The notes under the pieces are model-generated. The model worked only from the letters and a program-made list of their open reading frames with translations. It was not told where the DNA came from and did no database searches. Positions 1-60,476 of a DNA stretch of 60,476 nucleotides are shown piece after piece. The first letter of the stretch is position 1; each line of letters opens with the position of its first letter. The translations under genes and the position numbers were made by a program. Origin of the DNA: a virus; IMG/VR virus record IMGVR_UViG_3300005095_000172, positions 80,148 through 140,623 of that record; one strand, written 5' to 3'.

Positions 1-368
1 AAACATAACTTCGTGGCACTTTTACCTATTTCGTGTTTAGTGAAGATATTATCAAAAGTCTTTAATTCTTCAAATGCTTCTTGTTCCCTTTCTACATATT
101 CGTGATGGTCAATATAAATGATTTTTAATTCTTTGTTACTTTCTGCGATTCTCATCAATTCCTGAAAATCTTCATAAGTAAAAGCTAAGTCTGTTATAAA
201 TAAGACTTTTGTGAAGTAAGAGATATCATCTGAAACATACTTCAGAGTTTCTGATACATCATTGTAGTTGACATGAAAGGTTTCCATATCTGGAAACCTT
301 GACTTAAGGACTAAATCACACCCAGCACCGTCTAAATCAGTATGGGTGATATGAATATATTGGTTCAA
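1..368 (-). CDS. DHH-family phosphoesterase (partial, C-terminus off the left edge)
   Basis: Minus-strand frame open to the window edge. The N-terminal 120 residues show HTDLDGAGCD near residue 7, ITDLAF near 60 and IDHHEY near 85, the metal-binding motifs of DHH phosphoesterases (RecJ / nano-RNase / NrnA superfamily). The start is taken as TTG at 366-368: it follows an AAGGA ribosome site by about 7 nt and overlaps the TGA stop of the upstream gene, which implies coupled translation. No usable ATG lies nearby. It probably hydrolyses short oligonucleotides or cyclic dinucleotides; the substrate class cannot be read from this fragment. Confidence 0.85.
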   Translation of the reverse strand, partial: MNQYIHITHTDLDGAGCDLVLKSRFPDMETFHVNYNDVSETLKYVSDDISYFTKVLFITDLAFTYEDFQELMRIAESNKELKIIYIDHHEYVEREQEAFEELKTFDNIFTKHEIGKSATKLC

Positions 369-805
369 ATTTTTCCTTTTCGGTATTTTTCATTTATTCT
401 TTCAATTTCATGTTCAGGTATTAAATCTAAATACTGTTTCGCAACTTGTTCTGAACATCTATAATATTTTGTTACATTTTCTAAAGAACCGTCTAATTCT
501 CTTTTATTTTGTTTCTCGAATGGTACGAACCCTTTTGGTACAAAGGTATTCACTATATCCCATTGTTTATCGACTGGAATTTCCTTAGTAGTGAATAGGA
601 GTGCTAACTCTAATGTATTCTCGAACCTTGATAGGAGTTTATGGAACATAAACTCACTAATCTTTTCTTTTTCTTGTTGAGTTGGCTTGATTTTCTTATT
701 GATAGAGGCATTCATCACTTCCCAAATAGAATTCCCCTTCTTTGGTTTGTACTCTTCTTGTTGTACTTCTCTCTCTTCAGAAATACCCCATTCTTCTAAC
801 ATCAA
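365..805 (-). CDS. 62: Clamp-loader small subunit (T4 gp62-like)
   Basis: 146 residues. The C-terminal half reads FMFHKLLSRFENTL ... VPKGFVPFEK ... VTKYYRCSEQVAKQYLDLI, the layout of phage clamp-loader A subunits (T4 gp62, Pfam Phage_clamp_A): a helical region, a VPK motif, then a YYxCS...A..YLDL helix. It would pair with the gene 44 ATPase encoded 2 kb upstream to load the sliding clamp. It overlaps both neighbours by 3-4 nt, as in a translationally coupled replication operon. The first 30 residues are not conserved. The assignment rests on motif pattern and context, not on an alignment. Confidence 0.65.
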   Translation of the reverse strand: MMLEEWGISEEREVQQEEYKPKKGNSIWEVMNASINKKIKPTQQEKEKISEFMFHKLLSRFENTLELALLFTTKEIPVDKQWDIVNTFVPKGFVPFEKQNKRELDGSLENVTKYYRCSEQVAKQYLDLIPEHEIERINEKYRKGKI

Positions 806-1203
806 TCTACCCTTTCTGAAGTGTGTTTACTTTTCCCTGATACTTTAACTTCTGTTCCTTTAGGTTCTTTGAGGTCTGGGTAATCTCTATCAAGCCCTCT
901 TTCTTTCATAAGGGCAAAAACATCTAAGTTAGCGTCTTCACCAAAAAGATCATAGTAATATGAAATAGCATCATTCACATTTTCACCGTGGAATTTATAT
1001 GACTCAAGTGCTTTTTCTGCTACTTCTTTCAATTTCTCATTTTCTGGTTCAGCACGAACTCCTTCAGAAACAGATTGGTAAACGCTCATGGCTTGTTTAG
1101 ACAAGAAATCATTAGAGATTACACTAAAAAGAAGGTCTTCTCTAATTTTAATTTCCCTTAGTTGTTGTTTAATTTCTTGTAATTCTTTGTTTTCTTCACT
1201 CAT
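802..1203 (-). CDS. Hypothetical acidic helical protein
   Basis: 133 residues, acidic, with an N-terminal coiled-coil-like stretch (ENKELQEIKQQLREIKIRE). No family recognised. ATGA-type overlaps at both ends place it in one transcript between uvsX and the gene 62 homologue, so an accessory replication or recombination role is plausible by context only. Confidence 0.7.
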   Translation of the reverse strand: MSEENKELQEIKQQLREIKIREDLLFSVISNDFLSKQAMSVYQSVSEGVRAEPENEKLKEVAEKALESYKFHGENVNDAISYYYDLFGEDANLDVFALMKERGLDRDYPDLKEPKGTEVKVSGKSKHTSERVD

Positions 1204-2261
1204 TTATTTTCTCCTTCAATATCAAGTTCAAAATCGTCATCGGTCATTGCATTGTGCATAAAAGTATATTTCTTTTCGATATACTCTGGGAAATCTGTAT
1301 CTCTTAGGATAGGAAGCCAGAATTCTTTAGGATTCTCATTAATTTGTCTCTCACGCCATTTCTTATCACCTTCCACATTAGGTCTTGAATAAAACCCCAT
1401 AGACGGCTTCGTAACATATCCGCCTTCTAGAGCATCTTCTAAAATCCCATAGTAAGGGTCTATACCGCCATCATATTTTATGAGATATCTAAGTTTTGTA
1501 AGTTCTTTACAAAATCTTGACTTTTTAGTGGTTGCGAGGATTAGTGCTCCAGTGACTTCAGTGTCTGAAGCAGTTTCTTTAGATTTAGCCTTACTTGTTC
1601 CTAAGACAATAGAACTACTTGCAAAATACAAACCTCTGCCACCACCGATGGCAAGTGGGTCAAATTGGGACATAGAATCGTAAACTTGGTTGACAACAAA
1701 TACGGTCATCCCTAACCCAGTCAAAAGTTTAGCAAAGGTGTTTTTCTTCTTAGCAACGGTAAAGTCAGCAGCATCATTCCCTGAAGAAGCGTCAGCAACA
1801 GTTTTAGAAGTCACGAGTCCGCCCCAACTATCTATAACAAGAAGAACCTTCTTTCTTTCTTCTTTAGTTAGATCGTTCGCAATAGCCATAACTTGTTTTT
1901 GAGCGTCTTCTATTTGGTTAGTCTGGATTACAAGAAGCCTATCTAAGTCCAAACCAATTGACTCAGCTAAATTGAAATCAAACGCCATTTCTGTATCAAT
2001 ATAGATGACAATCCAATCTTTGTCTATCTTTTGTGAATTTTTAGCCACCTTAAGACCCACAATACTTTTCCCCAATGAACTCGGGGCAGCAATTTGAGAA
2101 ATTTTCCCAACTGGGATACCCCCAAATAATCTTCCACTAAATAGGATGTTCAGTACAAGAGACCCAGTACTAATAAATTGTTGTTCTTCATCAGTTTTTT
2201 CAATTACGAAATCTTTAATCGCTTTATTTTTGCTTAGTTTTGTTATCAGTGAACTCGCCAT
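1200..2261 (-). CDS. uvsX: UvsX / RecA-type recombinase
   Basis: RecA-fold strand-exchange ATPase. Walker A APSSLGKS lies near residue 60, Walker B KVLLVIDSWGG near 140, and NQVYDS followed by a glycine-rich loop (IGGGRGLYF) corresponds to L2. About 350 residues is normal for T4-type UvsX. The reading frame is open from 2273, but the ATG at 2261 (MASS...) is preferred because GGAG lies 6 nt before it, whereas the ATG at 2273 has no ribosome site. The start lies inside the upstream gene. It should act with the 46/47 nuclease in recombination-dependent replication. Confidence 0.95.
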   Translation of the reverse strand: MASSLITKLSKNKAIKDFVIEKTDEEQQFISTGSLVLNILFSGRLFGGIPVGKISQIAAPSSLGKSIVGLKVAKNSQKIDKDWIVIYIDTEMAFDFNLAESIGLDLDRLLVIQTNQIEDAQKQVMAIANDLTKEERKKVLLVIDSWGGLVTSKTVADASSGNDAADFTVAKKKNTFAKLLTGLGMTVFVVNQVYDSMSQFDPLAIGGGRGLYFASSSIVLGTSKAKSKETASDTEVTGALILATTKKSRFCKELTKLRYLIKYDGGIDPYYGILEDALEGGYVTKPSMGFYSRPNVEGDKKWRERQINENPKEFWLPILRDTDFPEYIEKKYTFMHNAMTDDDFELDIEGENK

Positions 2262-2628
2262 CTTTTTCTCCATATAAATATTTTTCTAAATCTTCTATAA
2301 CCTTTTGTTCAGAAGTCGCTCTTCCTTCTCCCTTAACATCGTGAAGTTCTTCCATAGCGAAATACAGCTCATCTATAAAAGCATACATTTCGAAATCATT
2401 TTCGAAAAGGATAGCAATTGAATTATTCAAGACTACTGAATTTTCATCATTGTTTACTTCAACTTCTACTGGTGAATCAAGTACTCCACCGATATCTAAG
2501 TTATATGAATTTATAGGGTAATAGCCATTTTCTTCTAAAAATAAAATTTTTTGAATTCCTTTGTTATTCTTCCCTATGTAGTACACGAAAGGCTTATCAT
2601 GTACTTTTACCTTTCTTTCTTTAAACAT
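2224..2628 (-). CDS. Hypothetical protein overlapping uvsX
   Basis: 134 residues, good AAGGAAAGA ribosome site before the ATG. No domain recognised; mixed beta/helical composition with an acidic, Lys-rich tail. Its last 38 nt overlap the uvsX start in another frame, unusually deep compared with the 1-4 nt overlaps elsewhere here, suggesting tight coupling of the two products. Confidence 0.75.
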   Translation of the reverse strand: MFKERKVKVHDKPFVYYIGKNNKGIQKILFLEENGYYPINSYNLDIGGVLDSPVEVEVNNDENSVVLNNSIAILFENDFEMYAFIDELYFAMEELHDVKGEGRATSEQKVIEDLEKYLYGEKDGEFTDNKTKQK

Positions 2629-2704
2629 TTCTTTCCTTTTAAGTTTCTTATGATACTGTAACGAACTTAAATCTCACTTAAGTCCTGATTAAGTTTGAAA
2701 TTCG

Positions 2705-3652
2705 TCACTTAAACTTAATGGAATTATCGCCGATAATCTTCACGGCAAATGCTAGAAGTGGAATATGTTTATTTTTAGCTCTTTGGGAATAATCTTGGTA
2801 ATCAGCCAATTCTAGGATAACCATTGGTTGACTTTCTGGCTTAAACACATCATCTAGATGCTTATACAAATATGTATAGAAATTGTCAGGAATCATAATT
2901 TCATTCACAGCTTCCTTCACAGCTTTAAACTTCCTGTGAAGCATAGCATCAGTTAATGCTACAAAAGCATCATCTGGTTTAGTAATGTGGTCAAATTTAA
3001 GAGTTCCAGTAACACTATGTTTTTGTAAGAACATTAGCATATTTCTTGTTGATGGATAAAGCGTAGAAATGACCTGAAGAACATCTTTCTTTTCATAACT
3101 AACATTCTCATTTTCTAAAATACTTGTAAGACGATTAAAAATCTGTACCGCAAGTTCCTTTTTATTCTGACTATAAATGTCGTCTAAATTAAAGACTTGC
3201 ATCCTATTGAGAAGAGGTTCGATTATTTTATCCATATAGTTACCAGTAAAAATAAAACGAACATTCTTACTATACTGCTCTATATCTGAACGGAGAGTAC
3301 TTTGTGCTGCTGCTGTCAAATAGTCAGCTTCATCCAAACAAATAAGTTTATGATTCCCCATCATAGACCTACTTTTAGAAAATCCACCAATCTCATTTCT
3401 CATTACGTCAATTCCATTATCCTTGGAACCATTAATCCATAAAACTTCTACATCAAGTTCAGAAGAAACAACATTCATGAATGATGACTTTCCTGTTCCA
3501 GGAATACTACCAAATAACCCAATATTCGGGATTTCTTTATTTTTCAACCATTCTCTCAGTTTTTCTTTATCTGACTCTGGAAATATCAAATCATCTACAG
3601 TTCTAGGTCTGTATCTTTCAGCCCAAATAAATTGGTCTTTATCTATTGTCAT
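2705..3652 (-). CDS. 44: Sliding-clamp loader ATPase (T4 gp44-like)
   Basis: 315 residues, AAA+ clamp-loader large subunit. The N-terminus has the WAERYRPRTVDDL motif typical of RFC/gp44; Walker A GSIPGTGKS is near residue 50, Walker B ICLDEADYL near 105 and sensor I FTGNYMDK near 140. Length matches T4 gp44 (319). It pairs with the gp62-like subunit at 365-805. In T4 the two genes adjoin; here uvsX and two hypotheticals lie between them. Confidence 0.95.
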   Translation of the reverse strand: MTIDKDQFIWAERYRPRTVDDLIFPESDKEKLREWLKNKEIPNIGLFGSIPGTGKSSFMNVVSSELDVEVLWINGSKDNGIDVMRNEIGGFSKSRSMMGNHKLICLDEADYLTAAAQSTLRSDIEQYSKNVRFIFTGNYMDKIIEPLLNRMQVFNLDDIYSQNKKELAVQIFNRLTSILENENVSYEKKDVLQVISTLYPSTRNMLMFLQKHSVTGTLKFDHITKPDDAFVALTDAMLHRKFKAVKEAVNEIMIPDNFYTYLYKHLDDVFKPESQPMVILELADYQDYSQRAKNKHIPLLAFAVKIIGDNSIKFK

Positions 3653-3660
3653 ATTGTCTC

Positions 3661-4218
3661 CTATAATTCAATTTGGTTGAAAAGTGTTTTTATTGTTTTA
3701 ATTGACTCTTCCTTAAATGTTAAAAATAACATCACAAAATCTATTTTCCTTTTTACGTGTTTTAAAACTCTATTCAGTGAATATTCTTTCTTATAAAGTT
3801 TTAAAAACCAATGTGCTGTGTAGAATTGAATATTATTTTTGACACATTCTTGAAGAACTGTTTCTGGAGTTATAGAACTACCGTATGTTTCTTTCAAATA
3901 AGAAACATCTTTGGAGATATAATCCCTATAATTCATAATCAAATGTTTAAATCTAGCGATTTCCTTTAAATCCAATTCCCTTAATTCATCCAATAAAGCC
4001 CTAAAAGAACTTGGAGTCTTAGAATACATAATATATACACAAGCCAGAACAAATGTCTCTTTTTTCCTATTTTCCCATTTCTGGTATGGAAAGAACATTT
4101 TAGTCCTTTCCCTTGTATTGTGTTTATGTTTGGAATGAAGTAGTCTATAATTTAACTGGGAATCATAAGTGATAAAAATTCCATGGGCTAAATCATATTG
4201 TTGGTTAAAACTTAACAT
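3661..4218 (-). CDS. Hypothetical protein, replication cluster
   Basis: 185 residues, basic, predominantly helical with several aromatic clusters. No motif recognised. It lies between gene 44 and the gp33-like gene, 9 nt from the former, so it is probably co-transcribed with replication genes. Confidence 0.7.
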   Translation of the reverse strand: MLSFNQQYDLAHGIFITYDSQLNYRLLHSKHKHNTRERTKMFFPYQKWENRKKETFVLACVYIMYSKTPSSFRALLDELRELDLKEIARFKHLIMNYRDYISKDVSYLKETYGSSITPETVLQECVKNNIQFYTAHWFLKLYKKEYSLNRVLKHVKRKIDFVMLFLTFKEESIKTIKTLFNQIEL

Positions 4219-4262
4219 AAAAATCCTTTACGATATTCTACTATTCTAACCTTAAGATATCT

Positions 4263-4520
4263 TTAAATCCACTCATCCAATTGAGTTTTCTTGGTTTCTC
4301 CTTCAAATCTTGCTTGGTTATTGAATTTCAGGTCCTCTTTAAATGTTTCCCTGAAGCTTTTATCTTTCTTCAACGCTTCCCCAACTTCTTCCACATCTTT
4401 GTCTAATTCTTCACAAAACATCATCACAACTTCCATGATGGAATAACCGTATAAGTTCCTTTCCTTTTTAAACTCTATGATTTCTCTAAACATAGTTCCA
4501 TTCGCTGCATTTTCCCACAT
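4263..4520 (-). CDS. Late-transcription co-activator-like small protein (gp33-like)
   Basis: 85 residues. The core FREIIEFKKERNL..SIMEVVMMFCEELDKDVEEVGEAL resembles the small gp33-like RNA-polymerase-associated proteins of T4-type phages: a helix, an acidic helix with a buried Cys, a valine/acid turn, then a polar tail. In T4, gp33 bridges the late sigma gp55, the sliding clamp and RNA polymerase. A gp55-like gene is in this window (59631-60161), which makes this assignment coherent, but similarity is short and judged by eye. Confidence 0.45.
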   Translation of the reverse strand: MWENAANGTMFREIIEFKKERNLYGYSIMEVVMMFCEELDKDVEEVGEALKKDKSFRETFKEDLKFNNQARFEGETKKTQLDEWI

Positions 4521-4530
4521 AATTAATCTC

Positions 4531-6264
4531 CTATGACTTTTCTATTTCGAATTTACTAAACCCATCTTCGACGCTAACCTTTACTATCCTATTCAAGATT
4601 TCAAGTCTATTCTTAATATCTGGGTTATGTGAAATGAGTACAACATTCTTGCTAGAACTGAAAACTTCATCTAGGATAGTCATTACTTCGTCTATTCCTT
4701 CTATATCCAAAGAACTATCTAAATATTCATCTAATATTAAAAGATTAGTACTAATTCCATTCTTTTCTTCTATTAATTTCAAGAACGCAAATAGGATACT
4801 AAGAGAAATTCGTTGTTTTTGTCCATTTGACAATGAGTTGAAATCGTTATCAGAATTTCTAGAAATAATCTTTTCGTTAAACTCACTGTCGATGACAAAG
4901 TTGAATTTTGAATCAAAGAGTTCCAAGAACTCATTTATGTACTTGTTCAGGAAAGGTAATTGTTGATTGAGAATTACTCCCTTCAGGTTCTTATCGGAAA
5001 CCATATCTTCTAATTCAATAAGCTCAGTCATGTCCTGTTTAATCTTAATTAATCTGTTCTTAGCTTCTTCATAGTCTCTTTCCAATTGCTCTAGTTCAGA
5101 ATAATCTATTTTTACAGCTTCCCAAGCTTCTGTTTTTTCTATTCTCTCTTTTATAGTTTTAATGTGGTCTTCTAATTGAACCATGTTTTTATTAAGCCTG
5201 TCTTTATTGAGAACTTTAGACTGTTTTTGTTTTCTTTCTTCCAGTAATTCATTTAGTTCATTTTGTAATCTATCTCTTTCTTCTATGATATATACTAATT
5301 GAACTTTCAATTCTTCTGAAGTATAAGGAAGTTCTTCTTTTATTTCAAACTCGCAATTAGGACAAACCACTTTATTTTTCTCGTTAGCAGAGATACGTCT
5401 TACTTTAGCCTTGACGTCCTGTTCCTTTTCGAGCACACTAACCAACTCTGATTCAATAGAAGTTATCTGAGGGAGCATCTCGTTAATCTCTGACTCTAAT
5501 TGTTCTAGCTTACTAATAGCACTTGGGTATTTCTTTAATTTCTCTTCACTTTCTTCAAGTTCTTGTCTCAATTCCTTTAGAATTGAATCTCTATTTGCGT
5601 TGAACTCTTCATTTTGCTTTTCCATAGCCTTGATATTAAACTTAGTAGAAGATATAGAAGAGCTTAAAACTTCCACCTTATACTCATATTCTGTCAAGTA
5701 TGTTTTCTGGAGAAGCTTCTCTTCACGAACTTTGTCTTTTATTTGATTAAAAATAGCAGTATCAGTGATGATCTGAAGTACTTCTTCCTTTTCAGATTTG
5801 TTCAAATCCATGAAGTTCTTAGAAGAACTTAAGTTAGCTCCTAATGCTATCAGTTGTCTATAGACATTCTCTCCGAACTTTAAGATCGAGTCTTCGAACA
5901 AAGCTTGGTAATCTCTATTGGTCGATGGTTTCTCTACTAAAGAATACCCATCTTCTTCTTTCTTATAAATCTCAAAAATGTCTGGTTTCTGACCTCGTAT
6001 GACTTTAAATGAGTTACCATTGGCAGAGAACTCCGCTTCTACCCAAAGTTCTCTATTGTTTTTATTATTAATTAGCGAACCAATTTTGATTTTCCTAAAT
6101 GGTTTCCCAAATAGACAATATGTAAGTGCGTCTACAAAAGTACTTTTCCCTAGCCCATTCCCGCCAACAACTAAATCAATACCATTTTCAAAATTATATT
6201 CTGAAATTTTGTTCCCATAACTAAGAACATTTTTAAATCTGAGCGTTTTAAATTCTATTTTCAT
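4531..6264 (-). CDS. 46: Recombination nuclease subunit gp46 (Rad50/SbcC-like)
   Basis: 577 residues. Walker A GGNGLGKS lies near residue 35, long coiled coils occupy about 160-460 with a zinc-hook CPNC near 300, the ABC signature SNGQKQRIS is near 485 and Walker B LLILDEYLDSS near 515. This is the complete Rad50/SbcC architecture at T4 gp46 size. It forms a complex with the downstream Mre11-like subunit (1 nt gap) to resect DNA ends. Confidence 0.95.
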   Translation of the reverse strand: MKIEFKTLRFKNVLSYGNKISEYNFENGIDLVVGGNGLGKSTFVDALTYCLFGKPFRKIKIGSLINNKNNRELWVEAEFSANGNSFKVIRGQKPDIFEIYKKEEDGYSLVEKPSTNRDYQALFEDSILKFGENVYRQLIALGANLSSSKNFMDLNKSEKEEVLQIITDTAIFNQIKDKVREEKLLQKTYLTEYEYKVEVLSSSISSTKFNIKAMEKQNEEFNANRDSILKELRQELEESEEKLKKYPSAISKLEQLESEINEMLPQITSIESELVSVLEKEQDVKAKVRRISANEKNKVVCPNCEFEIKEELPYTSEELKVQLVYIIEERDRLQNELNELLEERKQKQSKVLNKDRLNKNMVQLEDHIKTIKERIEKTEAWEAVKIDYSELEQLERDYEEAKNRLIKIKQDMTELIELEDMVSDKNLKGVILNQQLPFLNKYINEFLELFDSKFNFVIDSEFNEKIISRNSDNDFNSLSNGQKQRISLSILFAFLKLIEEKNGISTNLLILDEYLDSSLDIEGIDEVMTILDEVFSSSKNVVLISHNPDIKNRLEILNRIVKVSVEDGFSKFEIEKS

Positions 6265-6265
6265 T

Positions 6266-7336
6266 CTATTCCTCTATCTCAGAGAGTATCTTGTTCAATA
6301 AATTCATTAAAGTCGGCTTTTTGTCCTGAACAGTTTGTATTAAAAGTTCAAGCCCACCAACATTATCAATTTCTCCCTTGAAATCAGTTCCAATTAAATC
6401 AGAAATTTCAACATTATTGATCACATCAAAAACGAATCCACGTTGACTTAATTCAAAACTTACTGTTTCATATTCTTTGTCTTCTGCTTCGTTGATAAAG
6501 AACTTAATTATATGTCCAGACAAATCTGGTAAATCTTCTACTTTATCAAAATATAATCGTTCTTCGGACCAACCAGAAAGTTCTATTATTTTAGGGGCTT
6601 TATCGTTGTATTTTAGTTTAATGAACTTAGAGCTAATCTCATTTTCTATGAATTCATATTCGTGTCCTTCAAAAACAAAGAAACCTCTTTTTGTATCATA
6701 GTCACCCCAATTCATCTGATAAGGAGTTCCTACATACATTACAAACCCATCAGTCGACTGAATATGGTAATGTCCGCTAACAACCCTTTTAAGATTTTTA
6801 GCTTTCTTAAAGAACTGAGAAGTTAAACTTGAAGACTCATCCACGTGACCCTTCACCATTTCGAAATTCTTAATTTCAAAATGTCCAAAAACTACATCAA
6901 CGTCTTCCATGTCTTTTGGTTTCAGTTTATTTTCGATTATCCAAGGGAATAACTTATACTTATATTCACCTAAAGATATCACGCTTGGCTTATCGAAAAT
7001 TTCTACTGTTTCTGGAAAAAGTTCTTGAAAATATTTTACTAAGTTTATTTCTAAAGTAGAGCTATAATAAATATCATGATTCCCAAGTATAGAATATATC
7101 TTGAAACCATTCTCTTTCATTGGTGTGAAGAATTCATCCACTAACCTATTAAAAGTCTTTATATTCATAGTTTTCCTATTATCTAATAGGTCACCCAATT
7201 GAACTATTGTATCTATCCCGTGTTCTTTCATATACGGGAATAACTGATTCTTGAAGAACAAGAGTTGGTTATCTAAAAAATCGTCACTAAATCCCTTGAC
7301 ACCAAAATGTGTGTCGCCTAGTACCACGAATTTCAT
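6266..7336 (-). CDS. 47: Recombination nuclease subunit gp47 (Mre11/SbcD-like)
   Basis: 356 residues. Calcineurin-like phosphoesterase motifs in order: GDTHFG (8), GDLLDNR (48), GNHD (about 84), GHFE and SGHYHIQ (about 195). Length matches T4 gp47. It shares one nucleotide with the upstream gene and is followed after 1 nt by gp46, its partner. Confidence 0.95.
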   Translation of the reverse strand: MKFVVLGDTHFGVKGFSDDFLDNQLLFFKNQLFPYMKEHGIDTIVQLGDLLDNRKTMNIKTFNRLVDEFFTPMKENGFKIYSILGNHDIYYSSTLEINLVKYFQELFPETVEIFDKPSVISLGEYKYKLFPWIIENKLKPKDMEDVDVVFGHFEIKNFEMVKGHVDESSSLTSQFFKKAKNLKRVVSGHYHIQSTDGFVMYVGTPYQMNWGDYDTKRGFFVFEGHEYEFIENEISSKFIKLKYNDKAPKIIELSGWSEERLYFDKVEDLPDLSGHIIKFFINEAEDKEYETVSFELSQRGFVFDVINNVEISDLIGTDFKGEIDNVGGLELLIQTVQDKKPTLMNLLNKILSEIEE

Positions 7337-7599
7337 TAAACATCTGCTCTCTTTTCAACCCATTTACCGCAAGAAGCACTCTTATCTACGCAAATCATAG
7401 TCACAGGTTCACCGTTTATCTCTACAAACGCTTTGAATGCATCTCCATTGAAGTTAGTCAATCTAGTGAAATACCTAGCATTTTTCCATTCTTGTTCTGT
7501 ATCTAAGTCTTCCATAATATCATTCATATATGTACAAGCAACTAAATCTTTATTCATAGATTCTTTTGAATAGTAGCAATTTTCACAAGTCCTCATCAA
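7336..7599 (-). CDS. Small Cys-rich protein
   Basis: 87 residues with CENCYYS near the start, then C at about 22, 70 and 77, suggesting one zinc site. No named family. It has its own promoter (-10 at 7625-7630) and overlaps gene 47 by one base, so this promoter probably also drives 47/46. Confidence 0.7.
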   Translation of the reverse strand: MMRTCENCYYSKESMNKDLVACTYMNDIMEDLDTEQEWKNARYFTRLTNFNGDAFKAFVEINGEPVTMICVDKSASCGKWVEKRADV

Positions 7600-7624
7600 T
7601 TCTCCTCGTTAATTATAATTATTG

Positions 7625-7647
7625 ATTATATAAAATGTTTCTTAATG
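7625..7647 (-). promoter_or_regulatory. TTAAG-N10-TATAAT promoter
   Basis: Perfect TATAAT with the upstream TTAAG box 10 nt away, reading toward the small Cys-rich gene and 47/46. It overlaps the stop region of the phosphoesterase gene. Confidence 0.65.
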
Positions 7648-8175
7648 TTGGCTTAAAAGGTCATCCAAAGAAATAGGAGAGTAATTTATCGATTCTACAG
7701 AAACATTATAATGTTTCTCCAATCCAGTATCTCTATTATGCACGTGTCCGTGTATTATGTGTTTTATTTCATTTCTTTCAATGACTTCTCTTAATCTTTG
7801 TATTTGTTCTATTTCTTTTTGTTTTGAATACTCATTAGTTTTTATAGGATAGTGAGACATAAAAATATCATCTAACACGTAATATTCAGCCACTTCTTCA
7901 AACCCAAGGTGTTCTTTATACCAAGAAGCTTCTAAATGGTCGTGATTTCCTCTTGCTAGAAATTTCTTTCCTGGCAATTCTTTAAAAATTTCTTCTAAAT
8001 CATTATAACGTCCTCTTATAGAAGCAGCTATATCTCCTAGGTGAAATATCACATCATCATCTTTAACGACCTTTTTCCAGTTGTTGATAATCAATTCTTC
8101 GTGATTTTCAGGTCTATTACAATATTTTATGATATTTCTATGGAGAAAGTGAGTATCGCTTATTATATATATCAT
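7642..8175 (-). CDS. Calcineurin-like metallophosphoesterase
   Basis: 177 residues with DTHFLHRNII (7), HLGDIA (46), ARGNHDH (75) and HGHVHNRD (143), the full single-domain metallophosphoesterase set. The SDTHFLHxNI start and short length are typical of phage-borne MPEs. Substrate not deducible. A second, unrelated MPE lies at 48805. Confidence 0.9.
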   Translation of the reverse strand: MIYIISDTHFLHRNIIKYCNRPENHEELIINNWKKVVKDDDVIFHLGDIAASIRGRYNDLEEIFKELPGKKFLARGNHDHLEASWYKEHLGFEEVAEYYVLDDIFMSHYPIKTNEYSKQKEIEQIQRLREVIERNEIKHIIHGHVHNRDTGLEKHYNVSVESINYSPISLDDLLSQH

Positions 8176-8177
8176 TA

Positions 8178-8537
8178 TTATCCTTCAAAAGTTTCTTTTA
8201 GTGCGTGTGCTTTTGATTCTACAAGAAAAGATGCCATCTTCTTTGCTTCTTCAAAATCCTTGAATATCCAAGCAACCATGTCCCCATACTCTACGACATA
8301 ATATACAAAATTGTCTTTTAATTTAAAAATAGAAGAAATGGCACCCTCAAATGTTTCTTTAGTAAATGGGTACATAGTAGTTTTTAAAATTGGAGAATTG
8401 GAGAAATCGAATACCTTTCTACCACAAATGAATACTTCGTTCTTATCATTGGTAGCAATTATATACCCGCCTATTTCATCCACCATTTTCAAATTATCAG
8501 GAACTTTCCATTTAGTCCCCACATTATTTTTTTCCAT
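8178..8537 (-). CDS. Hypothetical protein
   Basis: 119 residues, beta-rich, no recognised motif. It overlaps the next gene upstream by 14 nt and is 2 nt from the phosphoesterase. Confidence 0.65.
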   Translation of the reverse strand: MEKNNVGTKWKVPDNLKMVDEIGGYIIATNDKNEVFICGRKVFDFSNSPILKTTMYPFTKETFEGAISSIFKLKDNFVYYVVEYGDMVAWIFKDFEEAKKMASFLVESKAHALKETFEG

Positions 8538-8976
8538 TCTTAGCCTTTCTAATCTTTTGTTTCAGAGCTTGTTTTAACCCTTCTATAATTTCTTGTTCTG
8601 GTAAGTCCTTGAATTCCACGACTTCTTCTTTCTTTTCCTTATCATAAGTAACCAGAACTATATTATTTCCTTCCCTTATAGCTCTGATAAACTCTCCTTC
8701 AATGAGTCTCTCTAAATATCCCAGCCAAATAGAAACTGGCATCTCATGACCCATAAGAAGTTCAGAAGAATTTAATTTCTTAATATTCTTTATTTTAGGC
8801 TTTTCATTAGCACTACTTTTCTCAGAGTTATTTTCCTTATCACCATCACCCAGAACTTTAACTCTCTTCAGAGTTTCTATATCAAAGTGTTCTCTAATAT
8901 ATTTGTTAGTAACCTTTCTAAGTGTCAGTTCTGATATATCATAGTCTTCGACTAATTGTTCATAATCAATTTTCAC
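8524..8976 (-). CDS. Hypothetical protein
   Basis: 150 residues with an acidic N-terminal helical part, a Lys/Ser/Asn-rich linker near residues 45-70 and a basic C-terminal helix. No family recognised. Overlaps the HNH gene upstream by 11 nt. Confidence 0.65.
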   Translation of the reverse strand: MKIDYEQLVEDYDISELTLRKVTNKYIREHFDIETLKRVKVLGDGDKENNSEKSSANEKPKIKNIKKLNSSELLMGHEMPVSIWLGYLERLIEGEFIRAIREGNNIVLVTYDKEKKEEVVEFKDLPEQEIIEGLKQALKQKIRKAKNGKK

Positions 8977-9262
8977 TCATTTTCTCCTTAAAATAGTTTG
9001 AAATATCCACAAAATTATTAAAATCGTATTCAGTACACTTAACTCTAGTGGAGCGTTTAAAATTATTGTGGAATTGTGAATGGCAACCTGAACAAAGACA
9101 TACTCCATTTTCAACTTCAAATCTTAGTTCAGGAAAGTAAGTAGCGTGGTTCTTGTGATGTGCGTGTCTATTTTGTAAAGAACCGCAAATAACACATCTA
9201 GAATCTCTTCTTATGACTTGTGCTCTCCAGACTCTATACTCTCTTGTGTTTCTCCAACTCAT
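8966..9262 (-). CDS. HNH endonuclease
   Basis: 98 residues. CVICG (about 22), HAHHKN (33), then LCSGCHSQFHN (56-66) form a complete zinc-binding HNH fold. Free-standing phage HNH proteins can be homing nucleases or packaging-linked; it is not next to a terminase here, and lies beside a tmRNA gene. Confidence 0.88.
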   Translation of the reverse strand: MSWRNTREYRVWRAQVIRRDSRCVICGSLQNRHAHHKNHATYFPELRFEVENGVCLCSGCHSQFHNNFKRSTRVKCTEYDFNNFVDISNYFKEKMSEN

Positions 9263-9345
9263 ATATCCCTCTTAGTTCTTTTTTAAAATACTATTTAACG
9301 AAATACTTTGAAAAGAATAAGTTTTATATAGATACATAGACAGAT

Positions 9346-9831
9346 TGGTGGACGTGTGCGGGAACGATCCGCAGTCCGAAACACCTTTTTGCTTTGAGGA
9401 ATTACAAGTTTATCTTTCAATTTAGTCGGGGGAAGACAACCCAAAACCAGGATTTTAGGAATCCTTAGAAACCCCTCACATACGGCAGTGAAGTGCGCCA
9501 CTCCTGTCTTTTAAAAGACCGAACAAATGGTTCGTGGAGAAATTGGTCGCCTATTATTGTCCGGACGATAACGGACACCCCTGATTACTCAATGGTAACT
9601 GGGAAATGAAGATGGCTCATTTCTTCTGAGTTTTATTTTGCTACGCTATGTGTACTCCACACATTCGATAAGCCGTGACCCTTCTGGTAAACAAGTGGGT
9701 CATTCTTGTCAGGATTAAGCTACTAAAGCTCCTGTGTATGATGTATTGTTTGCATCTATTGAAAAGTTTTAAGTCATAAGACTACTTGCCTCTACACATA
9801 ATCGATGTCACGTCGATACCAAGTCACTCCC
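9346..9831 (-). ncRNA. ssrA: tmRNA (phage ssrA)
   Basis: Complete one-piece tmRNA. The 5' end starts GGGAGTG then GGTATCGACG (usual GGATTCGACG); the 3' end is TTTCGGAC then a T-arm and CACGTCCACCA with encoded CCA. The acceptor helix keeps the G3-U70 pair recognised by alanyl-tRNA synthetase, with one A-G mismatch. The resume codon is GCA at 9751-9753 and the tag reads ANNTSYTGALVA followed by TAA (9715-9717), preceded by AATAGAT as in E. coli. The T-loop is ATCGTTC, i.e. A54/U58, shared with nine tRNAs here. At 486 nt it is longer than E. coli (363), mostly 3' of the tag. Confidence 0.93.
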
Positions 9832-10233
9832 AAAGAGACGCTACAAGAGCGTCTAACCGAGATACTATCTTCGGAGGTGTTCACAAGCAGAATTTATATA
9901 CCGATCGACCAGCTTATGTATCGGTCTCAGGTGGATTTCCAACCAATTATCGCAGTGTTTGTCCCCACCGATGGAGAGCCAGAACTCGGTATATCCCCGA
10001 GAGCTTTCGCTTTGTATTTATTTTGTACCAACTGCTTTTTACGACCTTAGCTTACCGTATAGGAATCGCTGAGATTTCGCTCAGTTTCTAGCTTAGTCTA
10101 CCTGAAATTTTCAGTCGAGGTTCCCGCTTTTCGTTGAATCGACGACTTCCACGCCTTATTGGATACTAAGCCCAAAAAACAACGACGGTGCTGATTACCG
10201 ACTGGACTTACATCACTTGGAATGCCAGTTAAA
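9832..10233 (-). ncRNA. Structured RNA region upstream of tmRNA (candidate)
   Basis: About 400 nt without a credible gene. The minus strand has many local helices, e.g. CTGAGCGAAATCTCAG, GACGCTCTTGTAGCGTC and a GGTGG...CCACC arm, plus GACC/GGTC alternatives. RNase P signatures (GAGGAAAGTCC, ACAGAA) and clear group I P/Q/R/S elements were looked for and not found. It is probably co-transcribed with the 68-residue ORF and the tmRNA from the promoter at 10469. Class unknown. Confidence 0.45.
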
Positions 10234-10440
10234 TTAAGGGATAAAGGTTTGAGGTAGAGCTTCAATAGAATCAATGCTTCTAAAGAATTTATCTCCAATG
10301 GTTTCCTTTACCTTAGATTCAGCACCAGCATAAGAACTAGCAAGCACAATAAAATCAATCCAAGTGTGTTCTTTACTATCAGACACTTCTGAACTTTCAT
10401 CATAATGAGTAGCAGTTACTCTATAAAGTTGTTTTTCCAT
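10234..10440 (-). CDS. Small hypothetical protein
   Basis: 68 residues, one beta/alpha unit by appearance, no motif recognised. It has its own promoter and a ribosome site (AAGGAG), and is the only ORF ahead of the tmRNA transcript. Confidence 0.65.
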   Translation of the reverse strand: MEKQLYRVTATHYDESSEVSDSKEHTWIDFIVLASSYAGAESKVKETIGDKFFRSIDSIEALPQTFIP

Positions 10441-10468
10441 TTTAATTACTCCTTGTTTAGTATTTTAC

Positions 10469-10491
10469 ATTATACTAACAAAACCTTAAAA
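10469..10491 (-). promoter_or_regulatory. TTAAG-N10-TATAAT promoter
   Basis: TATAAT at 10469-10474 with the TTAAG box 10 nt upstream, reading into the 68-residue ORF, the structured RNA and the tmRNA. Confidence 0.65.
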
Positions 10492-10496
10492 TAAAC

Positions 10497-11570
10497 TTAT
10501 TTTCCGAAAGTTTTCCTGATATAATCGGTTAGTTCTTTCAACCCCTCTAATAATTTCTTCCACATTTCCATCATAGAAGGATATTCGATAATAAACTCAG
10601 TTATCTTCTTAAGCATTCTATGAATAAATTTCTCAACCATCTTGATGAAGTCTTCTATCTCTTCTGAAATTTCCTTTTCAGGGTCTTTCTTATCATTATC
10701 TTCTTTATTGTCGTCTTCTTTATCGTCATTCGGTTCAGGTTTCAATAGATCAGTCTTGAATTCAGTACATACCCATAAATCCATCACGTCCATATTAAAC
10801 ACATCATATCTAAGTGCCCAATGCCCGTTATCTCCCCAAGCTTCTGACCAAGAATTTTCTACTATGAAAGAACCGCCATTAAGGTTATCATCATATCCGA
10901 TAATAGCCATAGCGTGCCCACCAACATAGTCAGTTCCACTATTTCTTCCTAAATAATTCTGTTCTTCAAGAGGTTCTTTTATATAGAAGAAGCTTTCAAA
11001 TAGATACATACCAAAAATCACTGGGTGACCTTCTGTTATTGCTGCCTTTACGCCATTAATGTCACCGTTAGGAATTCTTTCATATCTAATCACTTTATTG
11101 TCTTCAGCCATTTTCTTAGCTTCTTCAGACGGTTCTTCATTAACCATACTTTCATCAAACTCCCAGTATGACTCAAGAGGAACTCCGTATTTATTACAAA
11201 CCTTGAATGCGTCTCTCATATACGCACCCTTATCCTGTTTTCTAAGTTCTGGGTACGGTTCTCTTTCAAAATAATATACAAATAGCCTTGAAAGGTCTAC
11301 ATCTTTCCCATCTTTCTTCGCCATTGCTTCTAATGCTGAACAAGCCGCATTAGCGGTACAGGAACCAGTTCTAAGTTGGTTTTCTATCTCTCCAGTATAT
11401 TCCATCAATGAAAATGATTCTGGTAAATCTCTTTCTTCTGGTGCTTTGAAAATAAAGTCTCTTTCATCTTCTGGGTCTTTTATTACACCGTTAATAGCAG
11501 CACCCTTTAAACCAATGTCCGGAATGATTATTTCATCTGGATTTATTTCTCTTTTTAACTTAAATTCCAC
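10497..11570 (-). CDS. Papain-family (C1A) cysteine protease
   Basis: 357 residues. Catalytic segments in order: QLRTGSCTANAAC near 86-98 (active Cys), GGHAMAIIGYDD near 218 (active His) and VENSWSEAWGDNGH near 238 (Asn/Trp). After the protease domain there is an acidic linker (about 278-296, Asp/Glu/Lys repeats) and a C-terminal amphipathic helical region. No signal peptide. Start is GTG at 11568-11570 with AGGAG 7 nt upstream, and it overlaps the TAG that would end the frame-shifted NlpC product, so translation is coupled. Possible roles are virion maturation or degradation of host proteins. Confidence 0.88.
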   Translation of the reverse strand: MEFKLKREINPDEIIIPDIGLKGAAINGVIKDPEDERDFIFKAPEERDLPESFSLMEYTGEIENQLRTGSCTANAACSALEAMAKKDGKDVDLSRLFVYYFEREPYPELRKQDKGAYMRDAFKVCNKYGVPLESYWEFDESMVNEEPSEEAKKMAEDNKVIRYERIPNGDINGVKAAITEGHPVIFGMYLFESFFYIKEPLEEQNYLGRNSGTDYVGGHAMAIIGYDDNLNGGSFIVENSWSEAWGDNGHWALRYDVFNMDVMDLWVCTEFKTDLLKPEPNDDKEDDNKEDNDKKDPEKEISEEIEDFIKMVEKFIHRMLKKITEFIIEYPSMMEMWKKLLEGLKELTDYIRKTFGK

Positions 11571-12261
11571 TACAATCTCCTAATTCCTCTGAAATGTTTT
11601 CTATAATAAGGCTTATCGTAGTTAGTGATGATTACTCTCTTTGCTCCGGAAGAAGCGTGTATCATTGTTTTTTTTTCTTTGGATCGATTATAATCCCAAC
11701 GTGCCCAACTCTATTTGAAGAGTCAGAGAAGAAAATTAAATCACCCTTTTTAGCACAAGACTTTTTGATCTTTCTTCCAATTCTATATTGTTCTCTAGAA
11801 GTTCTTGGTAATTTCTTACCGTGTTTAGAATAAACTTTCTTGACAAAAGCAGAGCAATCTATACCATTTCTACTATTTCCACCATATCTATATTTAACCC
11901 CAAGGAATGTTTTAGCAGTTTTAATGACTCTTTCTGAAAATGAAAAGTAGTCCTTAATCGAACATTTCTTCTTTTTCTTCTTAAATTTTATCGATTTATA
12001 TTTTGGGTTGAATTTCTTATAGTTAAGATTAGTAGGTTTGTGAGGTTTTTTAAAATTACGAGGATGATAACTTTCTTTATTTTTTATTACTGGAGAAGTT
12101 ATGTTTTCATCTGGGTCTATAATAGGGAAATTACTTGATATATTTATTTCTATGATTTCAACTTTAGTTAAAGAAAAATCTTTATTTATACCAAAATTGG
12201 CATTTCCTATAAAAATAGAAAAGATGATAAGGAGGAATGTGACTACAAATACTTTATTCAT
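11570..12261 (-). CDS. NlpC/P60 cell-wall hydrolase, interrupted at an A9 run
   Basis: The frame from 12261 has a signal peptide (NKVFVVTFLLIIFSIFIGNA), a Lys-rich linker and an NlpC/P60 domain: YRYGGNSRNGIDCSAF (catalytic Cys), then GHVGIII (His). It stops at 11662, just after a run of nine A (plus-strand T 11668-11676), before the domain's last strands. In the -1 frame translation continues as MIHASSGAKRVIITNYDKPY... and ends at TAG 11570-11572, overlapping the protease GTG start. The full product is about 230 residues. Either the run slips (A-AAA-AAA is a -1 slippery heptamer; poly-A also allows transcriptional slippage) or one A is missing from the assembly. Confidence 0.85.
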
Positions 12262-12292
12262 AAAATTCTCTATTTTTAAGTATTTAAGTCAT

Positions 12293-12313
12293 AGTCAGGG
12301 AGAGACCCTGACT
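12293..12313 (-). terminator. Stem-loop between OMP and NlpC genes
   Basis: AGTCAGGG/CCCTGACT 8-bp stem with a 5-nt loop directly after the OMP stop codon. No U-tract follows, so it may be an RNA-stabilising 3' hairpin or weak terminator rather than a classical one. Confidence 0.45.
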
Positions 12314-12328
12314 AAAAGTTTCGGTGCA

Positions 12329-12892
12329 CTAGAACTTGTAATTAACGCCAACAGAAACGATTTCTTTATTAAAGTCACCGTCTTGTAGACCATCTAGGTC
12401 AGAATTATCATTGACCACATAGTCAGCAAATACGTCGAAATCTTCATTGAGAGCATAAGAAGCACCGATTCCGTATGCGAACCCGTCAGCTTCATCTTTC
12501 CCATTATCTACATTAGAATAACCGAAAAGCCCATACACTCCAACATCACATACATTATACTGAGGTTTCAAGAAACCAGCAATTGTATAAACATCACCAA
12601 AATCATCAATAGAACTAAACAAAGTGTTATATCTACCTTCTACAGCAGCTGAGAAGTCACCATTTCTATAGAAGACATATCCAGCATCAATACCAACGCC
12701 AGTAGTTTCAAATGTTTTGAACTTATCTGAAGTGATAGATTCACCTGCGATGATTGATCCACCAACATAGAAATCCTTAGTATTCTGAACTACTGGTACT
12801 TCTACTGCTGGTTCAACTGGAGCGATATCTCCTCCTGCATATAGAGTAATTGAAGCTAACATAGCTACCAAAAGAGTTTTTAATTTTGTCAT
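12329..12892 (-). CDS. Outer-membrane beta-barrel protein
   Basis: 187 residues. Sec signal peptide TKLKTLLVAMLASITLYA, mature start GGDIAPVEP, then eight or so amphipathic strands (KDFYVGGSIIAG ... AGYVFYRNG ... VEGRYNTLF ... LFGYSNVD ... GIGASYALN ... VFADYVVND ... VSVGVNYKF) ending in Phe, as barrel proteins do. The AGGDIAPVEP pattern is characteristic of Campylobacterota outer-membrane proteins, suggesting host origin. A phage barrel could alter the infected cell's surface (superinfection exclusion); this is inference. Confidence 0.85.
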   Translation of the reverse strand: MTKLKTLLVAMLASITLYAGGDIAPVEPAVEVPVVQNTKDFYVGGSIIAGESITSDKFKTFETTGVGIDAGYVFYRNGDFSAAVEGRYNTLFSSIDDFGDVYTIAGFLKPQYNVCDVGVYGLFGYSNVDNGKDEADGFAYGIGASYALNEDFDVFADYVVNDNSDLDGLQDGDFNKEIVSVGVNYKF

Positions 12893-12988
12893 TTAAGACC
12901 TCCAAATAAAATTTTTTACAGCGTTGCCAACCTACCCAGTAGGAATTCGTTAATCTTTCATTAACTTTTTAAGTATAGTCTATATTTC

Positions 12989-13294
12989 TTAATTTCTACT
13001 TAAATCTTTTATGAGAGAAGGGTCTTTAGCAACGGCAAGAACTTTCAGTAGAAAATCTTCTGAAATTGTATCACCTCTTTCACCGCCTTCTTGGGATTTA
13101 GAAGAACTCACATCACCTAAATAAGCACTTATTCCACCAAATAACCACAAAGATGTTCCGTTGTACGGTTTTAGATATAAATCGTCATCAACAATATAAA
13201 CTCCAGGAGAAGGAGAGATTTCTTCAATTAAATCAATCCCATTAACTCCTTTAGGATTGTTGATTCTCTTTATAGAAAGTACTTCTTCCATCAT
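12989..13294 (-). CDS. Hypothetical protein, Ro60 operon
   Basis: 101 residues, no family recognised; central Tyr/Gly-rich part then an acidic, Ser-rich C-terminus. 3 nt from the preceding gene. Conserved linkage with Ro60 would need checking in related phages. Confidence 0.65.
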   Translation of the reverse strand: MMEEVLSIKRINNPKGVNGIDLIEEISPSPGVYIVDDDLYLKPYNGTSLWLFGGISAYLGDVSSSKSQEGGERGDTISEDFLLKVLAVAKDPSLIKDLSRN

Positions 13295-13297
13295 TCT

Positions 13298-13750
13298 TTA
13301 CCCTACAATTCTTTTTATGGTTTCTCTTGTTAATGGAACTACTTGTCCTTCTTCGAAAAGAATTCCGTCTCTTAAAACATCATACCCAAGCTGATTAGCA
13401 TATCCAATAGTTCCGACCTCAAAGGCTTCTTCCATAAGATTTTCTTCAATCTTTTCTCCCATTATCCCTTTCATATAATATCCTACGAACTTAGGAGGGA
13501 AACCACGAGAAAGAAGATTTTCCTCTATCTTTCTCCTTTTTTCTTCAGAGAGTTTTATTTCTTCCAGAAGCTCATTATATCCAGTACCGATTTTAGCTTC
13601 ACTAAATCTATCTCTGATGGCATCCACTGAAATTAATTCAAAAGGGAAATATTCTGGATTCATAGTCTTAACCAAGAATGCTTCTCCTTTATCATTGAAA
13701 CCAAGATATTGGTTTTCTTCAGCGTAGTCTACTCCGTAAATTTCAATCAT
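13298..13750 (-). CDS. Hypothetical protein, Ro60 operon
   Basis: 150 residues, acidic, alpha/beta appearance, no family recognised. Begins 9 nt after the Ro60 stop, so it is almost certainly co-transcribed with it; a candidate Ro60/Y-RNA partner by position only. Confidence 0.65.
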   Translation of the reverse strand: MIEIYGVDYAEENQYLGFNDKGEAFLVKTMNPEYFPFELISVDAIRDRFSEAKIGTGYNELLEEIKLSEEKRRKIEENLLSRGFPPKFVGYYMKGIMGEKIEENLMEEAFEVGTIGYANQLGYDVLRDGILFEEGQVVPLTRETIKRIVG

Positions 13751-13759
13751 GGTTTCTCC

Positions 13760-15259
13760 TTATAGTTCAATACTTTCAATTTCTTTCACTAAAGCGTCTT
13801 TATCATTCCAAATCTTAGGGATGATTTTCAACATTCTATCAGAATACCCAGTTACTTCTAGTACATTATCATTCAACTTCAAAGGCGTTCCATTTCCGTA
13901 CCCTTCTAAATTCCAGAATAAAACTTTAACCTTTGGGTTTATCTTTCTATATTCTTTCATGGTATCATTGAAACTTACTCCGTTTCCACCCCAAGAAGTT
14001 CCAATTTCATTTTCTTGCATATCAGTAAATATAATGAGTTTATCAACGAAAATACTTTTCTTAACTAATTCAGACACTGCAGAAGATAGATTAGTTCCAC
14101 CACCTTTAGAATATGTATTAGTAATGAAATTCATTGGTGAATCGATTTCAACTCTTCTTGGAGTAGTTGCCCAAAGATATCCAATCACATTATCTTTATC
14201 TAAGCCAGAAATCATACTAGCCATCATGACTTTTCCAAGACTAAACGGCGACTTAGAGAATACATAACCAGAACCCATGGAAGCAGATTCATCAAGAAGT
14301 AAAGCTACTCTTTCTCCGTCATTGACAAGATTGAGGTTCTTTCCTGAAATTTTAAATGCTTCTTCAATGACATTCATCACTTTCTTCTGGAAAAATGGGT
14401 CTACTTCATCCAATCTCTTCACTGTTTCATATGCCTGAGCAAATCTAAAAGGAAGTACTCTAGATTTCAAGATTCTATTTTCATCACCTAAAAGACCAAC
14501 AAGCAAATCAATAGTTTCTCTATCTGGACCTGCTTCAAGGATATTCTTGACATTCTTTAGAGCAGCCATATATCCAAGTTTATTATTTTTCAGCATATCT
14601 TTATAAGCCGATATTCTATCTTCACTTCCAGCATTTACTGTTTGCGCAGTTTGAATACTAGGGAGACGACCTTCGAGTGCCTGTTTAAACATCAATCTTT
14701 GTTCATCTGTAGTAGGTGTTGGGTGAGAGATGTTAATCAAATTAGACACCTTCACAGAACCGTTCCCAAAGTACTTCTTTAATTGATATTTATCCCACTT
14801 AGTCTCTAGTGCCATCTTAATAGCCTTTCTAAGTGAATTAGGAATCATCTTTCCTGGATTTCTTTGATTCCACAAAGCGACAATTTCAGTAGCATCATCT
14901 GGTCTAATTAGAGTTTTATAAAAAGCTCTTTTAGTAAAAGAAAATCCCTTGAATCTTTCTGCAACAAGAACAGCAAGAAGATGAGAAACAGAACGGAGAT
15001 TTCCTTCATTTCTCACATACACCATAGCCTTAGCAAGGAATTTCTTGAAATCCAAATCTTCTTCAGAGAAAAAAGATTCAATGTTTTTCATTCTTTCTTG
15101 TTCAGTCTCATAGTATGAATCACTAATTAACAATGAATTCATGATGATAGAAACGAATTCCTTTTTAACATCAGTTCTTTCAAATGCTGGGAAACCTTCT
15201 TTATTTTCAGAGTTTGGGATAGAATTAACTCCCTTATTAGATGTGTTAAATTTTGCCAT
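13760..15259 (-). CDS. rsr: Ro60/TROVE RNA-binding protein (Rsr)
   Basis: 499 residues. The N-terminal HEAT-like TROVE ring has the usual landmarks (VYVRNEGNLRS..HLLAVL, KTLIRPDDATEIV, LRKAIKMAL, YQLKKYFG), followed by a von Willebrand A domain with an intact MIDAS (ALLLDESASMGSG; DxSxS) near 375. Ro60 binds misfolded RNAs and Y RNAs, and in bacteria can tether PNPase. The frame opens further upstream with TTG at 15326-15328, but the ATG at 15257-15259 has AAGGA 7 nt before it, and the earlier start would lie inside the adjacent Y RNA. Four Y-like RNAs lie just upstream. Ro60 genes are known in some phages but are uncommon. Confidence 0.93.
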   Translation of the reverse strand: MAKFNTSNKGVNSIPNSENKEGFPAFERTDVKKEFVSIIMNSLLISDSYYETEQERMKNIESFFSEEDLDFKKFLAKAMVYVRNEGNLRSVSHLLAVLVAERFKGFSFTKRAFYKTLIRPDDATEIVALWNQRNPGKMIPNSLRKAIKMALETKWDKYQLKKYFGNGSVKVSNLINISHPTPTTDEQRLMFKQALEGRLPSIQTAQTVNAGSEDRISAYKDMLKNNKLGYMAALKNVKNILEAGPDRETIDLLVGLLGDENRILKSRVLPFRFAQAYETVKRLDEVDPFFQKKVMNVIEEAFKISGKNLNLVNDGERVALLLDESASMGSGYVFSKSPFSLGKVMMASMISGLDKDNVIGYLWATTPRRVEIDSPMNFITNTYSKGGGTNLSSAVSELVKKSIFVDKLIIFTDMQENEIGTSWGGNGVSFNDTMKEYRKINPKVKVLFWNLEGYGNGTPLKLNDNVLEVTGYSDRMLKIIPKIWNDKDALVKEIESIEL

Positions 15260-15296
15260 TTTCATTTCCTTTAGTTCTAATTCATTTAGACGATTT

Positions 15297-15461
15297 AAGT
15301 CTTTTAAAAGCAAAATGAAATCGCTCAAAAGTTTTTTATGTCTGGTGCTCTACCAACTGAGCTAATCCCCTCCAAGAGAGGATACCGGACTCGAACCGAT
15401 GACATCCAGGGTTCAGATTACGATGTAATTTTGAGCTGTAATTTTTGCTTTTAAAAGACTT
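15297..15461 (-). ncRNA. Y RNA 1 (YrlA-type, permuted tRNA-like domain)
   Basis: Lies 38 nt upstream of rsr on the same strand. A perfect 15-bp closing stem (AAGTCTTTTAAAAGC with its complement) leads to an internal loop with ATTACA on the 5' side and GATTTCA on the 3' side, then a second stem (GCTCAAAA/TTTTGAGC). The inner domain is a tRNA in permuted order: T-arm CGGTTCGAGTCCG, 3' acceptor strand ATCCTCT, a short loop, 5' acceptor strand AGGGGAT, D-arm GCTCAGTTGGTAGAGC, then anticodon-stem halves CCAG/CTGG opening outward. The acceptor pairs fully and includes a G3-U70-type pair. This is the layout of bacterial YrlA RNAs, which mimic tRNA and bind Ro60. Confidence 0.88.
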
Positions 15462-15486
15462 AATGACAAGAAACTTGAAACATCTT

Positions 15487-15585
15487 AAGTCTTTACTAAG
15501 AAAGATGAAATCGACGGTGATATGGTTGGATTTTTAGAATAAATCGATGTAATCCACGTCTGTAATTCTTTCTTAGTAAAGACTT
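15487..15585 (-). ncRNA. Y RNA 2 (candidate)
   Basis: 99 nt. A 19-bp perfect closing stem, then the same internal loop as Y RNA 1 (ATTACAG on the 5' side, CGATTTCAT on the 3' side), a short second stem GACG/CGTC, and the conserved ATTACATCG directly after it. The inner loop is short and lacks a tRNA-like domain. The stem sequences differ from Y RNA 1 but remain complementary, which is compensatory change and good evidence for an RNA. Confidence 0.75.
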
Positions 15586-15773
15586 TAAGGATGAAATCGT
15601 AATAGATGATACTTCAGCAATGTTTTATCACTACCTATCCAGAATTCACTGATCTGGAACAGATCGAACTCAGTTTTCTTAAAGTATTGGCTGTCTTCGA
15701 TTGGACCTGGAAACGCCATTCCTTTGTAAATAATAATTTATACGATGTAATCTATCACTTTAATTCCTTAAAG
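15583..15773 (-). ncRNA. Y RNA 4 (candidate, long inner domain)
   Basis: Closing stem CTTTAAGGA/TCCTTAAAG, internal loop ATTAAA / GATTTCA, second stem GTGATAGAT/ATCTATTAC (9 bp with one G-T), then ATTACATCG overlapping the stem end. The inner region of about 130 nt has helices (ACTGA...TCAGT enclosing GATCTG/CAGATC) but no clear T- or D-arm. It abuts Y RNA 2 and the end of the ATP-grasp fragment. A 74-codon plus-strand ORF overlaps it and is judged spurious. Confidence 0.65.
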
Positions 15774-15797
15774 CTTAGTAATTATACCCTAATATTC

Positions 15798-16441
15798 TTA
15801 AGAGAACCTTATCTTGAAGTCGATGAATAATTTATAAAGATTTCTTTCAAAATCCCCAGAAACGAATGGGTGAACATCAAATATCTTTGGTATCCCATCA
15901 GATACCTTATATTGAAAAGTAATCACGCCAGAATATTTCATTTTAGAAATTATTTCAGTAAGTTGTTGAGGATACTATCAAGAAAATAATGGTCATTTTC
16001 TTGGAGTTTCTTTTGCTGTCTAGAAGTCCTGTCTACTCTAACCTTGTTTCTTCCATAACATATATTAGAATTATGGATAATTTCCCCTTTATGACAAAAG
16101 AACATAGAAGAGAATTCAGTTCCAATGACATACTCTTGTATCACATCAGAATTCAAATCTTTTCTAAAATCAACACATTTCACGCCTTTACTAAGACATC
16201 CTCTTTGATTTTTTACTACGACCTTGCCACTTGTTGGGTTTAAGCTAGGTAAAAATTCAGAAAATCCTAAATCTGAAAGGTGTTTATGAGTTTTGAGTTT
16301 GTTTCTAAATGTATCTCTGAAAAATTTAGTAGCTACGAACTTCCCACCAAGTGTGTTCATTACGTGCCTGTATTGAAGAGGGATTTCATAATCGTAATTC
16401 TTACTTTTATCCCTAATTATCTTTATCCCATGTTGTTTCAA
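15798..16441 (-). pseudogene. ATP-grasp-like protein, frameshifted
   Basis: The frame from 16441 gives 163 residues: FRNKLKTHKHLSDLGFSEFLPS, KVVVKNQRGCLSKGV and VIQEYVIGTEFSSMFF, which is the core of an ATP-grasp ligase. It stops at 15950. The missing C-terminal ATP-grasp segment (SKMKYSGVITFQYKVSDG, then IFDVHP) is present in another frame ending at TAA 15798-15800; inserting one base near 15955 joins them into about 214 residues. The pre-ATP domain is absent, so even joined it is short for the family. Decayed gene or assembly indel. Confidence 0.7.
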
Positions 16442-16501
16442 TAATTCTTATTGAATTTCAAAATCAAAAAGTTAGAAGTTAAAATAGTCAAATCATTTCT
16501 C

Positions 16502-16556
16502 CATATAGCAGAAACCTTTCGGCAACGGTAGCTAAGACCGAATCTTCGTGCTATAT
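16502..16556 (-). ncRNA. Structured hairpin downstream of Y RNA 3
   Basis: ATATAGCA/TGCTATAT stem enclosing a GC-rich folded core (CGGTCTTAGCTACCGTTGCCG...). It directly follows Y RNA 3 in the groEL transcript direction. No poly-U, so not a classical terminator; class unknown. Confidence 0.4.
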
Positions 16557-16557
16557 T

Positions 16558-16630
16558 TCACAGATGAAATCGAAAGAGAGATTTTGGGTTGCTTTAAGAA
16601 TCGATGTAATCTCTTTCTTTAATTCTGTGA
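16558..16630 (-). ncRNA. Y RNA 3 (candidate, minimal form)
   Basis: 73 nt just after the groEL stop. TCACAGA/TCTGTGA closing stem, internal loop ATTAAA / GATTTCA, second stem GAAAGAG/CTCTTTC, then the conserved ATTACATCG. Same architecture as Y RNAs 1, 2 and 4 with different paired bases. Only about 20 nt of inner loop, so no effector domain. Confidence 0.65.
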
Positions 16631-16635
16631 TTGAG

Positions 16636-18186
16636 TTATTTAGTAATAGAAACTTCTGTAGTTAGTAGAGTAGAAGCAATAGAGTTCGCATTTACTAATG
16701 CTATTCTAGTCACCTTCAGAGGATCAATCACCCCACTTTCAAATAAATCTTCAAGTTCTCCAGTTACTGCGTTAAATCCAATCATCTCAGGTTCTTCATC
16801 TCTAATCCCTTCTATGATTTCTTCTTGATTAGTGAAACCTGCATTCTCTAGAATCTTCTTGAATGGTTCAAGTATGGACTCAAGAACTATCTCAGCACCT
16901 ACTCCAGCGTCTCCACTGAATGGGTTATGAATCTTTGAAGCGTGGATTAATGCGCATCCTCCGCCTATCACAATGCCCTCTGAAATAGCTGACTTAGTTG
17001 CTTCAACCGCATCATCGAATCTATCTTTCTTTTCAGCCATCTCAAATTCTGTTTGTGCTCCAACCTTAATGGTCGCAGCAGATCCAGTTATCCTAGCAAT
17101 TCTCTTCTCTATGGTTTTAATATCAGTTGAATTTTCCTTAGAAGATTCTAACTTATTAACAAATTCTTCAATTTTTTCTTTATCACCATGTCCAGAAACA
17201 ATAACTGTATTCCCAGAAGTGATGATAACCTTATCAGCACTACCAAGGTCTTCTAGATTAAGTCCTTCTAGAGATTTACCAGTTTCTTTAGAAACAAGAG
17301 TGGCTCCAGTGACTAAAGAAATGTCCTTAAGGTATTCTTCTTTAGAAAGACCAAATCCTGGAGACTTAACAGCGAATACATTTAAAGTACCTCTCATTTT
17401 ATTTACGATAATAGAAGATAGTGCTTCACCCTCAACTTCTTCTGCGATAATCAACAGAGGTCTTTGAGTTTTTTGAACTTTTTCTAGAATAGGAAGAATG
17501 GTGATCAACTGAGAAACCTTTCCATCCACGACCATAATGAACGGGTCTTCTAGTTCAGCTCTTTCTCTTTCTGAATTAGTGATGAAATGCGGAGAAAGAT
17601 ATCCTCTATTAAATTCAAATCCCTTCGTGACTTCCAATTCGTCTTTATCACCAGAAGCTTCTTCTACAGTGATAATACCATTTCTCCCTACTTCTGAAAT
17701 AGCCTTAGCAATCAATTCTCCAATTTCTCTATCTCCATTAGCAGAAATTGTTGCTACATTAACGATATCTTCATCTGAAATTTCTCTTGAATTTTCTTTC
17801 AGTTCTTCCAATACCAATTCTACCATTTTATCCATACCACGCTTCATCGCAACTGGATTAACTTCATTCAAACGCTTTAAACCATTTTGAAAAATAGCAT
17901 TTGCTAAAACGGTAGAAGTAGTTGTCCCATCACCTGCCTCAAAAGCAGTATTCGCTGAAACTTCTTTTACAATCTGAGCACCCATGTTTTCTATTCTATC
18001 TTTAAAGAACACTTCATGGGCGACAGTAACTCCGTCCTTTGTTAGGTGTGGCTTAGATTCTTCTCTTTCGATAAGAACATTCTTTCCCATTGGACCCATA
18101 GTGGAACTAACTGCATCAGTTAATTTTTGTACCCCTTTAGAAAGTTTCTTTCTTGCTTTTTTACCAAATTTGATATCTTTACTCAT
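16636..18186 (-). CDS. groEL: Chaperonin GroEL
   Basis: 516 residues. Near-complete GroEL: TMGPMGKNVLIE, DGVTVA, AGDGTTTSTVLA (ATP site), and IVIGGGCALIHAS near 400. It lacks the Gly-Gly-Met tail and is about 30 residues shorter than E. coli GroEL. Two ATGs are adjacent (18187-18189 and 18184-18186); the second is the usual SKDIKFG start. It overlaps groES by a few nt. Phage GroEL may fold phage-specific proteins or replace the need for host chaperonin. Confidence 0.95.
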   Translation of the reverse strand: MSKDIKFGKKARKKLSKGVQKLTDAVSSTMGPMGKNVLIEREESKPHLTKDGVTVAHEVFFKDRIENMGAQIVKEVSANTAFEAGDGTTTSTVLANAIFQNGLKRLNEVNPVAMKRGMDKMVELVLEELKENSREISDEDIVNVATISANGDREIGELIAKAISEVGRNGIITVEEASGDKDELEVTKGFEFNRGYLSPHFITNSERERAELEDPFIMVVDGKVSQLITILPILEKVQKTQRPLLIIAEEVEGEALSSIIVNKMRGTLNVFAVKSPGFGLSKEEYLKDISLVTGATLVSKETGKSLEGLNLEDLGSADKVIITSGNTVIVSGHGDKEKIEEFVNKLESSKENSTDIKTIEKRIARITGSAATIKVGAQTEFEMAEKKDRFDDAVEATKSAISEGIVIGGGCALIHASKIHNPFSGDAGVGAEIVLESILEPFKKILENAGFTNQEEIIEGIRDEEPEMIGFNAVTGELEDLFESGVIDPLKVTRIALVNANSIASTLLTTEVSITK

Positions 18187-18454
18187 CAATCACCCCAAGT
18201 ACATTAATTTCATTAAGGAGCACATATTGTTCTCCTTCAAAGTTCACTTTATAAGCCCCGTGTGACTCATAGTAAACTGTTTCCCCGACTTTTAGTAAGG
18301 TAATATTTTCTCCAACTGAAACTATATCACCCTTAGCAGTTTCTTTAGAGTCAGAAGATTGTGTTTCATAAACAATCCCTGATGCTGAGACACTCTCTTC
18401 TTTTAAAGTGTGTGGTTTAATTAAAATCTTATCACCTACTGGTCTTATCATCAA
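18179..18454 (-). CDS. groES: Co-chaperonin GroES
   Basis: 91 residues. RPVGDKILIKP start, SASGIVY near 26 (mobile loop region) and KVGETVYYESHGA near 56. Normal GroES length. It precedes and overlaps groEL, the standard operon order. A -10-like TACAAT with an upstream TTATAAG lies at about 18490-18515. Confidence 0.92.
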   Translation of the reverse strand: MMIRPVGDKILIKPHTLKEESVSASGIVYETQSSDSKETAKGDIVSVGENITLLKVGETVYYESHGAYKVNFEGEQYVLLNEINVLGVIDE

Positions 18455-18581
18455 TTCTCCTTAGTTTAGTATTCGTATTGTACCGAATATTTCTTATAAA
18501 CTACTTAATCCATTACTATTCAATAAAATTCTAAACTAAATTCTATTGAATAGGGGCTTCAAAAGCCCACTATTTATGTAG

Positions 18582-18899
18582 TTATTCGCAAGAATTTACA
18601 AATACCATAGAAAGTTTCTTTTCGGAAATATAGATATATTGCACCCTAATTCCCATTTCTACGACATTTTTCATTTCAGGATTTTCACAGATTTGTTTTT
18701 TAGCGATAGCCATCACGACAGATGCTTCTTCGTCACTTTTCGGTTAATCACTTTCTGAAACTTTGTAGACATAAGTTGCAGTAGAGCCTTGAATACCGCC
18801 AGCAGCATTGTCAGAGAAAGTATAAGTCGCAGCAGAATTTGCGAGTGCGCCAATAGAAAGAGTTAGAGCAGTGAATACTCCAATGAGCAATTTTTTCAT
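18582..18899 (-). CDS. Secreted protein with an in-frame TAA
   Basis: ATG at 18899 opens a Sec signal peptide (KKLLIGVFTALTLSIGALA) and a short mature part ending at TAA 18744-18746 (51 residues). The same frame stays open for another 53 codons (PKSDEEASVVMAIAKKQICE ... FVNSCE) to TAA 18582-18584 with protein-like codon use. Either a nonsense mutation, a sequencing error (CAA to TAA would restore it) or stop read-through. No family recognised; two Cys in the distal part suit an exported protein. Confidence 0.6.
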
Positions 18900-18932
18900 T
18901 TTAAAACCTTTAGGATAATTTAGTCGAAAGAG

Positions 18933-19057
18933 GTGGGATTCGAACCCACAAGAATAATCCCGTCCGCTTCGAAATTATTCAGATGACTTTAGGGTGACAA
19001 GCGATTTTCTTCCCCGTTGGTCTATTCAGCGTCTACCAGTTCCGCCACTCATTTCAT
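18933..19057 (-). tRNA. tRNA-like, Leu-type scaffold with an insertion
   Basis: D-arm GCGGAACTGGTAGACGC and canonical T-arm GTGGGTTCGAATCCCAC; acceptor GAAA/TTTC plus GAG/CTC with one bulged U. Between D- and T-arms there are about 83 nt instead of about 33, with a GAATAAT/ATTATTC hairpin, and no normal anticodon loop was found. It may contain an intron or insertion, or be a decayed tRNA-Leu. Confidence 0.5.
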
Positions 19058-19079
19058 AGTTTTGATTTTCATAGATTTT

Positions 19080-19160
19080 TGGCTCTGAGGGTGGGATTCG
19101 AACCCACATTGCCGAAGCACGGATTAACAGTCCGTTGTATTACCTATCTACCACCTCAGA
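19080..19160 (-). tRNA. tRNA-Asn(GUU)
   Basis: Acceptor TCTGAGG/CCTCAGA, anticodon loop CTGTTAA, variable region of moderate length, canonical T-loop TTCGAAT, encoded CCA. Confidence 0.9.
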
Positions 19161-20057
19161 ATAGTTTTGGTTGCAGTGCGTCGGTACTGCCCCGACCTAA
19201 ACGAGCGTATGAGACTCGTAAGAACTCTATGCCTTCCGCCTGCTTTAAAGAATGCGCCACGAAGTTCGTTTTTAAAGTGGTGAATAACGTGTAAAGACCA
19301 CTACCTTTCGCACCGCTGGTTAGGCAGCACTTACTATTTTTGAGTTCGCATTTTGGTTGCTCACTCTCGGCTGTCAAGCCTAACTACACCCCCATTTAGC
19401 CAGTTGGGTCTGCTCAGTTTACCAAAGACTGACACAGAAACACCCGTTCCAACGGACTCTCTTGCAACTCGTTAATGGGAATCGAACCCAAAATGTTCCT
19501 GTGTCAGTCTTCTTTGTAGATATCGACCATTTATGGTCTTCGATTACGAACACTTTCCACTTTCAAGAAGTTTCGGAGTTATTCGACTACTTGAGCCCAA
19601 AGGCTTATTCAATGATGTCGGAGAGACCGTCCTGCTACCCAGCATAGCGTTCATAATCAGGATTAAATGTCCTTAATAGACACCGCTGGCACCTGACTTT
19701 CACCATTGAATAAACCTTAATGATTTATTTTTAGTTGGTTGAGACTACACCGTCTATAGAATTCCTTTGATCGGATTATTAGTTCCCGATTTTGTCCACT
19801 CACCGTTTCCAGTTAGTAGAATTCCGTGACTGCTTTTGTTTAGGCTTTCGCCAGCAAGTAGCGTTTCTTGCGTCCCCATTAACTACTCCTATGTTCCTAT
19901 CCAGTCAGGCTTGCGACCTGCGAACTTCCGCTAAGAAGACCCTTCAATTATCCACAGAACAACTTCAGCCTTGCGAGCTTCCATTGTCCTCATTCCCACA
20001 TTATGGGTGCGGACTTAAGCCACTTTCGTTAATGAGCGAGGGAGACTTTGCATTTAA
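19161..20057 (-). ncRNA. Large structured RNA region L2 (candidate)
   Basis: About 900 nt with no credible gene, between two tRNAs. GC content is higher than in the coding regions and paired elements are many. One sub-domain (19425-19511) is closed by an AAGACTGACACAG stem and contains a T-arm (GGGTTCGATTCCC) followed by CCGTTGGAACGG, again T-arm before D-arm-like hairpin as in Y RNA 1, but without the ATTACA/GATTTCA loop. Long tRNA-adjacent RNAs of this kind in phages include the GOLLD and ROOL classes; membership not testable here. Confidence 0.5.
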
Positions 20058-20126
20058 TTGATATATTGGATTTGAACCAATACTAACAGACCCTAATTCT
20101 GTCGCTCTACCATTAAGCAAATATCT
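20058..20126 (-). tRNA. tRNA with UAG anticodon (class I scaffold)
   Basis: Acceptor GATATTT/ATATATC (6 of 7 paired), D-arm, ACAGA/TCTGT anticodon stem with loop ATTAGGG giving anticodon UAG (reads CUA), canonical T-loop TTCAAAT, no encoded CCA. A short variable loop is abnormal for Leu, and a proper class II tRNA-Leu(UAG) exists at 32942. Identity uncertain. Confidence 0.6.
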
Positions 20127-20700
20127 AGTTGACAAGGACACGCTCCCTCAGGAGTTCCCACAACTTTTGGTCGCAGGAATGCTCCGCATCCTTTGTCATT
20201 TCCTCTAACAGAGTACTTTGACCATCTTATAAGTTACTCAGCCCTTACGGACTTTTTACTTATAAGATTGACATACAGCCCTTGTGCGTTACCACTCAAA
20301 CCGTATATCCCCTGATTCGACTTTCGACTTCTTACAGATTTTGCGTGTGATAGTTCCCTTGCAGGGGAACAGGGCTCCTACAGCGTTGCCCTCGGAATCC
20401 TTTTTCTCACTCTGTCGTTCAGTCTGAGTTCCACCTTAGTGAAACCACAGAGTCGTCAGTTTTTTGTACATGGTGATATCAACACGATACCCGATGGCCA
20501 GTCACGACCACCTTTCTCCCATTTCTGGGAATATCCTAACGACCATACACAGCCGGAAGGGATAATTACTGTCAAGCATTGGCTTTATTTTCACGGGACG
20601 AACCCTTGTGTTTTATACCAACTAAAGTAAAACCCTTCAAGGAGAGGAAATTAAAAGAAAGGCTAGTTCCTCTCCTTGAAAGGTTCAGAAAAGTCTTGAG
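20127..20700 (-). ncRNA. Large structured RNA region L3 (candidate)
   Basis: About 570 nt without a gene. At its 5' side (20638-20692) is an 18-bp hairpin pairing CTTCAAGGAGAGGAA with its complement. Further helices include CTTATAAGT...ACTTATAAG and CCCTGTTCCCCTGCAAGGG. Several GNRA-like turns. It follows S1 RNA and its promoter on the same strand. Candidate GOLLD/ROOL-type ornate RNA; unverified. Confidence 0.5.
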
Positions 20701-20789
20701 AAAAACCAACTTTTAAAAGTTATTTTAGACTTTTCTTTGTCTTTTAGCTATGCTTATGTATTCCATAGTTGCTGAGACATAACAGTTGA

Positions 20790-20832
20790 GAGCGGAGACG
20801 GTTTAGAACCGACAAAACTTTTTGACCTGCTC
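20790..20832 (-). ncRNA. Small tRNA-like RNA motif S1
   Basis: GAGC-GG/CC-GCTC stem enclosing AAAAAGTTTTG and a T-arm-like hairpin CGGTTCTAAACCG. It begins about 35 nt after a TATAAT promoter. A related copy (S2) sits at 22397-22437. Confidence 0.5.
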
Positions 20833-20874
20833 ATATAAAACCTTCTTAAAGGTCTTTTATGAAAAGGTGAATGA

Positions 20875-20897
20875 ATTATACCTAAGTAAACTTAAAC
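20875..20897 (-). promoter_or_regulatory. TTAAG-N10-TATAAT promoter (S1/L3)
   Basis: TATAAT 20875-20880, TTAAG box 10 nt upstream, in a gene-free stretch; reads into S1 and the L3 RNA. Confidence 0.65.
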
Positions 20898-20907
20898 TTA
20901 GCTTAAG

Positions 20908-21002
20908 TGGAAGAGAAGAGAGGATTCGAACCTCCGGAGATGCTTCTTACACACCTCAACAGCTTTCAAGGCTGCCACCATAAACCACTCGGACACTTCT
21001 CC
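20908..21002 (-). tRNA. tRNA-Ser(UGA)
   Basis: Class II. Acceptor GGAGAAG/CTTCTCT, anticodon loop CTTGAAA, long variable arm, T-loop TTCGAAT, CCA encoded; discriminator U rather than the usual G. Confidence 0.88.
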
Positions 21003-21108
21003 ACATTTTATTTACAACTATCTTTCAATTTTTACTTACCCAACTTCTAAGCCATGAACTCGTATTCTTTGTTTGAAAATATTCCTTTTCTTCTGTCATG
21101 TTTCCCCT

Positions 21109-21195
21109 TGGTACGGATGGTGGGATTCGAACCCACAATGGTAATATACCTCGGCATTTTAAGTGCCGTCTCTATGCCAATTCGAGTACATCCGC
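21109..21195 (-). tRNA. tRNA-Leu(UAA)
   Basis: Class II. Acceptor GCGGATG/CATCCGT, anticodon loop CTTAAAA, variable arm GGTATATTACC, T-loop TTCGAAT, ACCA end. Confidence 0.9.
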
Positions 21196-21440
21196 ATAAA
21201 TCATATTCTCAATAGGCTGTACACCCTATTGAGTTCGTGATATTGACTAGATATCACTAGGCTTGTTGTGTTTTACTCATCCTTGGGGTGAGCGGTAAGT
21301 CCTGAGCCTTGCTACTACCTTTCTCCTCCAATTTCAGGATATTGGCATCCTCCAGTTAGTCAGTACTGAATGAAGTAAACCTATAAATTTACTTTATTCA
21401 ACACTGGATTGAAACCTAATTAATTCGGAAGAGTACTCCG

Positions 21441-21528
21441 TTGGCAGGACAGGATTTGAACCTGCGATGGGCATTAAAAACCACTCGGTTATGAGCCGAG
21501 ATCCTTCGACCACTCGGAACACCTGCCA
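21441..21528 (-). tRNA. Class II tRNA with CAU anticodon
   Basis: Acceptor TGGCAGG/CCTGCCA, Ser-like D-arm (TTCCGAGTGGTCGAAGGA), stem CTCGG/CCGAG with loop CTCATAA (anticodon CAU), long variable region, T-loop TTCAAAT, no encoded CCA. A CAU anticodon on a Ser/Leu-like scaffold is odd; identity open. Confidence 0.7.
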
Positions 21529-21539
21529 ACGCAATACTC

Positions 21540-22260
21540 TAATAACTTTCACTTTCTATAAAATGAGGGTGGTTATCACTCTTGCGTAGTTTTTTGGTTT
21601 GTCGTTAATAACGCCATCTACAAAGAGGTGAAATGTTATTTCCCTTTCACGAGGAGCTGAAGCATTTTTCATGTCACCACTCAGCGGCATGACAATACTT
21701 CACTTATGGTCGAACTTTTAAACCAACATAGTCACAACAACTATGATTTCGTATTTTCATTGGCTAGATTTGAGACTTAAACACCCCGACGATCCTTTAC
21801 AAGAAGTAAAGTGGGAAATGTTGAGAGGTCTCTGGTGTACGCAGTTCGTTTAGATATCATCACGAACCCAGTTTCCATTAAGATACCACCAAAGGTATCA
21901 CCAACTTTTGAGAATAATTCTCTAATGAACTCAACTTATTGAGCTTATTAGAAGCTATTTCTTCACCAACTACATTTATCAAATGGGACACATTTAAGTT
22001 TCACCTACTGTTATGTTCAAAATCTCATGAACATCATCGGATTCAGTTTTTGTATTTCTTATAAAAGAAGTACGGGGATTAACTGAAGAACCCTTTAGTT
22101 TGTTTTTAATAATTACCACTTGACACGTATTAATGGTTGGTTAGACTTTCATACGAAATCAGTAGCCATTATCCACAACGACCAAAAACAAATCCTCCCA
22201 CCACAGGAGGAAAAGAAAGGTACAACTAAAATTTACAAGAAAATCTTAATTGTAACTTTA
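21540..22260 (-). ncRNA. Structured RNA region L4 (candidate)
   Basis: About 720 nt without a gene. The minus strand is a string of short perfect hairpins: CCTCC...GGAGG, ATGTTCA/TGAACAT, GATACC/GGTATC, GAGAATTATTCTC, TGTCA/TGACA with CC/GG, TTCTTTTATAAGAA. It lies just downstream of the promoter at 22289. AT-rich, so individual hairpins are weak evidence; their density is the signal. Confidence 0.4.
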
Positions 22261-22288
22261 ACTCTAAAAACTAATCTTTGTAAAATAA

Positions 22289-22312
22289 ATTATACCTAAA
22301 CTTTACTTAAAG
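22289..22312 (-). promoter_or_regulatory. TTAAG-N11-TATAAT promoter (L4)
   Basis: TATAAT 22289-22294 with CTTTAAG box 11 nt upstream, reading into gene-free region L4. Confidence 0.65.
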
Positions 22313-22396
22313 TAAGCTTAATTATATCATTATATTCTTTCAATTTTTGCGTGAATTTTATTTATTCCATTCACCTTGAAATTGAAAACAAGTGGT

Positions 22397-22437
22397 GTTG
22401 GCGCAAGATTTATAGTCCGCAAAACTTTTTAACCAAC
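22397..22437 (-). ncRNA. Small tRNA-like RNA motif S2
   Basis: GTTGG/CCAAC stem around AAAAAGTTTTG and a T-arm-like hairpin, ending CCAACACCA. An upstream GGTGTTG about 140 nt 5' (near 22545) can pair with CAACACC, giving an acceptor-like closure of a longer RNA. Shares AAAAAGTTTTG and layout with S1. Confidence 0.45.
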
Positions 22438-22573
22438 TATTTAAAAGCTCCTCAGAACTCTTATATCGTTAGTTGTAGTTATTTCCTTTCGCCTAGAACT
22501 AAGGAGGTTACTAACCTAATCGATTGTTAATGGAATTTCGATCAACACCAAAGTATTAGTTTACCCTAATAAA

Positions 22574-22597
22574 AGTATAGCTAAACTTTACTTAAAG
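22574..22597 (-). promoter_or_regulatory. TTAAG-N11-TATACT promoter (S2)
   Basis: TATACT at 22574-22579, CTTTAAG box upstream; transcribes the S2 region. Confidence 0.6.
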
Positions 22598-22619
22598 ATA
22601 GCTTATTGAAAATTTATCA

Positions 22620-22705
22620 CTTCTCTGGAAGAAGTGAACTTCGAACGAATCATCCTCGAGGATTCTCCAGTCCTTCTGTGTAACTTAAAGGAGAATTAAT
22701 AATAG
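22620..22705 (-). ncRNA. tRNA-like RNA S4
   Basis: Contains GAAGTTCACTTCTTCCA at its 3' side and a CTCGAGG inner hairpin; shares the GAAGTTCA..CT..CTTCC T-arm-like block with S5. Lies in the transcript from the promoter at 22894. No anticodon loop found. Confidence 0.4.
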
Positions 22706-22893
22706 ATTCAGAAGCTAATTGTCCCGCACTCACGCATTCAGTGATCTTCTCTCTGGTTCTTATTAACTCCTAAAACTCAATCATTTATTAACTCCAAGAA
22801 ACTCACTTAATAGTTCTTAGTTTACTAAGTACACTTCTTGGAATTAACAATTAAATTTTAAATATCTTAAAGAACTTAATCTTTATATAATGA

Positions 22894-22917
22894 ATTATAA
22901 CATAAGTAACCTTAAAG
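22894..22917 (-). promoter_or_regulatory. TTAAG-N11-TATAAT promoter (S4)
   Basis: TATAAT 22894-22899 with CTTTAAG upstream; reads about 270 nt of gene-free sequence including S4. Confidence 0.6.
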
Positions 22918-22955
22918 ATTGCTTAGTAATTCATTTTATAAAAATTAATTTTTGA

Positions 22956-23038
22956 TGAGCCTTGGAAGAGTTGAACTTCATTCCCTTTTGAGGACACCAC
23001 GTCGATAATCCCCTTTACAAGATTACCTTCAAGACTCA
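22956..23038 (-). ncRNA. tRNA-like RNA S5
   Basis: A 9-bp acceptor-like stem TGAGTCTTG/CAAGGCTCA (one G-T), a TAATC/GATTA hairpin in the D-arm position and a T-arm-like GAAGTTCAACTCTTC. No recognisable anticodon loop. Own promoter at 23047. Probably a degenerate tRNA or a tRNA mimic. Confidence 0.45.
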
Positions 23039-23046
23039 TATTTATA

Positions 23047-23070
23047 ATTATAGCTAAAGTTAGCTTAAAC
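23047..23070 (-). promoter_or_regulatory. TTAAG-N11-TATAAT promoter (S5)
   Basis: TATAAT 23047-23052 with TTTAAG box; reads directly into S5. Confidence 0.65.
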
Positions 23071-23081
23071 TAAGGTTAAAT

Positions 23082-23291
23082 TCATTTAACCTCTACGCCA
23101 GAATAATCATAACCATTTACGATGTTAGCACTCAATCCTTGCTCTCTAATGAAAGAAAGTAGTTCCTCTTCCTGAGACATAGTATTCGCAGTTATGATGA
23201 CAGATTGTCCTTCTGAAAGAAAGTGAATGGAATAAATCATATCCTCTTTCCCTTCAAGTAGTTCTGAGATTACTGACATAGTTGGTAACAT
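23082..23291 (-). CDS. Small hypothetical protein
   Basis: 69 residues, no motif recognised. Own promoter (23319) and stand-alone position between small RNAs. Confidence 0.65.
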   Translation of the reverse strand: MLPTMSVISELLEGKEDMIYSIHFLSEGQSVIITANTMSQEEELLSFIREQGLSANIVNGYDYSGVEVK

Positions 23292-23318
23292 ATTTAAACC
23301 TTTCTCTTTAACTGTTAT

Positions 23319-23342
23319 ATTATAACTAAAGTTAGCTTAAAG
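23319..23342 (-). promoter_or_regulatory. TTAAG-N11-TATAAT promoter
   Basis: TATAAT 23319-23324, CTTTAAG box 11 nt upstream; serves the 69-residue ORF. Confidence 0.7.
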
Positions 23343-23384
23343 AAAGATTAAATGAAATTTATTTTTGAAATATTTTGAAGAATA

Positions 23385-23430
23385 TTTCTTGGGTGAGGTT
23401 TAAAGTCCCTCTTCTTCCCAAGAAATTTTA
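23385..23430 (-). ncRNA. Hairpin motif S3
   Basis: TTTCTTGGG/CCCAAGAAA 9-bp stem enclosing GAGGGACTTTAAACCTC, a T-arm-like hairpin similar to that in S2 (GGACTATAAATC). Between the 56-residue ORF and the promoter at 23319. Confidence 0.4.
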
Positions 23431-23566
23431 GGAGGAAAAGAGACTTAACTATTTATGGAACTTATTAAGCTCAATATCAATGGCATCAGATCGTCCCTTA
23501 TTTGTTTCAGTTATTTAATCCTATAAAAAATCAATGATTTATTGTTTTTATAAAAACTTTCCTGTT

Positions 23567-23737
23567 TTATTTCTCAAGTACATAAATTATCGTTTTTCCT
23601 ATCAAAGAAAAACTCTTTATGAAAAACTTCTTTCCATCTAAATCAATGTAAGTGTTCTTTTTCGGAAAATCTTCTAAATCTCCACTTTCTTGTACACTCA
23701 CTGATCTTCCTTCAAAGACATAAGTCGCTCTATACAC
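23567..23737 (-). CDS. Small hypothetical protein (GTG start)
   Basis: 56 residues beginning GTG with AGGA 7 nt upstream: YRATYVFEGRSVSVQE ... TYIDLDGKKFFIKSF ... IIYVLEK. All-beta appearance; no family recognised. Confidence 0.55.
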   Translation of the reverse strand: MYRATYVFEGRSVSVQESGDLEDFPKKNTYIDLDGKKFFIKSFSLIGKTIIYVLEK

Positions 23738-23765
23738 TTTCTGATCCTATTTTATTTTTATTTAA

Positions 23766-25016
23766 TCAACAAAAATTCTTTGGTGATAGTTTTTTAAGAG
23801 TTTCGTGATAAAACCAAAAATTATCTTTACTTACACTCCATAAGAGGAAAGTGTCAAATCTAGTTTTCTTATTAGTAATCACCTTTGAACTAGACATAGA
23901 ACAATCTCTGAAATGTTTTTTATACACACTTGTATTTTTTACATAAACGAACGAATACCCAGCATAGAAGAAATTAAAAAGATGCCATAAATCTTCATGA
24001 TGATAAAGTTCTAACTCCCTTGAAATATAAGAATCTGAATACATGTCTTTAAATACGTCTTTCTTGAATAATGACCCAGTTGGGCAAGAAGCACCTTTCA
24101 ATAAAACATTGTATATAGAATCTTTCGTCTTTTCCAAGAAAATCGCATCTTTTTCTAAGAAATGTTCTTCAATCAAGTGATATTTAGAAAACCAATCATC
24201 TGAATCTAATCTAGTGACAAATTCTGTTTCAACATGTTCTAAAGCTTCTAATATTGTTAATTCTAATTTCTTATTTTCTTTCCTATCCATTACTATACAA
24301 TTTTCTTCATCTCTTACCAATTCACGAAAAATATTTGAATACTCTTCATCACTTCCGTCATTAATGTAAATTGCTTTATACCCTAGATTACTGATTGAAA
24401 ACACACATTGCTCAAAATATTCTCTGTCAAGATTATAGAAAGGAGTAATGACAGTAATCTTTTCTAAATGGTCTTGTATTACTGTTCGCTTGAATTGCTT
24501 TCCGTATAAAACTTTCTTCATCTTCTTAGAAAACTTATCTCTAAGTATAAGATCAAGTCTATTCTCTTGTATCTCTAATATAGGTAAATCATTCAATAAA
24601 TCCCTAAAAACTCTATCATGGAATCTTTTTCCGCAATCGTCTTCTTTCACTTTATCAATTCTGCGTTCAATAATCTCTAACGCTTTTTTAAAAATTCCTC
24701 TATTAGAGTTATTTGAAGATTTAATAAAAGAAAGGCTTTCAGTAAACCCATCACTGTAATCTTCTGATAAATCTACTAAAGAACTCTCTATTAGAATTCC
24801 TTCATTTTCTGATAAAAATAGAAACTTAAAGTAGTTCAATTTAGAAATATCATAATTCAATGATTCATAGACTTCTAATTTATCACTGAATTCTCGTTTT
24901 ATTAATTCTCTAATATCATCAATATCTAAAATTTCTACTTTAAATTTTTTATAATGTTCATCTATCTTAGAGAACAACTTCCTATTTCTACTTGGAACTA
25001 GAACTAGAGTCTTCAT
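23766..25016 (-). CDS. Glycosyltransferase, family 2-like, with N-terminal extension
   Basis: 416 residues. The GT-A fold starts near residue 187 (KITVITPFYNLDREYFEQCV), with IYINDGSDEEY and a DxD motif in VTRLDSDDW near 262, then a typical GT2 tail (HHEDLWHLFN). The first 180 residues are not recognised. Part of the sulfation/glycan island; it likely decorates a phage or host surface glycan with a nucleotide sugar. Confidence 0.8.
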   Translation of the reverse strand: MKTLVLVPSRNRKLFSKIDEHYKKFKVEILDIDDIRELIKREFSDKLEVYESLNYDISKLNYFKFLFLSENEGILIESSLVDLSEDYSDGFTESLSFIKSSNNSNRGIFKKALEIIERRIDKVKEDDCGKRFHDRVFRDLLNDLPILEIQENRLDLILRDKFSKKMKKVLYGKQFKRTVIQDHLEKITVITPFYNLDREYFEQCVFSISNLGYKAIYINDGSDEEYSNIFRELVRDEENCIVMDRKENKKLELTILEALEHVETEFVTRLDSDDWFSKYHLIEEHFLEKDAIFLEKTKDSIYNVLLKGASCPTGSLFKKDVFKDMYSDSYISRELELYHHEDLWHLFNFFYAGYSFVYVKNTSVYKKHFRDCSMSSSKVITNKKTRFDTFLLWSVSKDNFWFYHETLKKLSPKNFC

Positions 25017-25239
25017 CTAATCTCCTGTATTTTATCTTTATGTAAAGATTTTTGAAGAACGGTGACAAATACTTATCCCAAACCCTGTCGAAATAATAAT
25101 AGTAAGCAGTAGCTATCATCATATCAATTAAAGAAATAGAAATTGCTTCTGAAATATCTCCTAAAACCACATAAGAAACTATCAGTAACAACAAAACTCT
25201 GAAAATCCTATAAATAATAGACTTAATTACTAACATCAA
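24988..25239 (-). CDS. DUF2061 small membrane protein
   Basis: 83 residues with two hydrophobic segments and the DUF2061 pattern (K..IYRIFRVLLLLIVSYVVLG ... FDRVWDKY). DUF2061 genes are often found with APS kinase/sulfate-assimilation genes, and an APS-kinase-like gene lies in the same operon. Ser-rich tail. Confidence 0.75.
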   Translation of the reverse strand: MMLVIKSIIYRIFRVLLLLIVSYVVLGDISEAISISLIDMMIATAYYYYFDRVWDKYLSPFFKNLYIKIKYRRLDEDSSSSSK

Positions 25240-25922
25240 TAACCAAACTTCCCAATAAAATCTTTTTCTGTATCTAAAACTAATTCTTTCATTCTATCAG
25301 TATATAATGTTTCTGAACTTTCTCTTCCTGTCTTGTTCCTGTGTTTTAAAGGCAATTCTCCAAATTCTTTAAACATCCCTTCTTCAAACTCGTCTTCTAG
25401 GCGATACACAACGTCGCATTCATACAAACCAACCTTATCATTGAACCATTGATATAAACTTTTGTTCTCAAAATACTCAGGAGTTAGAGATTCTATGTCA
25501 TCAAAATAACTAACCCACCAACACTGGTAATTGTTGGTGACCTCTTTAATTACTCTTTCCTTAAAAAGATCAAGAGTCTTCTTATCTCTAAATGCATCAG
25601 TGATATTCAACATCCTCATTAGCGTATCTTCGAAATTCAATTTATAACCATCACTTAAAGCGTCAGAAAACGGTTCTAATTTTTGTTTTGAAGAAATGAA
25701 CTTCTTCTTATCAAAGAAATACCTAGAAGCATACCAATCGATTGGATTTCTGGTAAAAGAAACCTTTCTAAATTCTTTATATTTTTCTGGTAAAGAAGAA
25801 AAATTACAATGTTGACAAGAGTATCTAACTCCAAATTTCTTTATCGCTGGCCAACGAACGCTACTTCCTCCAGTCTTTGGGACGTGGATTATCACGGTAT
25901 CTAAATCTCTCAAAACTGTCAT
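25236..25922 (-). CDS. Sulfotransferase
   Basis: 228 residues. IIHVPKTGGSSV near 11 is the 5'-phosphosulfate (PAPS) loop and SFTRNPIDWYASRY near 55 the 3'-phosphate motif. Transfers sulfate from PAPS to an acceptor, probably a glycan. One of three in this window, with the PAPS-forming enzyme at 27882. Confidence 0.88.
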   Translation of the reverse strand: MTVLRDLDTVIIHVPKTGGSSVRWPAIKKFGVRYSCQHCNFSSLPEKYKEFRKVSFTRNPIDWYASRYFFDKKKFISSKQKLEPFSDALSDGYKLNFEDTLMRMLNITDAFRDKKTLDLFKERVIKEVTNNYQCWWVSYFDDIESLTPEYFENKSLYQWFNDKVGLYECDVVYRLEDEFEEGMFKEFGELPLKHRNKTGRESSETLYTDRMKELVLDTEKDFIGKFGY

Positions 25923-26653
25923 TTCTCGAACCTACTCTTTTCTTTAAATTCATTACTAAGGAATTCTTCAATGAACTGATTCTTAATAGAACCATTTTCG
26001 TTGTGATTAAAAATTTGTTCACCAGAATATTCTTTACAATTTTCTCTCCAACAACCATATCTGAACCCAGTAGCACTCTTCCCACTTTCTCCAATGAAGT
26101 TGAAGTATATGTTTTCAAATAACACACTTGGGTAAGATATAGGTGCTAAGTCTATGAATTTTTGTATTTCTTTTATATTCCCTGTTTTATAGAAGTGTGG
26201 ACAGTGAGAAACAAAATTCTTCTTATGTTGTTTCCCTAAATCCTTTAAAACATAATAAGAGTTTCTTAATTGAGCCTTGAAGGATTTAGGTTGTTTCGGG
26301 ACTCTGAAATCAAAATCCAAATCTTGTATTCTTCTTGGGATTTTTAAATCTTGAAGAGAAGTTTCTTTCATAAGATATATATCATCATTGAAAACTATAA
26401 ATTCTTCGAAAAACTCTGAAGCCTTAAGTATCTTTTGATTAATTTTAGATTGTCGTTGGCAATCTAAATGGTCATTGTCAAACAACACGCAAGTCACCTT
26501 TGTTGTGTCAATCCAATCAGGTATTTCTCCTATAATTGTTACATCGAAATCTTCTTTGAAATTCTTTTCTAAAGAACGAAGAGAATATTTCAATTCCCAA
26601 CCAAATCTTTTATCTTGCGGTATCTTATATGGATAAACTATGTGAACCATCAA
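25919..26653 (-). CDS. Stealth/capsule-type glycosyl(phospho)transferase-like
   Basis: 244 residues. FGWELKYSLRSLEKNF near 17, VTIIGEIPDWI and IVFNDDIYLM near 87 resemble the Stealth CR2 region of hexose-1-phosphate transferases. Ends ATGA-overlapped with its neighbours. Exact substrate unknown; could equally be a GT-A enzyme. Confidence 0.55.
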   Translation of the reverse strand: MMVHIVYPYKIPQDKRFGWELKYSLRSLEKNFKEDFDVTIIGEIPDWIDTTKVTCVLFDNDHLDCQRQSKINQKILKASEFFEEFIVFNDDIYLMKETSLQDLKIPRRIQDLDFDFRVPKQPKSFKAQLRNSYYVLKDLGKQHKKNFVSHCPHFYKTGNIKEIQKFIDLAPISYPSVLFENIYFNFIGESGKSATGFRYGCWRENCKEYSGEQIFNHNENGSIKNQFIEEFLSNEFKEKSRFEK

Positions 26654-27234
26654 ATAATCCTAGTTATCAATTCTTCATATTCTTTAGAAATTTCTATTAT
26701 AGATTCAGGTCGTTCTAGGAATTTTACCGTTTCTTCAGCAACTTCTTCTGGAGTTAAAAGATTTTCTTCTGTTTTAGGAGACCTTTCATAGTTACTCCAT
26801 CTCAACTTAGTATCAGTTCTATGGTTTCTTATCAACTTGACCTTAATGTCAGGATTTTCAACCTTTAAAGTCCCAACGAATATTTCTAGTGCTGTCTTTG
26901 AGGCACCATAGACTGAATATCCTTCTCTGAAATCATATACAGTAGAACTTGAAAAGAAAATAATTCTCGCATCTGGGAAGTACTTAATACAAAAGTTAGC
27001 TATTAAAATTGGGAAAATGAAATTAGAATTTACAGTTTTAAGGATAGTTTCGTCATTAAATTCACCGACATTTTCCTTTCTCAGAAATCCAGCAGTTATG
27101 AATATGTTTTCAATCTTATCAAAAGAAAGTAATTTATCCTTCACTACATCTATGTCTTTTTCATTTATAACCTCTCCACATATGAGATTTCTTATTGCGT
27201 TCCCAATTTCACCGCCACCGATTATCACATTCAT
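26650..27234 (-). CDS. Short-chain dehydrogenase/reductase
   Basis: 194 residues. A shortened N-terminal nucleotide loop (IIGGGEIGNAI), NAG-like ITAGF near 50, catalytic Ser in FFSSSTVYD and YGASKTAL (YxxxK) near 110. Compact for the family. Probably modifies a nucleotide sugar for the neighbouring glycosyltransferases. Confidence 0.8.
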   Translation of the reverse strand: MNVIIGGGEIGNAIRNLICGEVINEKDIDVVKDKLLSFDKIENIFITAGFLRKENVGEFNDETILKTVNSNFIFPILIANFCIKYFPDARIIFFSSSTVYDFREGYSVYGASKTALEIFVGTLKVENPDIKVKLIRNHRTDTKLRWSNYERSPKTEENLLTPEEVAEETVKFLERPESIIEISKEYEELITRII

Positions 27235-27879
27235 TCAATACCCCATTTTTTCAAAAAGTATTCTGTCTTTTTCTAAAATCTTTTCTTTCTGTTCCTCGGT
27301 AATAGTATTGTCATTATCAGAAACATTCACTCTTGGTAATTTCTTCAATTTCAATATATCAAGAACTTTATCCATTTCAGTTTCCATTTTAAACATCTCA
27401 CATTCAGATATACCCAATAAATTAAAATAGTGTTGATACATAGTATCACCAAATTCAATATTACTAGCATCTGGGTAATAGTTTGCTAACATTCTATTTC
27501 CACTTTTAGTCAAAATTCTTTTGAATGGTTTGAAGTACTTTGGTTTCCTCATTATTTCACCGAAATTCAAAGCTCTATCAAGAAACTCGTCAAATGAACA
27601 CACTTTATTGTCTATCCAACCAGCGATTACTTGTTCTTCATATACGATCTTTTTATCAGTGGAATTTAAAAAATGATAAAAACTCTTATACCAAGTCAAA
27701 GGGTCTCTAACAAGAGCTATTTTTCTAAAATCCTTAGCATAAGAAGGGACAGACTCTAAAGTTTGATGAAGAACAGAATATCTCAAATCATTTCTTCGTT
27801 GGTTTTGAAGAGCTGTCCTAATAGATGTACCAGCACATTTCTGGAGGTGTATGAAAACTGTCTCGTCTATGATAAACAT
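27235..27879 (-). CDS. Sulfotransferase
   Basis: 214 residues. FIHLQKCAGTSI near 9 (PAPS 5' loop) and ALVRDPLTWYKSFY near 57 (3' motif). Related in layout to the proteins at 25236 and 35665 but diverged, suggesting different acceptors. Confidence 0.88.
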   Translation of the reverse strand: MFIIDETVFIHLQKCAGTSIRTALQNQRRNDLRYSVLHQTLESVPSYAKDFRKIALVRDPLTWYKSFYHFLNSTDKKIVYEEQVIAGWIDNKVCSFDEFLDRALNFGEIMRKPKYFKPFKRILTKSGNRMLANYYPDASNIEFGDTMYQHYFNLLGISECEMFKMETEMDKVLDILKLKKLPRVNVSDNDNTITEEQKEKILEKDRILFEKMGY

Positions 27880-27881
27880 AT

Positions 27882-28709
27882 TTACCCCAAACTTTCCTGA
27901 ATTAAAGAAGCAACGTCTTCATCTACATTATTCACTACAGTTTCTCCTTTCTTCACTGAATTCCTAATCTCAGTTCCAGAAACATCACCATATCTAGGAA
28001 CAAAATGGAGTTTACATCTTGAATCTTTGAACTTTTCTATCACTACTGGATTTCCCTGAACATAAATATCGAATTGATTAGCAAATTCTGTCCAATCTTC
28101 ATCTATTTTTGGTGTCTTGATAGTCTTATAACCACGAGATTCTAGTAATTTGATATTCTTATCTAAATCAATGATATCTCCTTCATCCACTCTAAGCCCT
28201 ACGGTAATGTTTGGTGAAATTCTTTTGGCTTCCTCTAAAACAACTTTATGTCCTTTATGGAATCCCTGAAATCTAGCTGGTACTAAGACCTTTGGGAAAA
28301 ACTCATCATAAAAACTTTCAGGTGAAAATTCTTGTAGACAAACTTTTTTATCTACTCCAGAATAATCAGGGGAGAAATTCTTATTATATCCCATATCATC
28401 CTTTGGATTTTCTCCAAAATTCTCTACTAATACCTCTATGTCGTTCTCGTTTAAGTATTGGTCTCTAATTTCCTTTATCGGTGCTTGCATAGACACAAAC
28501 ACTGTGAAACCAAGATCAGCCAATCTACGTGCTCTAGAGTACCCTAAATGCATATTCTGTTCCCTACCAGAAACTCCAATGTCCATATTTTCGGTTTCAG
28601 CCCTTAACTCATCACCGTCAATGACAAAACTGTCCTTAACGAACTTCTCCATTTCTTTAGCAATAGTAGTCTTACCTGCTCCTGCTTTACCTAATAACGC
28701 TACAATCAT
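27882..28709 (-). CDS. APS kinase / nucleotidyltransferase fusion (PAPS-synthase-like)
   Basis: 275 residues. Residues 1-140 form a CysC-like kinase: GKAGAGKTT, DGDELR, then FVSMQAP and NFSPDYSGVD. Residues about 150-275 are an HIGH-type nucleotidyltransferase: VPARFQGFHKGH and SGTEIRNS near 245. ATP sulfurylase is also a nucleotidyltransferase, so the pair could make PAPS from sulfate and ATP for the sulfotransferases. Alternatively the second domain is a cytidylyl- or adenylyltransferase with another substrate. The fold assignments are clear; the coupled function is inference from context. Confidence 0.8.
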   Translation of the reverse strand: MIVALLGKAGAGKTTIAKEMEKFVKDSFVIDGDELRAETENMDIGVSGREQNMHLGYSRARRLADLGFTVFVSMQAPIKEIRDQYLNENDIEVLVENFGENPKDDMGYNKNFSPDYSGVDKKVCLQEFSPESFYDEFFPKVLVPARFQGFHKGHKVVLEEAKRISPNITVGLRVDEGDIIDLDKNIKLLESRGYKTIKTPKIDEDWTEFANQFDIYVQGNPVVIEKFKDSRCKLHFVPRYGDVSGTEIRNSVKKGETVVNNVDEDVASLIQESLG

Positions 28710-29400
28710 CGATTTCTCCTGGTTTTGGTGTATTTAATCGCTTTATGAAAGTGGTGATTTCTTTCATTTCTTGGTCTTTTATCTTAGAATCTTTCATTAG
28801 AAATGATACGCCACATCTATAATAATTCGCCACGATCATTTCTGTGTTTTTGGATTTCCCACTTAAGTGTAGACAAATAGTGAGCTTCTTATCTGCGAGG
28901 AGTTTCATACTTTCATCGAACCTAAACTGTTTAAATACCGATTTATGAATAAAAGAAGTTTGTTGAGAGATAAAGAAACCAGCTTCAGAAAGAAATTTAT
29001 TTTCTTTCCTATGAGGAAATACCTTTCCAGTACGATTTAATTCACAATCATAATTCATTTTCACCCCATAATAGAGTTGAAATCCTGAATTTCTTACTAT
29101 GAAAGAGTGGATTTTCTGAAGAACATTCTCATCAAAAAACCAATCATTAGCATTTAAGAAAATATAGTAATCACCAGAAGCATTTTCAATACCAATATTC
29201 ATAGCATTAAAAATACCCTTTGGTTTAGAAGATATATAGGAGAGACCAAAATCATTGATAATTTCTTTGGTGCCATCAATTGAACCACCGTCGACTATAA
29301 TGTGTTCGTAATTCTTATAAGTTTGGGAAGAAACGCTCTTTATGTTTCTCCCTATATGGTCTCTCTCATTTAAACAAACAGTGATGATAGAGAATTTCAT
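28687..29400 (-). CDS. Glycosyltransferase family 2
   Basis: 237 residues. FSIITVCLNERDHIGRNIKSV start, IIVDGGSIDGTKE near 37, and an LNANDWF (DxD-like, NAND) near 80. Classic GT2. Overlaps the APS kinase gene by 23 nt. Confidence 0.88.
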   Translation of the reverse strand: MKFSIITVCLNERDHIGRNIKSVSSQTYKNYEHIIVDGGSIDGTKEIINDFGLSYISSKPKGIFNAMNIGIENASGDYYIFLNANDWFFDENVLQKIHSFIVRNSGFQLYYGVKMNYDCELNRTGKVFPHRKENKFLSEAGFFISQQTSFIHKSVFKQFRFDESMKLLADKKLTICLHLSGKSKNTEMIVANYYRCGVSFLMKDSKIKDQEMKEITTFIKRLNTPKPGEIDDCSVIR

Positions 29401-29403
29401 TGA

Positions 29404-29865
29404 TTATCTCTTCAGAAGATGATCGGCAACGTGTGAAGCAGCCCAAGCATCAGGCTTAACAATTGGAGTAATGCCATTTACTCCCTTTATGTAACCAACG
29501 GCTTGAGAAAGTGCTACTGAAGAACCATGGATGATATTTGGGTTGATGTCTAAGTGAACCTCGAAATATCTTCCTTCTAAGTCTGGTGCTAATTCAGTCA
29601 CTAATTGAGAAACTTTGAATACCTCGTTCATCATTCTTAATGCTGGTCTACTTGGGTCTTTATCGAAGTCTCTTTCATAAGAAACTTCTCCAAAAATTCT
29701 ATTTTTATCCTTTTCATAGACTACGATAGCAACAACAAACCTAGCGTGCCATTCACCGTGTTTCTTAAACTTAGTAGAATCACATCCAAAGTATATCTTA
29801 GCATTTGGATTTTCTTTTATGTAGTTCCGAACTTCATTTAAATCAATTTCTTTCATTGTTTTCAT
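29404..29865 (-). CDS. YkuK-like RNase H-fold protein (DUF458)
   Basis: 153 residues. YFGCDSTKFKKHGEWHARFVVAI near 25, a YERDFD segment, and VHLDINPNIIHGSS near 105 match the DUF458/YkuK predicted RNase H-fold family, with Asp residues in the catalytic positions. Found in many phages; substrate unknown. Confidence 0.75.
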   Translation of the reverse strand: MKTMKEIDLNEVRNYIKENPNAKIYFGCDSTKFKKHGEWHARFVVAIVVYEKDKNRIFGEVSYERDFDKDPSRPALRMMNEVFKVSQLVTELAPDLEGRYFEVHLDINPNIIHGSSVALSQAVGYIKGVNGITPIVKPDAWAASHVADHLLKR

Positions 29866-29875
29866 TTTCTTTCTC

Positions 29876-30643
29876 TTAAATTTTTATATTACTCAAGGAC
29901 TTAATTCCTAAAACTCCTAAATATGGAATATTATGTTTCTCACAAAACTTCTTAACCTTTACATTTTCTACTTCAAGTGAATTCACACCTATGATCTTAA
30001 ACTTAGTCAAGACAACTTCGTTATACTTCATCTCTGCTGCGTTATCTAGATATTTCTGGAATTCCTTATAACCACCTGAATCTAACCATTTTTCTATAAG
30101 TTTCAGGTACATCTTATAAATCCCACTCTCGTCACCAATAGATTCCAGTTTTTCTAAAACTATTTCACTCGGTTGAAGATTAGCGTCGAAATTAATCCCG
30201 TATTCTCTGAAAATCCTGGTTAATATCCCGTCTATCATAAATGTTAGTTTATATTTAGTGGACCTTTCTTCAATATTGTGATTTATCCACCTCATTCCTT
30301 TCCTATCAACAGTAGTCCAGATATCTGACTTACCTCTTATCACTTCTGTTCCTTCTAAAGAAACAAGACAGTCTGGTTGTGATGGCAATCTCATCAATTC
30401 TGGCCCACCAACAGTAAATGTTGAAAGTTGTTTTTTCGTATTTTGTATCTTATACAAACCGTCAAGGTGTTTAGAATTTGTTAGGTGAAAAGCCTTTTCT
30501 CCATCATATGCATACCCAAGTCTCTTCATCATACCTAATTCTAAAGGAATACATCTATTTGATATAAGCTCAAGATAAGTCCTATCATTCTTAGCTATTG
30601 GACTAAGTTCTTCTTGGACTTTCTTTAATACTTCCCTAATCAT
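29876..30643 (-). CDS. Phage protein with M[IL]RE tag
   Basis: 255 residues starting MIREVLKKVQEELSP, the shared N-terminal tag with a V-x-E site. The body (AFHLTNSKHLDGLYKIQNTK, LSTFTVGGPELM, DIWTTVDRKGMRW) looks like a conserved phage family but I cannot name it. Start overlaps the stop of the small membrane ORF. Confidence 0.7.
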   Translation of the reverse strand: MIREVLKKVQEELSPIAKNDRTYLELISNRCIPLELGMMKRLGYAYDGEKAFHLTNSKHLDGLYKIQNTKKQLSTFTVGGPELMRLPSQPDCLVSLEGTEVIRGKSDIWTTVDRKGMRWINHNIEERSTKYKLTFMIDGILTRIFREYGINFDANLQPSEIVLEKLESIGDESGIYKMYLKLIEKWLDSGGYKEFQKYLDNAAEMKYNEVVLTKFKIIGVNSLEVENVKVKKFCEKHNIPYLGVLGIKSLSNIKI

Positions 30644-30752
30644 TCTTCTTTTCTTTTATAAAATTCAAAACCATTTCTCTTACCTTAGAGACCACATTCG
30701 GGAAATAGTAACCAAACCCAGTACCTAAAGCAAACCAAAGTAAACTATTCAT
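30636..30752 (-). CDS. Small membrane protein
   Basis: 38 residues: NSLLWFALGTGFGYYFPNVV then a basic helix. AAGGAG ribosome site; its stop overlaps the next start (ATGATTAG). Confidence 0.55.
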   Translation of the reverse strand: MNSLLWFALGTGFGYYFPNVVSKVREMVLNFIKEKKND

Positions 30753-30772
30753 GAAAACTCCTTTTTCTGTAT

Positions 30773-31657
30773 TTAACCACATTCAAAGGTGTCTTTCATG
30801 TCTAAGAATTCTTCAATCCTCCGTTTCCCAACATTTTCAGGTAATCCTGGTTCTTTCATCTTTTTATGAAAGACTTCAAACCACTTATCAGTAAGCTTCA
30901 CACACTTTCTATGTTTATATTTCTTCTTAGGGAAATAGAATAAATTTTCTGTTTCTCCATAAAAATCAGAAAAGACGCTTACTGTTCTGGAAAATGTTCC
31001 TATCGTTACTAAAAGGTTCTTTGATTTAGCCAAATAGACCAAATCTTCTTCTGGGTGATTCCCTACTACAAACTCGCAATCAAATTTTTGATGCAATTTC
31101 ATTATCACTGAGAAATCTCTATCCATAGCTCTTAGATATTCTCTAAGCTTAGTCTTATCCTTCTTACCCATCCTATATTGTAAACCAGGATAATGGAACC
31201 CAGTAACGAATTTCACCTTAGAAATCCCTAAATCACTCAAAATCCGTTCTATCTTTTCTATGAGTTCATCAACCCTATTAGAAACTTCTGGTCTATCAGT
31301 AATTCTGAGGTGAACGACTAATTCATCTCTACTCCCACCTTCTATATCAGGGTGTTCTCTATTCATTATATCAAAGAATAATCTATGGTGTTGACAACAA
31401 CCCATTTCAATACTCTTCTCTAAATATTCTACGCCATTTTTACTATAATCGGTTTTCAACTTAATCCAACGTGCGACCATTTCTGGATTAAAGCACATCA
31501 ACCAATTTCCAAGGCGGTAATCGCCCTCTTCTTTTTGAGTAGCATTCATTATATTCCAATCTAAGACAAATGGAATAGCTTCCGTTTTCTTTTTTATCAT
31601 TTCAACGATTGGAAATCTTTTAAGTTTTTCATTATACAGGAATTCTTTAAACGTCAT
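30773..31657 (-). CDS. Glycosyltransferase-like (fucosyltransferase-like fold)
   Basis: 294 residues. LVVHLRITDR near 117, FVTGFHYPG and VTIGTFSRTVSVFS near 230 recall the donor-binding region of GT11/GT23-like enzymes (HxR...D, then S.FS). Starts MTFKEFL, reminiscent of T4 capsid-targeting peptides. Own promoter at 31703. Function tentative. Confidence 0.45.
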   Translation of the reverse strand: MTFKEFLYNEKLKRFPIVEMIKKKTEAIPFVLDWNIMNATQKEEGDYRLGNWLMCFNPEMVARWIKLKTDYSKNGVEYLEKSIEMGCCQHHRLFFDIMNREHPDIEGGSRDELVVHLRITDRPEVSNRVDELIEKIERILSDLGISKVKFVTGFHYPGLQYRMGKKDKTKLREYLRAMDRDFSVIMKLHQKFDCEFVVGNHPEEDLVYLAKSKNLLVTIGTFSRTVSVFSDFYGETENLFYFPKKKYKHRKCVKLTDKWFEVFHKKMKEPGLPENVGKRRIEEFLDMKDTFECG

Positions 31658-31702
31658 TTTATTCTAAATGTGGTTAAACGCCACCCTTTCATTATTTATA
31701 AA

Positions 31703-31725
31703 ATTATATTCACAATTCCTTAATT
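31703..31725 (-). promoter_or_regulatory. TTAAG-N10-TATAAT promoter
   Basis: TATAAT 31703-31708, TTAAG box 10 nt upstream, 46 nt before the 294-residue gene. Confidence 0.6.
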
Positions 31726-31730
31726 GAAAC

Positions 31731-31847
31731 TTAACTTACAATCTTTATCTCAGCATCAATCCCGAAATAGACAATCCTGAAATCTCTATTTTCTTTTAGA
31801 CCCTTAGATTTTAGTTCTTCAACTTTCCTTTTTTGTTCTTTTGACAT
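31731..31847 (-). CDS. Small hypothetical protein
   Basis: 38 residues (SKEQKRKVEELKSKG ... IDAEIKIVS). ATG at 31847 with GGAG 8 nt upstream. Helix then beta. Confidence 0.5.
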   Translation of the reverse strand: MSKEQKRKVEELKSKGLKENRDFRIVYFGIDAEIKIVS

Positions 31848-31893
31848 AATCATTTCTCCTTCTTTAAAAATCTAAAATGGTTATTTCAAAAAA

Positions 31894-31986
31894 TCAAGAC
31901 GTGAAATAACTCCAAGCCAGAATAGAAATTGTGAAATAACCAACCATACCTATGAAACCAAGTGCTATAAATAAAGCATCTTTCAT
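31894..31986 (-). CDS. Small membrane peptide
   Basis: 30 residues, one transmembrane segment (ALFIALGFIGMVGYFTISIL). AGGA 6 nt before the ATG. Confidence 0.45.
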   Translation of the reverse strand: MKDALFIALGFIGMVGYFTISILAWSYFTS

Positions 31987-32006
31987 AATAATTCCTGTTT
32001 TAATTT

Positions 32007-32080
32007 TGGAGCTCGAACTCGGATTTGAACCGAGGATCACGATTTTGCAGACCGTTGCCTTTCCACTTGGCTATTCGAGC
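32007..32080 (-). tRNA. tRNA-Cys(GCA)
   Basis: Acceptor GCTCGAA/TTCGAGC, loop CTGCAAA, canonical T-loop TTCAAAT, discriminator U and encoded CCA. Confidence 0.92.
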
Positions 32081-32112
32081 AAAAAGAAACGGAGACATAG
32101 GGTGGTGTCTCC
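32081..32112 (-). terminator. Intrinsic terminator
   Basis: 7-bp GGAGACA/TGTCTCC stem with U-rich tail in the minus direction. Confidence 0.7.
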
Positions 32113-32235
32113 TAGCATTTAGTTCGTCTAAGGCTTCCTATCCTTAGTCATCTTTGGACGGTTGCTTTCCGCCACGTACACCGATCTTTAGGTGTCGGAT
32201 AGACCCTGTATCGCCCCTAATCGATGACTAACTCT
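32081..32235 (-). ncRNA. Small structured RNA with intrinsic terminator
   Basis: A TTAGTCATC/GATGACTAA stem closes a domain with ACACC/GGTGT and CGG/CCG hairpins; downstream a GGAGACA/TGTCTCC hairpin (32091-32112) is followed by GTTTCTTTTT, a real U-tract terminator. About 150 nt between tRNA-Cys and tRNA-His. Class unknown. Confidence 0.6.
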
Positions 32236-32373
32236 TGTTCTTATTTCTTAACCGCACAGATCAAGTTTCTCCTCCATAAAGAGCCAAGCGGTTCAATCTT
32301 TTGATTTTGATTGTTCTTAAAGATTGATAAAAAGAACAATAATGAAAACTCTTAAAATTCTCATTATTATTCT

Positions 32374-32450
32374 TGGGGTGATAGACGGGGAACGATCCCG
32401 CAACCTTCGGTGCCACAAACCGACACTCTACCAATTGAGCTACTATCACC
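32374..32450 (-). tRNA. tRNA-His(GUG)
   Basis: Extra 5' G (G-1) opposite C73, as histidine tRNAs require; loop TTGTGGC. T-loop is ATCGTTC: A54/U58 variant. CCA encoded. Confidence 0.92.
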
Positions 32451-32461
32451 ATAAATTTCAA

Positions 32462-32525
32462 GAACAACTCATATTTTAGTTAAAACTCGTTGAAATTTAT
32501 ATTTTAACTAAAATATGAGTTGTTC
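32462..32525. repeat. Long perfect inverted repeat
   Basis: About 25-bp arms (AAGAACAACTCATATTTTAG... and complement) around a 16-nt loop, just 5' of tRNA-His. It includes the end of the 34-residue ORF. Could be an RNase III-type processing hairpin for the tRNA transcript. Confidence 0.8.
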
Positions 32526-32608
32526 TTGTGCTTGACTTTCCTCTTATAAACTTTACCGTTCTTATAAGAACACTTAGCGTTGGTGTTTCCTGGTTTTCTA
32601 ATTCTCAT
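32504..32608 (-). CDS. Small basic peptide
   Basis: 34 residues, Lys/Arg/Asn-rich (RIRKPGNTNAKCSYKNGKVY...). GGAG 6 nt before ATG. Its last codons lie in the inverted repeat. Confidence 0.4.
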   Translation of the reverse strand: MRIRKPGNTNAKCSYKNGKVYKRKVKHKNNSYFS

Positions 32609-32642
32609 TTAACACTCCAATCGAAAGTCACAAAGAGATTAC

Positions 32643-32756
32643 TTAGTAAGGAAAATCTCCCAGTAACTTAGCAAACATTTTCTTTTTTAGGTCAGAATCA
32701 GCCAAAACATACAATTCTAACAACTCTCGTTTAGACAATTTACTTAAAACTTCCAT
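32643..32756 (-). CDS. Small hypothetical peptide
   Basis: 37 residues (EVLSKLSKRELLELYVLADSD ...), helical. An AGGAG lies about 12 nt upstream, a little far. Possible. Confidence 0.35.
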   Translation of the reverse strand: MEVLSKLSKRELLELYVLADSDLKKKMFAKLLGDFPY

Positions 32757-32788
32757 TAATGTCCCATTCTCCTGTCCTTAAAATGATT

Positions 32789-32858
32789 TGGTACTCCGTG
32801 AGGGTAACGATCCCACATCTTGAGTTTCGAAGACTCAATAGCGTCCTTCGCACAGAGC
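32789..32858 (-). tRNA. tRNA-Arg(UCG)
   Basis: Acceptor GCTCTGT/ACGGAGT, very short D-arm (GCG/CGC), loop CTTCGAA, T-loop ATCGTTA (A54/U58), ACCA end. Only 70 nt. Confidence 0.85.
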
Positions 32859-32863
32859 AAATT

Positions 32864-32938
32864 TGGCAGGGTATGGAGGTTACGATCCCCCGACAATGGG
32901 TTTGGAGCCCATTATTTTACCGATTAAACTAATACCCT
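32864..32938 (-). tRNA. tRNA-Trp(CCA)
   Basis: Acceptor AGGGTAT/ATACCCT, G73, loop CTCCAAA, T-loop ATCGTAA (A54/U58), CCA encoded. Confidence 0.92.
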
Positions 32939-32941
32939 ATT

Positions 32942-33028
32942 TGGTGCCGACGGGGAGACTTGAACTCCCACGCATATTTCAGCACTGGTTTCTAAGACCA
33001 GCGTGTCTACCAGTTCCACCACGTCGGC
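32942..33028 (-). tRNA. tRNA-Leu(UAG)
   Basis: Class II. Acceptor GCCGACG/CGTCGGC, loop CTTAGAA, T-loop TTCAAGT (canonical), CCA encoded. Confidence 0.93.
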
Positions 33029-33034
33029 AAATTA

Positions 33035-33120
33035 TGGAGGACAGCATCGGTCCCGACCCGAATGCTTTTACACACGATCACCTTAGCAGGGTGTCCCAGA
33101 CCCCGTCTGGTTTACTGTCC
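33035..33120 (-). tRNA. tRNA-Ser(GCU)
   Basis: Class II. Acceptor GGACAG/CTGTCC, loop CTGCTAA. T-loop GTCGGGA: G54/G58 variant. UCCA end. Confidence 0.85.
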
Positions 33121-33122
33121 TT

Positions 33123-33198
33123 TGGTCGGTCTAAGTGGGCTCGAACCACTGACTTCCATCTTGTAAGGATGACACTCTACCAACTGAGTTATAGACCG
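33123..33198 (-). tRNA. tRNA-Val(UAC)
   Basis: Acceptor CGGTCTA/TAGACCG, loop CTTACAA, canonical T-loop TTCGAGC, CCA encoded. Confidence 0.93.
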
Positions 33199-33200
33199 AA

Positions 33201-33275
33201 TGGATGAGGTAGAGGGTTACGATCCCCCGATACGAGAGTCAAAGTCTCGTGTGTTGCCGATTACACTATACCTCA
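33201..33275 (-). tRNA. tRNA-Gln(UUG)
   Basis: Acceptor TGAGGTA/TACCTCA, loop CTTTGAC, T-loop ATCGTAA (A54/U58), CCA encoded. Confidence 0.92.
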
Positions 33276-33302
33276 AAAATGAAGTGAAGTTTGAACTTCT
33301 TT

Positions 33303-33378
33303 TGGAGCGGATGAACGGCTACGATCCGTCAACCTTCGATTTGGAAAAACGACGCTCTACCTATTGAGCTACATCCGC
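33303..33378 (-). tRNA. tRNA-Gly(UCC)
   Basis: Acceptor GCGGATG/CATCCGC, loop TTTCCAA with one anticodon-stem mismatch, T-loop ATCGTAG (A54/U58), CCA encoded. Confidence 0.9.
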
Positions 33379-33380
33379 AT

Positions 33381-33454
33381 TGGTACCGTGCCTTGGTTCC
33401 GACCCAAGCAATCACTCCTTATGAGAGAGTAACGGACACCAGTCTCCGCACGGC
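33381..33454 (-). tRNA. tRNA with CAU anticodon (Met or Ile2)
   Basis: Acceptor GCCGTGC/GCACGGT, loop CTCATAA, T-loop GTCGGAA (G54/G58), CCA encoded. Could read AUA if C34 is modified to lysidine. Confidence 0.85.
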
Positions 33455-33461
33455 AAAATTA

Positions 33462-33549
33462 TGGTGGGTGTGGTAGAATTTGAATCTACTGAGTATCCAT
33501 GTACTGGTTTTACAGACCAGCGTGACTCCTCCATCGTCACCGCACACCC
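33462..33549 (-). tRNA. tRNA-Tyr(GUA)
   Basis: Class II. Acceptor GGGTGTG/CACACCC, loop CTGTAAA, T-loop TTCAAAT, CCA encoded. Confidence 0.93.
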
Positions 33550-33564
33550 ATAACATTTACTTAT

Positions 33565-33639
33565 TGGTCGGGATGGAGAATTTTGAAATCTCGTCCTCTA
33601 GTTCCCAAAACTAGCACTCTTCCTCTGAGCTACATCCCG
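33565..33639 (-). tRNA. tRNA-Pro(UGG)
   Basis: Acceptor CGGGATG/CATCCCG, loop TTTGGGA, T-loop TTCAAAA with a U-U at 53-61, CCA encoded. Confidence 0.9.
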
Positions 33640-33644
33640 ATATT

Positions 33645-33722
33645 TGGTGACTCCAGCCGGACTCGAACCGAGCAACCTTCGCTGTGAAAGAGCGACGAGG
33701 TAACCAATTCCTCTATGGAGCC
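33645..33722 (-). tRNA. tRNA-Glu(UUC), copy 1
   Basis: Acceptor GGCTCCA/TGGAGTC, loop CTTTCAC, canonical T-loop TTCGAGT, CCA encoded. A second tRNA-Glu(UUC) with the variant T-loop lies at 33893. Confidence 0.92.
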
Positions 33723-33735
33723 AAAAACTTAAAAA

Positions 33736-33811
33736 TGGTGGGACTGAGTGGAATCGAACCACCGACACAAGGATTTTCAATCCTCTGCTCTACCAACTGA
33801 GCTACAGTCCC
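33736..33811 (-). tRNA. tRNA-Phe(GAA)
   Basis: Acceptor GGGACTG/CAGTCCC, loop TTGAAAA, canonical T-loop TTCGATT, CCA encoded. Confidence 0.94.
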
Positions 33812-33815
33812 ATTT

Positions 33816-33889
33816 TGGTCCTCGTACAAGGTAACGCTCCTTGTTTTACCCGTTATCAGCGGATCGTTTTACTTTTAAACTATACGAGG
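33816..33889 (-). tRNA. tRNA-Ile(GAU)
   Basis: Acceptor CCTCGTA/TACGAGG, A73, loop CTGATAA. T-loop AGCGTTA: A54/U58, and position 55 is G, so the near-universal pseudouridine is impossible. Confidence 0.88.
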
Positions 33890-33892
33890 ATA

Positions 33893-33967
33893 TGGTGACT
33901 CCGATGGGTAACGATCCCACTTCTTCTGGTTGAAAACCAGACGACCTAACCTGTAGTCGACGGAGCC
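33893..33967 (-). tRNA. tRNA-Glu(UUC), copy 2
   Basis: Acceptor GGCTCCG/CGGAGTC, stem TCTGG/CCAGA with loop TTTTCAA, T-loop ATCGTTA (A54/U58), CCA encoded. Same anticodon as copy 1 but different body and T-loop type. Confidence 0.92.
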
Positions 33968-33974
33968 AATGTTT

Positions 33975-34049
33975 TGGTGGACTAGGGAGAATCGAACTCA
34001 CTGACATCTTCCTTGCAAGGGAAAATCGCTGAACCCACAGCTCTAGCCC
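33975..34049 (-). tRNA. tRNA-Ala(UGC)
   Basis: Acceptor GGGCTAG/CTAGTCC with G3-U70, loop CTTGCAA, canonical T-loop TTCGATT, CCA encoded. Confidence 0.93.
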
Positions 34050-34061
34050 ATAATTATAAAA

Positions 34062-34137
34062 TGGCGCAGACGACAGGTTACGATCCTGCTCTCTTCGACG
34101 TGACAAGCCGATGCTTTCCCGATTAAGCTACGTCTGC
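34062..34137 (-). tRNA. tRNA-Asp(GUC)
   Basis: Acceptor GCAGACG/CGTCTGC, G73, loop TTGTCAC, T-loop ATCGTAA (A54/U58), CCA encoded. Confidence 0.92.
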
Positions 34138-34139
34138 AT

Positions 34140-34214
34140 TGGTGGTTCCTGAAGGTATCGATCCTTCGTCCCCTGATTAAAAGTCAGGTATTCTTCCAAT
34201 TGAACTAAGGAAAC
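34140..34214 (-). tRNA. tRNA-Lys(UUU)
   Basis: Acceptor GTTTCCT/AGGAACC with one mismatch, loop CTTTTAA, T-loop ATCGATA (A54/A58), CCA encoded. Confidence 0.9.
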
Positions 34215-34216
34215 AT

Positions 34217-34289
34217 TGGTAGGGATAGGATTCGAACCTACATCTGCGGAGGTAGAAGCTCCGTGCATTAATCCAATTATGCTAATCCT
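34217..34289 (-). tRNA. tRNA-Arg(UCU), acceptor mismatched
   Basis: D-arm, anticodon arm (CGGAG/CTCCG, loop CTTCTAC) and T-loop TTCGAAT are sound, but the 3' acceptor strand TATCCCT does not pair well with its own 5' end (AGGATTA). It pairs 7 of 7 with GGGGATA of an orphan 5' half-tRNA at 34990-35024. Its 5' end overlaps the stop codon of the homing-nuclease gene, so it looks like a chimera made by that element. Confidence 0.75.
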
Positions 34290-34962
34290 GCTTTTTCATC
34301 GAAAAATTCTCACATTCTTCTAAAGTAGTTATCCAAATGATATTTCCATATGTTTCATTTAATATATCTATCTTTTCCCTTTGTACTTCAAAAGCATAAG
34401 GATTTTTTGGGTCTAAATAAACATCAAATTCTCCTAAATAAAAATCAGGAAAGTATTTGTGATTTTCCCCATCCATTTCATATACTAATGGTTCTGGTCT
34501 ATTCCACTCTATATTTAAGAAATCGAGCCGTTTAGCTAATGCTAATTCCCATGATGAATCTAATTTTACAATTTCGCCATTTTTCATCATATAATCTATC
34601 ATTTTCCTTCTTAATCTCCTATGATTAGAAGAAAGTGCCTTTTCACTAATAATACACTTAGTTTCTTCAGAATGTGTTTTACCTTTCCAAAATTTTTTCA
34701 CTCTTCCAGAATCATAGCCTTCTTTCAATTTGTTAGAAGCTTTTGAAATTCGTTCATCTGTATCCTTAGTTCTTCCTTTGTTCCATGCAAAGTTCCCATT
34801 TTCAGCCTTAACCTTTCTCATTTCTTCTAAATGTTTCATGTGTTCGTTTCGTTTTGGATTTTTATCACACCACCTACTATGGTTTGCCATAAACCCTTTT
34901 GGTTTGTTGGAAATATCAAATTCTTCCAAACAATATATGCACTTTCTTATATCACAAATCAT
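34282..34962 (-). CDS. Homing endonuclease with NUMOD3-like motif
   Basis: 226 residues. N-terminal Cys-rich unit (CIYCLEEF), repeated NUMOD3-like helices (FAWNKGRTKDTDERIS; FWKGKTHSEETKCIISEKA) that bind DNA, and a C-terminal nuclease-like part (DSSWELALAKRLD, YFPDFYL, VYLDPKN) resembling PD-(D/E)xK/EDxHD homing nucleases. It sits between an orphan tRNA 5' half and tRNA-Arg, consistent with a mobile gene targeting a tRNA. Confidence 0.85.
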   Translation of the reverse strand: MICDIRKCIYCLEEFDISNKPKGFMANHSRWCDKNPKRNEHMKHLEEMRKVKAENGNFAWNKGRTKDTDERISKASNKLKEGYDSGRVKKFWKGKTHSEETKCIISEKALSSNHRRLRRKMIDYMMKNGEIVKLDSSWELALAKRLDFLNIEWNRPEPLVYEMDGENHKYFPDFYLGEFDVYLDPKNPYAFEVQREKIDILNETYGNIIWITTLEECENFSMKKQD

Positions 34963-34989
34963 AAAAACTCCTTTGAGTTATTCAATAAT

Positions 34990-35024
34990 GAAGGCACGTG
35001 TTCTATCCATTGAACTATATCCCC
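34990..35024 (-). pseudogene. Orphan 5' half of a tRNA
   Basis: GGGGATA acceptor strand, D-arm GTTCAATGGATAGAAC and CGTGCCTTC, i.e. a tRNA cut inside its anticodon loop. What follows is the leader of the homing-nuclease gene. Confidence 0.7.
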
Positions 35025-35027
35025 ATA

Positions 35028-35103
35028 TGGAGCTGGATATCGGGAACGATCCGATGACCTACAGTTTACAAAACTGTCGCTCTACCAACTGAGCTAATCC
35101 AGC
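35028..35103 (-). tRNA. tRNA-Thr(UGU)
   Basis: Acceptor GCTGGAT/ATCCAGC, loop TTTGTAA, T-loop ATCGTTC (A54/U58), CCA encoded. Confidence 0.93.
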
Positions 35104-35108
35104 ATATT

Positions 35109-35183
35109 TGGATGCACGGGTTGGAATTGAACCAACATACTCTAGGGTATGAACCTAGCGAATTACCAGTCTTCTACCGTGCA
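35109..35183 (-). tRNA. tRNA-Met(CAU)
   Basis: Acceptor TGCACGG/CCGTGCA, stem CTAGG/CCTAG with loop TTCATAC, canonical T-loop TTCAATT, CCA encoded. Confidence 0.93.
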
Positions 35184-35253
35184 ATAAACTTATAAATAAA
35201 ATTTTGAAATATGATTTTCGGATTGAGATTCAATCCTGAGATAATCAAGAACT

Positions 35254-35290
35254 CTTAAAAGACTCCTTGAATTGAAGGAGTCTTTTAAGA
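35254..35290. terminator. Long perfect hairpin after the 46-residue gene
   Basis: TCTTAAAAGACTCCTT and its complement, about 16 bp with a short loop, overlapping the stop codon of the 46-residue ORF. No clear U-tract on the minus strand; may act as terminator or stabiliser. Confidence 0.55.
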
Positions 35291-35425
35291 AGTCTTTTTA
35301 TCTACCATCGGATATTCGAGTGCCTCTCCACGCCCGAAAATATCCTGTCTACTAAACGGAGCCGTTGCGACGGTAACTTTAACGATACTAATATCTTGTA
35401 CTTGCTTTTTAACAAAGTGTTTCAT
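35285..35425 (-). CDS. Small protein behind three tandem promoters
   Basis: 46 residues (KHFVKKQVQDISIVKVTV ... DIFGRGEALEYPMVDKKTS). Strong AAGGAG site 7 nt before the ATG. No family recognised. Three copies of the phage promoter lie immediately upstream and a long hairpin follows, as for a highly expressed stand-alone gene. Confidence 0.65.
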   Translation of the reverse strand: MKHFVKKQVQDISIVKVTVATAPFSRQDIFGRGEALEYPMVDKKTS

Positions 35426-35454
35426 CGTAACTCTCCTTTATTTTTATTTTTTGA

Positions 35455-35478
35455 ATTATAGCTAAACTTTACTTAAAG
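35455..35478 (-). promoter_or_regulatory. Promoter copy 1 of 3
   Basis: TATAAT 35455-35460 with CTTTAAG 11 nt upstream. Confidence 0.7.
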
Positions 35479-35532
35479 TTAGCTTAAGTCCTTAAACTTA
35501 ATTATTTAGGTTATTTAATAACCAACTTTGAT

Positions 35533-35556
35533 ATTTTAGCTAAACTTTACTTAAAG
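35533..35556 (-). promoter_or_regulatory. Promoter copy 2 of 3
   Basis: TAAAAT 35533-35538 with the same CTTTAAG box and spacer as copies 1 and 3. Confidence 0.6.
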
Positions 35557-35612
35557 TTAGCTTAATTTTAAGGAAATTTATAAAAATCTATTCCTTAATT
35601 TTTGATAATTGA

Positions 35613-35636
35613 ATTATAGCTAAACTTTACTTAAAG
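35613..35636 (-). promoter_or_regulatory. Promoter copy 3 of 3
   Basis: TATAAT 35613-35618 with CTTTAAG 11 nt upstream; box and spacer identical to copy 1. Confidence 0.7.
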
Positions 35637-35664
35637 TTAGCTTAAGTCATGAAACTTTCCTCAT

Positions 35665-36372
35665 TTACCAATAATCATATAAATCTAATATTCTTGTATC
35701 TTTTTCTTCTATGTCTCTTTTTCTATGAATAGAGCGATCATAATCAGTGACATTATATTCACCTATCATTCTTAGTCCAGCATACTTAGCCAAACTTTTA
35801 AGTTCTGATTCTAACTTGAAACTTCTATCGCATTTTTGAATAGAAAGTTTATCGTGGAATTCTTGGAAAAGTGTATCCTTGAATTCAAATCTTCCATTAT
35901 ATGCCATGAACTTAGGGAAATGCCTACTTTGTTTCCAATTTATATGTTCTTCAAATACATCGTTCTCAGACATATATTCTTTAAAGTTCAAAGCATTGTC
36001 TAAGAAAGTATCATAATCTACTATTTTTGTTTTCCCCATGATAGGGTTATTTTGATCTTCAAAGAAAAGATACCATAAAGGAGGAAAGAACCTTCTTCTT
36101 GTTCCTATAATATAATTATAAAGATTCTTTCCATCATTACCTTCCTCATAGAAAAATCTTTCTATCCATCCCCTTTCATAGAAATAAACGCTTTTATACC
36201 AAGTCCTTGGGTCTCTTATAGTGGTAAAAGTTTCTAATCCTCTTGGTGTGAAATCTGTTGGAATATGGGACATAATAACAGAAGGAGTTTTTTGTTCTAT
36301 GATAGCATTTTTTACTGATGTACCGCCACATTTAAAATTGTGGATATAACACTTATCATCGAAAATTATCAA
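35665..36372 (-). CDS. Sulfotransferase-like protein
   Basis: 235 residues. CYIHNFKCGGTSVKNA near 8 (PAPS loop) and TIRDPRTWYKSVYFY near 51 (3' motif), same layout as the sulfotransferases at 25236 and 27235. Overlaps the upstream glycosyltransferase by 4 nt. Confidence 0.82.
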   Translation of the reverse strand: MIIFDDKCYIHNFKCGGTSVKNAIIEQKTPSVIMSHIPTDFTPRGLETFTTIRDPRTWYKSVYFYERGWIERFFYEEGNDGKNLYNYIIGTRRRFFPPLWYLFFEDQNNPIMGKTKIVDYDTFLDNALNFKEYMSENDVFEEHINWKQSRHFPKFMAYNGRFEFKDTLFQEFHDKLSIQKCDRSFKLESELKSLAKYAGLRMIGEYNVTDYDRSIHRKRDIEEKDTRILDLYDYW

Positions 36373-37139
36373 TAGATACTCTCCTTCACATTCCTGCCTT
36401 TAGTGTATTTATCTTTATAAATAATAGGGTCTTTCAGTCTCTCTGGTAAATTATCCCAATACCACTCATCATCTTTAAAAATCATAGAACAAAAAAGGTG
36501 ATTAATCAGATGTTTGTTTTTCACCCTTTTTAATTCTTTCATAGAAATAGACTCATCTGAAAATTGCCTAGCATATAATTCTCTACTTGGTTTCTCAGGT
36601 AATATAAAATTCCCCAAAGAAATTAATTGAATATACGCTACAACATCATCTGAGAAATAATTTTTATAATCAACCCAATCGCTTATTTCTTTATAGATAT
36701 CTAAAGAAGTTTCGGTTTTCACAATAGAAGGTGCATATGAAGGATTAAATTTCTTCCTATTGAAGAAATGACTAATTTCAGAAGTAGAATTCTTCCCATT
36801 TAATATGGAAGTGAACCAATTATCTTCTTCGAAAAATTCATCTTGAATGGATAAAAGAATATCATCAGCATCTAATTTTAAAGAATACTCTGTTTTAACA
36901 TTTTCTAATGCTCCAACAAAAGCTTTAATAGCTCCTCTATTTTCGCCACCGTCGATTACAGTGAAAAGAGACTTTCCGTTGGTTAGTCTATATAACATTT
37001 CTTTATGTTCTTCATCGCTTCCGTCATCATAGATGACAGATTGAACGCCATTTTTCTCAATTCCTTCTACATATCTTTTAAAACACCATTCTGGTTTATT
37101 GTAGAAGGAAGTAGTTACAGTTAAATCTTCTATTTTCAT
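36369..37139 (-). CDS. Glycosyltransferase family 2-like
   Basis: 256 residues. LTVTTSFYNKPEW start, VIYDDGSDEEHKE near 35 and LKLDADDILL near 88 (DxD). Similar to the GT domain at 23766 (INDGSDEEY, LDSDD), so probably paralogous; each is beside a sulfotransferase. Confidence 0.8.
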   Translation of the reverse strand: MKIEDLTVTTSFYNKPEWCFKRYVEGIEKNGVQSVIYDDGSDEEHKEMLYRLTNGKSLFTVIDGGENRGAIKAFVGALENVKTEYSLKLDADDILLSIQDEFFEEDNWFTSILNGKNSTSEISHFFNRKKFNPSYAPSIVKTETSLDIYKEISDWVDYKNYFSDDVVAYIQLISLGNFILPEKPSRELYARQFSDESISMKELKRVKNKHLINHLFCSMIFKDDEWYWDNLPERLKDPIIYKDKYTKGRNVKESIY

Positions 37140-37148
37140 TCTATTTCC

Positions 37149-37277
37149 TTAAAAATTATATATCCCACGCATACTTTTCAAAAGTATCCCATCAGCTAAT
37201 TCATTTAGTAAGTCCCTCTTCTCGCCATATTTATCTGGTTCAATAAACTCTTGGTCAATTATCTTGTTTTTATTCAA
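37149..37277 (-). CDS. Possible small ORF
   Basis: About 42 residues from TTG (NKNKIIDQEFIEPDKYGEKRD ...). No clear ribosome site; could be coupled to the preceding gene. Weak. Confidence 0.3.
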   Translation of the reverse strand: MNKNKIIDQEFIEPDKYGEKRDLLNELADGILLKSMRGIYNF

Positions 37278-37279
37278 CT

Positions 37280-37702
37280 TCAAAGGTTTTTAAGACTATA
37301 CCAATAACTCTTATAGCTTTCTGGATTAGAACCAACCAACTCTTTATTTACGAGTTTCTCTCCCTTTCCGTTGAAAAACTCTTGCCAAATTCTTTCAGCT
37401 GATTTAGTAATTTGAGAATAATTCCAATTGGGAGCCAAAGTTCCCTGCATCTGCATAGCTACCATATATGCAAGTGGACCAAATCCCTTACGTGCCCAAA
37501 CAGCATCCATGTACATATCTTCTTTAATACCAAAAACGAACATTATCTTAGATTCCATGCCTTCCATATTATAGGAACTAATGGCTTCAGCTAATTCATC
37601 ATCAGCTTTATAGAGATAAGTCAATCCATAAGAAGTGAAAAGTTCATAGTCATCAAGACCTTTCATTGCTTCATCAATACGCTGAAGAGCTTCTCTCAAC
37701 AT
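37280..37702 (-). CDS. M[IL]RE-tagged protein
   Basis: 140 residues starting MLREALQRIDEAMKG: tag with I-D-E/A site. The body (TSYGLTYLYKADDELAEAI ... DAVWARKGFGPLAYMVAM) is not assigned. Candidate internal virion protein by tag. Confidence 0.7.
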   Translation of the reverse strand: MLREALQRIDEAMKGLDDYELFTSYGLTYLYKADDELAEAISSYNMEGMESKIMFVFGIKEDMYMDAVWARKGFGPLAYMVAMQMQGTLAPNWNYSQITKSAERIWQEFFNGKGEKLVNKELVGSNPESYKSYWYSLKNL

Positions 37703-37705
37703 ATT

Positions 37706-38252
37706 TTACAAACCCGCCTCTTTTACAATTTTTCTTAATTCTCTAAATGAAATATCGAACGGAAGGTCTTCCATCCCGCTTTCGGAATCCTTTCCTGTAT
37801 CAACTGAAGTTGATTTTGACACCATGCTTACATATTTGTTGTTTACTTTGATTTTCAAATCTTTGATGATAGAAGGTTGAATGTCAGTTTTCCTGATAAC
37901 CAATTATACACAAAAGCAACTTTCCCCTTAGCCGAAAGTGCTTTAAAATCTTTCTTTGACAAAATCTCGCCAAAATCAACATTACCGTCAATTTCTTCAA
38001 GAGTAGCTATATCTTTAATAGCTTTTCAAATTTTTTGAATTGTGTGGGTGTGAGAGAGTAAAGACTACCAAGCTCAGATGACCAAGAACTTTTGATTCCA
38101 AGCTCGCCTTTCGCATATTGATCAATTGACTCATAACCACCATTAACGTCAAGCCAATCTAGAACGTCATTATAAGTCACTCCTGGTTTGCGTTTCGTGG
38201 CTGCTGAAATAATTTTTGCTTCAGAAATATTTTGTATTACTTTTCTTAACAT
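37706..38252 (-). pseudogene. M[IL]RE-tagged protein split by two frameshifts
   Basis: Starts MLRKVIQNISEAK (I-S-E/A site). The frame breaks at 38023-38026 and again at 37888-37891, both runs of four A on the coding strand; adding one A at each gives a continuous 182-residue protein (FEK-AIKDIATLEEIDGNV ... AFVYNWLSGK-TDIQPSIIKDL ... ELRKIVKEAGL). Read singly, the parts look like an 81-residue and a 65-residue ORF. Two equal defects in one gene suggest assembly indels. Confidence 0.65.
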
Positions 38253-38969
38253 TTAGATAGTTTCCTTTAACCAATTAGTGAATCCTTTTTCAAATACTTT
38301 CACAGTTTTCTCTATGAACTTTTCTAGAGTATCGTAATTCTTTTCAATTATTTTCAAAGCACCTTTTTTAATACTTGTTTCGTAAGGAACATCGTCTAGA
38401 AGTTCTTCTAATGATTCTAAGTACTCTTCCCAATTTTCTCCTGTTGGGCCTTCTTCAGTCAAGTCCATAATGGCTTGTTCTACTTCTTCTATCCATTCCA
38501 TTACCTCATCTACTGGGTCACCATAGTTATCATCATACCAAACTGAAACTTCTCCGTCCACAGCTCCTTTATAAAGATAATCTCCATAATCGCCCACTAA
38601 GAGATAACCACCTGAACGTCCAGCATATGAAAAATCGTCAAGGTCAAACTCTGCTTTCAGAGACTCTTCCAAATCTTCTCTTTCATATTCATAATATCTA
38701 CCTATAAAATATTCCAATGTTTCTTGATCATATTCGACAAGTTCCAATACTTCATCTTCATCATATTCCAAATATGCTTTAACATTAAATTCGAGAGAAC
38801 CTTTTTTAGCTCCATAATAACCCATCCAACCTGCTTCGTATGGATACTTCATTGCCTCTACCCAAAGCTCTGCTTCTTTAAAATTCACATTATATGCTTT
38901 CTTAATTTTCTTAGGAAAATACTTCCAAACATTGTCTTTCCTTACTTCTAAAACCACTTCTCTTAACAT
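38253..38969 (-). CDS. M[IL]RE-tagged acidic protein
   Basis: 238 residues starting MLREVVLEVRKDN. Strongly acidic, Tyr-rich centre (YYEYEREDLEESL; SYAGRSGGYLLVGDYGDYL). No family recognised. 0 nt gap to the split tagged gene. Confidence 0.7.
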   Translation of the reverse strand: MLREVVLEVRKDNVWKYFPKKIKKAYNVNFKEAELWVEAMKYPYEAGWMGYYGAKKGSLEFNVKAYLEYDEDEVLELVEYDQETLEYFIGRYYEYEREDLEESLKAEFDLDDFSYAGRSGGYLLVGDYGDYLYKGAVDGEVSVWYDDNYGDPVDEVMEWIEEVEQAIMDLTEEGPTGENWEEYLESLEELLDDVPYETSIKKGALKIIEKNYDTLEKFIEKTVKVFEKGFTNWLKETI

Positions 38970-39034
38970 CTGAGTTCCTTTAGCTTATTTTATATATATT
39001 TAAGTATCTTACCGTTTTTTACCTTATACATCCC

Positions 39035-39463
39035 TTAAGAATCTTTCCTATCTAATTTCAAATCTTCAACAGTTTCATTCCCAAAATATAATGGTTCAGG
39101 GAACTCAGGTAAATCGGAAAAATCGAAATCTTCTGGGATATCATAAGCTAAAGTTATGTGAGGTTTAAATTCATCAAAATCCGAAATGAACCCGTACTTC
39201 TCTACTAAGACTCTATTTCTTTCTACTATGTCCTCAGAACCAATCTCAGCTACTAAAGCTCTTTCACCTGTTTGCCCAAAGACATTATATCCCTTCACAA
39301 TCCCAGAAGCTATATAGTCTTCTGTTTTTATTTCCCCGTCGAATGGCTTTTTACTATAAATAAGCGTCAAATGTGGGTCTGGAGTATGTTTTAAGTCTGG
39401 TAAATAGGTTTCACAGTACTCTTTAAAAACTTCTTCTGAACCATTTACAAGTTTAAGAGACAT
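39035..39463 (-). CDS. acb1: Anti-CBASS 2H phosphoesterase (Acb1-like)
   Basis: 142 residues from the second ATG (SLKLVNG). Two HxT motifs, PDPHLTLIYSKKPF near 31 and FKPHITLAYDI near 105, define the 2H phosphoesterase fold. Size, the IYSKKP extension, a Y/F-D-x-F-KPHIT block and the ending VEDLKLD match T4 Acb1 (57B), which cleaves cyclic oligonucleotide signals of CBASS immunity. Recognised by pattern, not alignment; a general RNA 2',3'-cyclic phosphodiesterase remains possible. Confidence 0.72.
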   Translation of the reverse strand: MSLKLVNGSEEVFKEYCETYLPDLKHTPDPHLTLIYSKKPFDGEIKTEDYIASGIVKGYNVFGQTGERALVAEIGSEDIVERNRVLVEKYGFISDFDEFKPHITLAYDIPEDFDFSDLPEFPEPLYFGNETVEDLKLDRKDS

Positions 39464-39518
39464 ATACACCTTTATCGTATAATTTCTCTTTCACTAAATC
39501 TATCGCTTCCCTAATCAT
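39453..39518 (-). CDS. Possible 21-residue M[IL]RE peptide
   Basis: MIREAIDLVKEKLYDKGVYVS, overlapping the dCMP deaminase stop and the Acb1 start. Repeats the tag almost exactly, so it may be a tag remnant or a real peptide. Confidence 0.35.
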   Translation of the reverse strand: MIREAIDLVKEKLYDKGVYVS

Positions 39519-40017
39519 TCTTCATCCCCATTTCTATAACTTCAATACCATAATCTTTCAGAAAATCTATTCCTGATTTGTCTCTATAATTTTCTGAAAA
39601 TACTATCCTCTTAATACCAGCAGACGCCATTGCGATAGAACACGAAATACACGGAGCGTGAGTGACATACATAGTACAACCATCTACACTAATACCATTC
39701 TTAGCAGCAAATAGAATGGAATTGAGTTCAGCATGAATCACTTCTCCTTTAGTAACTAAATCATACCCGATATTCACAGAATTCGAACCACAATCACAAG
39801 TAAGCTTATTTGATTTAAGTTCTTTACCGCACTTTGTACATCTGACATAATCTACTGTATCCTCGCAACAATTATCATACCCAGACGGAGTACCGTTATA
39901 ACCAACAGAAATAATTCTATCACCCTTAGCTATAACAGCACCAACCTTTAATCTCCTACATTTAGACATTTCAGACCAAACATGGGCAGTCTTCATCAGG
40001 ACTTCATCATATTTCAT
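39511..40017 (-). CDS. dCMP deaminase
   Basis: 168 residues. KVGAVIAKGDRIISVGYNG near 25, HAELNS near 96 (catalytic His/Glu) and APCISCS near 120 (zinc Cys), with an inserted four-Cys ribbon (RCTKCG ... CDCG) at 58-78. Supplies dUMP for thymidylate; fits with nrdAB. Confidence 0.92.
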   Translation of the reverse strand: MKYDEVLMKTAHVWSEMSKCRRLKVGAVIAKGDRIISVGYNGTPSGYDNCCEDTVDYVRCTKCGKELKSNKLTCDCGSNSVNIGYDLVTKGEVIHAELNSILFAAKNGISVDGCTMYVTHAPCISCSIAMASAGIKRIVFSENYRDKSGIDFLKDYGIEVIEMGMKND

Positions 40018-40032
40018 ATTAAGACCAACTTC

Positions 40033-40326
40033 TCAATTAAACCAACAAGTTGCCTCTTCTTCACTGTATCTCCAGTCAGTCGGTAGTGCCTGAAAAGATA
40101 CTTCAGTTTCTCTTTCATCAATAGGAACTTCTACCCAAACATATCCACAAGTCCTACAAGTACAAACCACTACATTCTCCGTAAGAGAAGAATCATCATC
40201 TAATAGACCCCGTTCTCTTAAAAAAGAATGATAAGAAGACAAACCAGGATTATATTCTCCGATTTCAAAAAATACTAAATTTGTATCACTATATCCACAT
40301 TTCTTACACGATTTATCAATTTTCAT
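40033..40326 (-). CDS. Zinc-ribbon protein
   Basis: 97 residues with CKKCG near 7 and CTCRTCG near 55, one zinc ribbon. Function unknown. Confidence 0.7.
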   Translation of the reverse strand: MKIDKSCKKCGYSDTNLVFFEIGEYNPGLSSYHSFLRERGLLDDDSSLTENVVVCTCRTCGYVWVEVPIDERETEVSFQALPTDWRYSEEEATCWFN

Positions 40327-40339
40327 TTCTTCTCCTTTA

Positions 40340-40420
40340 TCATTTAAAAGTATCAGCCCATTCTGAAATGGAACTCCTTACAGTTTTTGTTAAATTAAAC
40401 CCAGCTACTCTCACATTCAT
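40340..40420 (-). CDS. Possible 26-residue peptide
   Basis: NVRVAGFNLTKTVRSSISEWADTFK; ATG overlaps the phoH stop (ATGA) with GAGG upstream. Small but coupled. Confidence 0.4.
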   Translation of the reverse strand: MNVRVAGFNLTKTVRSSISEWADTFK

Positions 40421-41690
40421 ATTATCCTCACTATTCTATTCTTAAGATAAGTAAGGGCATTATTATGTTTATTCAAATACTTACTATCTATCTGTCTATT
40501 CGAACCAAGAACTATCACTTTACAATTTTCACCGACTCTAGTAAGAATAGTTTTAGCAGATGAAACTGAGTTATTTTGGAATTCATCGCAAATTAAAATT
40601 GCATTTCTGATATTCCCGCCCCTCAAGTGACCCTCATACATAGATTGAATTTGGTATCTATTGAATAACTCATCAACTTTATCAGAAAATTCTTCTTTAG
40701 TTAATTTCTTTTTGAACTTTTGTTCTACTATGAATTCAACATTAGAATATAAAGGTGCTAAATACCCACTCATCTTCTCTTCTAGAGTTCCTGGCATAAA
40801 ACCAAGTTCCTCTGTATCGGAAATTACTGTTTTCCTGATGTAAACTATTTTATCATATTTATCTTTATGAGTATCTAAAAGTCTCATAGCATTGGATAAT
40901 GCTATTAATGTCTTACCAGAACCAGCTGGACTATCTGAAATCACAACATCAATACTTTCATCTAATACCTGACTAGAAAGAATCTTTTGCCCTACATTTC
41001 TCGGTTTAATATTCTGTCGTTTTAACTCATTTTCATCTATCTTCAAAAACGAATTCCCACTTTTATAATAAAAATGGCTCCCTTTAGAATCAATAACTTC
41101 TAATCCCTGAACACTATTGGGTACGTCATAAGTTTCTAATTCAAACTTATCATAACTTTCCTTAGCACCATCAGTCATTTCTAATTTCCAAAATAACTGC
41201 ACTTCTTTATCATTACTTACGGAAAATTCACCAACCGTTATCCCTAAAGAAACTGCTCTGAATTTAGCCATTATATCTAAAGTCATGAATTCAACTTTAT
41301 CTTCATCAAAAATAGTTTTAATGTTATTTGCTATTTCTATTATTTTTCTATCATTTATGATATTTGAAGGAACATCTTCTGAATCAATAGTATATTTGTC
41401 CTTAGAAATAACTTGGATAGTAACTCTTTTTCCATTATTTATAAATATTTCAGTTATTTTCAACCCGTTCTCTTCTTTCACACCAACTATCTCAGAAGAA
41501 TTTAACAACCTTCCAAACCCCTTGCTTGAAAATTTATTTCATCAAACCCAGACTTCTTTGTATCGATTTCATCCAATACTGTTTCAGGTATCACTATTAA
41601 ATTCTCTGATTTGTTAGAAAGAAGTTCTACATTTTCGTGGTCATTCAAGATTATATTGGTGTCTAAAACATACACCTTTTCGTAGATCAT
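40417..41690 (-). CDS. phoH: PIN-PhoH fusion, split by a frameshift
   Basis: Frame 1 (41502-41690, 62 residues) is the start of a PIN domain: VYVLDTNIILND, IPETVLDEIDTKK, EINFQAR. Frame 2 (40417-41508, 363 residues) is the PhoH ATPase: DSPAGSGKTLIAL (Walker A) and AILICDEFQNNS (Walker B). In the third register the join reads NFQAR-GFGRLLNSSEIVGV, as in intact YlaK-type PIN-PhoH proteins, if one G is added to the GGGG run at 41518-41521. Probably one protein of about 420 residues: an RNA-directed ATPase/nuclease. Confidence 0.85.
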
Positions 41691-41739
41691 AGGTAACTCC
41701 TATGTGAGATTTCGAGGGAATCATCCCTCGTTGTAGTAT

Positions 41740-41961
41740 TTAAAGTAAAGAGAATCCGTGTAAAGGAGGAGGAGGAAGCAATCCGTCTACTATTTCATCA
41801 ATTTCATCTTCTGAAAGTTTAAATCTTTTCAACAACTCTTCAGTGAACTCTAAAAAACAGTGTTCACAAAAATCTTTACCAACTACTGGAAATAGTTTCT
41901 CAGTTATCTCCTTGGAGCAAGAGTCACAATAAAACTTCTTAATCTCAAATACCCTCATCAT
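41740..41961 (-). CDS. Small zinc-finger protein
   Basis: About 73 residues from MMRVFEIK: CDSCSKE near 12 and CEHC near 32, then an acidic helix. The frame opens further upstream (41985) inside nrdA. Overlaps the end of nrdA. Confidence 0.65.
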   Translation of the reverse strand: MMRVFEIKKFYCDSCSKEITEKLFPVVGKDFCEHCFLEFTEELLKRFKLSEDEIDEIVDGLLPPPPLHGFSLL

Positions 41962-44435
41962 ATCGAACACCCTCCGCCAGAACATGCTTCTGTATCGTCA
42001 TCAATCATATCTTCTACAACACCATCTGGTAAATCTTCACCATCTTTAGCATTATTACTTCTAATGTTTTGATAGTAAAGCGTTTTCAAGCCATAATAAT
42101 ACGCCACTAACATTTCTTCTATCAATTTCGATTTTTTAATCTTTCCACTCTGTTCTTTCAATAGGTTAGTGTATTGGTTAGTGCTTATCGTTTGGTCCAT
42201 GAATTTCTGTAAAACAGCAACAAATTTAAAATAATCTATGTTATTAAAATCATCAGACCAAGCTGTTGTATAATAGTTCTTAAACTTAATGTCAGGGACA
42301 AGTTTAGTTACTCTTTTCTTAGTATTAGCAATATCCCTAGGAGGTTCAATTCCTGGAGTACTATTAGACACAACTGAAGAAGAACCAAACGGAGCATTAG
42401 CCATGAGAGTACTGTGTCTCATCCCGAATTTAAGAATATCTTCTCTAAGTTGTTCCCAATCCATTTTTAGCTCTGGGTCAATTAACTCATCTACATTTTT
42501 GTTATATGTATCAATGGGAAGAATTCCTTTTGAATACAGGGTGTCACTGAATAAAGGACATTTTCCTTTTTCTTTAGCTAAATCAACAGAAGTCTTAATC
42601 ATATAATACGAACATAGTTCAACTTTATCAGCTATGTGTTGTCTTCCCTCTCTAGTATTATAGAAAACTTTATTAATAGCTAAATCGTGGAAAACATCAG
42701 AGAAACCAATACCAAGGGTTCTTCTCATCTTCGCTGCCTTTTCCGTTTCTGGTAAATCCCAGTCGTTATAATCAATTAGTTCATCTAAGAGCCTAACTAG
42801 ATATTCGGAAACGATTGCCAATCTTCTTTTAGATTTACATCTACCAACATTAATTCCACCAAGAATACAGACGCCAATTTCTGATAAATTCACATATCCT
42901 TCAAGCGTAAAGTAGTCAAAATCTTTACTTTCATCTACTGGAGAAAGTAAATCGTCTGAAGAAAATTCGTAAAGTGCTCTCATTTCTTCTAAAACGCTCT
43001 TTAATTTTTCTTCATTAATTTGATTAAAATAAGCTTCTGTTCTCAATTCATAATATCTATTTCTATCTTCTTCACTTTTAAAAGTTATATTTCTTTTTAA
43101 ATCTGTCAAATCATAGATTGGGAATGTAGGAACAGAAATTTCAGTACAAAGGTTAGAGAACTTAACAGGAACAATAAAAGACCCGTGTCCTTGAAAATCA
43201 TCTGCGAATAAAACATAGTTTCTAGATTGTAAGAATCGTTCATCTATGAATTTATTGAAAACTTTCTCAACTGAAATCTTCCTTTGTCTATCTTTCGGGA
43301 CGGTTCTTTCATATTCTTCATATCTCTTTTTAAATTCTTCTGGGAAACCGTTATAAGACTGAAGGTCTGGAACATCATTCATATAGAACAAAGTGATATC
43401 TTCTCCTTTGAAATATCTTTCAAAGAAAAGTTTATTGAAGATAATAGCGTGGTCTACGTCCCTTACCCTTGTATTTTCAGTACCTTTATTATTCCCCATT
43501 ACAGTAATGTGCTCAATCTCATTATGGTAGAAAGGATAATATGCAGTAGAACTCCCGTCTCTATCTGGTTGAACAAATGCTTTACTACCCTTTTCAGCAG
43601 ATTTCATTAAAGGTTGTAAGCCAGTGTGTTCAAGTCTACCATTGTCGATATATGCCCCAAGACCCCTAATATCACCAGCACCAAGACCAAGACCTGCGCC
43701 ACCTGCTACTAACTTATAAATAGCTCTTGCTGAATTCGCTAAAGTTTCATTTGAATCTCCCATAGATAATAGATTACAAGAAATAAATCTTCTAAACATA
43801 CTTCTAAGCTGGATCATAATAGGAGTAGGGAGAGAAGCTTCAAATTTGGATAAAATATTATATCCCTCAATAACCCACTTTTTCCTAAGTTCTTTAGGGT
43901 ATTTAGCAAATGCAAAGATGTTAATCAACATAAACATCTCTTGGGGAGTTTCTTTAATTTCTCCGTATTGTTTAATTAGATAAGACTCTGCTGTCTTTTT
44001 CAGCCCTGAATAGACAAAATCATCATCTCTACTATAATCCATGTATTCTTGAAATTCTAAAATCTCATCTCTCGTGTAGTTGTCCCACAAATACCCTACA
44101 TCATAGATTCCAAGTTCTCCGTTGATATCAATAGTTTCAATGAGTTCCCTTGGTTTATATTTTCCGTAAACTGACTTTCTAATATCTTGGTTCAACATCC
44201 TTGCTGCAGCAATTTCGGCTTCTGGTAAATCTTCACTAATCATATCAGCAATAGAACCAATTAAAGCCTTCTGGATATCCTTAGTACTAACTCCATCAAC
44301 AATCATTGAAGCCGCATTCATTTCAATTTCAGAAGCTGACAGAGAATTTAAACCATCTATGGCATAGAATACCTTAGTATGGAATTTCTCTGGGTTATAC
44401 GGTTCAATGGAACCGTTAGACTTCTTTATTTTCAT
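41958..44435 (-). CDS. nrdA: Ribonucleotide reductase large subunit
   Basis: 825 residues, class Ia. ATP-cone start (KIKKSNGSIEPYNPEKFHTKVFYAI), active-site region NLCTEISVPT with substrate Cys, LGGINVGRC, ANAPFGSSSVVSN near 685 and a C-terminal redox pair CSGGGCSI. Reduces ribonucleotides for phage DNA. Followed by nrdB's end with a one-base overlap. Confidence 0.95.
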   Translation of the reverse strand: MKIKKSNGSIEPYNPEKFHTKVFYAIDGLNSLSASEIEMNAASMIVDGVSTKDIQKALIGSIADMISEDLPEAEIAAARMLNQDIRKSVYGKYKPRELIETIDINGELGIYDVGYLWDNYTRDEILEFQEYMDYSRDDDFVYSGLKKTAESYLIKQYGEIKETPQEMFMLINIFAFAKYPKELRKKWVIEGYNILSKFEASLPTPIMIQLRSMFRRFISCNLLSMGDSNETLANSARAIYKLVAGGAGLGLGAGDIRGLGAYIDNGRLEHTGLQPLMKSAEKGSKAFVQPDRDGSSTAYYPFYHNEIEHITVMGNNKGTENTRVRDVDHAIIFNKLFFERYFKGEDITLFYMNDVPDLQSYNGFPEEFKKRYEEYERTVPKDRQRKISVEKVFNKFIDERFLQSRNYVLFADDFQGHGSFIVPVKFSNLCTEISVPTFPIYDLTDLKRNITFKSEEDRNRYYELRTEAYFNQINEEKLKSVLEEMRALYEFSSDDLLSPVDESKDFDYFTLEGYVNLSEIGVCILGGINVGRCKSKRRLAIVSEYLVRLLDELIDYNDWDLPETEKAAKMRRTLGIGFSDVFHDLAINKVFYNTREGRQHIADKVELCSYYMIKTSVDLAKEKGKCPLFSDTLYSKGILPIDTYNKNVDELIDPELKMDWEQLREDILKFGMRHSTLMANAPFGSSSVVSNSTPGIEPPRDIANTKKRVTKLVPDIKFKNYYTTAWSDDFNNIDYFKFVAVLQKFMDQTISTNQYTNLLKEQSGKIKKSKLIEEMLVAYYYGLKTLYYQNIRSNNAKDGEDLPDGVVEDMIDDDTEACSGGGCSI

Positions 44436-45631
44436 TAACTATCTCCTAAGTATTTGTTTAGTATTCCCTTAATATCATCTATTTCACTAACGTCTTGCTC
44501 AATTCCACCAGTGACATAATTTAGTATCTTTTCTTCTTGTGGAAGCTTCTCATTCTTATCCATATTAATATAAGTATCAATCCAAGGGAGAGGATTTTTT
44601 GTTATATACATACCACCAAGCTTTTCTTTAGTAGGATTAATCCCTAAAGATTTCATCCTTCTTATTGTTATGTAATTCAAATACCTCAAAAGAATTTCTT
44701 CATTCATTCCGATATAAGAACCTTTACTAAATAAAAATTTAACCCATTCTACTTCTTCAAAGTAAATCTCGTAATATCTGTCCTCTAATTCATCCTTGAT
44801 ATCATTATAAGCTTCAATAAATTCTTCGTCTTCGTGTTTTCTTAGGAACTTTAATAGATTTTGAGTGAGTGCTAAGTGTTCGTTCTCATCTCTACATATG
44901 AATTGAAGGTTCTCAGAGCATCCAGGAAACAATGATTCGGATTTATCCATAGCCCATATTGCCGCAAAAGAAGAATAGAATCTAATCCCTTCTAGAGCAT
45001 TAATCTCAAATAGACATCTAAGTAAATCTTTCTTCAATTCTTCCAATTGTTCTTCTGTATATGTTAAATCTCTTTGAGTACAATAGATATATTCAATGAC
45101 TGACTGATAAGTTTTCTCATAGACACCACCAATATCTGAAGCAATTTTCTGAAGCTCTTGTACTTCAAAAGCTTGATTGAAAATTTCGTCTGGGTTAGAG
45201 TATAAAGCTCTTAGGATTTCAGTATACGTCCTGGAATGCTTATTTCCCTCGAAATATTGCCAAACATTAATAACATTTTCTAATTCAGGTAGAGTAGCAA
45301 TTTGCCCAAAAATCATCACTGGACCACGACCTTGAACAGAATCCAAGAAAATGAGTTTCTGGAAAGTTTTTTCAATTACCCATTTCTGAGCTTCATTAGC
45401 CTTTGTCTTAAAATCCTTAGTATCTTTACCAAGAGGAATTTCATCGTGTTTCCAGTCGAACCCTTGTTGCGTATCATTACTCTTATCCAAAATAGGGTAT
45501 TTTAAAACGTCAAATCTTTGTGAATTTTTCCCAGCTCCGAAAAAAAGTTTCTCTTTAGAGAAATCAATTTTCTGTGGGTTGTAGATAGAAACAGAAGTTT
45601 CCATATTTAAAGTAGTTTTCATTTTTTCCAT
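44435..45631 (-). CDS. nrdB: Ribonucleotide reductase small subunit
   Basis: 398 residues. Radical Tyr in HSRTYTEI near 135, second carboxylate region ALEGIRFYSSF near 215 and RDENEHLALTQ near 250. At the first metal site the usual FExxH spacing is FEGNKH, so the Glu is one residue further from the His than in E. coli (FSETIH). Whether this shifts the ligand or another acid is used is unclear. Own promoter at 45714. Confidence 0.93.
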   Translation of the reverse strand: MEKMKTTLNMETSVSIYNPQKIDFSKEKLFFGAGKNSQRFDVLKYPILDKSNDTQQGFDWKHDEIPLGKDTKDFKTKANEAQKWVIEKTFQKLIFLDSVQGRGPVMIFGQIATLPELENVINVWQYFEGNKHSRTYTEILRALYSNPDEIFNQAFEVQELQKIASDIGGVYEKTYQSVIEYIYCTQRDLTYTEEQLEELKKDLLRCLFEINALEGIRFYSSFAAIWAMDKSESLFPGCSENLQFICRDENEHLALTQNLLKFLRKHEDEEFIEAYNDIKDELEDRYYEIYFEEVEWVKFLFSKGSYIGMNEEILLRYLNYITIRRMKSLGINPTKEKLGGMYITKNPLPWIDTYINMDKNEKLPQEEKILNYVTGGIEQDVSEIDDIKGILNKYLGDS

Positions 45632-45713
45632 TAAGTTTTTGCCTCCTTTGAAGTGGAATATTTAACCACTTATTCACCACTTCAAAGTTAAAATATTTTT
45701 AATCTATTCTATG

Positions 45714-45736
45714 ATTATATGGCATTTACCTTAAAT
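45714..45736 (-). promoter_or_regulatory. TTAAG-N10-TATAAT promoter (nrdBA)
   Basis: TATAAT 45714-45719; TTTAAG 10 nt upstream; 83 nt before nrdB. Confidence 0.65.
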
Positions 45737-45741
45737 GTAAC

Positions 45742-46428
45742 TTAGTTCCTTTTACAAGAGCTTACAATTTTATTCAATTCATTTAGTACTCTTTGAGGGT
45801 TCACTTTTTGACTGTTCTCTAAAAACAATCTATTAAACACCCTTTCAGTTCCTCTAGCCCAAGTGAGGTTATATTCAGAAATGAACCTCAACGCACGATA
45901 CATTCTTAGGTAATCTTCCTGCATTCTTTCTTTAGCATTTCCATTGAATCTAAGTACTCTGTCTCTGATATCCTTTAGACCAAAACCAGTCGGGTCGATG
46001 ATTTCTCCTGTTTTAAGACTAAAGTACAGACTATTGATAGAAAAGTCCCTTCTCATAGCGTCATCTTTCATAGTACCAGTTTCGACTCCTTCCGGTCTTC
46101 GCCCGTTACTATACATACCATCTTTTCTAAACAAAGCAATTTCAAATTCGTGTCTATGACCATTGATCACCTTAGTGGCCATCAGGACTAAGAATTCTTT
46201 CCCCGTTTCTTTGATACTCCAACCAGCCGTTTCAAATGCTTCAGATAAATTATCGTAACCGACATTACCGACGACAAAATCAAAGTCCTTTACCTTTCTA
46301 TTGAAAAGGACGTTCCTAACAGCACCGCCTACTAAATAACTTTCTTCAGTCACTGAAAGAAGAATCATACTCACTTCTAATAGAACAGCATCATTCTCAA
46401 ATAATTCAATTAATCTATGGTCTTTCAT
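45742..46428 (-). CDS. tRNA nucleotidyltransferase-like (CCA-adding type)
   Basis: 228 residues. SYLVGGAVRNVLFNRKVKD then DFDFVVG (catalytic Asp pair), RRDFSINSLYF near 135, IDPTGFGLKDI and EDYLRMYRALRF near 175: the head and neck of class II CCA-adding/poly(A) polymerases. The tail domain is much shortened. With a large tRNA array this suggests 3'-end repair, although most of these tRNAs encode CCA. Own promoter. Confidence 0.85.
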   Translation of the reverse strand: MKDHRLIELFENDAVLLEVSMILLSVTEESYLVGGAVRNVLFNRKVKDFDFVVGNVGYDNLSEAFETAGWSIKETGKEFLVLMATKVINGHRHEFEIALFRKDGMYSNGRRPEGVETGTMKDDAMRRDFSINSLYFSLKTGEIIDPTGFGLKDIRDRVLRFNGNAKERMQEDYLRMYRALRFISEYNLTWARGTERVFNRLFLENSQKVNPQRVLNELNKIVSSCKRN

Positions 46429-46452
46429 AAATACCCTTTCTTTAACAGTTAT

Positions 46453-46476
46453 ATTATAACTAAAGTTAGCTTAAAG
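46453..46476 (-). promoter_or_regulatory. TTAAG-N11-TATAAT promoter
   Basis: TATAAT 46453-46458, CTTTAAG 11 nt upstream; serves the CCA-type gene. Confidence 0.7.
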
Positions 46477-46481
46477 AAATG

Positions 46482-46925
46482 TTATGAAAGGATGTCCCTC
46501 ACTATCCTCGAAAGTTCTTTACCGTCATATCTTCCTTTAAACCTTTCTTCTTCCTTGAAGAACTTCATTAAATCACCGATGTTTGCTTCTGGATTTGTTT
46601 GAAGATAAACTCCAATTTCCTTTTCAATTTCTTCTTTAGACAATTGCTTAGGAAGATATGAATTATAAACCCCTCTTTCCAAACCGAATTCAAGACATTT
46701 TTCAGAAAGTTTTTCATCACAACCAAGAAGTTTCCAATTTTCAAAGACTCCTTTTTTGAACTTTTGGATAAGAGAAATCATTTCTTCATCAGTAGTTTCT
46801 CTATTTCCTTTATTCTTACCTACCATAACCCCTTCAGAAACCAAAGCACCCAAAATTCTAGCTTTAAACGAGTCACCTGTTTTTCTTGCCTGAAGTAAAT
46901 CTTTTCTAATCTTTTCTAACAACAT
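46482..46925 (-). CDS. GatB/YqeY-domain protein
   Basis: 147 residues. LLEKIRKDLLQARKTGDSFKARIL start, NSYLPKQLSKEEIEKEI near 85 and RYDGKELSRIVRDIL end, the YqeY/GatB-tail fold that binds tRNA in amidotransferases. Free-standing YqeY is common but of unclear role; it may act on tRNAs here. Confidence 0.82.
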   Translation of the reverse strand: MLLEKIRKDLLQARKTGDSFKARILGALVSEGVMVGKNKGNRETTDEEMISLIQKFKKGVFENWKLLGCDEKLSEKCLEFGLERGVYNSYLPKQLSKEEIEKEIGVYLQTNPEANIGDLMKFFKEEERFKGRYDGKELSRIVRDILS

Positions 46926-47957
46926 TTATACATCCTTATTGTAAAGATGGATTAGGAATAGTTCAATCCAATCCATCGTTTCTCTATCCGACTCTTCTGG
47001 TAGAGCACATCTTTCAATTTTATTCTTCACAGTATCAAGTAACGAATTCACTTGTTCCATAACTTCTTCTAATTCTACCTTCCCTTCCTTTACTTCTTTA
47101 ATGCGAGAAGCATCTTTCAATGGGAACTTAATGAAACCAGTGTCGATAAGTTCTTCTACTTCTAAAAGCACCCTCAATGCGTGGGACAGTGCCTTCCAGT
47201 CAGTGCCTCCAACTGAAGCCTTTGTTCTATTACCAAATTGTTCAAACATAGAATTCACATTAGAATAAAAATAACCAACAGTAACATCACCGCTGAATTT
47301 CTTACCTAATACTTCCAAGTAAACAATTGTGTTATCGCCTTTACCAGTTTTTGGGCCAGGAGCTTCAACGAAGTTAATATACTTCTTATCTGAAACAAAT
47401 TCTTCAAGAACAGGAAATAAATACCCCAATTTAGACTCTACTGTCTTACTTGCAACAGTATCTAGTTTTTGAACAAAATCACTAAGTTCTTTATACCTAG
47501 TTCCCTTAATTCCGTATTTTTTAGACTGACCAACAGCATATCCAGTAAATGAATGAAGTCTTCTATTCAAGAACTTTTTATAGTACATTTTAATGTGGTC
47601 TTCGAAGACTGGGTCTATGAATTCAACTGAGTCAGACCACATACTAAATAGGATATCTATTGCTCCTGTTTCACCCTTTCTTAATAGGTTGAAGAACATA
47701 TGTAAAGAAATAAGTTGTAAATCAACATCATCCACGGAATTCTTTTCGTTAGTATTATTCGTGTTAGAAGTCCAGTGTTCTAAATCTTTTTTCAAAAGGA
47801 TATCATCCATCATAGGAACGAAAATCCCTTTATAATCCGTATCAGAAAATTCATTATCTGTACCATATAACTTAGAACCATACTTTGTTACATAAACAAT
47901 TCTGTTCCCAGTTTCATTTTCAAACTCTTCAAGTTTTTTCTTTAATTCTTCATTCAT
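46926..47957 (-). CDS. Predicted nucleotidyltransferase
   Basis: 343 residues. VTKYGSKLYGTDNEFSDTDYKGIFV near 23-47 is the GS...SDxD signature of pol-beta-type nucleotidyltransferases; ISLHMFFNLLRKGETGAIDIL follows as in the phage/YcgL-like family. Substrate unknown, possibly RNA ends. Own promoter at 47980. Confidence 0.8.
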   Translation of the reverse strand: MNEELKKKLEEFENETGNRIVYVTKYGSKLYGTDNEFSDTDYKGIFVPMMDDILLKKDLEHWTSNTNNTNEKNSVDDVDLQLISLHMFFNLLRKGETGAIDILFSMWSDSVEFIDPVFEDHIKMYYKKFLNRRLHSFTGYAVGQSKKYGIKGTRYKELSDFVQKLDTVASKTVESKLGYLFPVLEEFVSDKKYINFVEAPGPKTGKGDNTIVYLEVLGKKFSGDVTVGYFYSNVNSMFEQFGNRTKASVGGTDWKALSHALRVLLEVEELIDTGFIKFPLKDASRIKEVKEGKVELEEVMEQVNSLLDTVKNKIERCALPEESDRETMDWIELFLIHLYNKDV

Positions 47958-47979
47958 TTCAATTCCTTTTAACTTTTAT

Positions 47980-48003
47980 ATTATAACTAAAGTAACCTTA
48001 AAG
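47980..48003 (-). promoter_or_regulatory. TTAAG-N11-TATAAT promoter
   Basis: TATAAT 47980-47985, CTTTAAG upstream, directly before the nucleotidyltransferase gene. Confidence 0.7.
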
Positions 48004-48008
48004 AAAGT

Positions 48009-48299
48009 TTATCTTAATGGAAGAAGTATCCTGTCTATCATACAAAGAAAATCAATTTTTAATTTACTAAAAAGTAAAGAAAAAGATTTCTTCATCATAT
48101 ATTTCCAATCATTGATTTTTCCAAGACATTCAAAATATTTTTCTGAATAATTAGACCAATTGGAAATTGCTTTTGTATTAGAAGAAATTAATTCATTCAT
48201 TTCTTCTTCAAGAACGGATAATTCATTCTTATAAAACTCTTCAAGTACTTTTATTCTATTGACCAGTTCTCTTTCCCTTTCTTTAAATTCAGGCTTCAT
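48009..48299 (-). CDS. Coiled-coil hypothetical protein
   Basis: 96 residues, heptad-like N-terminal half (EFKERERELVNRIKVLEEFYKN), hydrophobic C-terminus. No family recognised. Confidence 0.6.
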   Translation of the reverse strand: MKPEFKERERELVNRIKVLEEFYKNELSVLEEEMNELISSNTKAISNWSNYSEKYFECLGKINDWKYMMKKSFSLLFSKLKIDFLCMIDRILLPLR

Positions 48300-48546
48300 A
48301 TAAACTGTCGTAGAAAAAAACTTTATTTTCTACTCCGTTTTCTCTTTCTAAGCTATAATCTTCACTTATAATTAAACATTCTGCTATCTTATTTGCTAAA
48401 GCAGATCGCACTGAACGTCCGGAAGTATCAGTGACACTGAACTTTGTTGGTTTCAAAGTGATCTTTTCAATAGCAATTGATCCATCATCTATTTTCTTCA
48501 CTTCATCCAAACAACACTCCTTAAAAATATACCCAAACTGTCTCAA
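48289..48546 (-). CDS. Hypothetical protein
   Basis: 85 residues, no motif; overlaps both neighbours (11 and 26 nt). Confidence 0.6.
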   Translation of the reverse strand: MRQFGYIFKECCLDEVKKIDDGSIAIEKITLKPTKFSVTDTSGRSVRSALANKIAECLIISEDYSLERENGVENKVFFYDSLYEA

Positions 48547-48808
48547 ATGAAAGAGACTTCCTATTAAAGACTTCTATTTCTTTCCTTCCATATAAGTCAG
48601 GAAACCCTTCATATTCATCAACTTCGAATATTTCATCATCTTCAGTAAATTCCAAGATATGTCCGTCTATGAAATTCAATTCATTACTTTTTACTAATCT
48701 TGGAAACATTTCTCTTTCGTCTATTTCATATTCACCGCATAGAATAGCTTCAGAAACCACATTATCAGGAAACTGCTCAACTAAAGTCCCATAGCTAAAA
48801 ATTCTCAT
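48521..48808 (-). CDS. Gamma-glutamylcyclotransferase-like (AIG2 family)
   Basis: 95 residues. FSYGTLVEQ near 4, GHILEF and DEYEGFPDLYGRKEIEVF near 65 match the GGCT fold, with the catalytic Glu in DEYEG. Common phage cargo; substrate unknown. Confidence 0.8.
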   Translation of the reverse strand: MRIFSYGTLVEQFPDNVVSEAILCGEYEIDEREMFPRLVKSNELNFIDGHILEFTEDDEIFEVDEYEGFPDLYGRKEIEVFNRKSLSFETVWVYF

Positions 48809-49542
48809 TCTAACTCCAATGGTGCTCTATTGTAAAGACAAGTGTATTCATTTCCGTATTCTTCAAACTTCCAATCAACATGCATATGCCCAAAAAACCA
48901 ACCATCGAATTCAACTAAATTATCTATTTCGTCTAAGAACTTAGCCGTATAATCATTAAATTTTCCCATATTATACATAGAAGGATGGATAAATTCCATC
49001 ACAATTCTAGAAGGGCAAGTATGGGTAAGAATATAATCAACCTTATATCCATGAGAGTCTAGTTCATTAAAACAATTTTCTATTTCTTCTCTTGTGATAT
49101 CTTCTTGTTTCCACCAAGAAATACCTTCTGATCTCATGTGTTTGTCAATACTTAAAGCTCCTCCAATAGTTAGAATATCCTTACCATTTATTTTATAAAT
49201 GGCTCCTCGCTTAAAGAAGTAAATCCTATTCCCTGATTTAGCTTCCCAAAACTGAACTTCATTTCCCCATTTTTCTTCCCAAGGTAGAGTTTCAATAATA
49301 TCATAATTCTCATGGTTACCAAGAACTACTGCTGTCGTGAACTTTTTATCAGCTAACCAATTTAACCAATTCAATTCTTCCTTGGTTGCGGGATCACTCC
49401 AAATAAACCCAAAATCACCAAGTTGGATGAGGACATCATCCTTAGTGAGTTCCTTTTGTTCTTTCCAATTCTTCGTAGATAATTTCTTTATATCATAAGA
49501 ACCGTGAGTGTCTCCACAAACAAAAATTCTTCCTTCTTTCAT
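48805..49542 (-). CDS. Metallophosphoesterase
   Basis: 245 residues. FVCGDTHGSYD near 8, LIQLGDFGFIW near 39, VVLGNHENYD near 72, HTCPS and FFGHMHVD near 220. A complete MPE of the SapB/Ser-Thr-phosphatase-like type. Different subfamily from 7642. Confidence 0.9.
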   Translation of the reverse strand: MKEGRIFVCGDTHGSYDIKKLSTKNWKEQKELTKDDVLIQLGDFGFIWSDPATKEELNWLNWLADKKFTTAVVLGNHENYDIIETLPWEEKWGNEVQFWEAKSGNRIYFFKRGAIYKINGKDILTIGGALSIDKHMRSEGISWWKQEDITREEIENCFNELDSHGYKVDYILTHTCPSRIVMEFIHPSMYNMGKFNDYTAKFLDEIDNLVEFDGWFFGHMHVDWKFEEYGNEYTCLYNRAPLELE

Positions 49543-49612
49543 TCTTTGTCGTCTCTCTTAAAAATCAAATATTTTAGATACCTGAATGAAAATACCCAAA
49601 CCATAAGAGTTA

Positions 49613-49792
49613 CTATATAACTAAACACGGAACCACAGTAACAAACATAACTCTAAACGGATATCTCATCCTTCCTAAAAACTCACTAAAATCATCTTCA
49701 AGCTCTTCTCTATTTTTTCTCCAAAACACAAATGGGTTATAAAGGCGATCCTCGTCAATTTGTTCTGCTTCATAGAGAAGCTCAGTATTCAC
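49613..49792 (-). CDS. Small hypothetical protein (GTG start)
   Basis: 59 residues (NTELLYEAEQIDEDRLYNPFVFWRKN ... FVTVVPCLVI) with a hydrophobic C-terminus. GTG overlaps the stop of an 18-residue hydrophobic leader (49789-49845). Confidence 0.4.
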   Translation of the reverse strand: MNTELLYEAEQIDEDRLYNPFVFWRKNREELEDDFSEFLGRMRYPFRVMFVTVVPCLVI

Positions 49793-49845
49793 GAAAAAAC
49801 ACCGAATAAAATAAGCACCGAATAAATAAAAACTGTAAATGTCAT
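49789..49845 (-). CDS. Possible 18-residue hydrophobic leader peptide
   Basis: TFTVFIYSVLILFGVFS; ATG overlaps the ligase stop, its own stop overlaps the next GTG. Confidence 0.3.
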   Translation of the reverse strand: MTFTVFIYSVLILFGVFS

Positions 49846-51242
49846 TTTAAGCCTTTCGCCATATTTTCTATTTTAATGCAAGACTCCAAATCGTCACCAA
49901 CTTCTTTATCATCCCTAATTTTTACAAACACTGGATGTAAACAAGACCAATTACCTTCTGAATCCTTACTTAGACCAGAACATTTTACCTCAACGAGCTT
50001 ACCAAGAAGTTCTTCCTGATTTTCTGTGATGAACTCCATATCAGCTTCTTTAATTCCACCAGGAGAGGTTTTCAGAAGACCATCTTCACTTTCAACATTC
50101 AGAGAACTGATAACATTTTCATTTTTAGTTCCTGGAGTACCATAATTGAAACCAGAAATCCTTAAGTCTAAGGTGATTTCTATTTTCATCTTCATTTGAT
50201 GATTTGGTTTACCATCTTTCCAGATACCTTCAGAACCTTTGAGGATAGTTCCTTCTTCGCCCCTAGCTAACATTTCTTGAAAATGTTCTACTGCTTCAGC
50301 TTTATCATTAACAATCTTATATTCAATCATTTCAAATGAACCTGAATTTTGGATTATTTTTTCTAATCTAAAAATCCTGTCGTTTCTTGGTGAATTATAG
50401 ACACCATTTCTAAAATCTTCAAGTGGAAGGAAATCCCAAGCGATTAAAGTGATTCTTTCCTTAGCTTCATTTAAGTCAATCCCATATGACTCTTTGAATT
50501 TCTTACTTTCCTTTGAGATATCTTTCCCGTCATAATCTTTTTGAGCAATGGAAACATAACTAGAAATTATACCATTAGCTTTATATCTATCCTTTTCACC
50601 TCTAAACATCAACTCACCATTGATAACTACATCTTCCCCGATGTAATCCCTGAATGCTTCTGCTTCTTTCTCAAGTGCTCCCATCAATGGGTTAGGCTTC
50701 CCACCTCTAGACTCAAGGAAAACTCCATCTTTAGTTGAAACGATATTTAGATATCTTCCGTCCATTTTTACTTCAGAATAAACGAATGGGTGATCTTCAA
50801 ATAACTTAGTAAGCTTCTTCTCATTATATGAAATAGCACCCATGTAAGGCACTTCATAGATTTTAAACGGAGCCATTTCTGAATTAATCAGAGAAACGCC
50901 AAAACCAGCCTTAAAATCCTTTGCGATGATTCCCTTAATGACTTCAGCGTCAGATTCAGAAACTGTCTCTAATACACCTCTAAGTAGTTCCTCTGCTGCT
51001 TTCCCAGTATATTTTCTTGAAACCAACCCATTAAGGAAATCAATTGCCTCATCAAGAGTCAGGTCTAAAGCAACATAATCATACTTAGGAATCTTTTTAA
51101 TCCCAAAAGTGATTCTTGGGTCATAAGTGTACTTCAGCACTTTCTTAAAAAGTTCGTTGTCCTTCTCTCTTCTTAAGATAGCTCTTTTGTCGTTAAGACC
51201 AGGAGTTGTCTTCAGTTCTTGAATAATATCGTAAATACTCAT
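49842..51242 (-). CDS. ATP-dependent DNA ligase (T4 gp30-like)
   Basis: 466 residues from the internal ATG at 51242 (SIYDIIQELK), preferred over the ORF start because the upstream 17 residues overlap the lipoprotein gene. Nucleotidyl Lys in YSEVKMDGRYLN near 180, ESRGGK, GELMFRG near 230, EGTILKG near 355 and QMKMKIE complete motifs I-V. Seals nicks in replication and recombination. Confidence 0.93.
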   Translation of the reverse strand: MSIYDIIQELKTTPGLNDKRAILRREKDNELFKKVLKYTYDPRITFGIKKIPKYDYVALDLTLDEAIDFLNGLVSRKYTGKAAEELLRGVLETVSESDAEVIKGIIAKDFKAGFGVSLINSEMAPFKIYEVPYMGAISYNEKKLTKLFEDHPFVYSEVKMDGRYLNIVSTKDGVFLESRGGKPNPLMGALEKEAEAFRDYIGEDVVINGELMFRGEKDRYKANGIISSYVSIAQKDYDGKDISKESKKFKESYGIDLNEAKERITLIAWDFLPLEDFRNGVYNSPRNDRIFRLEKIIQNSGSFEMIEYKIVNDKAEAVEHFQEMLARGEEGTILKGSEGIWKDGKPNHQMKMKIEITLDLRISGFNYGTPGTKNENVISSLNVESEDGLLKTSPGGIKEADMEFITENQEELLGKLVEVKCSGLSKDSEGNWSCLHPVFVKIRDDKEVGDDLESCIKIENMAKGLK

Positions 51243-51243
51243 T

Positions 51244-51513
51244 TTAAACACCACACTTAATAGGTAAAGATATCGGACCAGATTCAGTTTCAACTATTTC
51301 AAACATCTGAGCCAAACCACCTCTTTCAACAGGTCTCACTCTAAGGTACTGATACCCGTCTACACAAAATACTTGAAAGGTAGTATCATACACACTCTGG
51401 TCTTTAACCCAATTCACAAATCCATTAGTTGTCTGTTCAGTATTATACCGAACTTCATTAGAACAACCAGCGACAAACAACGCAATAACAACTCCAAATA
51501 ACAATTTCTTCAT
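51244..51513 (-). CDS. Small lipoprotein
   Basis: 89 residues from ATG 51513 (KKLLFGVVIALFVAGCSN): signal peptide II with lipobox VAGC. Beta-rich body with two further Cys. The ORF opens earlier but that start would precede the signal peptide. Confidence 0.8.
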   Translation of the reverse strand: MKKLLFGVVIALFVAGCSNEVRYNTEQTTNGFVNWVKDQSVYDTTFQVFCVDGYQYLRVRPVERGGLAQMFEIVETESGPISLPIKCGV

Positions 51514-51524
51514 CTTAAACTCCC

Positions 51525-51700
51525 ATTTCCATTTGTATATCTCTTGCTCTGGACTCAATTCTATCCATCTTTTCTTCTATCAAAAGAAGAGAAAGTTCTA
51601 GGGAAAGATCACTTCCTACTCTTTTCAATTCTTCCCTGATTCTATCTCTTTCAATAATTAGTTCTTCATAGTGTATCTTTTCATCCCAGCCCTTTCTAAA
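51525..51700 (-). other. Open frame without a clear start (coiled coil)
   Basis: About 57 codons (DEKIHYEELIIERDRIREELKR ... ESRARDIQMEMGV) with heptad spacing but no in-frame ATG/GTG/TTG with a ribosome site. Coding remnant or frame-shifted tail of the neighbouring ORF. Confidence 0.35.
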
Positions 51701-51911
51701 GTGAATTATACCATTCTACATAAAGCTCTCCATAGTAGGCTTCTGGGTCAGCAAGTGGATATCCTTGTTCATCGTGATGTGGATTACAAATCCAAACTCC
51801 ATCAAATTCAAAACCGTGAAGGTCTCCAGTTTCTAAACCATTTTCAACTACATATTCAGCTTTCTTGATAGCTTTCATTTCTCTTTCATCTTGTACTTTA
51901 TATCTTTTCAT
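51696..51911 (-). CDS. Small hypothetical protein
   Basis: 71 residues; basic start, then VWICNPHHDEQGYPLADPEAYYGELYVEW. No family recognised. Own promoter at 51939. Confidence 0.65.
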   Translation of the reverse strand: MKRYKVQDEREMKAIKKAEYVVENGLETGDLHGFEFDGVWICNPHHDEQGYPLADPEAYYGELYVEWYNSL

Positions 51912-51938
51912 TTTTAAGCCTTTCTTTTTAACTGTTAT

Positions 51939-51962
51939 ATTATAACTAAAGTTAGCTTAAAT
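51939..51962 (-). promoter_or_regulatory. TTAAG-N11-TATAAT promoter
   Basis: TATAAT 51939-51944; -10, spacer and box identical to the one at 23319. Confidence 0.7.
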
Positions 51963-51967
51963 TCAGA

Positions 51968-52522
51968 TTAAACTTCTGAAATATATTGAATTTCTTGTAG
52001 ACACTTAGTACATTTGTACTTAGCTTTCCCATTTTATACTTTATTGTGTCTGATGATAGAAAGTAGTTTAGGAGTTCTACAAGCACATCCACACTTGAAT
52101 AATCTTTTATTTCGTTGTTTCTCTTTAGAAATCAGATATCCAGAATCATTGAACATAGAAATACTTGCCTTTCCGCTACATCCAAATACTCTACATACTG
52201 ATTTGAATTCCTTACCGTGTGGTTTTACATTACTATTCCAATAATGGCCAAGTTTTTCTCTTTCATCCACCACAATGTGTGCGTATTCATGTGAAACTAC
52301 TTCATCAATATACTTATCGCCAAATTCTTCAAGTAAATTCTCATTTAATTGAATTTCTTTTTTAGGCAGTGATGCTCTTCCGATAGAATTCACACTATCT
52401 AAATTATACGTCACTGTAACTTTCGGAGATACTTTAAAAAGGTTCTTTGAAATTTTTTGTAGGTCAGATATTTTTTGTTCAACACGTTTCTTTAGTGTTT
52501 TAGAAGAGTTTGTAGTTTTCAT
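51968..52522 (-). CDS. SprT-like metalloprotease with an in-frame TAA
   Basis: HEXXH motif VVSHEYAHIV near 76 and a zinc ribbon: FKCGCACRTPKLLSIIRHNKV. The frame then meets TAA at 52034-52036 but continues in the same frame as NGKAKYKCTKCLQEIQYISEV to TAA 51968-51970. SprT proteins normally read ..RHN+(I/V)x.G+A.Y.C..C.., so the distal CxxC belongs to the protein. Nonsense mutation, CAA-to-TAA error, or read-through. SprT/Spartan proteases degrade DNA-bound proteins. Confidence 0.85.
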
Positions 52523-52548
52523 TTTAAGCCTTTCTTTTTAACTACCAT

Positions 52549-52572
52549 ATTATAGCTAAATCAGACTTAAAA
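52549..52572 (-). promoter_or_regulatory. TTAAG-like-N11-TATAAT promoter (SprT)
   Basis: TATAAT 52549-52554, TTTTAAG upstream. Confidence 0.6.
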
Positions 52573-52594
52573 TGAAATTAATTCTTGAAAATCC

Positions 52595-52768
52595 TTAAGA
52601 TTTTTTATACTTTTTTATTTCTGACTCAATATACTTTACAACTGCGTTGAATGAAGTATCGTCACCAGCTGCGTCTTTCAATCTTTTAATTGAAGACTGA
52701 AGCTCATCTATAAGTCTCTTAAACTTATCTGCTTCTTTAAGTTCACTTTCTACTATTTCTCTTAGCAT
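52595..52768 (-). CDS. Small M[IL]RE-tagged helical protein
   Basis: 57 residues starting MLREIVESELKEADKF, fully helical, Lys/Glu-rich. ATG overlaps the preceding TGA (TTATGATG); AGGAG 7 nt upstream. Confidence 0.7.
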   Translation of the reverse strand: MLREIVESELKEADKFKRLIDELQSSIKRLKDAAGDDTSFNAVVKYIESEIKKYKKS

Positions 52769-53166
52769 CATAATTCTCCTATGAATAATCTCTTTTCTCC
52801 ATTCTTGATTCTATAATCATTATGGCTTCTTTTATTTAACTGCATAATTGTCACGAATGTCATAGTGTGAAATTCTTCATTGACAGCTACAACGCAATTT
52901 TGGTATCCGTTTTCATTTTTATAAATGAGGTGCCATTTCCCACTAGAAATACCAATTGGTCTCTTCTTTAGAAACATTTTTATGACTTTAGCAAACTCAT
53001 TACAATAAAATCCATCATCTCTTTGTTTCTCACTTGGTGGTCTTGGGTCGTCTAGGTGACTTGTTCTCCCAATAATCCAACCACCAACTTTCATCATTGG
53101 TCCAGAACCAGTAGAACAATCTCTATAAACACGCTCTTGGATAGAAAGTATAAGTTCTCTAATCAT
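52768..53166 (-). CDS. M[IL]RE-tagged protein
   Basis: 132 residues starting MIRELILSIQERVY (I-Q-E/R). Body (GGWIIGRTSH, FYCNEFAKVIKMFLKK, GKWHLIYKNENG, EEFHTMTFVTIMQLN) has scattered Cys/His; no family recognised. Confidence 0.7.
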   Translation of the reverse strand: MIRELILSIQERVYRDCSTGSGPMMKVGGWIIGRTSHLDDPRPPSEKQRDDGFYCNEFAKVIKMFLKKRPIGISSGKWHLIYKNENGYQNCVVAVNEEFHTMTFVTIMQLNKRSHNDYRIKNGEKRLFIGEL

Positions 53167-53175
53167 AAGTTATCC

Positions 53176-53715
53176 TTAATTCTCAATTATGATAGCTTCA
53201 TCTACGAATCCACTATTTTTGAAAACTTTGAAGTTTTCCTTAGCAACTTTCACAGTCCTGATTACTTTTTCATCTGGGACTAATCTAGGTTCTCCTTTCT
53301 TATGTCTTTCTAAATTCCTTTTTGAAGCAGTTTTAGGTTCTACATCAACAAGTACCAATACAACTCTCATTCCTGCTTCTTTAGCCCATTTGAACTTATT
53401 TAAAGTGGATTTTATATTATTACCAGTACCCATTTGAACGATTGATATTCTATTATCGAAAGCTTTTAGTAAATTCTTCTTAGATTTAATAGTAGCCCTT
53501 GAAACTTGTTTGCTTCTATCAGTACCATACTCTTCAGCAAATTCAGCCGTGTAAATATCCAAATCTATCAAAGGTAAATTTTTAAAGAACTTTCTATAAG
53601 TATAATTCTTCCCTGAGCCAGTTCCGCCCATCAAAAATATGAAAGTTGGAATTTCTAAGGATTCTCGTTCTATGTCCTTCAACTTAAATTCATCTAAAAT
53701 CTCATTTAAAATCAT
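53176..53715 (-). CDS. Zeta-toxin-like P-loop kinase
   Basis: 179 residues. FIFLMGGTGSGKNYTYRKF near 26 (Walker A), LIDLDIYTAEF near 48, and RVVLVLVDVEPKTASKRNLERH near 118, the layout of zeta-type/AAA_33 kinases. Starts MILNEILDEF, a weak form of the tag. Could phosphorylate a nucleotide sugar or polynucleotide end. Confidence 0.75.
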   Translation of the reverse strand: MILNEILDEFKLKDIERESLEIPTFIFLMGGTGSGKNYTYRKFFKNLPLIDLDIYTAEFAEEYGTDRSKQVSRATIKSKKNLLKAFDNRISIVQMGTGNNIKSTLNKFKWAKEAGMRVVLVLVDVEPKTASKRNLERHKKGEPRLVPDEKVIRTVKVAKENFKVFKNSGFVDEAIIIEN

Positions 53716-53737
53716 ATCATCACTTTATCAGAGTTGT

Positions 53738-55345
53738 TTATTTCCCGTGCAAAGAAGAAATAGCTTTTCTCAATATTCCACCAGGATTTTCTTTCCTGAA
53801 ATTCTCACTTACCCCATAAGTCTTCACCAACTCATCATAGAATTTATGAATTTGTTTTGGAGTATTTTTCTTAAAGTAAGAATAATCTGCTAAATTTCTA
53901 ATAACCTTAGTAGCAGACTCATCGTCTTCACCTCTACGAACTTCTTCTACTTGAACATCTAGATTTCTTTTTAGTTGTTCTCTATAATCCTTAACCCTAT
54001 CTGAACCTGCTAAAATGACATTTATGTTCTGAGAAGTCTTATTCAATAAAGTGAACAAATTCCCTGAAGTAGATGTTATAATTTCTACATCAGGATAAAC
54101 TGCTTGGATCATCTTCTTTCTAAGTTCTAAAGTCTTTTTAGTTTCCTTATTAGAAATAAGAGCAACTACTAAAAAGTCTCTTCCTTTCAGTGCTTGTTCA
54201 AACATCTTTTTATGTCCATTAGTAAACACTCTGAATTTCCCAATAACCATCGCACCGTTATTCCCTGGAAGTTTTCTCATAATCATCGATTTAGCTGTTA
54301 ATTGAATATCATCTCTAATATTCAATTCAGTTTTCTTCTTATGGGAAAACTTAACTTGTAAATCTTTATAGACTTTTTTGGAAAGGTCTTTTAAGATTTT
54401 ATGGAACTTTTGATTTAAGTTTAAAGTGCCTATGATTTCTTCTGCAGTTTCTCTCACCTTAATCCAATATTCATCTTCAGACTTCACATCCATTTTATAT
54501 TGTTGTTTAATCTTAAATCTTAGTTCTTTATCATATTGGTCGTCTTGAACAATCTTAAGAATAATGGTTCCGCCAATAGGTTTAGAAAGATGAATTACTA
54601 CTCCTTCTTCCTTTTCAGAACCGTAAAGAGAAGGGATGGTGATAAAGAAGTTCTTTGCTAACTCCCAATACTTCAATGGATCCAAACATTTGAATGAATC
54701 TTTAAAGTCTTTGAAGAATTCCATAGCTCTTGAGTTAAGACCTTTTGGAAGTTCAGTCAGTTTCCCTTTAAAAATGAGTTCAGGGAGATTTAACCCAAGT
54801 ATTTTAGCATACTTTTCTCTTCCTTCCATAACCAAACCATTGGATTTAATGAAAATCCTTCCGTTATTAATCTTATATGAATCAACAGAAGAATATCCAA
54901 TCAGGACTAATTGTCTAAGTTTAGTGTATTTTCTTGTCAGAGTAGGCTTGTTCATAAGGAATTCTACAAAGAATTCAGTGTTCTTCGGAATTGATTTCCA
55001 AGATTTAAAATTATCAGAAATATAGTCAATTATAGTCTTGTATTGAGAAACACCGACAGTTTTATCTAAGTCGGCTTCTGGATGAACATCATAATATTCA
55101 GTGCCATAGATTATATTTCCCTTATAAGAAACAATAAACATATCCCACCAACGAGTATCATTCCATTCAGCGTCAGTTCTAAGAATACTAAGTTTAGTTC
55201 CGTCGTATTTTCCATAAACTTCAATATCTTGATTAATTAAAGATGAAGCACTCTTCTCATCTTTAATTGCCTTATCTACATTCTTTATACTTATGTTTAG
55301 GTATTCGTTAGTCTCATTTACTCTGTTTATTGCTTCTTGTATCAT
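53738..55345 (-). CDS. RNA-ligase-like / nucleotidyltransferase fusion, M[IL]RE-type tag
   Basis: 535 residues. Tag MIQEAINRVNE/TNEY. Near 48, EVYGKYDGTKLSIL is a KxDG ligase motif I, with FFVEFLMNKPTL and EGVVIHL (motif IV-like) following; residues about 370-500 hold an HIGH-type domain (VIGKFRVFTNGHKKMFEQAL; SATKVIRNLA). So an RNA/DNA-ligase-like enzyme joined to a cytidylyl/adenylyltransferase-like domain. Combination suggests RNA or cofactor repair; possibly packaged in the virion. Confidence 0.75.
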   Translation of the reverse strand: MIQEAINRVNETNEYLNISIKNVDKAIKDEKSASSLINQDIEVYGKYDGTKLSILRTDAEWNDTRWWDMFIVSYKGNIIYGTEYYDVHPEADLDKTVGVSQYKTIIDYISDNFKSWKSIPKNTEFFVEFLMNKPTLTRKYTKLRQLVLIGYSSVDSYKINNGRIFIKSNGLVMEGREKYAKILGLNLPELIFKGKLTELPKGLNSRAMEFFKDFKDSFKCLDPLKYWELAKNFFITIPSLYGSEKEEGVVIHLSKPIGGTIILKIVQDDQYDKELRFKIKQQYKMDVKSEDEYWIKVRETAEEIIGTLNLNQKFHKILKDLSKKVYKDLQVKFSHKKKTELNIRDDIQLTAKSMIMRKLPGNNGAMVIGKFRVFTNGHKKMFEQALKGRDFLVVALISNKETKKTLELRKKMIQAVYPDVEIITSTSGNLFTLLNKTSQNINVILAGSDRVKDYREQLKRNLDVQVEEVRRGEDDESATKVIRNLADYSYFKKNTPKQIHKFYDELVKTYGVSENFRKENPGGILRKAISSLHGK

Positions 55346-55360
55346 TTATTTCCCTAAAGT

Positions 55361-55699
55361 TTAGATGTTTACTTTTTTAACACCGAATTGCTTAAGAACT
55401 TTCTTCAGCGCAGATTCACTATCAATATCTTCCTTATACCATTCGATATCGTCACCAGAAATATCTTCAAAGTCAAGTTTATTTAGAATTTTCAAGTTCT
55501 TAGAATTAGCTGGTTCTCTAAAGAAAATTTGTACCACATACTTAGTTCCTTGGACGTCACCTAATTCATCGTCATCGACAATAAGATCATCTACATAAAT
55601 ATCGACGTACCAATCACCTTCTTGACCATTTAGTTCAAAAACACCACCGTCTAATGACTCATTTTGTTTAGTAATTGATTCTACAATTTCTCTTAACAT
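55361..55699 (-). CDS. M[IL]RE-tagged protein
   Basis: 112 residues from the internal ATG (MLREIVESITKQNES), chosen because it gives the tag and has AAGGA upstream; the ORF opens at 55723. Acidic, no family recognised. Confidence 0.65.
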   Translation of the reverse strand: MLREIVESITKQNESLDGGVFELNGQEGDWYVDIYVDDLIVDDDELGDVQGTKYVVQIFFREPANSKNLKILNKLDFEDISGDDIEWYKEDIDSESALKKVLKQFGVKKVNI

Positions 55700-55745
55700 T
55701 CCACTTATCCTTATGTATTTCATGATTATTTAACTCCTAAATCCT

Positions 55746-56927
55746 CTATTGATTTAGTAAAATTCTGATGTAATTCGGACCATCTACTGAGGTTGTCCCT
55801 CTATTTTGGATAGTAGCTGTATATCTAGAATTACCCAATTTCATTTGAAATTTCACATAACTATACTTTCTTTTTTCGTTAGCATACCCGATATCAATAA
55901 TACTTAAAACTTTAATATTGTGGTTCTTATCTATATATTCGACAACATCTTTCTTCCCACCACCTACTACATACAAATAACCGTAACCGACGATAACTTT
56001 CAATAATTGTTCTAAATTCTTAATTTTCTCTCTATCGGAAAACTCTTCATCCATTAAAGAAACTGCTCCGTACCCATCTGACCATTTCTTAGGATTAAAA
56101 CCAAGATGTTTCAAGACACTATCTCTAACTGGATTTATCTTAGATAAATCACCTAAATAATCTCTAATTGAGAAATTTGTAAGGTAGAATTGACTTGTGT
56201 ACTTCAATGAAAGATGGATTCTCTTTTTCTTAGTGACTATATCCACATCAGTGACTATTTCACCAATATCACCTTCTATTTGAGAAAGGAACTTCTTACC
56301 ATCAAATTGAATCTTTCTCTTTTGGTTCTTTCCACCCAATTGTTCAGCGTAAAAATCTTCTTTGGTTAAATCAATTTTAAATTCTTTAAGAACTTTTTCC
56401 TTAATCTTTTCTACAAAAACTGGGTATCTAAATACAATTCCACCTTTAGCCAAAGTATTCAAATCATCAGTAAGGGAAACTTCAAATGAGATTCCAGCTT
56501 TACCACCACCAGCTTTTTTATTTCTTGAACCAGCACCAATAAACAAACCCAAAACCTTATCTCCAGTTTCTGAGTTAGATATCGTGATGGAACTAGAGTT
56601 TACAGTCTTCTTTAATTTCCCTTTGAACTTAGAAGATTTCATGATCTTATCAGCGATCTTTTCTACTCTTTTTAAATCATTTTTATTAAAATTGAACTTT
56701 ACATCAATATGGAATTTAGAATTGTCCTTAATAGTTATAGGATACATTTCTTCCCACTTAAAACTACTGAAATCCTTATAGTTTTTCTTATAAAATAACA
56801 AAAACTCCTTTGCTAAATTGTCCTTATCTAACCTAAGAATGTCTTCATCGTCTTTAACAATGATATTATATGGACCGCTATTACTACTTTCATTCACTGA
56901 TTGGATTGCTTCCCTGATAACACTCAC
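55746..56927 (-). CDS. M[IL]RE-type tagged protein
   Basis: 393 residues starting MSVIREAIQSVNE/SSNS. Mixed alpha/beta; GAGSRNKKAGGGKAGISFEVSL and GYGYLYVVGGGKKDVVEYI are Gly-rich parts. A nuclease-like fold is conceivable (E..GGGK..) but not supported further. Confidence 0.7.
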   Translation of the reverse strand: MSVIREAIQSVNESSNSGPYNIIVKDDEDILRLDKDNLAKEFLLFYKKNYKDFSSFKWEEMYPITIKDNSKFHIDVKFNFNKNDLKRVEKIADKIMKSSKFKGKLKKTVNSSSITISNSETGDKVLGLFIGAGSRNKKAGGGKAGISFEVSLTDDLNTLAKGGIVFRYPVFVEKIKEKVLKEFKIDLTKEDFYAEQLGGKNQKRKIQFDGKKFLSQIEGDIGEIVTDVDIVTKKKRIHLSLKYTSQFYLTNFSIRDYLGDLSKINPVRDSVLKHLGFNPKKWSDGYGAVSLMDEEFSDREKIKNLEQLLKVIVGYGYLYVVGGGKKDVVEYIDKNHNIKVLSIIDIGYANEKRKYSYVKFQMKLGNSRYTATIQNRGTTSVDGPNYIRILLNQ

Positions 56928-58120
56928 TTTACTCTCCTCAGTGCTTCTCTAATTAATGACTCATTCCTATTATCTGGGAAATTTTTATAATAAGCGTCTA
57001 TCATTTTGGTATTTTCTTTGAAACCAAATTCTTTACAGAAATATCTATACCCAGAAATCTTCACTTCGTAGTCACCTTTCGGGTCACCACGCTCTAATAC
57101 TTGAGCATAAGGAGCAAAAAGTTTTTCTTCATATCTGTCTTTTGTAGCCTTGATTTGTTTCTTATTAAGGTACTTTTTCATAAGTTCAATCACACCAACA
57201 AAACTCCCAAATTTACTTTCGTCTACTTCTTTCCCGAACGATAAGTGAGCGATCTCTCTGATGATAGTAGTATATTCAGATGAAGAAGTTTTAATTTCTC
57301 TCCATACTTCCTTTCCGTCTTCAGTCTTGATGTGGTTTCCATTTTCATCATAAAGAGGCTCATAAGCGGTTCTAATTCCTCTTGAAACAGAGAACTTCAA
57401 GAACCTTGGAAGGTCTCCTGGTTTAAATTTCTTAAGTTTCTTTTGCCAATTATCAGGAGTTGCTGTTGGAGTTACAATAACTACATCGTCACGAATACTT
57501 GCGCCACCAACAAGTGATTGTATTAGATACTTGTGGTGTACCGCCTTAATTTTCTTTTTAGTGTCTTCGAAGCTTGAACTATGGCTGAACTTAGCCCATT
57601 CAGTGGGAGTAGCACCATCTTCTTCCATAGGTAGGAACTCAAAATCTACCTGAGCATTGATCACCTTCCCTTTACCGAAATCTACTCTGTACACACAGTT
57701 TATTTGTTCCCCAATAGAAGAAATCGTTGGTTTATTTGAACCAATGTAAGTAACTCCCTTGATAATCTCTTTCCCTTCAAGCTCATCAAGTAATTTCCAA
57801 ACTTGTTCTTTAGTATCTTCAGGAACGATGATATCTAAATCACCAGCGTGAGTCTTATATTTTACTATTTCTTCATCAGGGATACTTGCGTCAAAAATAT
57901 AAGAAGTTGAACCATTGAACTGAAGCCCGTTCTTGATATTTTCTTCCTTCTTCCAAAGAGGTTCTTTAAACTTTTTCTTATATAACTTATTAAGTTCTTT
58001 AAATACTTCAATAAACTTCTTAGTAAAGTTACTTCTTCCGATTTCCTTTAAAGGAATCTTTTCAGCTCTTACTTCTTCACCAGTCCTTTTATTAACTCCA
58101 GTTACATTTCCACCCATCAC
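56924..58120 (-). CDS. Nucleotidyltransferase-like protein, tag-like C-terminus
   Basis: 398 residues. FNGSTSYIFD near 73 and KTHAGDLDIIVPED near 90 form a GS...GDLDI nucleotidyltransferase signature; VNAQVDFEF-type third Asp near 160. Ends RNESLIREALRRVK, repeating the M[IL]RE helix at the C-terminus instead of the N-terminus. Overlaps neighbours by 4 nt. Confidence 0.7.
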   Translation of the reverse strand: MMGGNVTGVNKRTGEEVRAEKIPLKEIGRSNFTKKFIEVFKELNKLYKKKFKEPLWKKEENIKNGLQFNGSTSYIFDASIPDEEIVKYKTHAGDLDIIVPEDTKEQVWKLLDELEGKEIIKGVTYIGSNKPTISSIGEQINCVYRVDFGKGKVINAQVDFEFLPMEEDGATPTEWAKFSHSSSFEDTKKKIKAVHHKYLIQSLVGGASIRDDVVIVTPTATPDNWQKKLKKFKPGDLPRFLKFSVSRGIRTAYEPLYDENGNHIKTEDGKEVWREIKTSSSEYTTIIREIAHLSFGKEVDESKFGSFVGVIELMKKYLNKKQIKATKDRYEEKLFAPYAQVLERGDPKGDYEVKISGYRYFCKEFGFKENTKMIDAYYKNFPDNRNESLIREALRRVK

Positions 58121-58368
58121 TTCACCTCTTTTAGTTTAAATTCTTTTTCAATTTCTTTCAATGATTTCTTTTGGTCTTGACTAAGTTCAGAAGGAATGTG
58201 TAAAAACTTCTTATCTTTAGTAACTAAAACATCTACCATTAACCTATTCGCTAATTCAATAGAAGCACCGAAATCATAGTGGTATGTGAAGACCTTTCCA
58301 TTAAATCTATCTTTAATGATATCATCCATTTCTTTATCACTTACTTTCAAAATAGCTTCTCTTATCAT
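58117..58368 (-). CDS. M[IL]RE-tagged small protein
   Basis: 83 residues starting MIREAILKVSDKEM; no family recognised. Confidence 0.7.
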   Translation of the reverse strand: MIREAILKVSDKEMDDIIKDRFNGKVFTYHYDFGASIELANRLMVDVLVTKDKKFLHIPSELSQDQKKSLKEIEKEFKLKEVK

Positions 58369-58823
58369 TTATTCAGACCCCTTAAACCAAACATTTTTAA
58401 GATTTCTTCTTGATTATCAATAAAGAATCTTTTATACTTCATAGGAGATTGAAATTTCACTCCATAATACCTAGTGTAGTACTCGTTATCGAAGAAGTAA
58501 ACATTTCCTTTTTTAAAATCAAACTTAGCAACCGTCGTTCCTTTATCACTGAAAATCCTAAAAGCGTCTTCCCCGAATTCTTCCTTATCTTCATCAGTCA
58601 TAGTAGTTACCACATAACCAGCTGGATTGTTCTTAGTATCAAACCAACCGATAACTTTATCAAATTGAACGTCTGTTGTTAATAAATCACCAAAATTAGT
58701 TACTGGGTTTCTGTACCCTCTAATGTAGACATTTTTCATCTTATTCACTGGAATAGCATAACCATCACCAATAGTTACTCCATTTTTATCAACAGAAAAT
58801 CTCTGTAAAATTTCTCTTATCAT
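58365..58823 (-). CDS. M[IL]RE-tagged protein
   Basis: 152 residues starting MIREILQRFSVDKN; beta-rich body (VYIRGYRNPVTNFGDLLTTD; YGVKFQSPMKYKRFF). No family recognised. Promoter at 58841. Confidence 0.7.
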   Translation of the reverse strand: MIREILQRFSVDKNGVTIGDGYAIPVNKMKNVYIRGYRNPVTNFGDLLTTDVQFDKVIGWFDTKNNPAGYVVTTMTDEDKEEFGEDAFRIFSDKGTTVAKFDFKKGNVYFFDNEYYTRYYGVKFQSPMKYKRFFIDNQEEILKMFGLRGLNK

Positions 58824-58840
58824 TACATTCTCCTTAATGA

Positions 58841-58864
58841 ATTATATCTTTAAATAACTTAATC
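58841..58864 (-). promoter_or_regulatory. TTAAG-N11-TATAAT promoter
   Basis: TATAAT 58841-58846; GATTAAG upstream; reads into the tagged-gene cluster. Confidence 0.6.
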
Positions 58865-58885
58865 TATGTTTAATTATCATTTTAG

Positions 58886-59584
58886 TTAAATCAATCTTCT
58901 AGATGTTGCTCTTATTCTTGCTTCTTTTTGTTCTTTAGAATCTTTCTCGCCTTCTGATGAAACTTCTTTAGGTTCTTTTTTCTTAGGCTCTTTCGTCTCT
59001 TGTTCTTTAGCCATCTCTTCATCTTCTATTTGCTTTAATGTTTTAAATTCATCTGGTCTTAAATTCAATTTTTGAGTAAGGGCTTTTTGTTCTTGGTCAA
59101 ACCATTTCTTAGAATAAAGTACATTAGAATCTTTCACATCAGTTATTCTAATTTTATAAGTACCATCGTCATTTTTCTTAAGGATTTCTCCCCTAGACTT
59201 ATTCCACATATACTTTCTTGGTTCTTTATCAGTACCATAATTAGTAACTAAAACCAATGTACCAGGAACAAGAGGAACAGGTTTTGGGATAACTGGCTTA
59301 TCTGGTTTATCGACCTCAATAGATTCTTTAATTTTAAATTTTTTCTTAATCTTTTTAGTAAGTAGTTCTATTTCTTCAGGGGAAAGTATTTCTAAGTAAT
59401 CTAAAAGTTCATAATTAGTCTGGTATCTTTCATCATTTCCTGGGCCTTCAGAATACACCCAGTCATTTACGAAATTAAAAACTTTATGATCTGAGCCAAT
59501 TAGGTCTAAAATATCTTGAGAAAACCAATAGTATTGAGTCGATTTTTCTTGAAGTAGTGATTGAAGTTTGTGTAGTATCATCAT
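58886..59584 (-). CDS. Hypothetical protein with Lys/Glu-rich tail
   Basis: 232 residues. Starts MMILHKLQSLLQEKS, a loose version of the tag with L-x-E. Residues 105-165 look like a small beta-barrel (GTLVLVTNYG ... DDGTYKIRITDV); residues 190-232 are a charged low-complexity tail (KEPKKKEPKE...). Function unknown. Confidence 0.65.
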   Translation of the reverse strand: MMILHKLQSLLQEKSTQYYWFSQDILDLIGSDHKVFNFVNDWVYSEGPGNDERYQTNYELLDYLEILSPEEIELLTKKIKKKFKIKESIEVDKPDKPVIPKPVPLVPGTLVLVTNYGTDKEPRKYMWNKSRGEILKKNDDGTYKIRITDVKDSNVLYSKKWFDQEQKALTQKLNLRPDEFKTLKQIEDEEMAKEQETKEPKKKEPKEVSSEGEKDSKEQKEARIRATSRRLI

Positions 59585-59630
59585 AACTCTCCTTTCGTTT
59601 ATTTAATCGGGGAATTATGATGATAGGGAG

Positions 59631-60161
59631 TTATTCTTGATAAAGGAAGGAATCGATGTTCTCTAAATCTGCGTTCTTTCCGTCAATGATTTCTTGGTTC
59701 TTTTCTCTGATTCTTTTGAATCTTTTTATTTCGTCTAACGCAGCTGTTCTGGCGAATAGACTAAACCAACCAAAACCTCCCCTGAGTTCATCTACATTTT
59801 CTTTATAGAAAAGTTCTCCGTCTTTTTGGTAATAATTTAATCTTGCTTTAGCTGGGTCAAACTTATGCCAGTGTTTGACAAAAAGGAGGTATGCTTTACT
59901 TCTAAACTCGTCTTTATAATTTTTAGAATATCCAGAAAAGTTCCTAGCGGTTAAAACATGTTCAAGAACTGTAATGAAGTTCTTTGCTAATTCTTCTGAA
60001 CTTTTAGTCCTAAGTCCATTTTTATACTCTTCTTGTTCTTTCAAAAGAAGTTTTGTTAGAGCATAATCGTCTATATAGAACTTTTGCTTCTCTTCTTCCG
60101 TTTTTTCTCTTTGTAACCCTTCTATAGAAATGTTACTTGGAATTTCTTGCTTATCTGACAC
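59631..60161 (-). CDS. 55: Late-transcription sigma factor (T4 gp55-like)
   Basis: 176 residues. KFYIDDYALTKLLL near 27, ARNFSGYSKNYKDEFRSKAYLLFVKHWHKFDPAKA near 70-105 and FGWFSLFARTAALDEIKRFKRI near 130-155 match gp55: a sigma region 2-like module that directs RNA polymerase to late promoters with the sliding clamp and gp33. A TACAAT with TTTTAAG upstream lies at about 60187-60210. Confidence 0.85.
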   Translation of the reverse strand: MSDKQEIPSNISIEGLQREKTEEEKQKFYIDDYALTKLLLKEQEEYKNGLRTKSSEELAKNFITVLEHVLTARNFSGYSKNYKDEFRSKAYLLFVKHWHKFDPAKARLNYYQKDGELFYKENVDELRGGFGWFSLFARTAALDEIKRFKRIREKNQEIIDGKNADLENIDSFLYQE

Positions 60162-60216
60162 ATTGATGTCCTTTTTATTTTATTGTATCGAAAATATCTT
60201 AAAATAAACTTAAAAC

Positions 60217-60476
60217 TTATTCATCACAACAATCATCACAAGCATAATCCGTATCAGCTCCACTAGGGATATTCAAGTAATTTAATGGACACTCAGGTAG
60301 TTTATGAGTAGTTTATGACAATTATACCAAGTATATCCAAAGTCAGTCCCTGAACTAACATCGAGCTGAGGGAATGAGGTTAGTGATGAACAATTTCTCC
60401 AAGCCCCACTAAAGTTAGTTCCTGAACTAACATCAAGATCAGGGAATGAGGTTAGTGATGAACAATAATACCAAGC
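60217..60476 (-). pseudogene. Repeat protein (surface-type LRR repeats), partial, frameshifted by an 11-bp duplication
   Basis: N-terminus beyond the right edge. About 24-residue repeats read W.NCSSLTSFP.LDVSSGT.F, as in BspA/DUF285-type surface repeat proteins. The frame ends early at TAA 60282-60284. A direct tandem repeat of 11 bp (60296-60306 and 60307-60317) causes it: with one copy removed the frame continues as NCHKLPECPLNYLNIPSGAD...CDDCCDE to TAA 60217-60219. Such proteins occur in phage tails and surface adhesins. Confidence 0.75.

What the first reader, a model, noticed from the sequence alone, without database searches (positions are those of the whole stretch)
9346..9831. Phage-encoded tmRNA with its own tag and a variant T-loop
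A full tmRNA with tag ANNTSYTGALVA, which keeps the G3-U70 alanine identity pair but has the A54/U58 T-loop. The tag ends in LVA rather than LAA, a change known in reporter tags to alter protease recognition. Phage tmRNAs are rare; this one may redirect tagged proteins or sustain ribosome rescue after host tmRNA loss.
Basis: partly seen in the sequence, partly recalled or inferred. Interest (0 to 1): 0.72.

Follow-up and report, generated by a model that had tools for sequence, protein, structure and literature searches.

The report
Phage tmRNA with swapped T-loop pair
A large bacterial virus carries its own copy of the RNA that rescues stuck ribosomes; its tag resembles the probable host's tag, so it is mostly an ordinary phage tmRNA, but its tRNA-like end has a rare swapped base pair that nine of the phage's own tRNAs share.

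Summary
The tmRNA is real. It lies on the minus strand, 9831→9346; Rfam RF00023 scores 57.8 bits against a cut-off of 47, E 4.7e-20. ARAGORN misses it. Tag, G3·U70 and the A54/U58 T-loop are as described; in addition there is an A4·G69 acceptor mismatch, U85-A86-G87-like bases before the resume codon, a P2 helix, a P5 hairpin around the stop, and an enlarged pseudoknot region (486 nt against 348-403 in Campylobacterota).
The interpretation needs changing. LVA behaves like LAA in published reporters, and the tag matches tags of the probable host clade: ANNTSYTGALVA against ANNTDYRPAYAVA. Redirection is therefore unsupported. Phage tmRNAs are a known class.
What is unusual is the T-loop. The Campylobacterota tmRNAs extracted (107 plus 4) are U54/A58 wherever readable. 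In viral contigs only 2 other tmRNA-like RNAs have A54/U58, against at least 120 canonical. Nine of the phage's 25 tRNAs share it; it recurs rarely in tRNAs of isolated phages.
Most likely it is a functional phage ssrA using host SmpB, alanyl-tRNA synthetase and Clp proteases to keep ribosomes cycling while the host declines. It probably lacks the m5U54 site. Expression and activity were not testable.

The parts
9346..9831 (-). complete one-piece tmRNA gene (ssrA), 486 nt
   Evidence: RF00023 57.8 bits, E 4.7e-20; alignment
9715..9753 (-). tag reading frame GCA...UAA, ANNTSYTGALVA*
   Evidence: read from sequence
9754..9758 (-). UAGAU just upstream of the resume codon; U-A-G at the positions of E. 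coli U85 A86 G87 (UAGUC)
   Evidence: sequence; importance of A86 from PMC2481249
9825..9831 (-). acceptor stem 5' strand GGGAGUG (G3 of G3-U70; A4 faces G69)
9350..9356 (-). acceptor stem 3' strand CACGUCC (U70), followed by ACCA 9346-9349
9357..9373 (-). T-arm UGCGG-AUCGUUC-CCGCA; A54 at 9368, U58 at 9364
9784..9809 (-). P2 5' side: GACAUC (9804-9809) and GAGGCAAGU (9784-9792)
   Evidence: CM alignment; two-strand fold
9380..9409 (-). P2 3' side: ACUUG...CCUC (9396-9409) and GGUGUU (9380-9385)
9710..9734 (-). P5 hairpin CAGGA...UCCUG around the stop codon
   Evidence: sequence; fold
9410..9709 (-). enlarged pseudoknot domain between P5 and P2 3'; its pseudoknots are not resolved
   Evidence: 176 positions where the CM expects 29, low posterior probability
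32374..32449 (-). tRNA-His with the A54/U58 T-loop (one of nine; others: Arg-tcg 32789-32858, Trp 32864-32938, Gln 33201-33275, Gly 33303-33378, Ile 33816-33889, Glu 33893-33967, Asp 34062-34137, Thr 35028-35103)
   Evidence: ARAGORN plus T-loop reading

Best explanation
This is a phage-borne, full-length ssrA gene. After end processing to CCA it is charged with alanine (G3-U70), is carried into stalled ribosomes by host SmpB and EF-Tu, resumes translation at GCA and adds (A)ANNTSYTGALVA, which host ClpXP-type proteases should degrade much as they do host-tagged proteins. Its likely benefit is to keep ribosome rescue going during a lytic infection in which host transcription and RNA decline. 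The T-loop carries a swapped 54-58 pair (A54/U58 for U54/A58), a variant also present in nine of the phage's own 25 tRNAs; the paired change argues that the elbow fold is kept while the m5U54 methylation site is lost. Shown: gene, tag, P2/P5, identity pair, T-loop, sharing with tRNAs, host-like tag. Inferred: expression, charging, SmpB use, degradation, benefit, host.
For: RF00023 57.8 bits over the full model. Intact 12-codon tag, U-A-G upstream bases, P2, P5, G3-U70, CCA. Tag like those of Campylobacterota: ANNTNYAPAYAKVA types, and ANNTDYRPAYAVA in the four genomes with the closest relatives of the phage OMP. LVA and LAA are both fast tags. No SmpB in the 140.6-kb record, so host SmpB would be needed. 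The phage keeps 25 tRNAs plus RlaP, PolyA_pol-head, polynucleotide-kinase-like and YqeY-like genes. A54 goes with U58 in 18 of 21 sampled A54 tRNAs.
Against: A4-G69 mismatch beside G3-U70; weak CM score (57.8 against 143-149 for the four host-candidate genomes); ARAGORN miss; the full fold is not unusually stable (z = -1.3); no relative with this tmRNA was found, so there is no direct conservation test: L309 (69% SbcD) has a different gene upstream there, L006 and L310 show no tmRNA nearby. Sequence likeness of the whole RNA to Campylobacterota tmRNAs is low (19 + 16 bits).
Confidence: 0.77

Rival explanations
1. Decaying capture: an ssrA gene once acquired and now drifting, with the acceptor mismatch, enlarged pseudoknot region and odd T-loop as signs of decay.
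For: A4-G69 mismatch, low CM score, ARAGORN miss; absent near the homologous genes of L006, L309 and L310.
Against: Tag frame, P2, P5, identity pair, CCA and UAG upstream bases all intact. The T-loop change is a matched pair that nine phage tRNAs share, not random damage.
Confidence: 0.12
2. Decoy or inhibitor: the phage RNA titrates host SmpB, as proposed for the TLD-only RNA of mycobacteriophage DS6A.
For: TLD-only precedent (PMC4131195, PMC11915505); a second TLD-only-like RNA with the same T-loop in L004.
Against: This RNA keeps a complete host-like tag frame, stop and resume signals, which a decoy does not need.
Confidence: 0.07
3. Redirection: the tag sends phage-tagged proteins to a different fate from host-tagged ones.
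For: The tag is not identical to any host tag seen; it lacks the YAK segment and ends in LVA.
Against: VA ends are normal in the host clade; LVA behaves like LAA.
Confidence: 0.04

Closest known systems
Bacterial one-piece tmRNA (ssrA, RF00023)
   Same: TLD with G3-U70 and CCA, P2, tag frame starting at GCA, P5 around the stop
   Different: A54/U58 T-loop, A4-G69 mismatch, 486 nt with an enlarged, unresolved pseudoknot domain
Phage-encoded tmRNAs (Bacillus phage G, mycobacteriophages Bxz1, Wildcat and others; 79 in the 2025 database, PMC4131195 and PMC11915505)
   Same: own tmRNA with own tag in a phage genome
   Different: variant T-loop; tag like that of Campylobacterota; lies in a phage with T4-like replication genes
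tmRNA of L002 (viral contig IMGVR_UViG_3300031673_000209, tag ANDNADLAVAA)
   Same: phage-contig tmRNA with A54/U58 (AUCAUUC)
   Different: 380 nt, different tag, reported by ARAGORN, no evident kinship beyond the class
Mycobacteriophage DS6A TLD-only tmRNA
   Same: phage-borne tmRNA tRNA-like domain
   Different: DS6A has no tag frame and a similar molecule inhibits tmRNA; this one has a full tag frame

Membership tests
tmRNA (RF00023) | covariance-model score over the curated cut-off | tested here: met
   57.8 bits, GA 47, model 1-374
tmRNA (RF00023) | alanine identity pair G3-U70 and 3' CCA | tested here: met
   sequence; acceptor otherwise has an A4-G69 mismatch
tmRNA (RF00023) | tag frame with Ala resume codon, stop within P5, A86-equivalent upstream | tested here: met
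   A86 role PMC2481249
tmRNA (RF00023) | P2 helix joining TLD to the mRNA-like domain | tested here: met
   15 pairs in three blocks
tmRNA (RF00023) | four pseudoknots | tested here: inconclusive
   PK region poorly aligned; the folding tools used do not predict pseudoknots; no relatives for covariation
tmRNA (RF00023) | canonical U54/A58 T-loop (typical rather than strictly defining) | tested here: not met
   A54/U58; also varied in the L002 tmRNA
tmRNA (RF00023) | SmpB partner | not testable with these tools
   no SmpB in the record; host SmpB binding needs experiment
phage-encoded tmRNA | gene lies in a phage genome, not in a prophage-flanking host segment | tested here: met
   140.6-kb virus record with T4-like SbcC/D, UvsX, DNA polymerase, helicase and RNR genes

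The most novel reading that the evidence does not exclude
The phage runs a partly separate set of translation RNAs, nine tRNAs and its tmRNA, whose T-loop 54-58 pair is swapped to A54/U58. This would remove the TrmA-type m5U54 site (and A58) and let these RNAs escape T-loop-dependent host factors such as modification checks, tRNA-cutting defence enzymes or decay, while still working on the ribosome.
Probability: 0.17. Interest if true: 0.7.

Novelty: new variant of a known kind. Interest (0 to 1): 0.36.

Why it matters
As a phage tmRNA it adds one member to a known class and shows a tag that follows the probable host clade, which argues for ordinary degradation rather than redirection. The shared A54/U58 T-loop is the part that could matter: U54/A58 is close to universal, TrmA is reported to methylate U54 in both tRNA and tmRNA (as cited in PMC7912444), and a paired swap in ten RNAs of one phage gives a clean, testable case of T-loop change in phage translation RNAs. 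No report of A54/U58 in phage tRNAs turned up in the few open-access searches made here; that is not proof of absence.

Tried and rejected
Near-identity search of known phages with window 1-25000 and distant search with the tmRNA: no match. Relatives through SbcD: L005 and L309 end or diverge before the tmRNA place; L006 and L310 show none. The papain-like protease neighbour gave no relative. A viral scan for ANNxxYxxA-xVA-type tags found nothing. Chance: rejected on the E-value and the coherent parts. Permuted tmRNA: RF04321 reaches 27 bits against a cut-off of 47, rejected. ES239 on the other strand: 24 bits against 62, rejected. Capture from Campylobacterota ssrA judged by whole-RNA likeness: not supported, since tmRNAs with ANDENYALAA-type tags score higher on that profile; only the tag is close, and its ALVA end also resembles the ALAA end of such tags. 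TATAAAT late-promoter-like motif at 9898 upstream: it occurs on both strands throughout (17 minus, 19 plus), so it was not used as evidence. The genome search with RF00023 did not find this tmRNA in its own record, so its RF00023 negatives for viral records were not relied on.

Full report
Observation. Rfam's tmRNA model covers 9831→9346 on the minus strand end to end at 57.8 bits (cut-off 47, E 4.7e-20). ARAGORN reports 25 tRNAs but not this RNA. The sequence gives the tag ANNTSYTGALVA with resume codon GCA at RNA position 79, acceptor pairs G1-C, G2-C, G3·U70, then an A4·G69 mismatch, then three more pairs, an encoded CCA, and T-loop AUCGUUC (A54, U58). P2 has three blocks (GACAUC/GGUGUU, GAGG/CCUC, CAAGU/ACUUG), which also form in a two-strand fold. 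CAGGA/UCCUG encloses the stop codon. The five bases before GCA are UAGAU, keeping U85, A86 and G87 of E. coli; A86 is needed for activity there (PMC2481249). The pseudoknot domain is enlarged and not resolved; total length is 486 nt against 348-403 in 107 Campylobacterota tmRNAs. The fold as a whole is not clearly more stable than shuffles (z -1.3), so the case rests on the model match and the parts.

Setting. The window is 80148-140623 of a 140,623-bp virus record. Nearly all genes run on the minus strand. SbcC/SbcD, UvsX, an AAA ATPase of clamp-loader type, ribonucleotide reductase, PhoH, a DNA polymerase in two pieces, and helicases mark a phage with T4-like replication genes. The tmRNA is the only one found; the first 80 kb of the record hold no tRNA, tmRNA or Rfam match. 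No SmpB was found in the record. Neighbours are a papain-like protease gene upstream and a small HNH gene downstream.

Host. An outer-membrane beta-barrel gene (12329-12892) has relatives in 13 of 249 Campylobacterota genomes, the best three at 35-42% identity and several genomes with many copies; the NrdA search lists Campylobacter phages among its better hits (about 41% identity). This makes Campylobacterota the probable host phylum, not a proven one: other genes, such as GroEL, UvsX and SbcD, are nearest to phages of other hosts.

Tag. A pattern for ANNxx[YF]APAYA-type tags hit 112 stretches in the genome collection, and every one listed is Campylobacterota. ARAGORN extracted 107 tmRNAs from them, 56 ending KAA, 47 KVA, 3 RVA and 1 HAA; the pattern itself required the ANN start, so that part is not an independent finding. 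The four genomes with the best OMP matches all carry ANNTDYRPAYAVA, found without that pattern. The phage tag lines up as ANNT-S-Y-TG-A-LVA. A terminal VA is therefore host-like. Reporter work puts LVA with LAA as fast tags, AAV and ASV as slower (PMC9097571, PMC5732988). Redirection has no support.

T-loop. Among the 107 Campylobacterota tmRNAs every readable T-arm is U54/A58 (one was not scored), as are the four; a pattern for an A54/U58 tmRNA 3' end matched 0 of 249 Campylobacterota genomes (no positive control was run for that pattern). In the window 9 of 25 tRNAs have A54/U58 and one A54/A58. Elsewhere it is a minority: 2 of 130 tRNAs in other viral contigs, 6 of 107 in eight isolated phages (found in Bacillus phage CM1, Stenotrophomonas phage DLP_6 and Pseudomonas phage Astolliot), 1 of 12 in relative L006, 0 of 12 in Campylobacterota loci. 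Seven of the isolated phages were picked by likeness to this tRNA cluster, so that rate may be too high. Window against the rest: Fisher p about 4e-6 (tRNAs are not independent). A54 pairs with U58 in 18 of 21 cases, so the two sites change together. 54-58 forms the reverse-Hoogsteen pair of the T-loop (PMC7912444, PMC7566577), and TrmA is reported there to make m5U54 in tmRNA; A54 removes that site. What the swap is for is not known.

Mechanism. Most likely a working tmRNA that borrows host AlaRS, SmpB, EF-Tu and Clp proteases, sustaining ribosome rescue in a declining host. Rivals are decay, a decoy for SmpB, and redirection; none is excluded, all are less supported.

Novelty. Phage tmRNAs are known (list in PMC4131195; 79 sequences in PMC11915505; huge phages, PMC7162821). 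The gene is a new member; the T-loop shared with the phage's tRNAs makes it a variant. Limits: one genome, no relatives carrying the RNA, no expression data, pseudoknots unresolved, host inferred.

Noticed in passing
window 19736-20194 (-): GOLLD RNA (RF02032, 191 bits) with a tRNA-Leu(tag) at 20057-20127 lying inside it.
   Followed up: no
window 13760-15328 (-): Ro60-like TROVE-domain protein.
   Followed up: no
window 16636-18189 (-): Phage GroEL/Cpn60, about 48% identical to chaperonins of other phages.
   Followed up: partly
window 32374-35103: Nine tRNAs with A54/U58 T-loops interleaved with canonical ones; tRNA-Glu(ttc) exists in both forms (33645 canonical, 33893 variant).
   Followed up: partly
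L004:2931-2998 (-): 68-nt TLD-only tmRNA-like RNA with A54/U58 T-loop and no room for a tag frame, like the DS6A form; 41.2 bits, under the cut-off.
   Followed up: partly
L006:6375-7037: About 650 nt without an evident plus-strand gene, seemingly structured, ending in a T-arm-like TGTGG-TTCGAGT-CCACG; no Rfam match.
   Followed up: no
L391:17312-19384 (-): Thymidylate-synthase-like protein of 690 aa with HNH-type matches in its middle, probably an intein or homing insertion.
   Followed up: no
L392:14042-15214 and 16330-17844 (-): DNA polymerase in two ORFs matching profile parts 497-847 and 6-489 of phrog_262, so the gene is split.
   Followed up: no
window 45742-47957; L389:503-1720: Possible RNA repair set: PolyA_pol-head protein, YqeY-like protein, RlaP, and a polynucleotide-kinase-like protein.
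   Followed up: no
window 9832-10233 (-): About 400 nt without a convincing gene directly upstream of the tmRNA, with a hairpin AGACGCTC-TTGTA-GCGTCT just before the tmRNA 5' end.
   Followed up: no
window 10497-11570 and 11662-12261 (-): A papain-family (C1) protease and an NlpC/P60 protein near the tmRNA.
   Followed up: no

Follow-up and report, generated by a model that had tools for sequence, protein, structure and literature searches.

A transposed 54/58 base pair in the T-loop of a minority of phage tRNAs

Many phages carry a minority of tRNAs in which two bases that are nearly invariant in cellular tRNAs, U54 and A58 of the T-loop, have exchanged places without spoiling the molecule. 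This form was not found in the bacterial genomes searched here, which points to phage tRNAs being shaped by pressures that host tRNAs do not face. In one phage record, 9 of 27 tRNAs and the tmRNA have A54/U58, and about 2 % of phage tRNAs in a sample not selected for the swap carry it. A literature search, with poor coverage of subscription papers so that novelty is not certain, found no report of A54/U58 in phage tRNAs.

U54 and A58 are among the most conserved bases of tRNA. A viral tRNA class that transposes them, keeps the fold and was not found in cells suggests that the constraint in cells is not purely structural, and gives a sequence handle on which host factors read the T-arm. Escape from host factors that read the T-arm is our preferred but unproven explanation, and drift between two equivalent folds is a close rival.

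Results

A third of the tRNAs in one phage record carry the swap

We analysed a window of 60,476 nucleotides (IMG/VR virus record IMGVR_UViG_3300005095_000172, positions 80,148 to 140,623). A first-pass annotation of this window had described A54/U58 in nine tRNAs and the tmRNA, G54/G58 in two further tRNAs and A54/A58 in tRNA-Lys. Reading all loops from the sequence on the minus strand confirms this observation (Table 1). The tmRNA has the T-arm TGCGG-ATCGTTC-CCGCA at 9357-9373. The neighbouring tRNAs (Cys, Leu, Val, Tyr, Glu copy 1, Phe, Ala, Arg-TCT, Met) keep TTCRAN(Y), while Pro is TTCAAAA with a U53.U61 mismatch. All altered tRNAs keep G53-C61 and CCA. Nine of them (His, Trp, Gln, Gly, Ile, Glu copy 2, Asp, Lys, Thr) score 48-65 bits as tRNA (RF00005), above the Rfam gathering score, whereas Arg-TCG, Ser-GCU and the CAT tRNA at 33381-33454 are not listed by Rfam. 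As a small correction, the tmRNA and five further tRNAs (Asn, Ser-UGA, Leu-UAA, the tRNA-Leu inside GOLLD and a class II CAT tRNA) lie outside the interval 32374-35103 to which the annotation was attached.

Table 1. Altered T-loops in the window, with one normal copy for comparison
Feature	Coordinates	Strand	T-loop	T-loop coordinates	54/58	Remarks
tmRNA, tRNA-like domain	9346-9831	-	ATCGTTC	9362-9368	A54/U58	RF00023, 57.8 bits
tRNA-His(GTG)	32374-32449	-	ATCGTTC	32390-32396	A54/U58	RF00005, 59.1 bits
tRNA-Arg(TCG)	32789-32858	-	ATCGTTA	32805-32811	A54/U58	short D-arm
tRNA-Trp(CCA)	32864-32938	-	ATCGTAA	32880-32886	A54/U58	
tRNA-Ser(GCT)	33035-33120	-	GTCGGGA	33051-33057	G54/G58	class II; read by hand, missed by ARAGORN
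tRNA-Gln(TTG)	33201-33275	-	ATCGTAA	33217-33223	A54/U58	
tRNA-Gly(TCC)	33303-33378	-	ATCGTAG	33319-33325	A54/U58	
tRNA with CAT anticodon	33381-33454	-	GTCGGAA	33397-33403	G54/G58	read by hand, missed by ARAGORN
tRNA-Glu(TTC) copy 1	33645-33722	-	TTCGAGT		normal	internal comparison for copy 2
tRNA-Ile(GAT)	33816-33889	-	AGCGTTA	33832-33838	A54/U58	G55
tRNA-Glu(TTC) copy 2	33893-33967	-	ATCGTTA	33909-33915	A54/U58	
tRNA-Asp(GTC)	34062-34137	-	ATCGTAA	34078-34084	A54/U58	
tRNA-Lys(TTT)	34140-34214	-	ATCGATA	34156-34162	A54/A58	eukaryotic-initiator-like state
tRNA-Thr(TGT)	35028-35103	-	ATCGTTC	35044-35050	A54/U58	

The number of swapped tRNAs in the window is not due to chance. The swap is found in 14 of 656 tRNAs in viral contigs not selected for it, and at that rate 9 or more of 27 has p = 3e-9. 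No other locus examined approaches the window, the next best having 6 of 28. To find out whether the swaps are shared by relatives, we searched with proteins of the phage. The 294-aa neighbour protein and RlaP found none, while UvsX found six, whose tRNAs are normal except one Lys. Thus the nine swaps are not a trait of the wider lineage.

Positions 54, 58 and 60 change together

In 2,804 distinct viral tRNAs, A54 goes with U58 (194) or A58 (26) and never with C or G. Other deviants are C54-A58 (15), C54-G58 (8), G54-G58 (7) and U54-U58 (2). Position 60 changes as well: it is U in 0 of 194 swapped loops against 2,133 of 2,548 normal ones (p = 2e-139), as expected if a Watson-Crick 54-60 pair must be avoided. 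The G52-C62 pair is also linked to the swap, being present in 34 of 34 swapped Ile-GAU against 46 of 73 normal. Both this pair and the third linked position, 60, had been missed by the first-pass annotation.

The swapped genes are not decayed; occurrence only in decayed copies had been named beforehand as a condition that would refute the idea, and this condition does not hold. CCA is encoded in 192 of 194, G53-C61 is kept in 193 of 194, and the mean number of T-stem pairs is 4.80 of 5. U55-C56, for contacts with G18 and G19, is found in 182 of 194 swapped loops and G55-C56 in the other 12, and the D-loop GG is kept in 0.89 of 99 swapped tRNAs. A swapped Asp family of 31 sequences has all acceptor and anticodon-stem pairs intact with many compensatory changes.

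The swap is found in phages of many hosts but not in the cellular genomes searched

A 19-base pattern of the swapped tRNA-Asp hit at least 120 viral contigs. The same pattern gave only 4 matches, none of them a tRNA, in 84,980 bacterial and archaeal genomes. A general pattern gave 11 non-tRNA matches in 199 Bacillota genomes, where the normal pattern gives about 515 matches in 26 genomes. This control was run across Bacillota because in Streptococcus, whose tRNA genes do not encode CCA, it returned zero normal tRNAs.

Swapped tRNAs are found in isolated phages: Vibrio phages Ceto, VPG01 and SRILMA, Aeromonas Aes012, Pseudomonas Astolliot, Acinetobacter AM24, Bacillus CM1, Salmonella SB9, E. 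coli BB1 and pEC-M2929, and Serratia X20. T5 itself has no swapped loop, and the FelixO1 region examined held no annotated tRNAs. In the unselected sample the swap is found mostly in class I isoacceptors (Ile-GAU, Thr-GGU, His, Phe, Glu). About 20 isoacceptors show it, with a strong bias: 30 % of Ile-GAU but 0 % of Leu, Ser, Arg and Cys.

The form also differs between close relatives. T5 and its relative BB1 carry the same tRNA-Phe, identical over the first 47 nt but differing at 6 of 17 T-arm positions, with T5 normal and BB1 swapped. In the loop, chee24 differs from BB1 by the 54/58 exchange alone. The T5 and BB1 alleles are a natural test pair, which makes the question testable in E. coli.

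We also asked whether the swapped tRNA is a spare copy beside a normal one, as for Glu in the window and Lys in the relative. This arrangement is only weakly enriched: 22 of 226 swapped tRNAs are accompanied by a second tRNA of the same anticodon, against 164 of 2,442.

Comparison with known T-loops and phage tRNAs

Like the canonical bacterial T-loop (U54.A58 trans Watson-Crick/Hoogsteen pair), the swapped form has a 7-nt loop on a 5-bp stem with G53-C61, U55, C56, R57 and the D-loop GG. However, A54 and U58 are transposed, position 60 is not U and G52-C62 is strongly favoured. Compared by sequence, the swapped loop lacks the m5U54 and m1A58 acceptors, U54 being required by TrmA, and fails the published TruB substrate consensus 53-GUUYRANYC-61 (PMC7912444). 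Eukaryotic initiator tRNA uses an A54.A58 pair (PMC7912444). A54 with A58 is present in the Lys of the window (ATCGATA) and in 26 viral tRNAs, and the Asp of Astolliot (ATCGAAA) keeps A58 as well, but the A54/U58 class goes on to U58 and is found in many elongator isoacceptors and the tmRNA.

Changed phage tRNAs proposed to resist tRNA-directed defence have been described with alterations in the anticodon loop that evade anticodon nucleases (eLife 2023, PMC10264068). Here the change is in the T-loop, no T-loop terms were found in that paper, and no nuclease is linked yet. Phage tRNA supply against retron-Eco7 and T5 tRNA-Lys against PARIS (PMC11555353, PMC12409363) likewise involve isoacceptor-specific tRNA use by T5-like phages, with no role of positions 54/58 seen.

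Discussion

We interpret these genes as intact phage tRNAs that use an alternative T-loop. The sequences establish that the 54.58 pair is transposed, that position 60 is then never U, that G53-C61 is kept and G52-C62 goes with the swap, and that nearly all loops keep U55, C56 and R57 with G18G19 in the D-loop, so the elbow should still form. They also establish that the form recurs in phages of many hosts, differs between close relatives and was not found in the cellular genomes searched. It is inferred, in contrast, that the elbow surface read by the ribosome, RNase P and synthetases is kept while the loop interior read by modification enzymes differs: A54 cannot be m5U, U58 cannot be m1A and the loop no longer fits the TruB consensus. 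The evidence that they function as transcribed, processed and aminoacylated tRNAs is limited to conservation and compensation. Least certain is the inference that phages gain by making selected tRNA species invisible to host factors that read the T-arm, either modification enzymes or tRNA-targeting defence nucleases, so that selection would act one tRNA species at a time and vary from phage to phage.

We hold this last explanation only tentatively. Isoacceptor bias and the need for three changes argue against plain decay. Defence nucleases read tRNA outside the anticodon, AriB the D-loop (PMC12409363) and Cas12a3 the T-arm (PMC12851939), and the window phage carries RlaP, a poly(A)-polymerase/CCA-type head domain and Acb1, fitting a history of RNA-directed defence. 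However, to our knowledge no nuclease or defence system depends on U54/A58, and Cas12a3 contacts the T-arm backbone. Swapped and normal alleles coexist in T5-like phages of the same hosts (for E. coli, for example, TrudiRoth against TrudiGerster and IrmaTschudi), which drift would also give, and swapped tRNAs are only slightly more often accompanied by a second tRNA of the same anticodon. No TruB or TrmA was detected in the phage record, which is neutral for this idea.

The interpretation offered by the first-pass annotation, that selection keeps a tertiary pair while removing the m5U54 and m1A58 sites, possibly to escape tRNA-targeting defence or modification enzymes or to mark phage tRNAs, is thus partly supported. 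The paired change is a compensated structural swap under selection, recurs in many unrelated phages including isolates and removes both acceptors, but that escape from modification or from a nuclease is the reason remains a hypothesis. A general phage mark is unlikely, because most tRNAs in the same arrays stay normal and the choice follows isoacceptor and tRNA class. A broader reading is not excluded but is unlikely: that phages as a group hold a T-loop form absent from cellular tRNAs, gained and lost repeatedly one isoacceptor at a time, because an unrecognised class of bacterial anti-phage effectors, or modification-dependent tRNA surveillance, reads U54/A58 in the T-arm and the swap is its counter-measure.

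Drift is almost as plausible as the explanation we prefer. In this view U54.A58 and A54.U58 are two stable states joined through A54.A58, and phage tRNAs, used briefly and weakly, cross between them while cellular tRNAs cannot. A54-A58 intermediates are the commonest other deviants and U54-U58 is nearly absent, the same tRNA-Phe is swapped in some T5-like phages and normal in others, both alleles live in the same hosts, and 60 of 211 swapped tRNAs are closer outside the loop to a normal tRNA than to any swapped one. However, single-step deviants such as C54-A58 should outnumber a change that needs at least three substitutions, whereas the unselected sample has 14 A54-U58, 4 A54-A58 and 2 C54-A58. 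The strong isoacceptor bias and the 9 of 27 in one phage also argue against drift.

Spread by descent, in which a few phage-specific tRNA lineages (Phe, Asp, His, Ile) acquired the loop long ago and were traded among phages, is an unlikely main cause. The tRNA-Phe T-arm GTTGGATCGTTACCAAC recurs in Acinetobacter, Bacillus, E. coli, Serratia and Vibrio phages, and the Asp family forms a recognisable group. However, about 20 isoacceptors show the swap, and the Trp, Gln, Gly, Ile, Glu and Thr of the window are closer outside the loop to normal tRNAs than to any swapped relative in the set compared. Descent explains spread, not why the state is kept.

Less likely still, the altered loop may tune a normal translation step such as EF-Tu or ribosome use, or maturation speed without T-loop modification during a short infection. 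The A54.A58 pair of eukaryotic initiator tRNA shows that this pair can vary in a specialised tRNA, and the tmRNA of the window is also swapped, but swapped tRNAs span many elongator isoacceptors with no shared codon role seen.

An artefact (decayed genes, misaligned loops or a DNA-level cause such as restriction or avoidance of a TTCGA site), although ARAGORN misses some of these genes, is contradicted by the covariation at 54, 58 and 60, the compensated stems and encoded CCA, the normal TTCGA loops in the same array and the lack of a DNA word common to ATCGT and the A54/A58 and G54/G58 classes. The tRNA annotation of phages is nevertheless biased: several swapped tRNA-Phe genes in T5-like records are not annotated.

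The T-loops of the phage tRNA array

To verify the unusual T-loops in the window (bases 80148-140623 of a 140,623-base viral record), every loop was read again from the sequence. ARAGORN finds 25 tRNAs, all on the minus strand, and Rfam adds a tmRNA. Two further tRNAs, Ser-GCU and a tRNA with a CAT anticodon, were read by hand. Eight tRNAs carry A54-U55-C56-G57-U58, Ile carries A54-G55-C56-G57-U58, Ser-GCU and one CAT tRNA carry G54/G58, Lys carries A54/A58, and the tmRNA loop is ATCGTTC. The observation made in the first-pass annotation, a transposition of the normal U54/A58 in many of these tRNAs, is thus confirmed. The features with coordinates are collected in the table below.

Features noted in the window and in other phage loci, with positions in the window unless a locus is named
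Position	Strand	Feature
13760-15328, 39035-39469, 45742-46428, 46926-47957, 53176-53715	-	RNA-care and counter-defence genes: TROVE (Ro-like), Acb1 anti-CBASS, poly(A)-polymerase head domain, RlaP, and a Zeta/AAA kinase
19736-20194	-	GOLLD RNA with a tRNA-Leu(TAG) inside it
21440-21528	-	Class II tRNA with long variable arm and Ser-like body but anticodon CAT and no encoded CCA; one of three CAT tRNAs in the window
32457-32530		Long inverted repeat beside tRNA-His
33035-33120		tRNA-Ser(GCU), G54/G58, read by hand
33381-33454		tRNA with CAT anticodon, G54/G58, read by hand
33565-33639	-	tRNA-Pro with a U53.U61 mismatch at the T-loop closing pair
about 35458-35645		Three copies of a palindromic repeat atagctaaactttacttaaagttagcttaa downstream of the array
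53738-55345		Protein with a ligase-like KYDG motif, seen by eye
L362:1494-1568, L365:1494-1568		Swapped tRNA-Phe genes left unannotated in GenBank records of T5-like and Serratia phages

Linked changes at positions 54, 58 and 60

The altered tRNAs are not decayed genes, the possibility that the first-pass annotation had named as a refutation. In 2,804 distinct viral tRNAs collected for this analysis, positions 54 and 58 change together: A54-U58 is found 194 times, A54-A58 26, C54-A58 15, C54-G58 8, G54-G58 7 and U54-U58 2, while A54 is never found with C or G. The A54-U58 count is inflated by searching for that loop, but the absence of other combinations is not. A third position is linked to the swap, since base 60 is U in 2,133 of 2,548 normal loops and in 0 of 194 swapped ones, where it is A, C or G. 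The simplest reading, which is an inference, is that 54 and 60 must not form a Watson-Crick pair, as this would lengthen the stem and destroy the T-loop. A fourth feature is G52-C62, present in 34 of 34 swapped Ile-GAU tRNAs against 46 of 73 normal ones. CCA is encoded in 192 of the 194 swapped tRNAs and the T-stem is nearly perfect.

A family of 31 swapped tRNA-Asp genes has every acceptor and anticodon-stem pair intact through many compensatory changes, and only pair 49-65 is not standard. The swapped tRNA-Asp family of viral contigs (L258-L339, for example tRNA-Asp GGTCTTAAAGTGTTCATGGACGC...) also shows A8/U14 (or G8/G14) and C15-G48 in place of U8/A14 and R15-Y48. Thus other tertiary pairs may be transposed as well, although the D-loop numbering in these sequences is uncertain.

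Prevalence among phages

In viral contigs fetched without regard to the swap, 14 of 656 tRNAs carry A54-U58. With anchor isoacceptors excluded, the share is 30% for Ile-GAU, 19% for Thr-GGU, 11% for His and 8% for Phe and Glu, with none for Leu, Ser, Arg or Cys. Class II tRNAs have 1 of 509 against 98 of 2,169 for class I. These shares come partly from contigs chosen for holding a swapped tRNA and are therefore upper values. The window, with 9 of 27, is the extreme case. The swap is found in isolated phages, namely Vibrio Ceto and VPG01 (His), Aeromonas Aes012 (His), Acinetobacter AM24 and Bacillus CM1 (Phe) and Pseudomonas Astolliot (Val, Met), and also in the Prevotella phage Lak-A2 genome assembled from metagenomic data (Pro). 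Hosts therefore span Gram-negative and Gram-positive bacteria. Like the window, AM24 also has GOLLD RNA, beside its tRNA array.

Searches of cellular genomes

A 19-base pattern for swapped tRNA-Asp matches at least 120 viral contigs, with 117 of 121 matches lying in ARAGORN tRNAs. The same pattern, searched in one genome for each of 84,980 species, gives four matches, all in Streptococcus and none in a tRNA. These tests, together with those that follow, cover genes that encode CCA, one isoacceptor across all phyla and one phylum in general, and do not prove absence everywhere. A general swapped pattern in 199 Bacillota genomes gives 11 matches and no tRNA, while the normal version of the pattern gives about 515 matches in 26 genomes. 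Finally, the swapped T-arm of T5-like tRNA-Phe has no match in 5,426 E. coli genomes.

A natural test pair of tRNA-Phe alleles

T5 and BB1, both Tequintavirus, have tRNA-Phe at the same place. The first 47 bases are identical and the downstream 350 bases are 95% identical, but 6 of 17 T-arm positions differ: T5 has GTTCG-TTCAATT-CGAAC and BB1 has GTTGG-ATCGTTA-CCAAC. Chee24 has GTTCG-TTCGATA-CGAAC, that is, the loop of BB1 with 54 and 58 exchanged and position 60 unchanged. Related tRNA-Phe genes in Acinetobacter, Bacillus, Serratia, Vibrio and other E. coli phages have the swapped loop, so T5 and chee24 look like reversions, although this is inferred without a tree. In the phage collection, 88 records match the BB1-type arm at 99% or more and 64 match the T5-type arm at 99% or more, with 213 more at 90-95%. 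Many BB1-type genes are not annotated, and ARAGORN misses those of BB1 and X20, which Rfam finds at 33 and 36 bits. The annotation of phage tRNAs is thus biased against this class.

Possible function of the swapped loop

The sequences indicate that the elbow contacts (U55-G18, C56-G19, R57) are kept, while the U54.A58 pair that they stack on is replaced. Eukaryotic initiator tRNA uses A54.A58, TruB accepts T-arms with 53-GUUYRANYC-61, and TrmA methylates U54 (PMC7912444). The swapped loop therefore loses the m5U54 and m1A58 acceptors and departs from the TruB consensus. This much follows from the sequence, whereas the modification state of these tRNAs and the reason why phages make the change can only be inferred. 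The first-pass interpretation, that selection keeps a tertiary pair while removing modification sites, possibly to escape modification enzymes or a tRNA-targeting defence, is partly supported. In the literature that we could search, no paper reports A54/U58 in phage tRNAs, and these tRNAs differ from those described there in their class of T-loop.

Our preferred explanation, held tentatively, is escape. The isoacceptor bias, the presence of normal tRNAs in the same array and the differences between close relatives fit selection on single tRNA species, as proposed for anticodon-loop variants that evade nucleases (PMC10264068), and some defence nucleases do read the D-loop or T-arm (PMC12409363, PMC12851939). 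However, no nuclease is known to depend on 54 or 58, and drift between two equivalent folds, which we consider only slightly less likely, explains the apparent reversibility and the A54.A58 intermediates almost as well. The phage also carries RlaP, a poly(A)-polymerase head domain, TROVE and Acb1.
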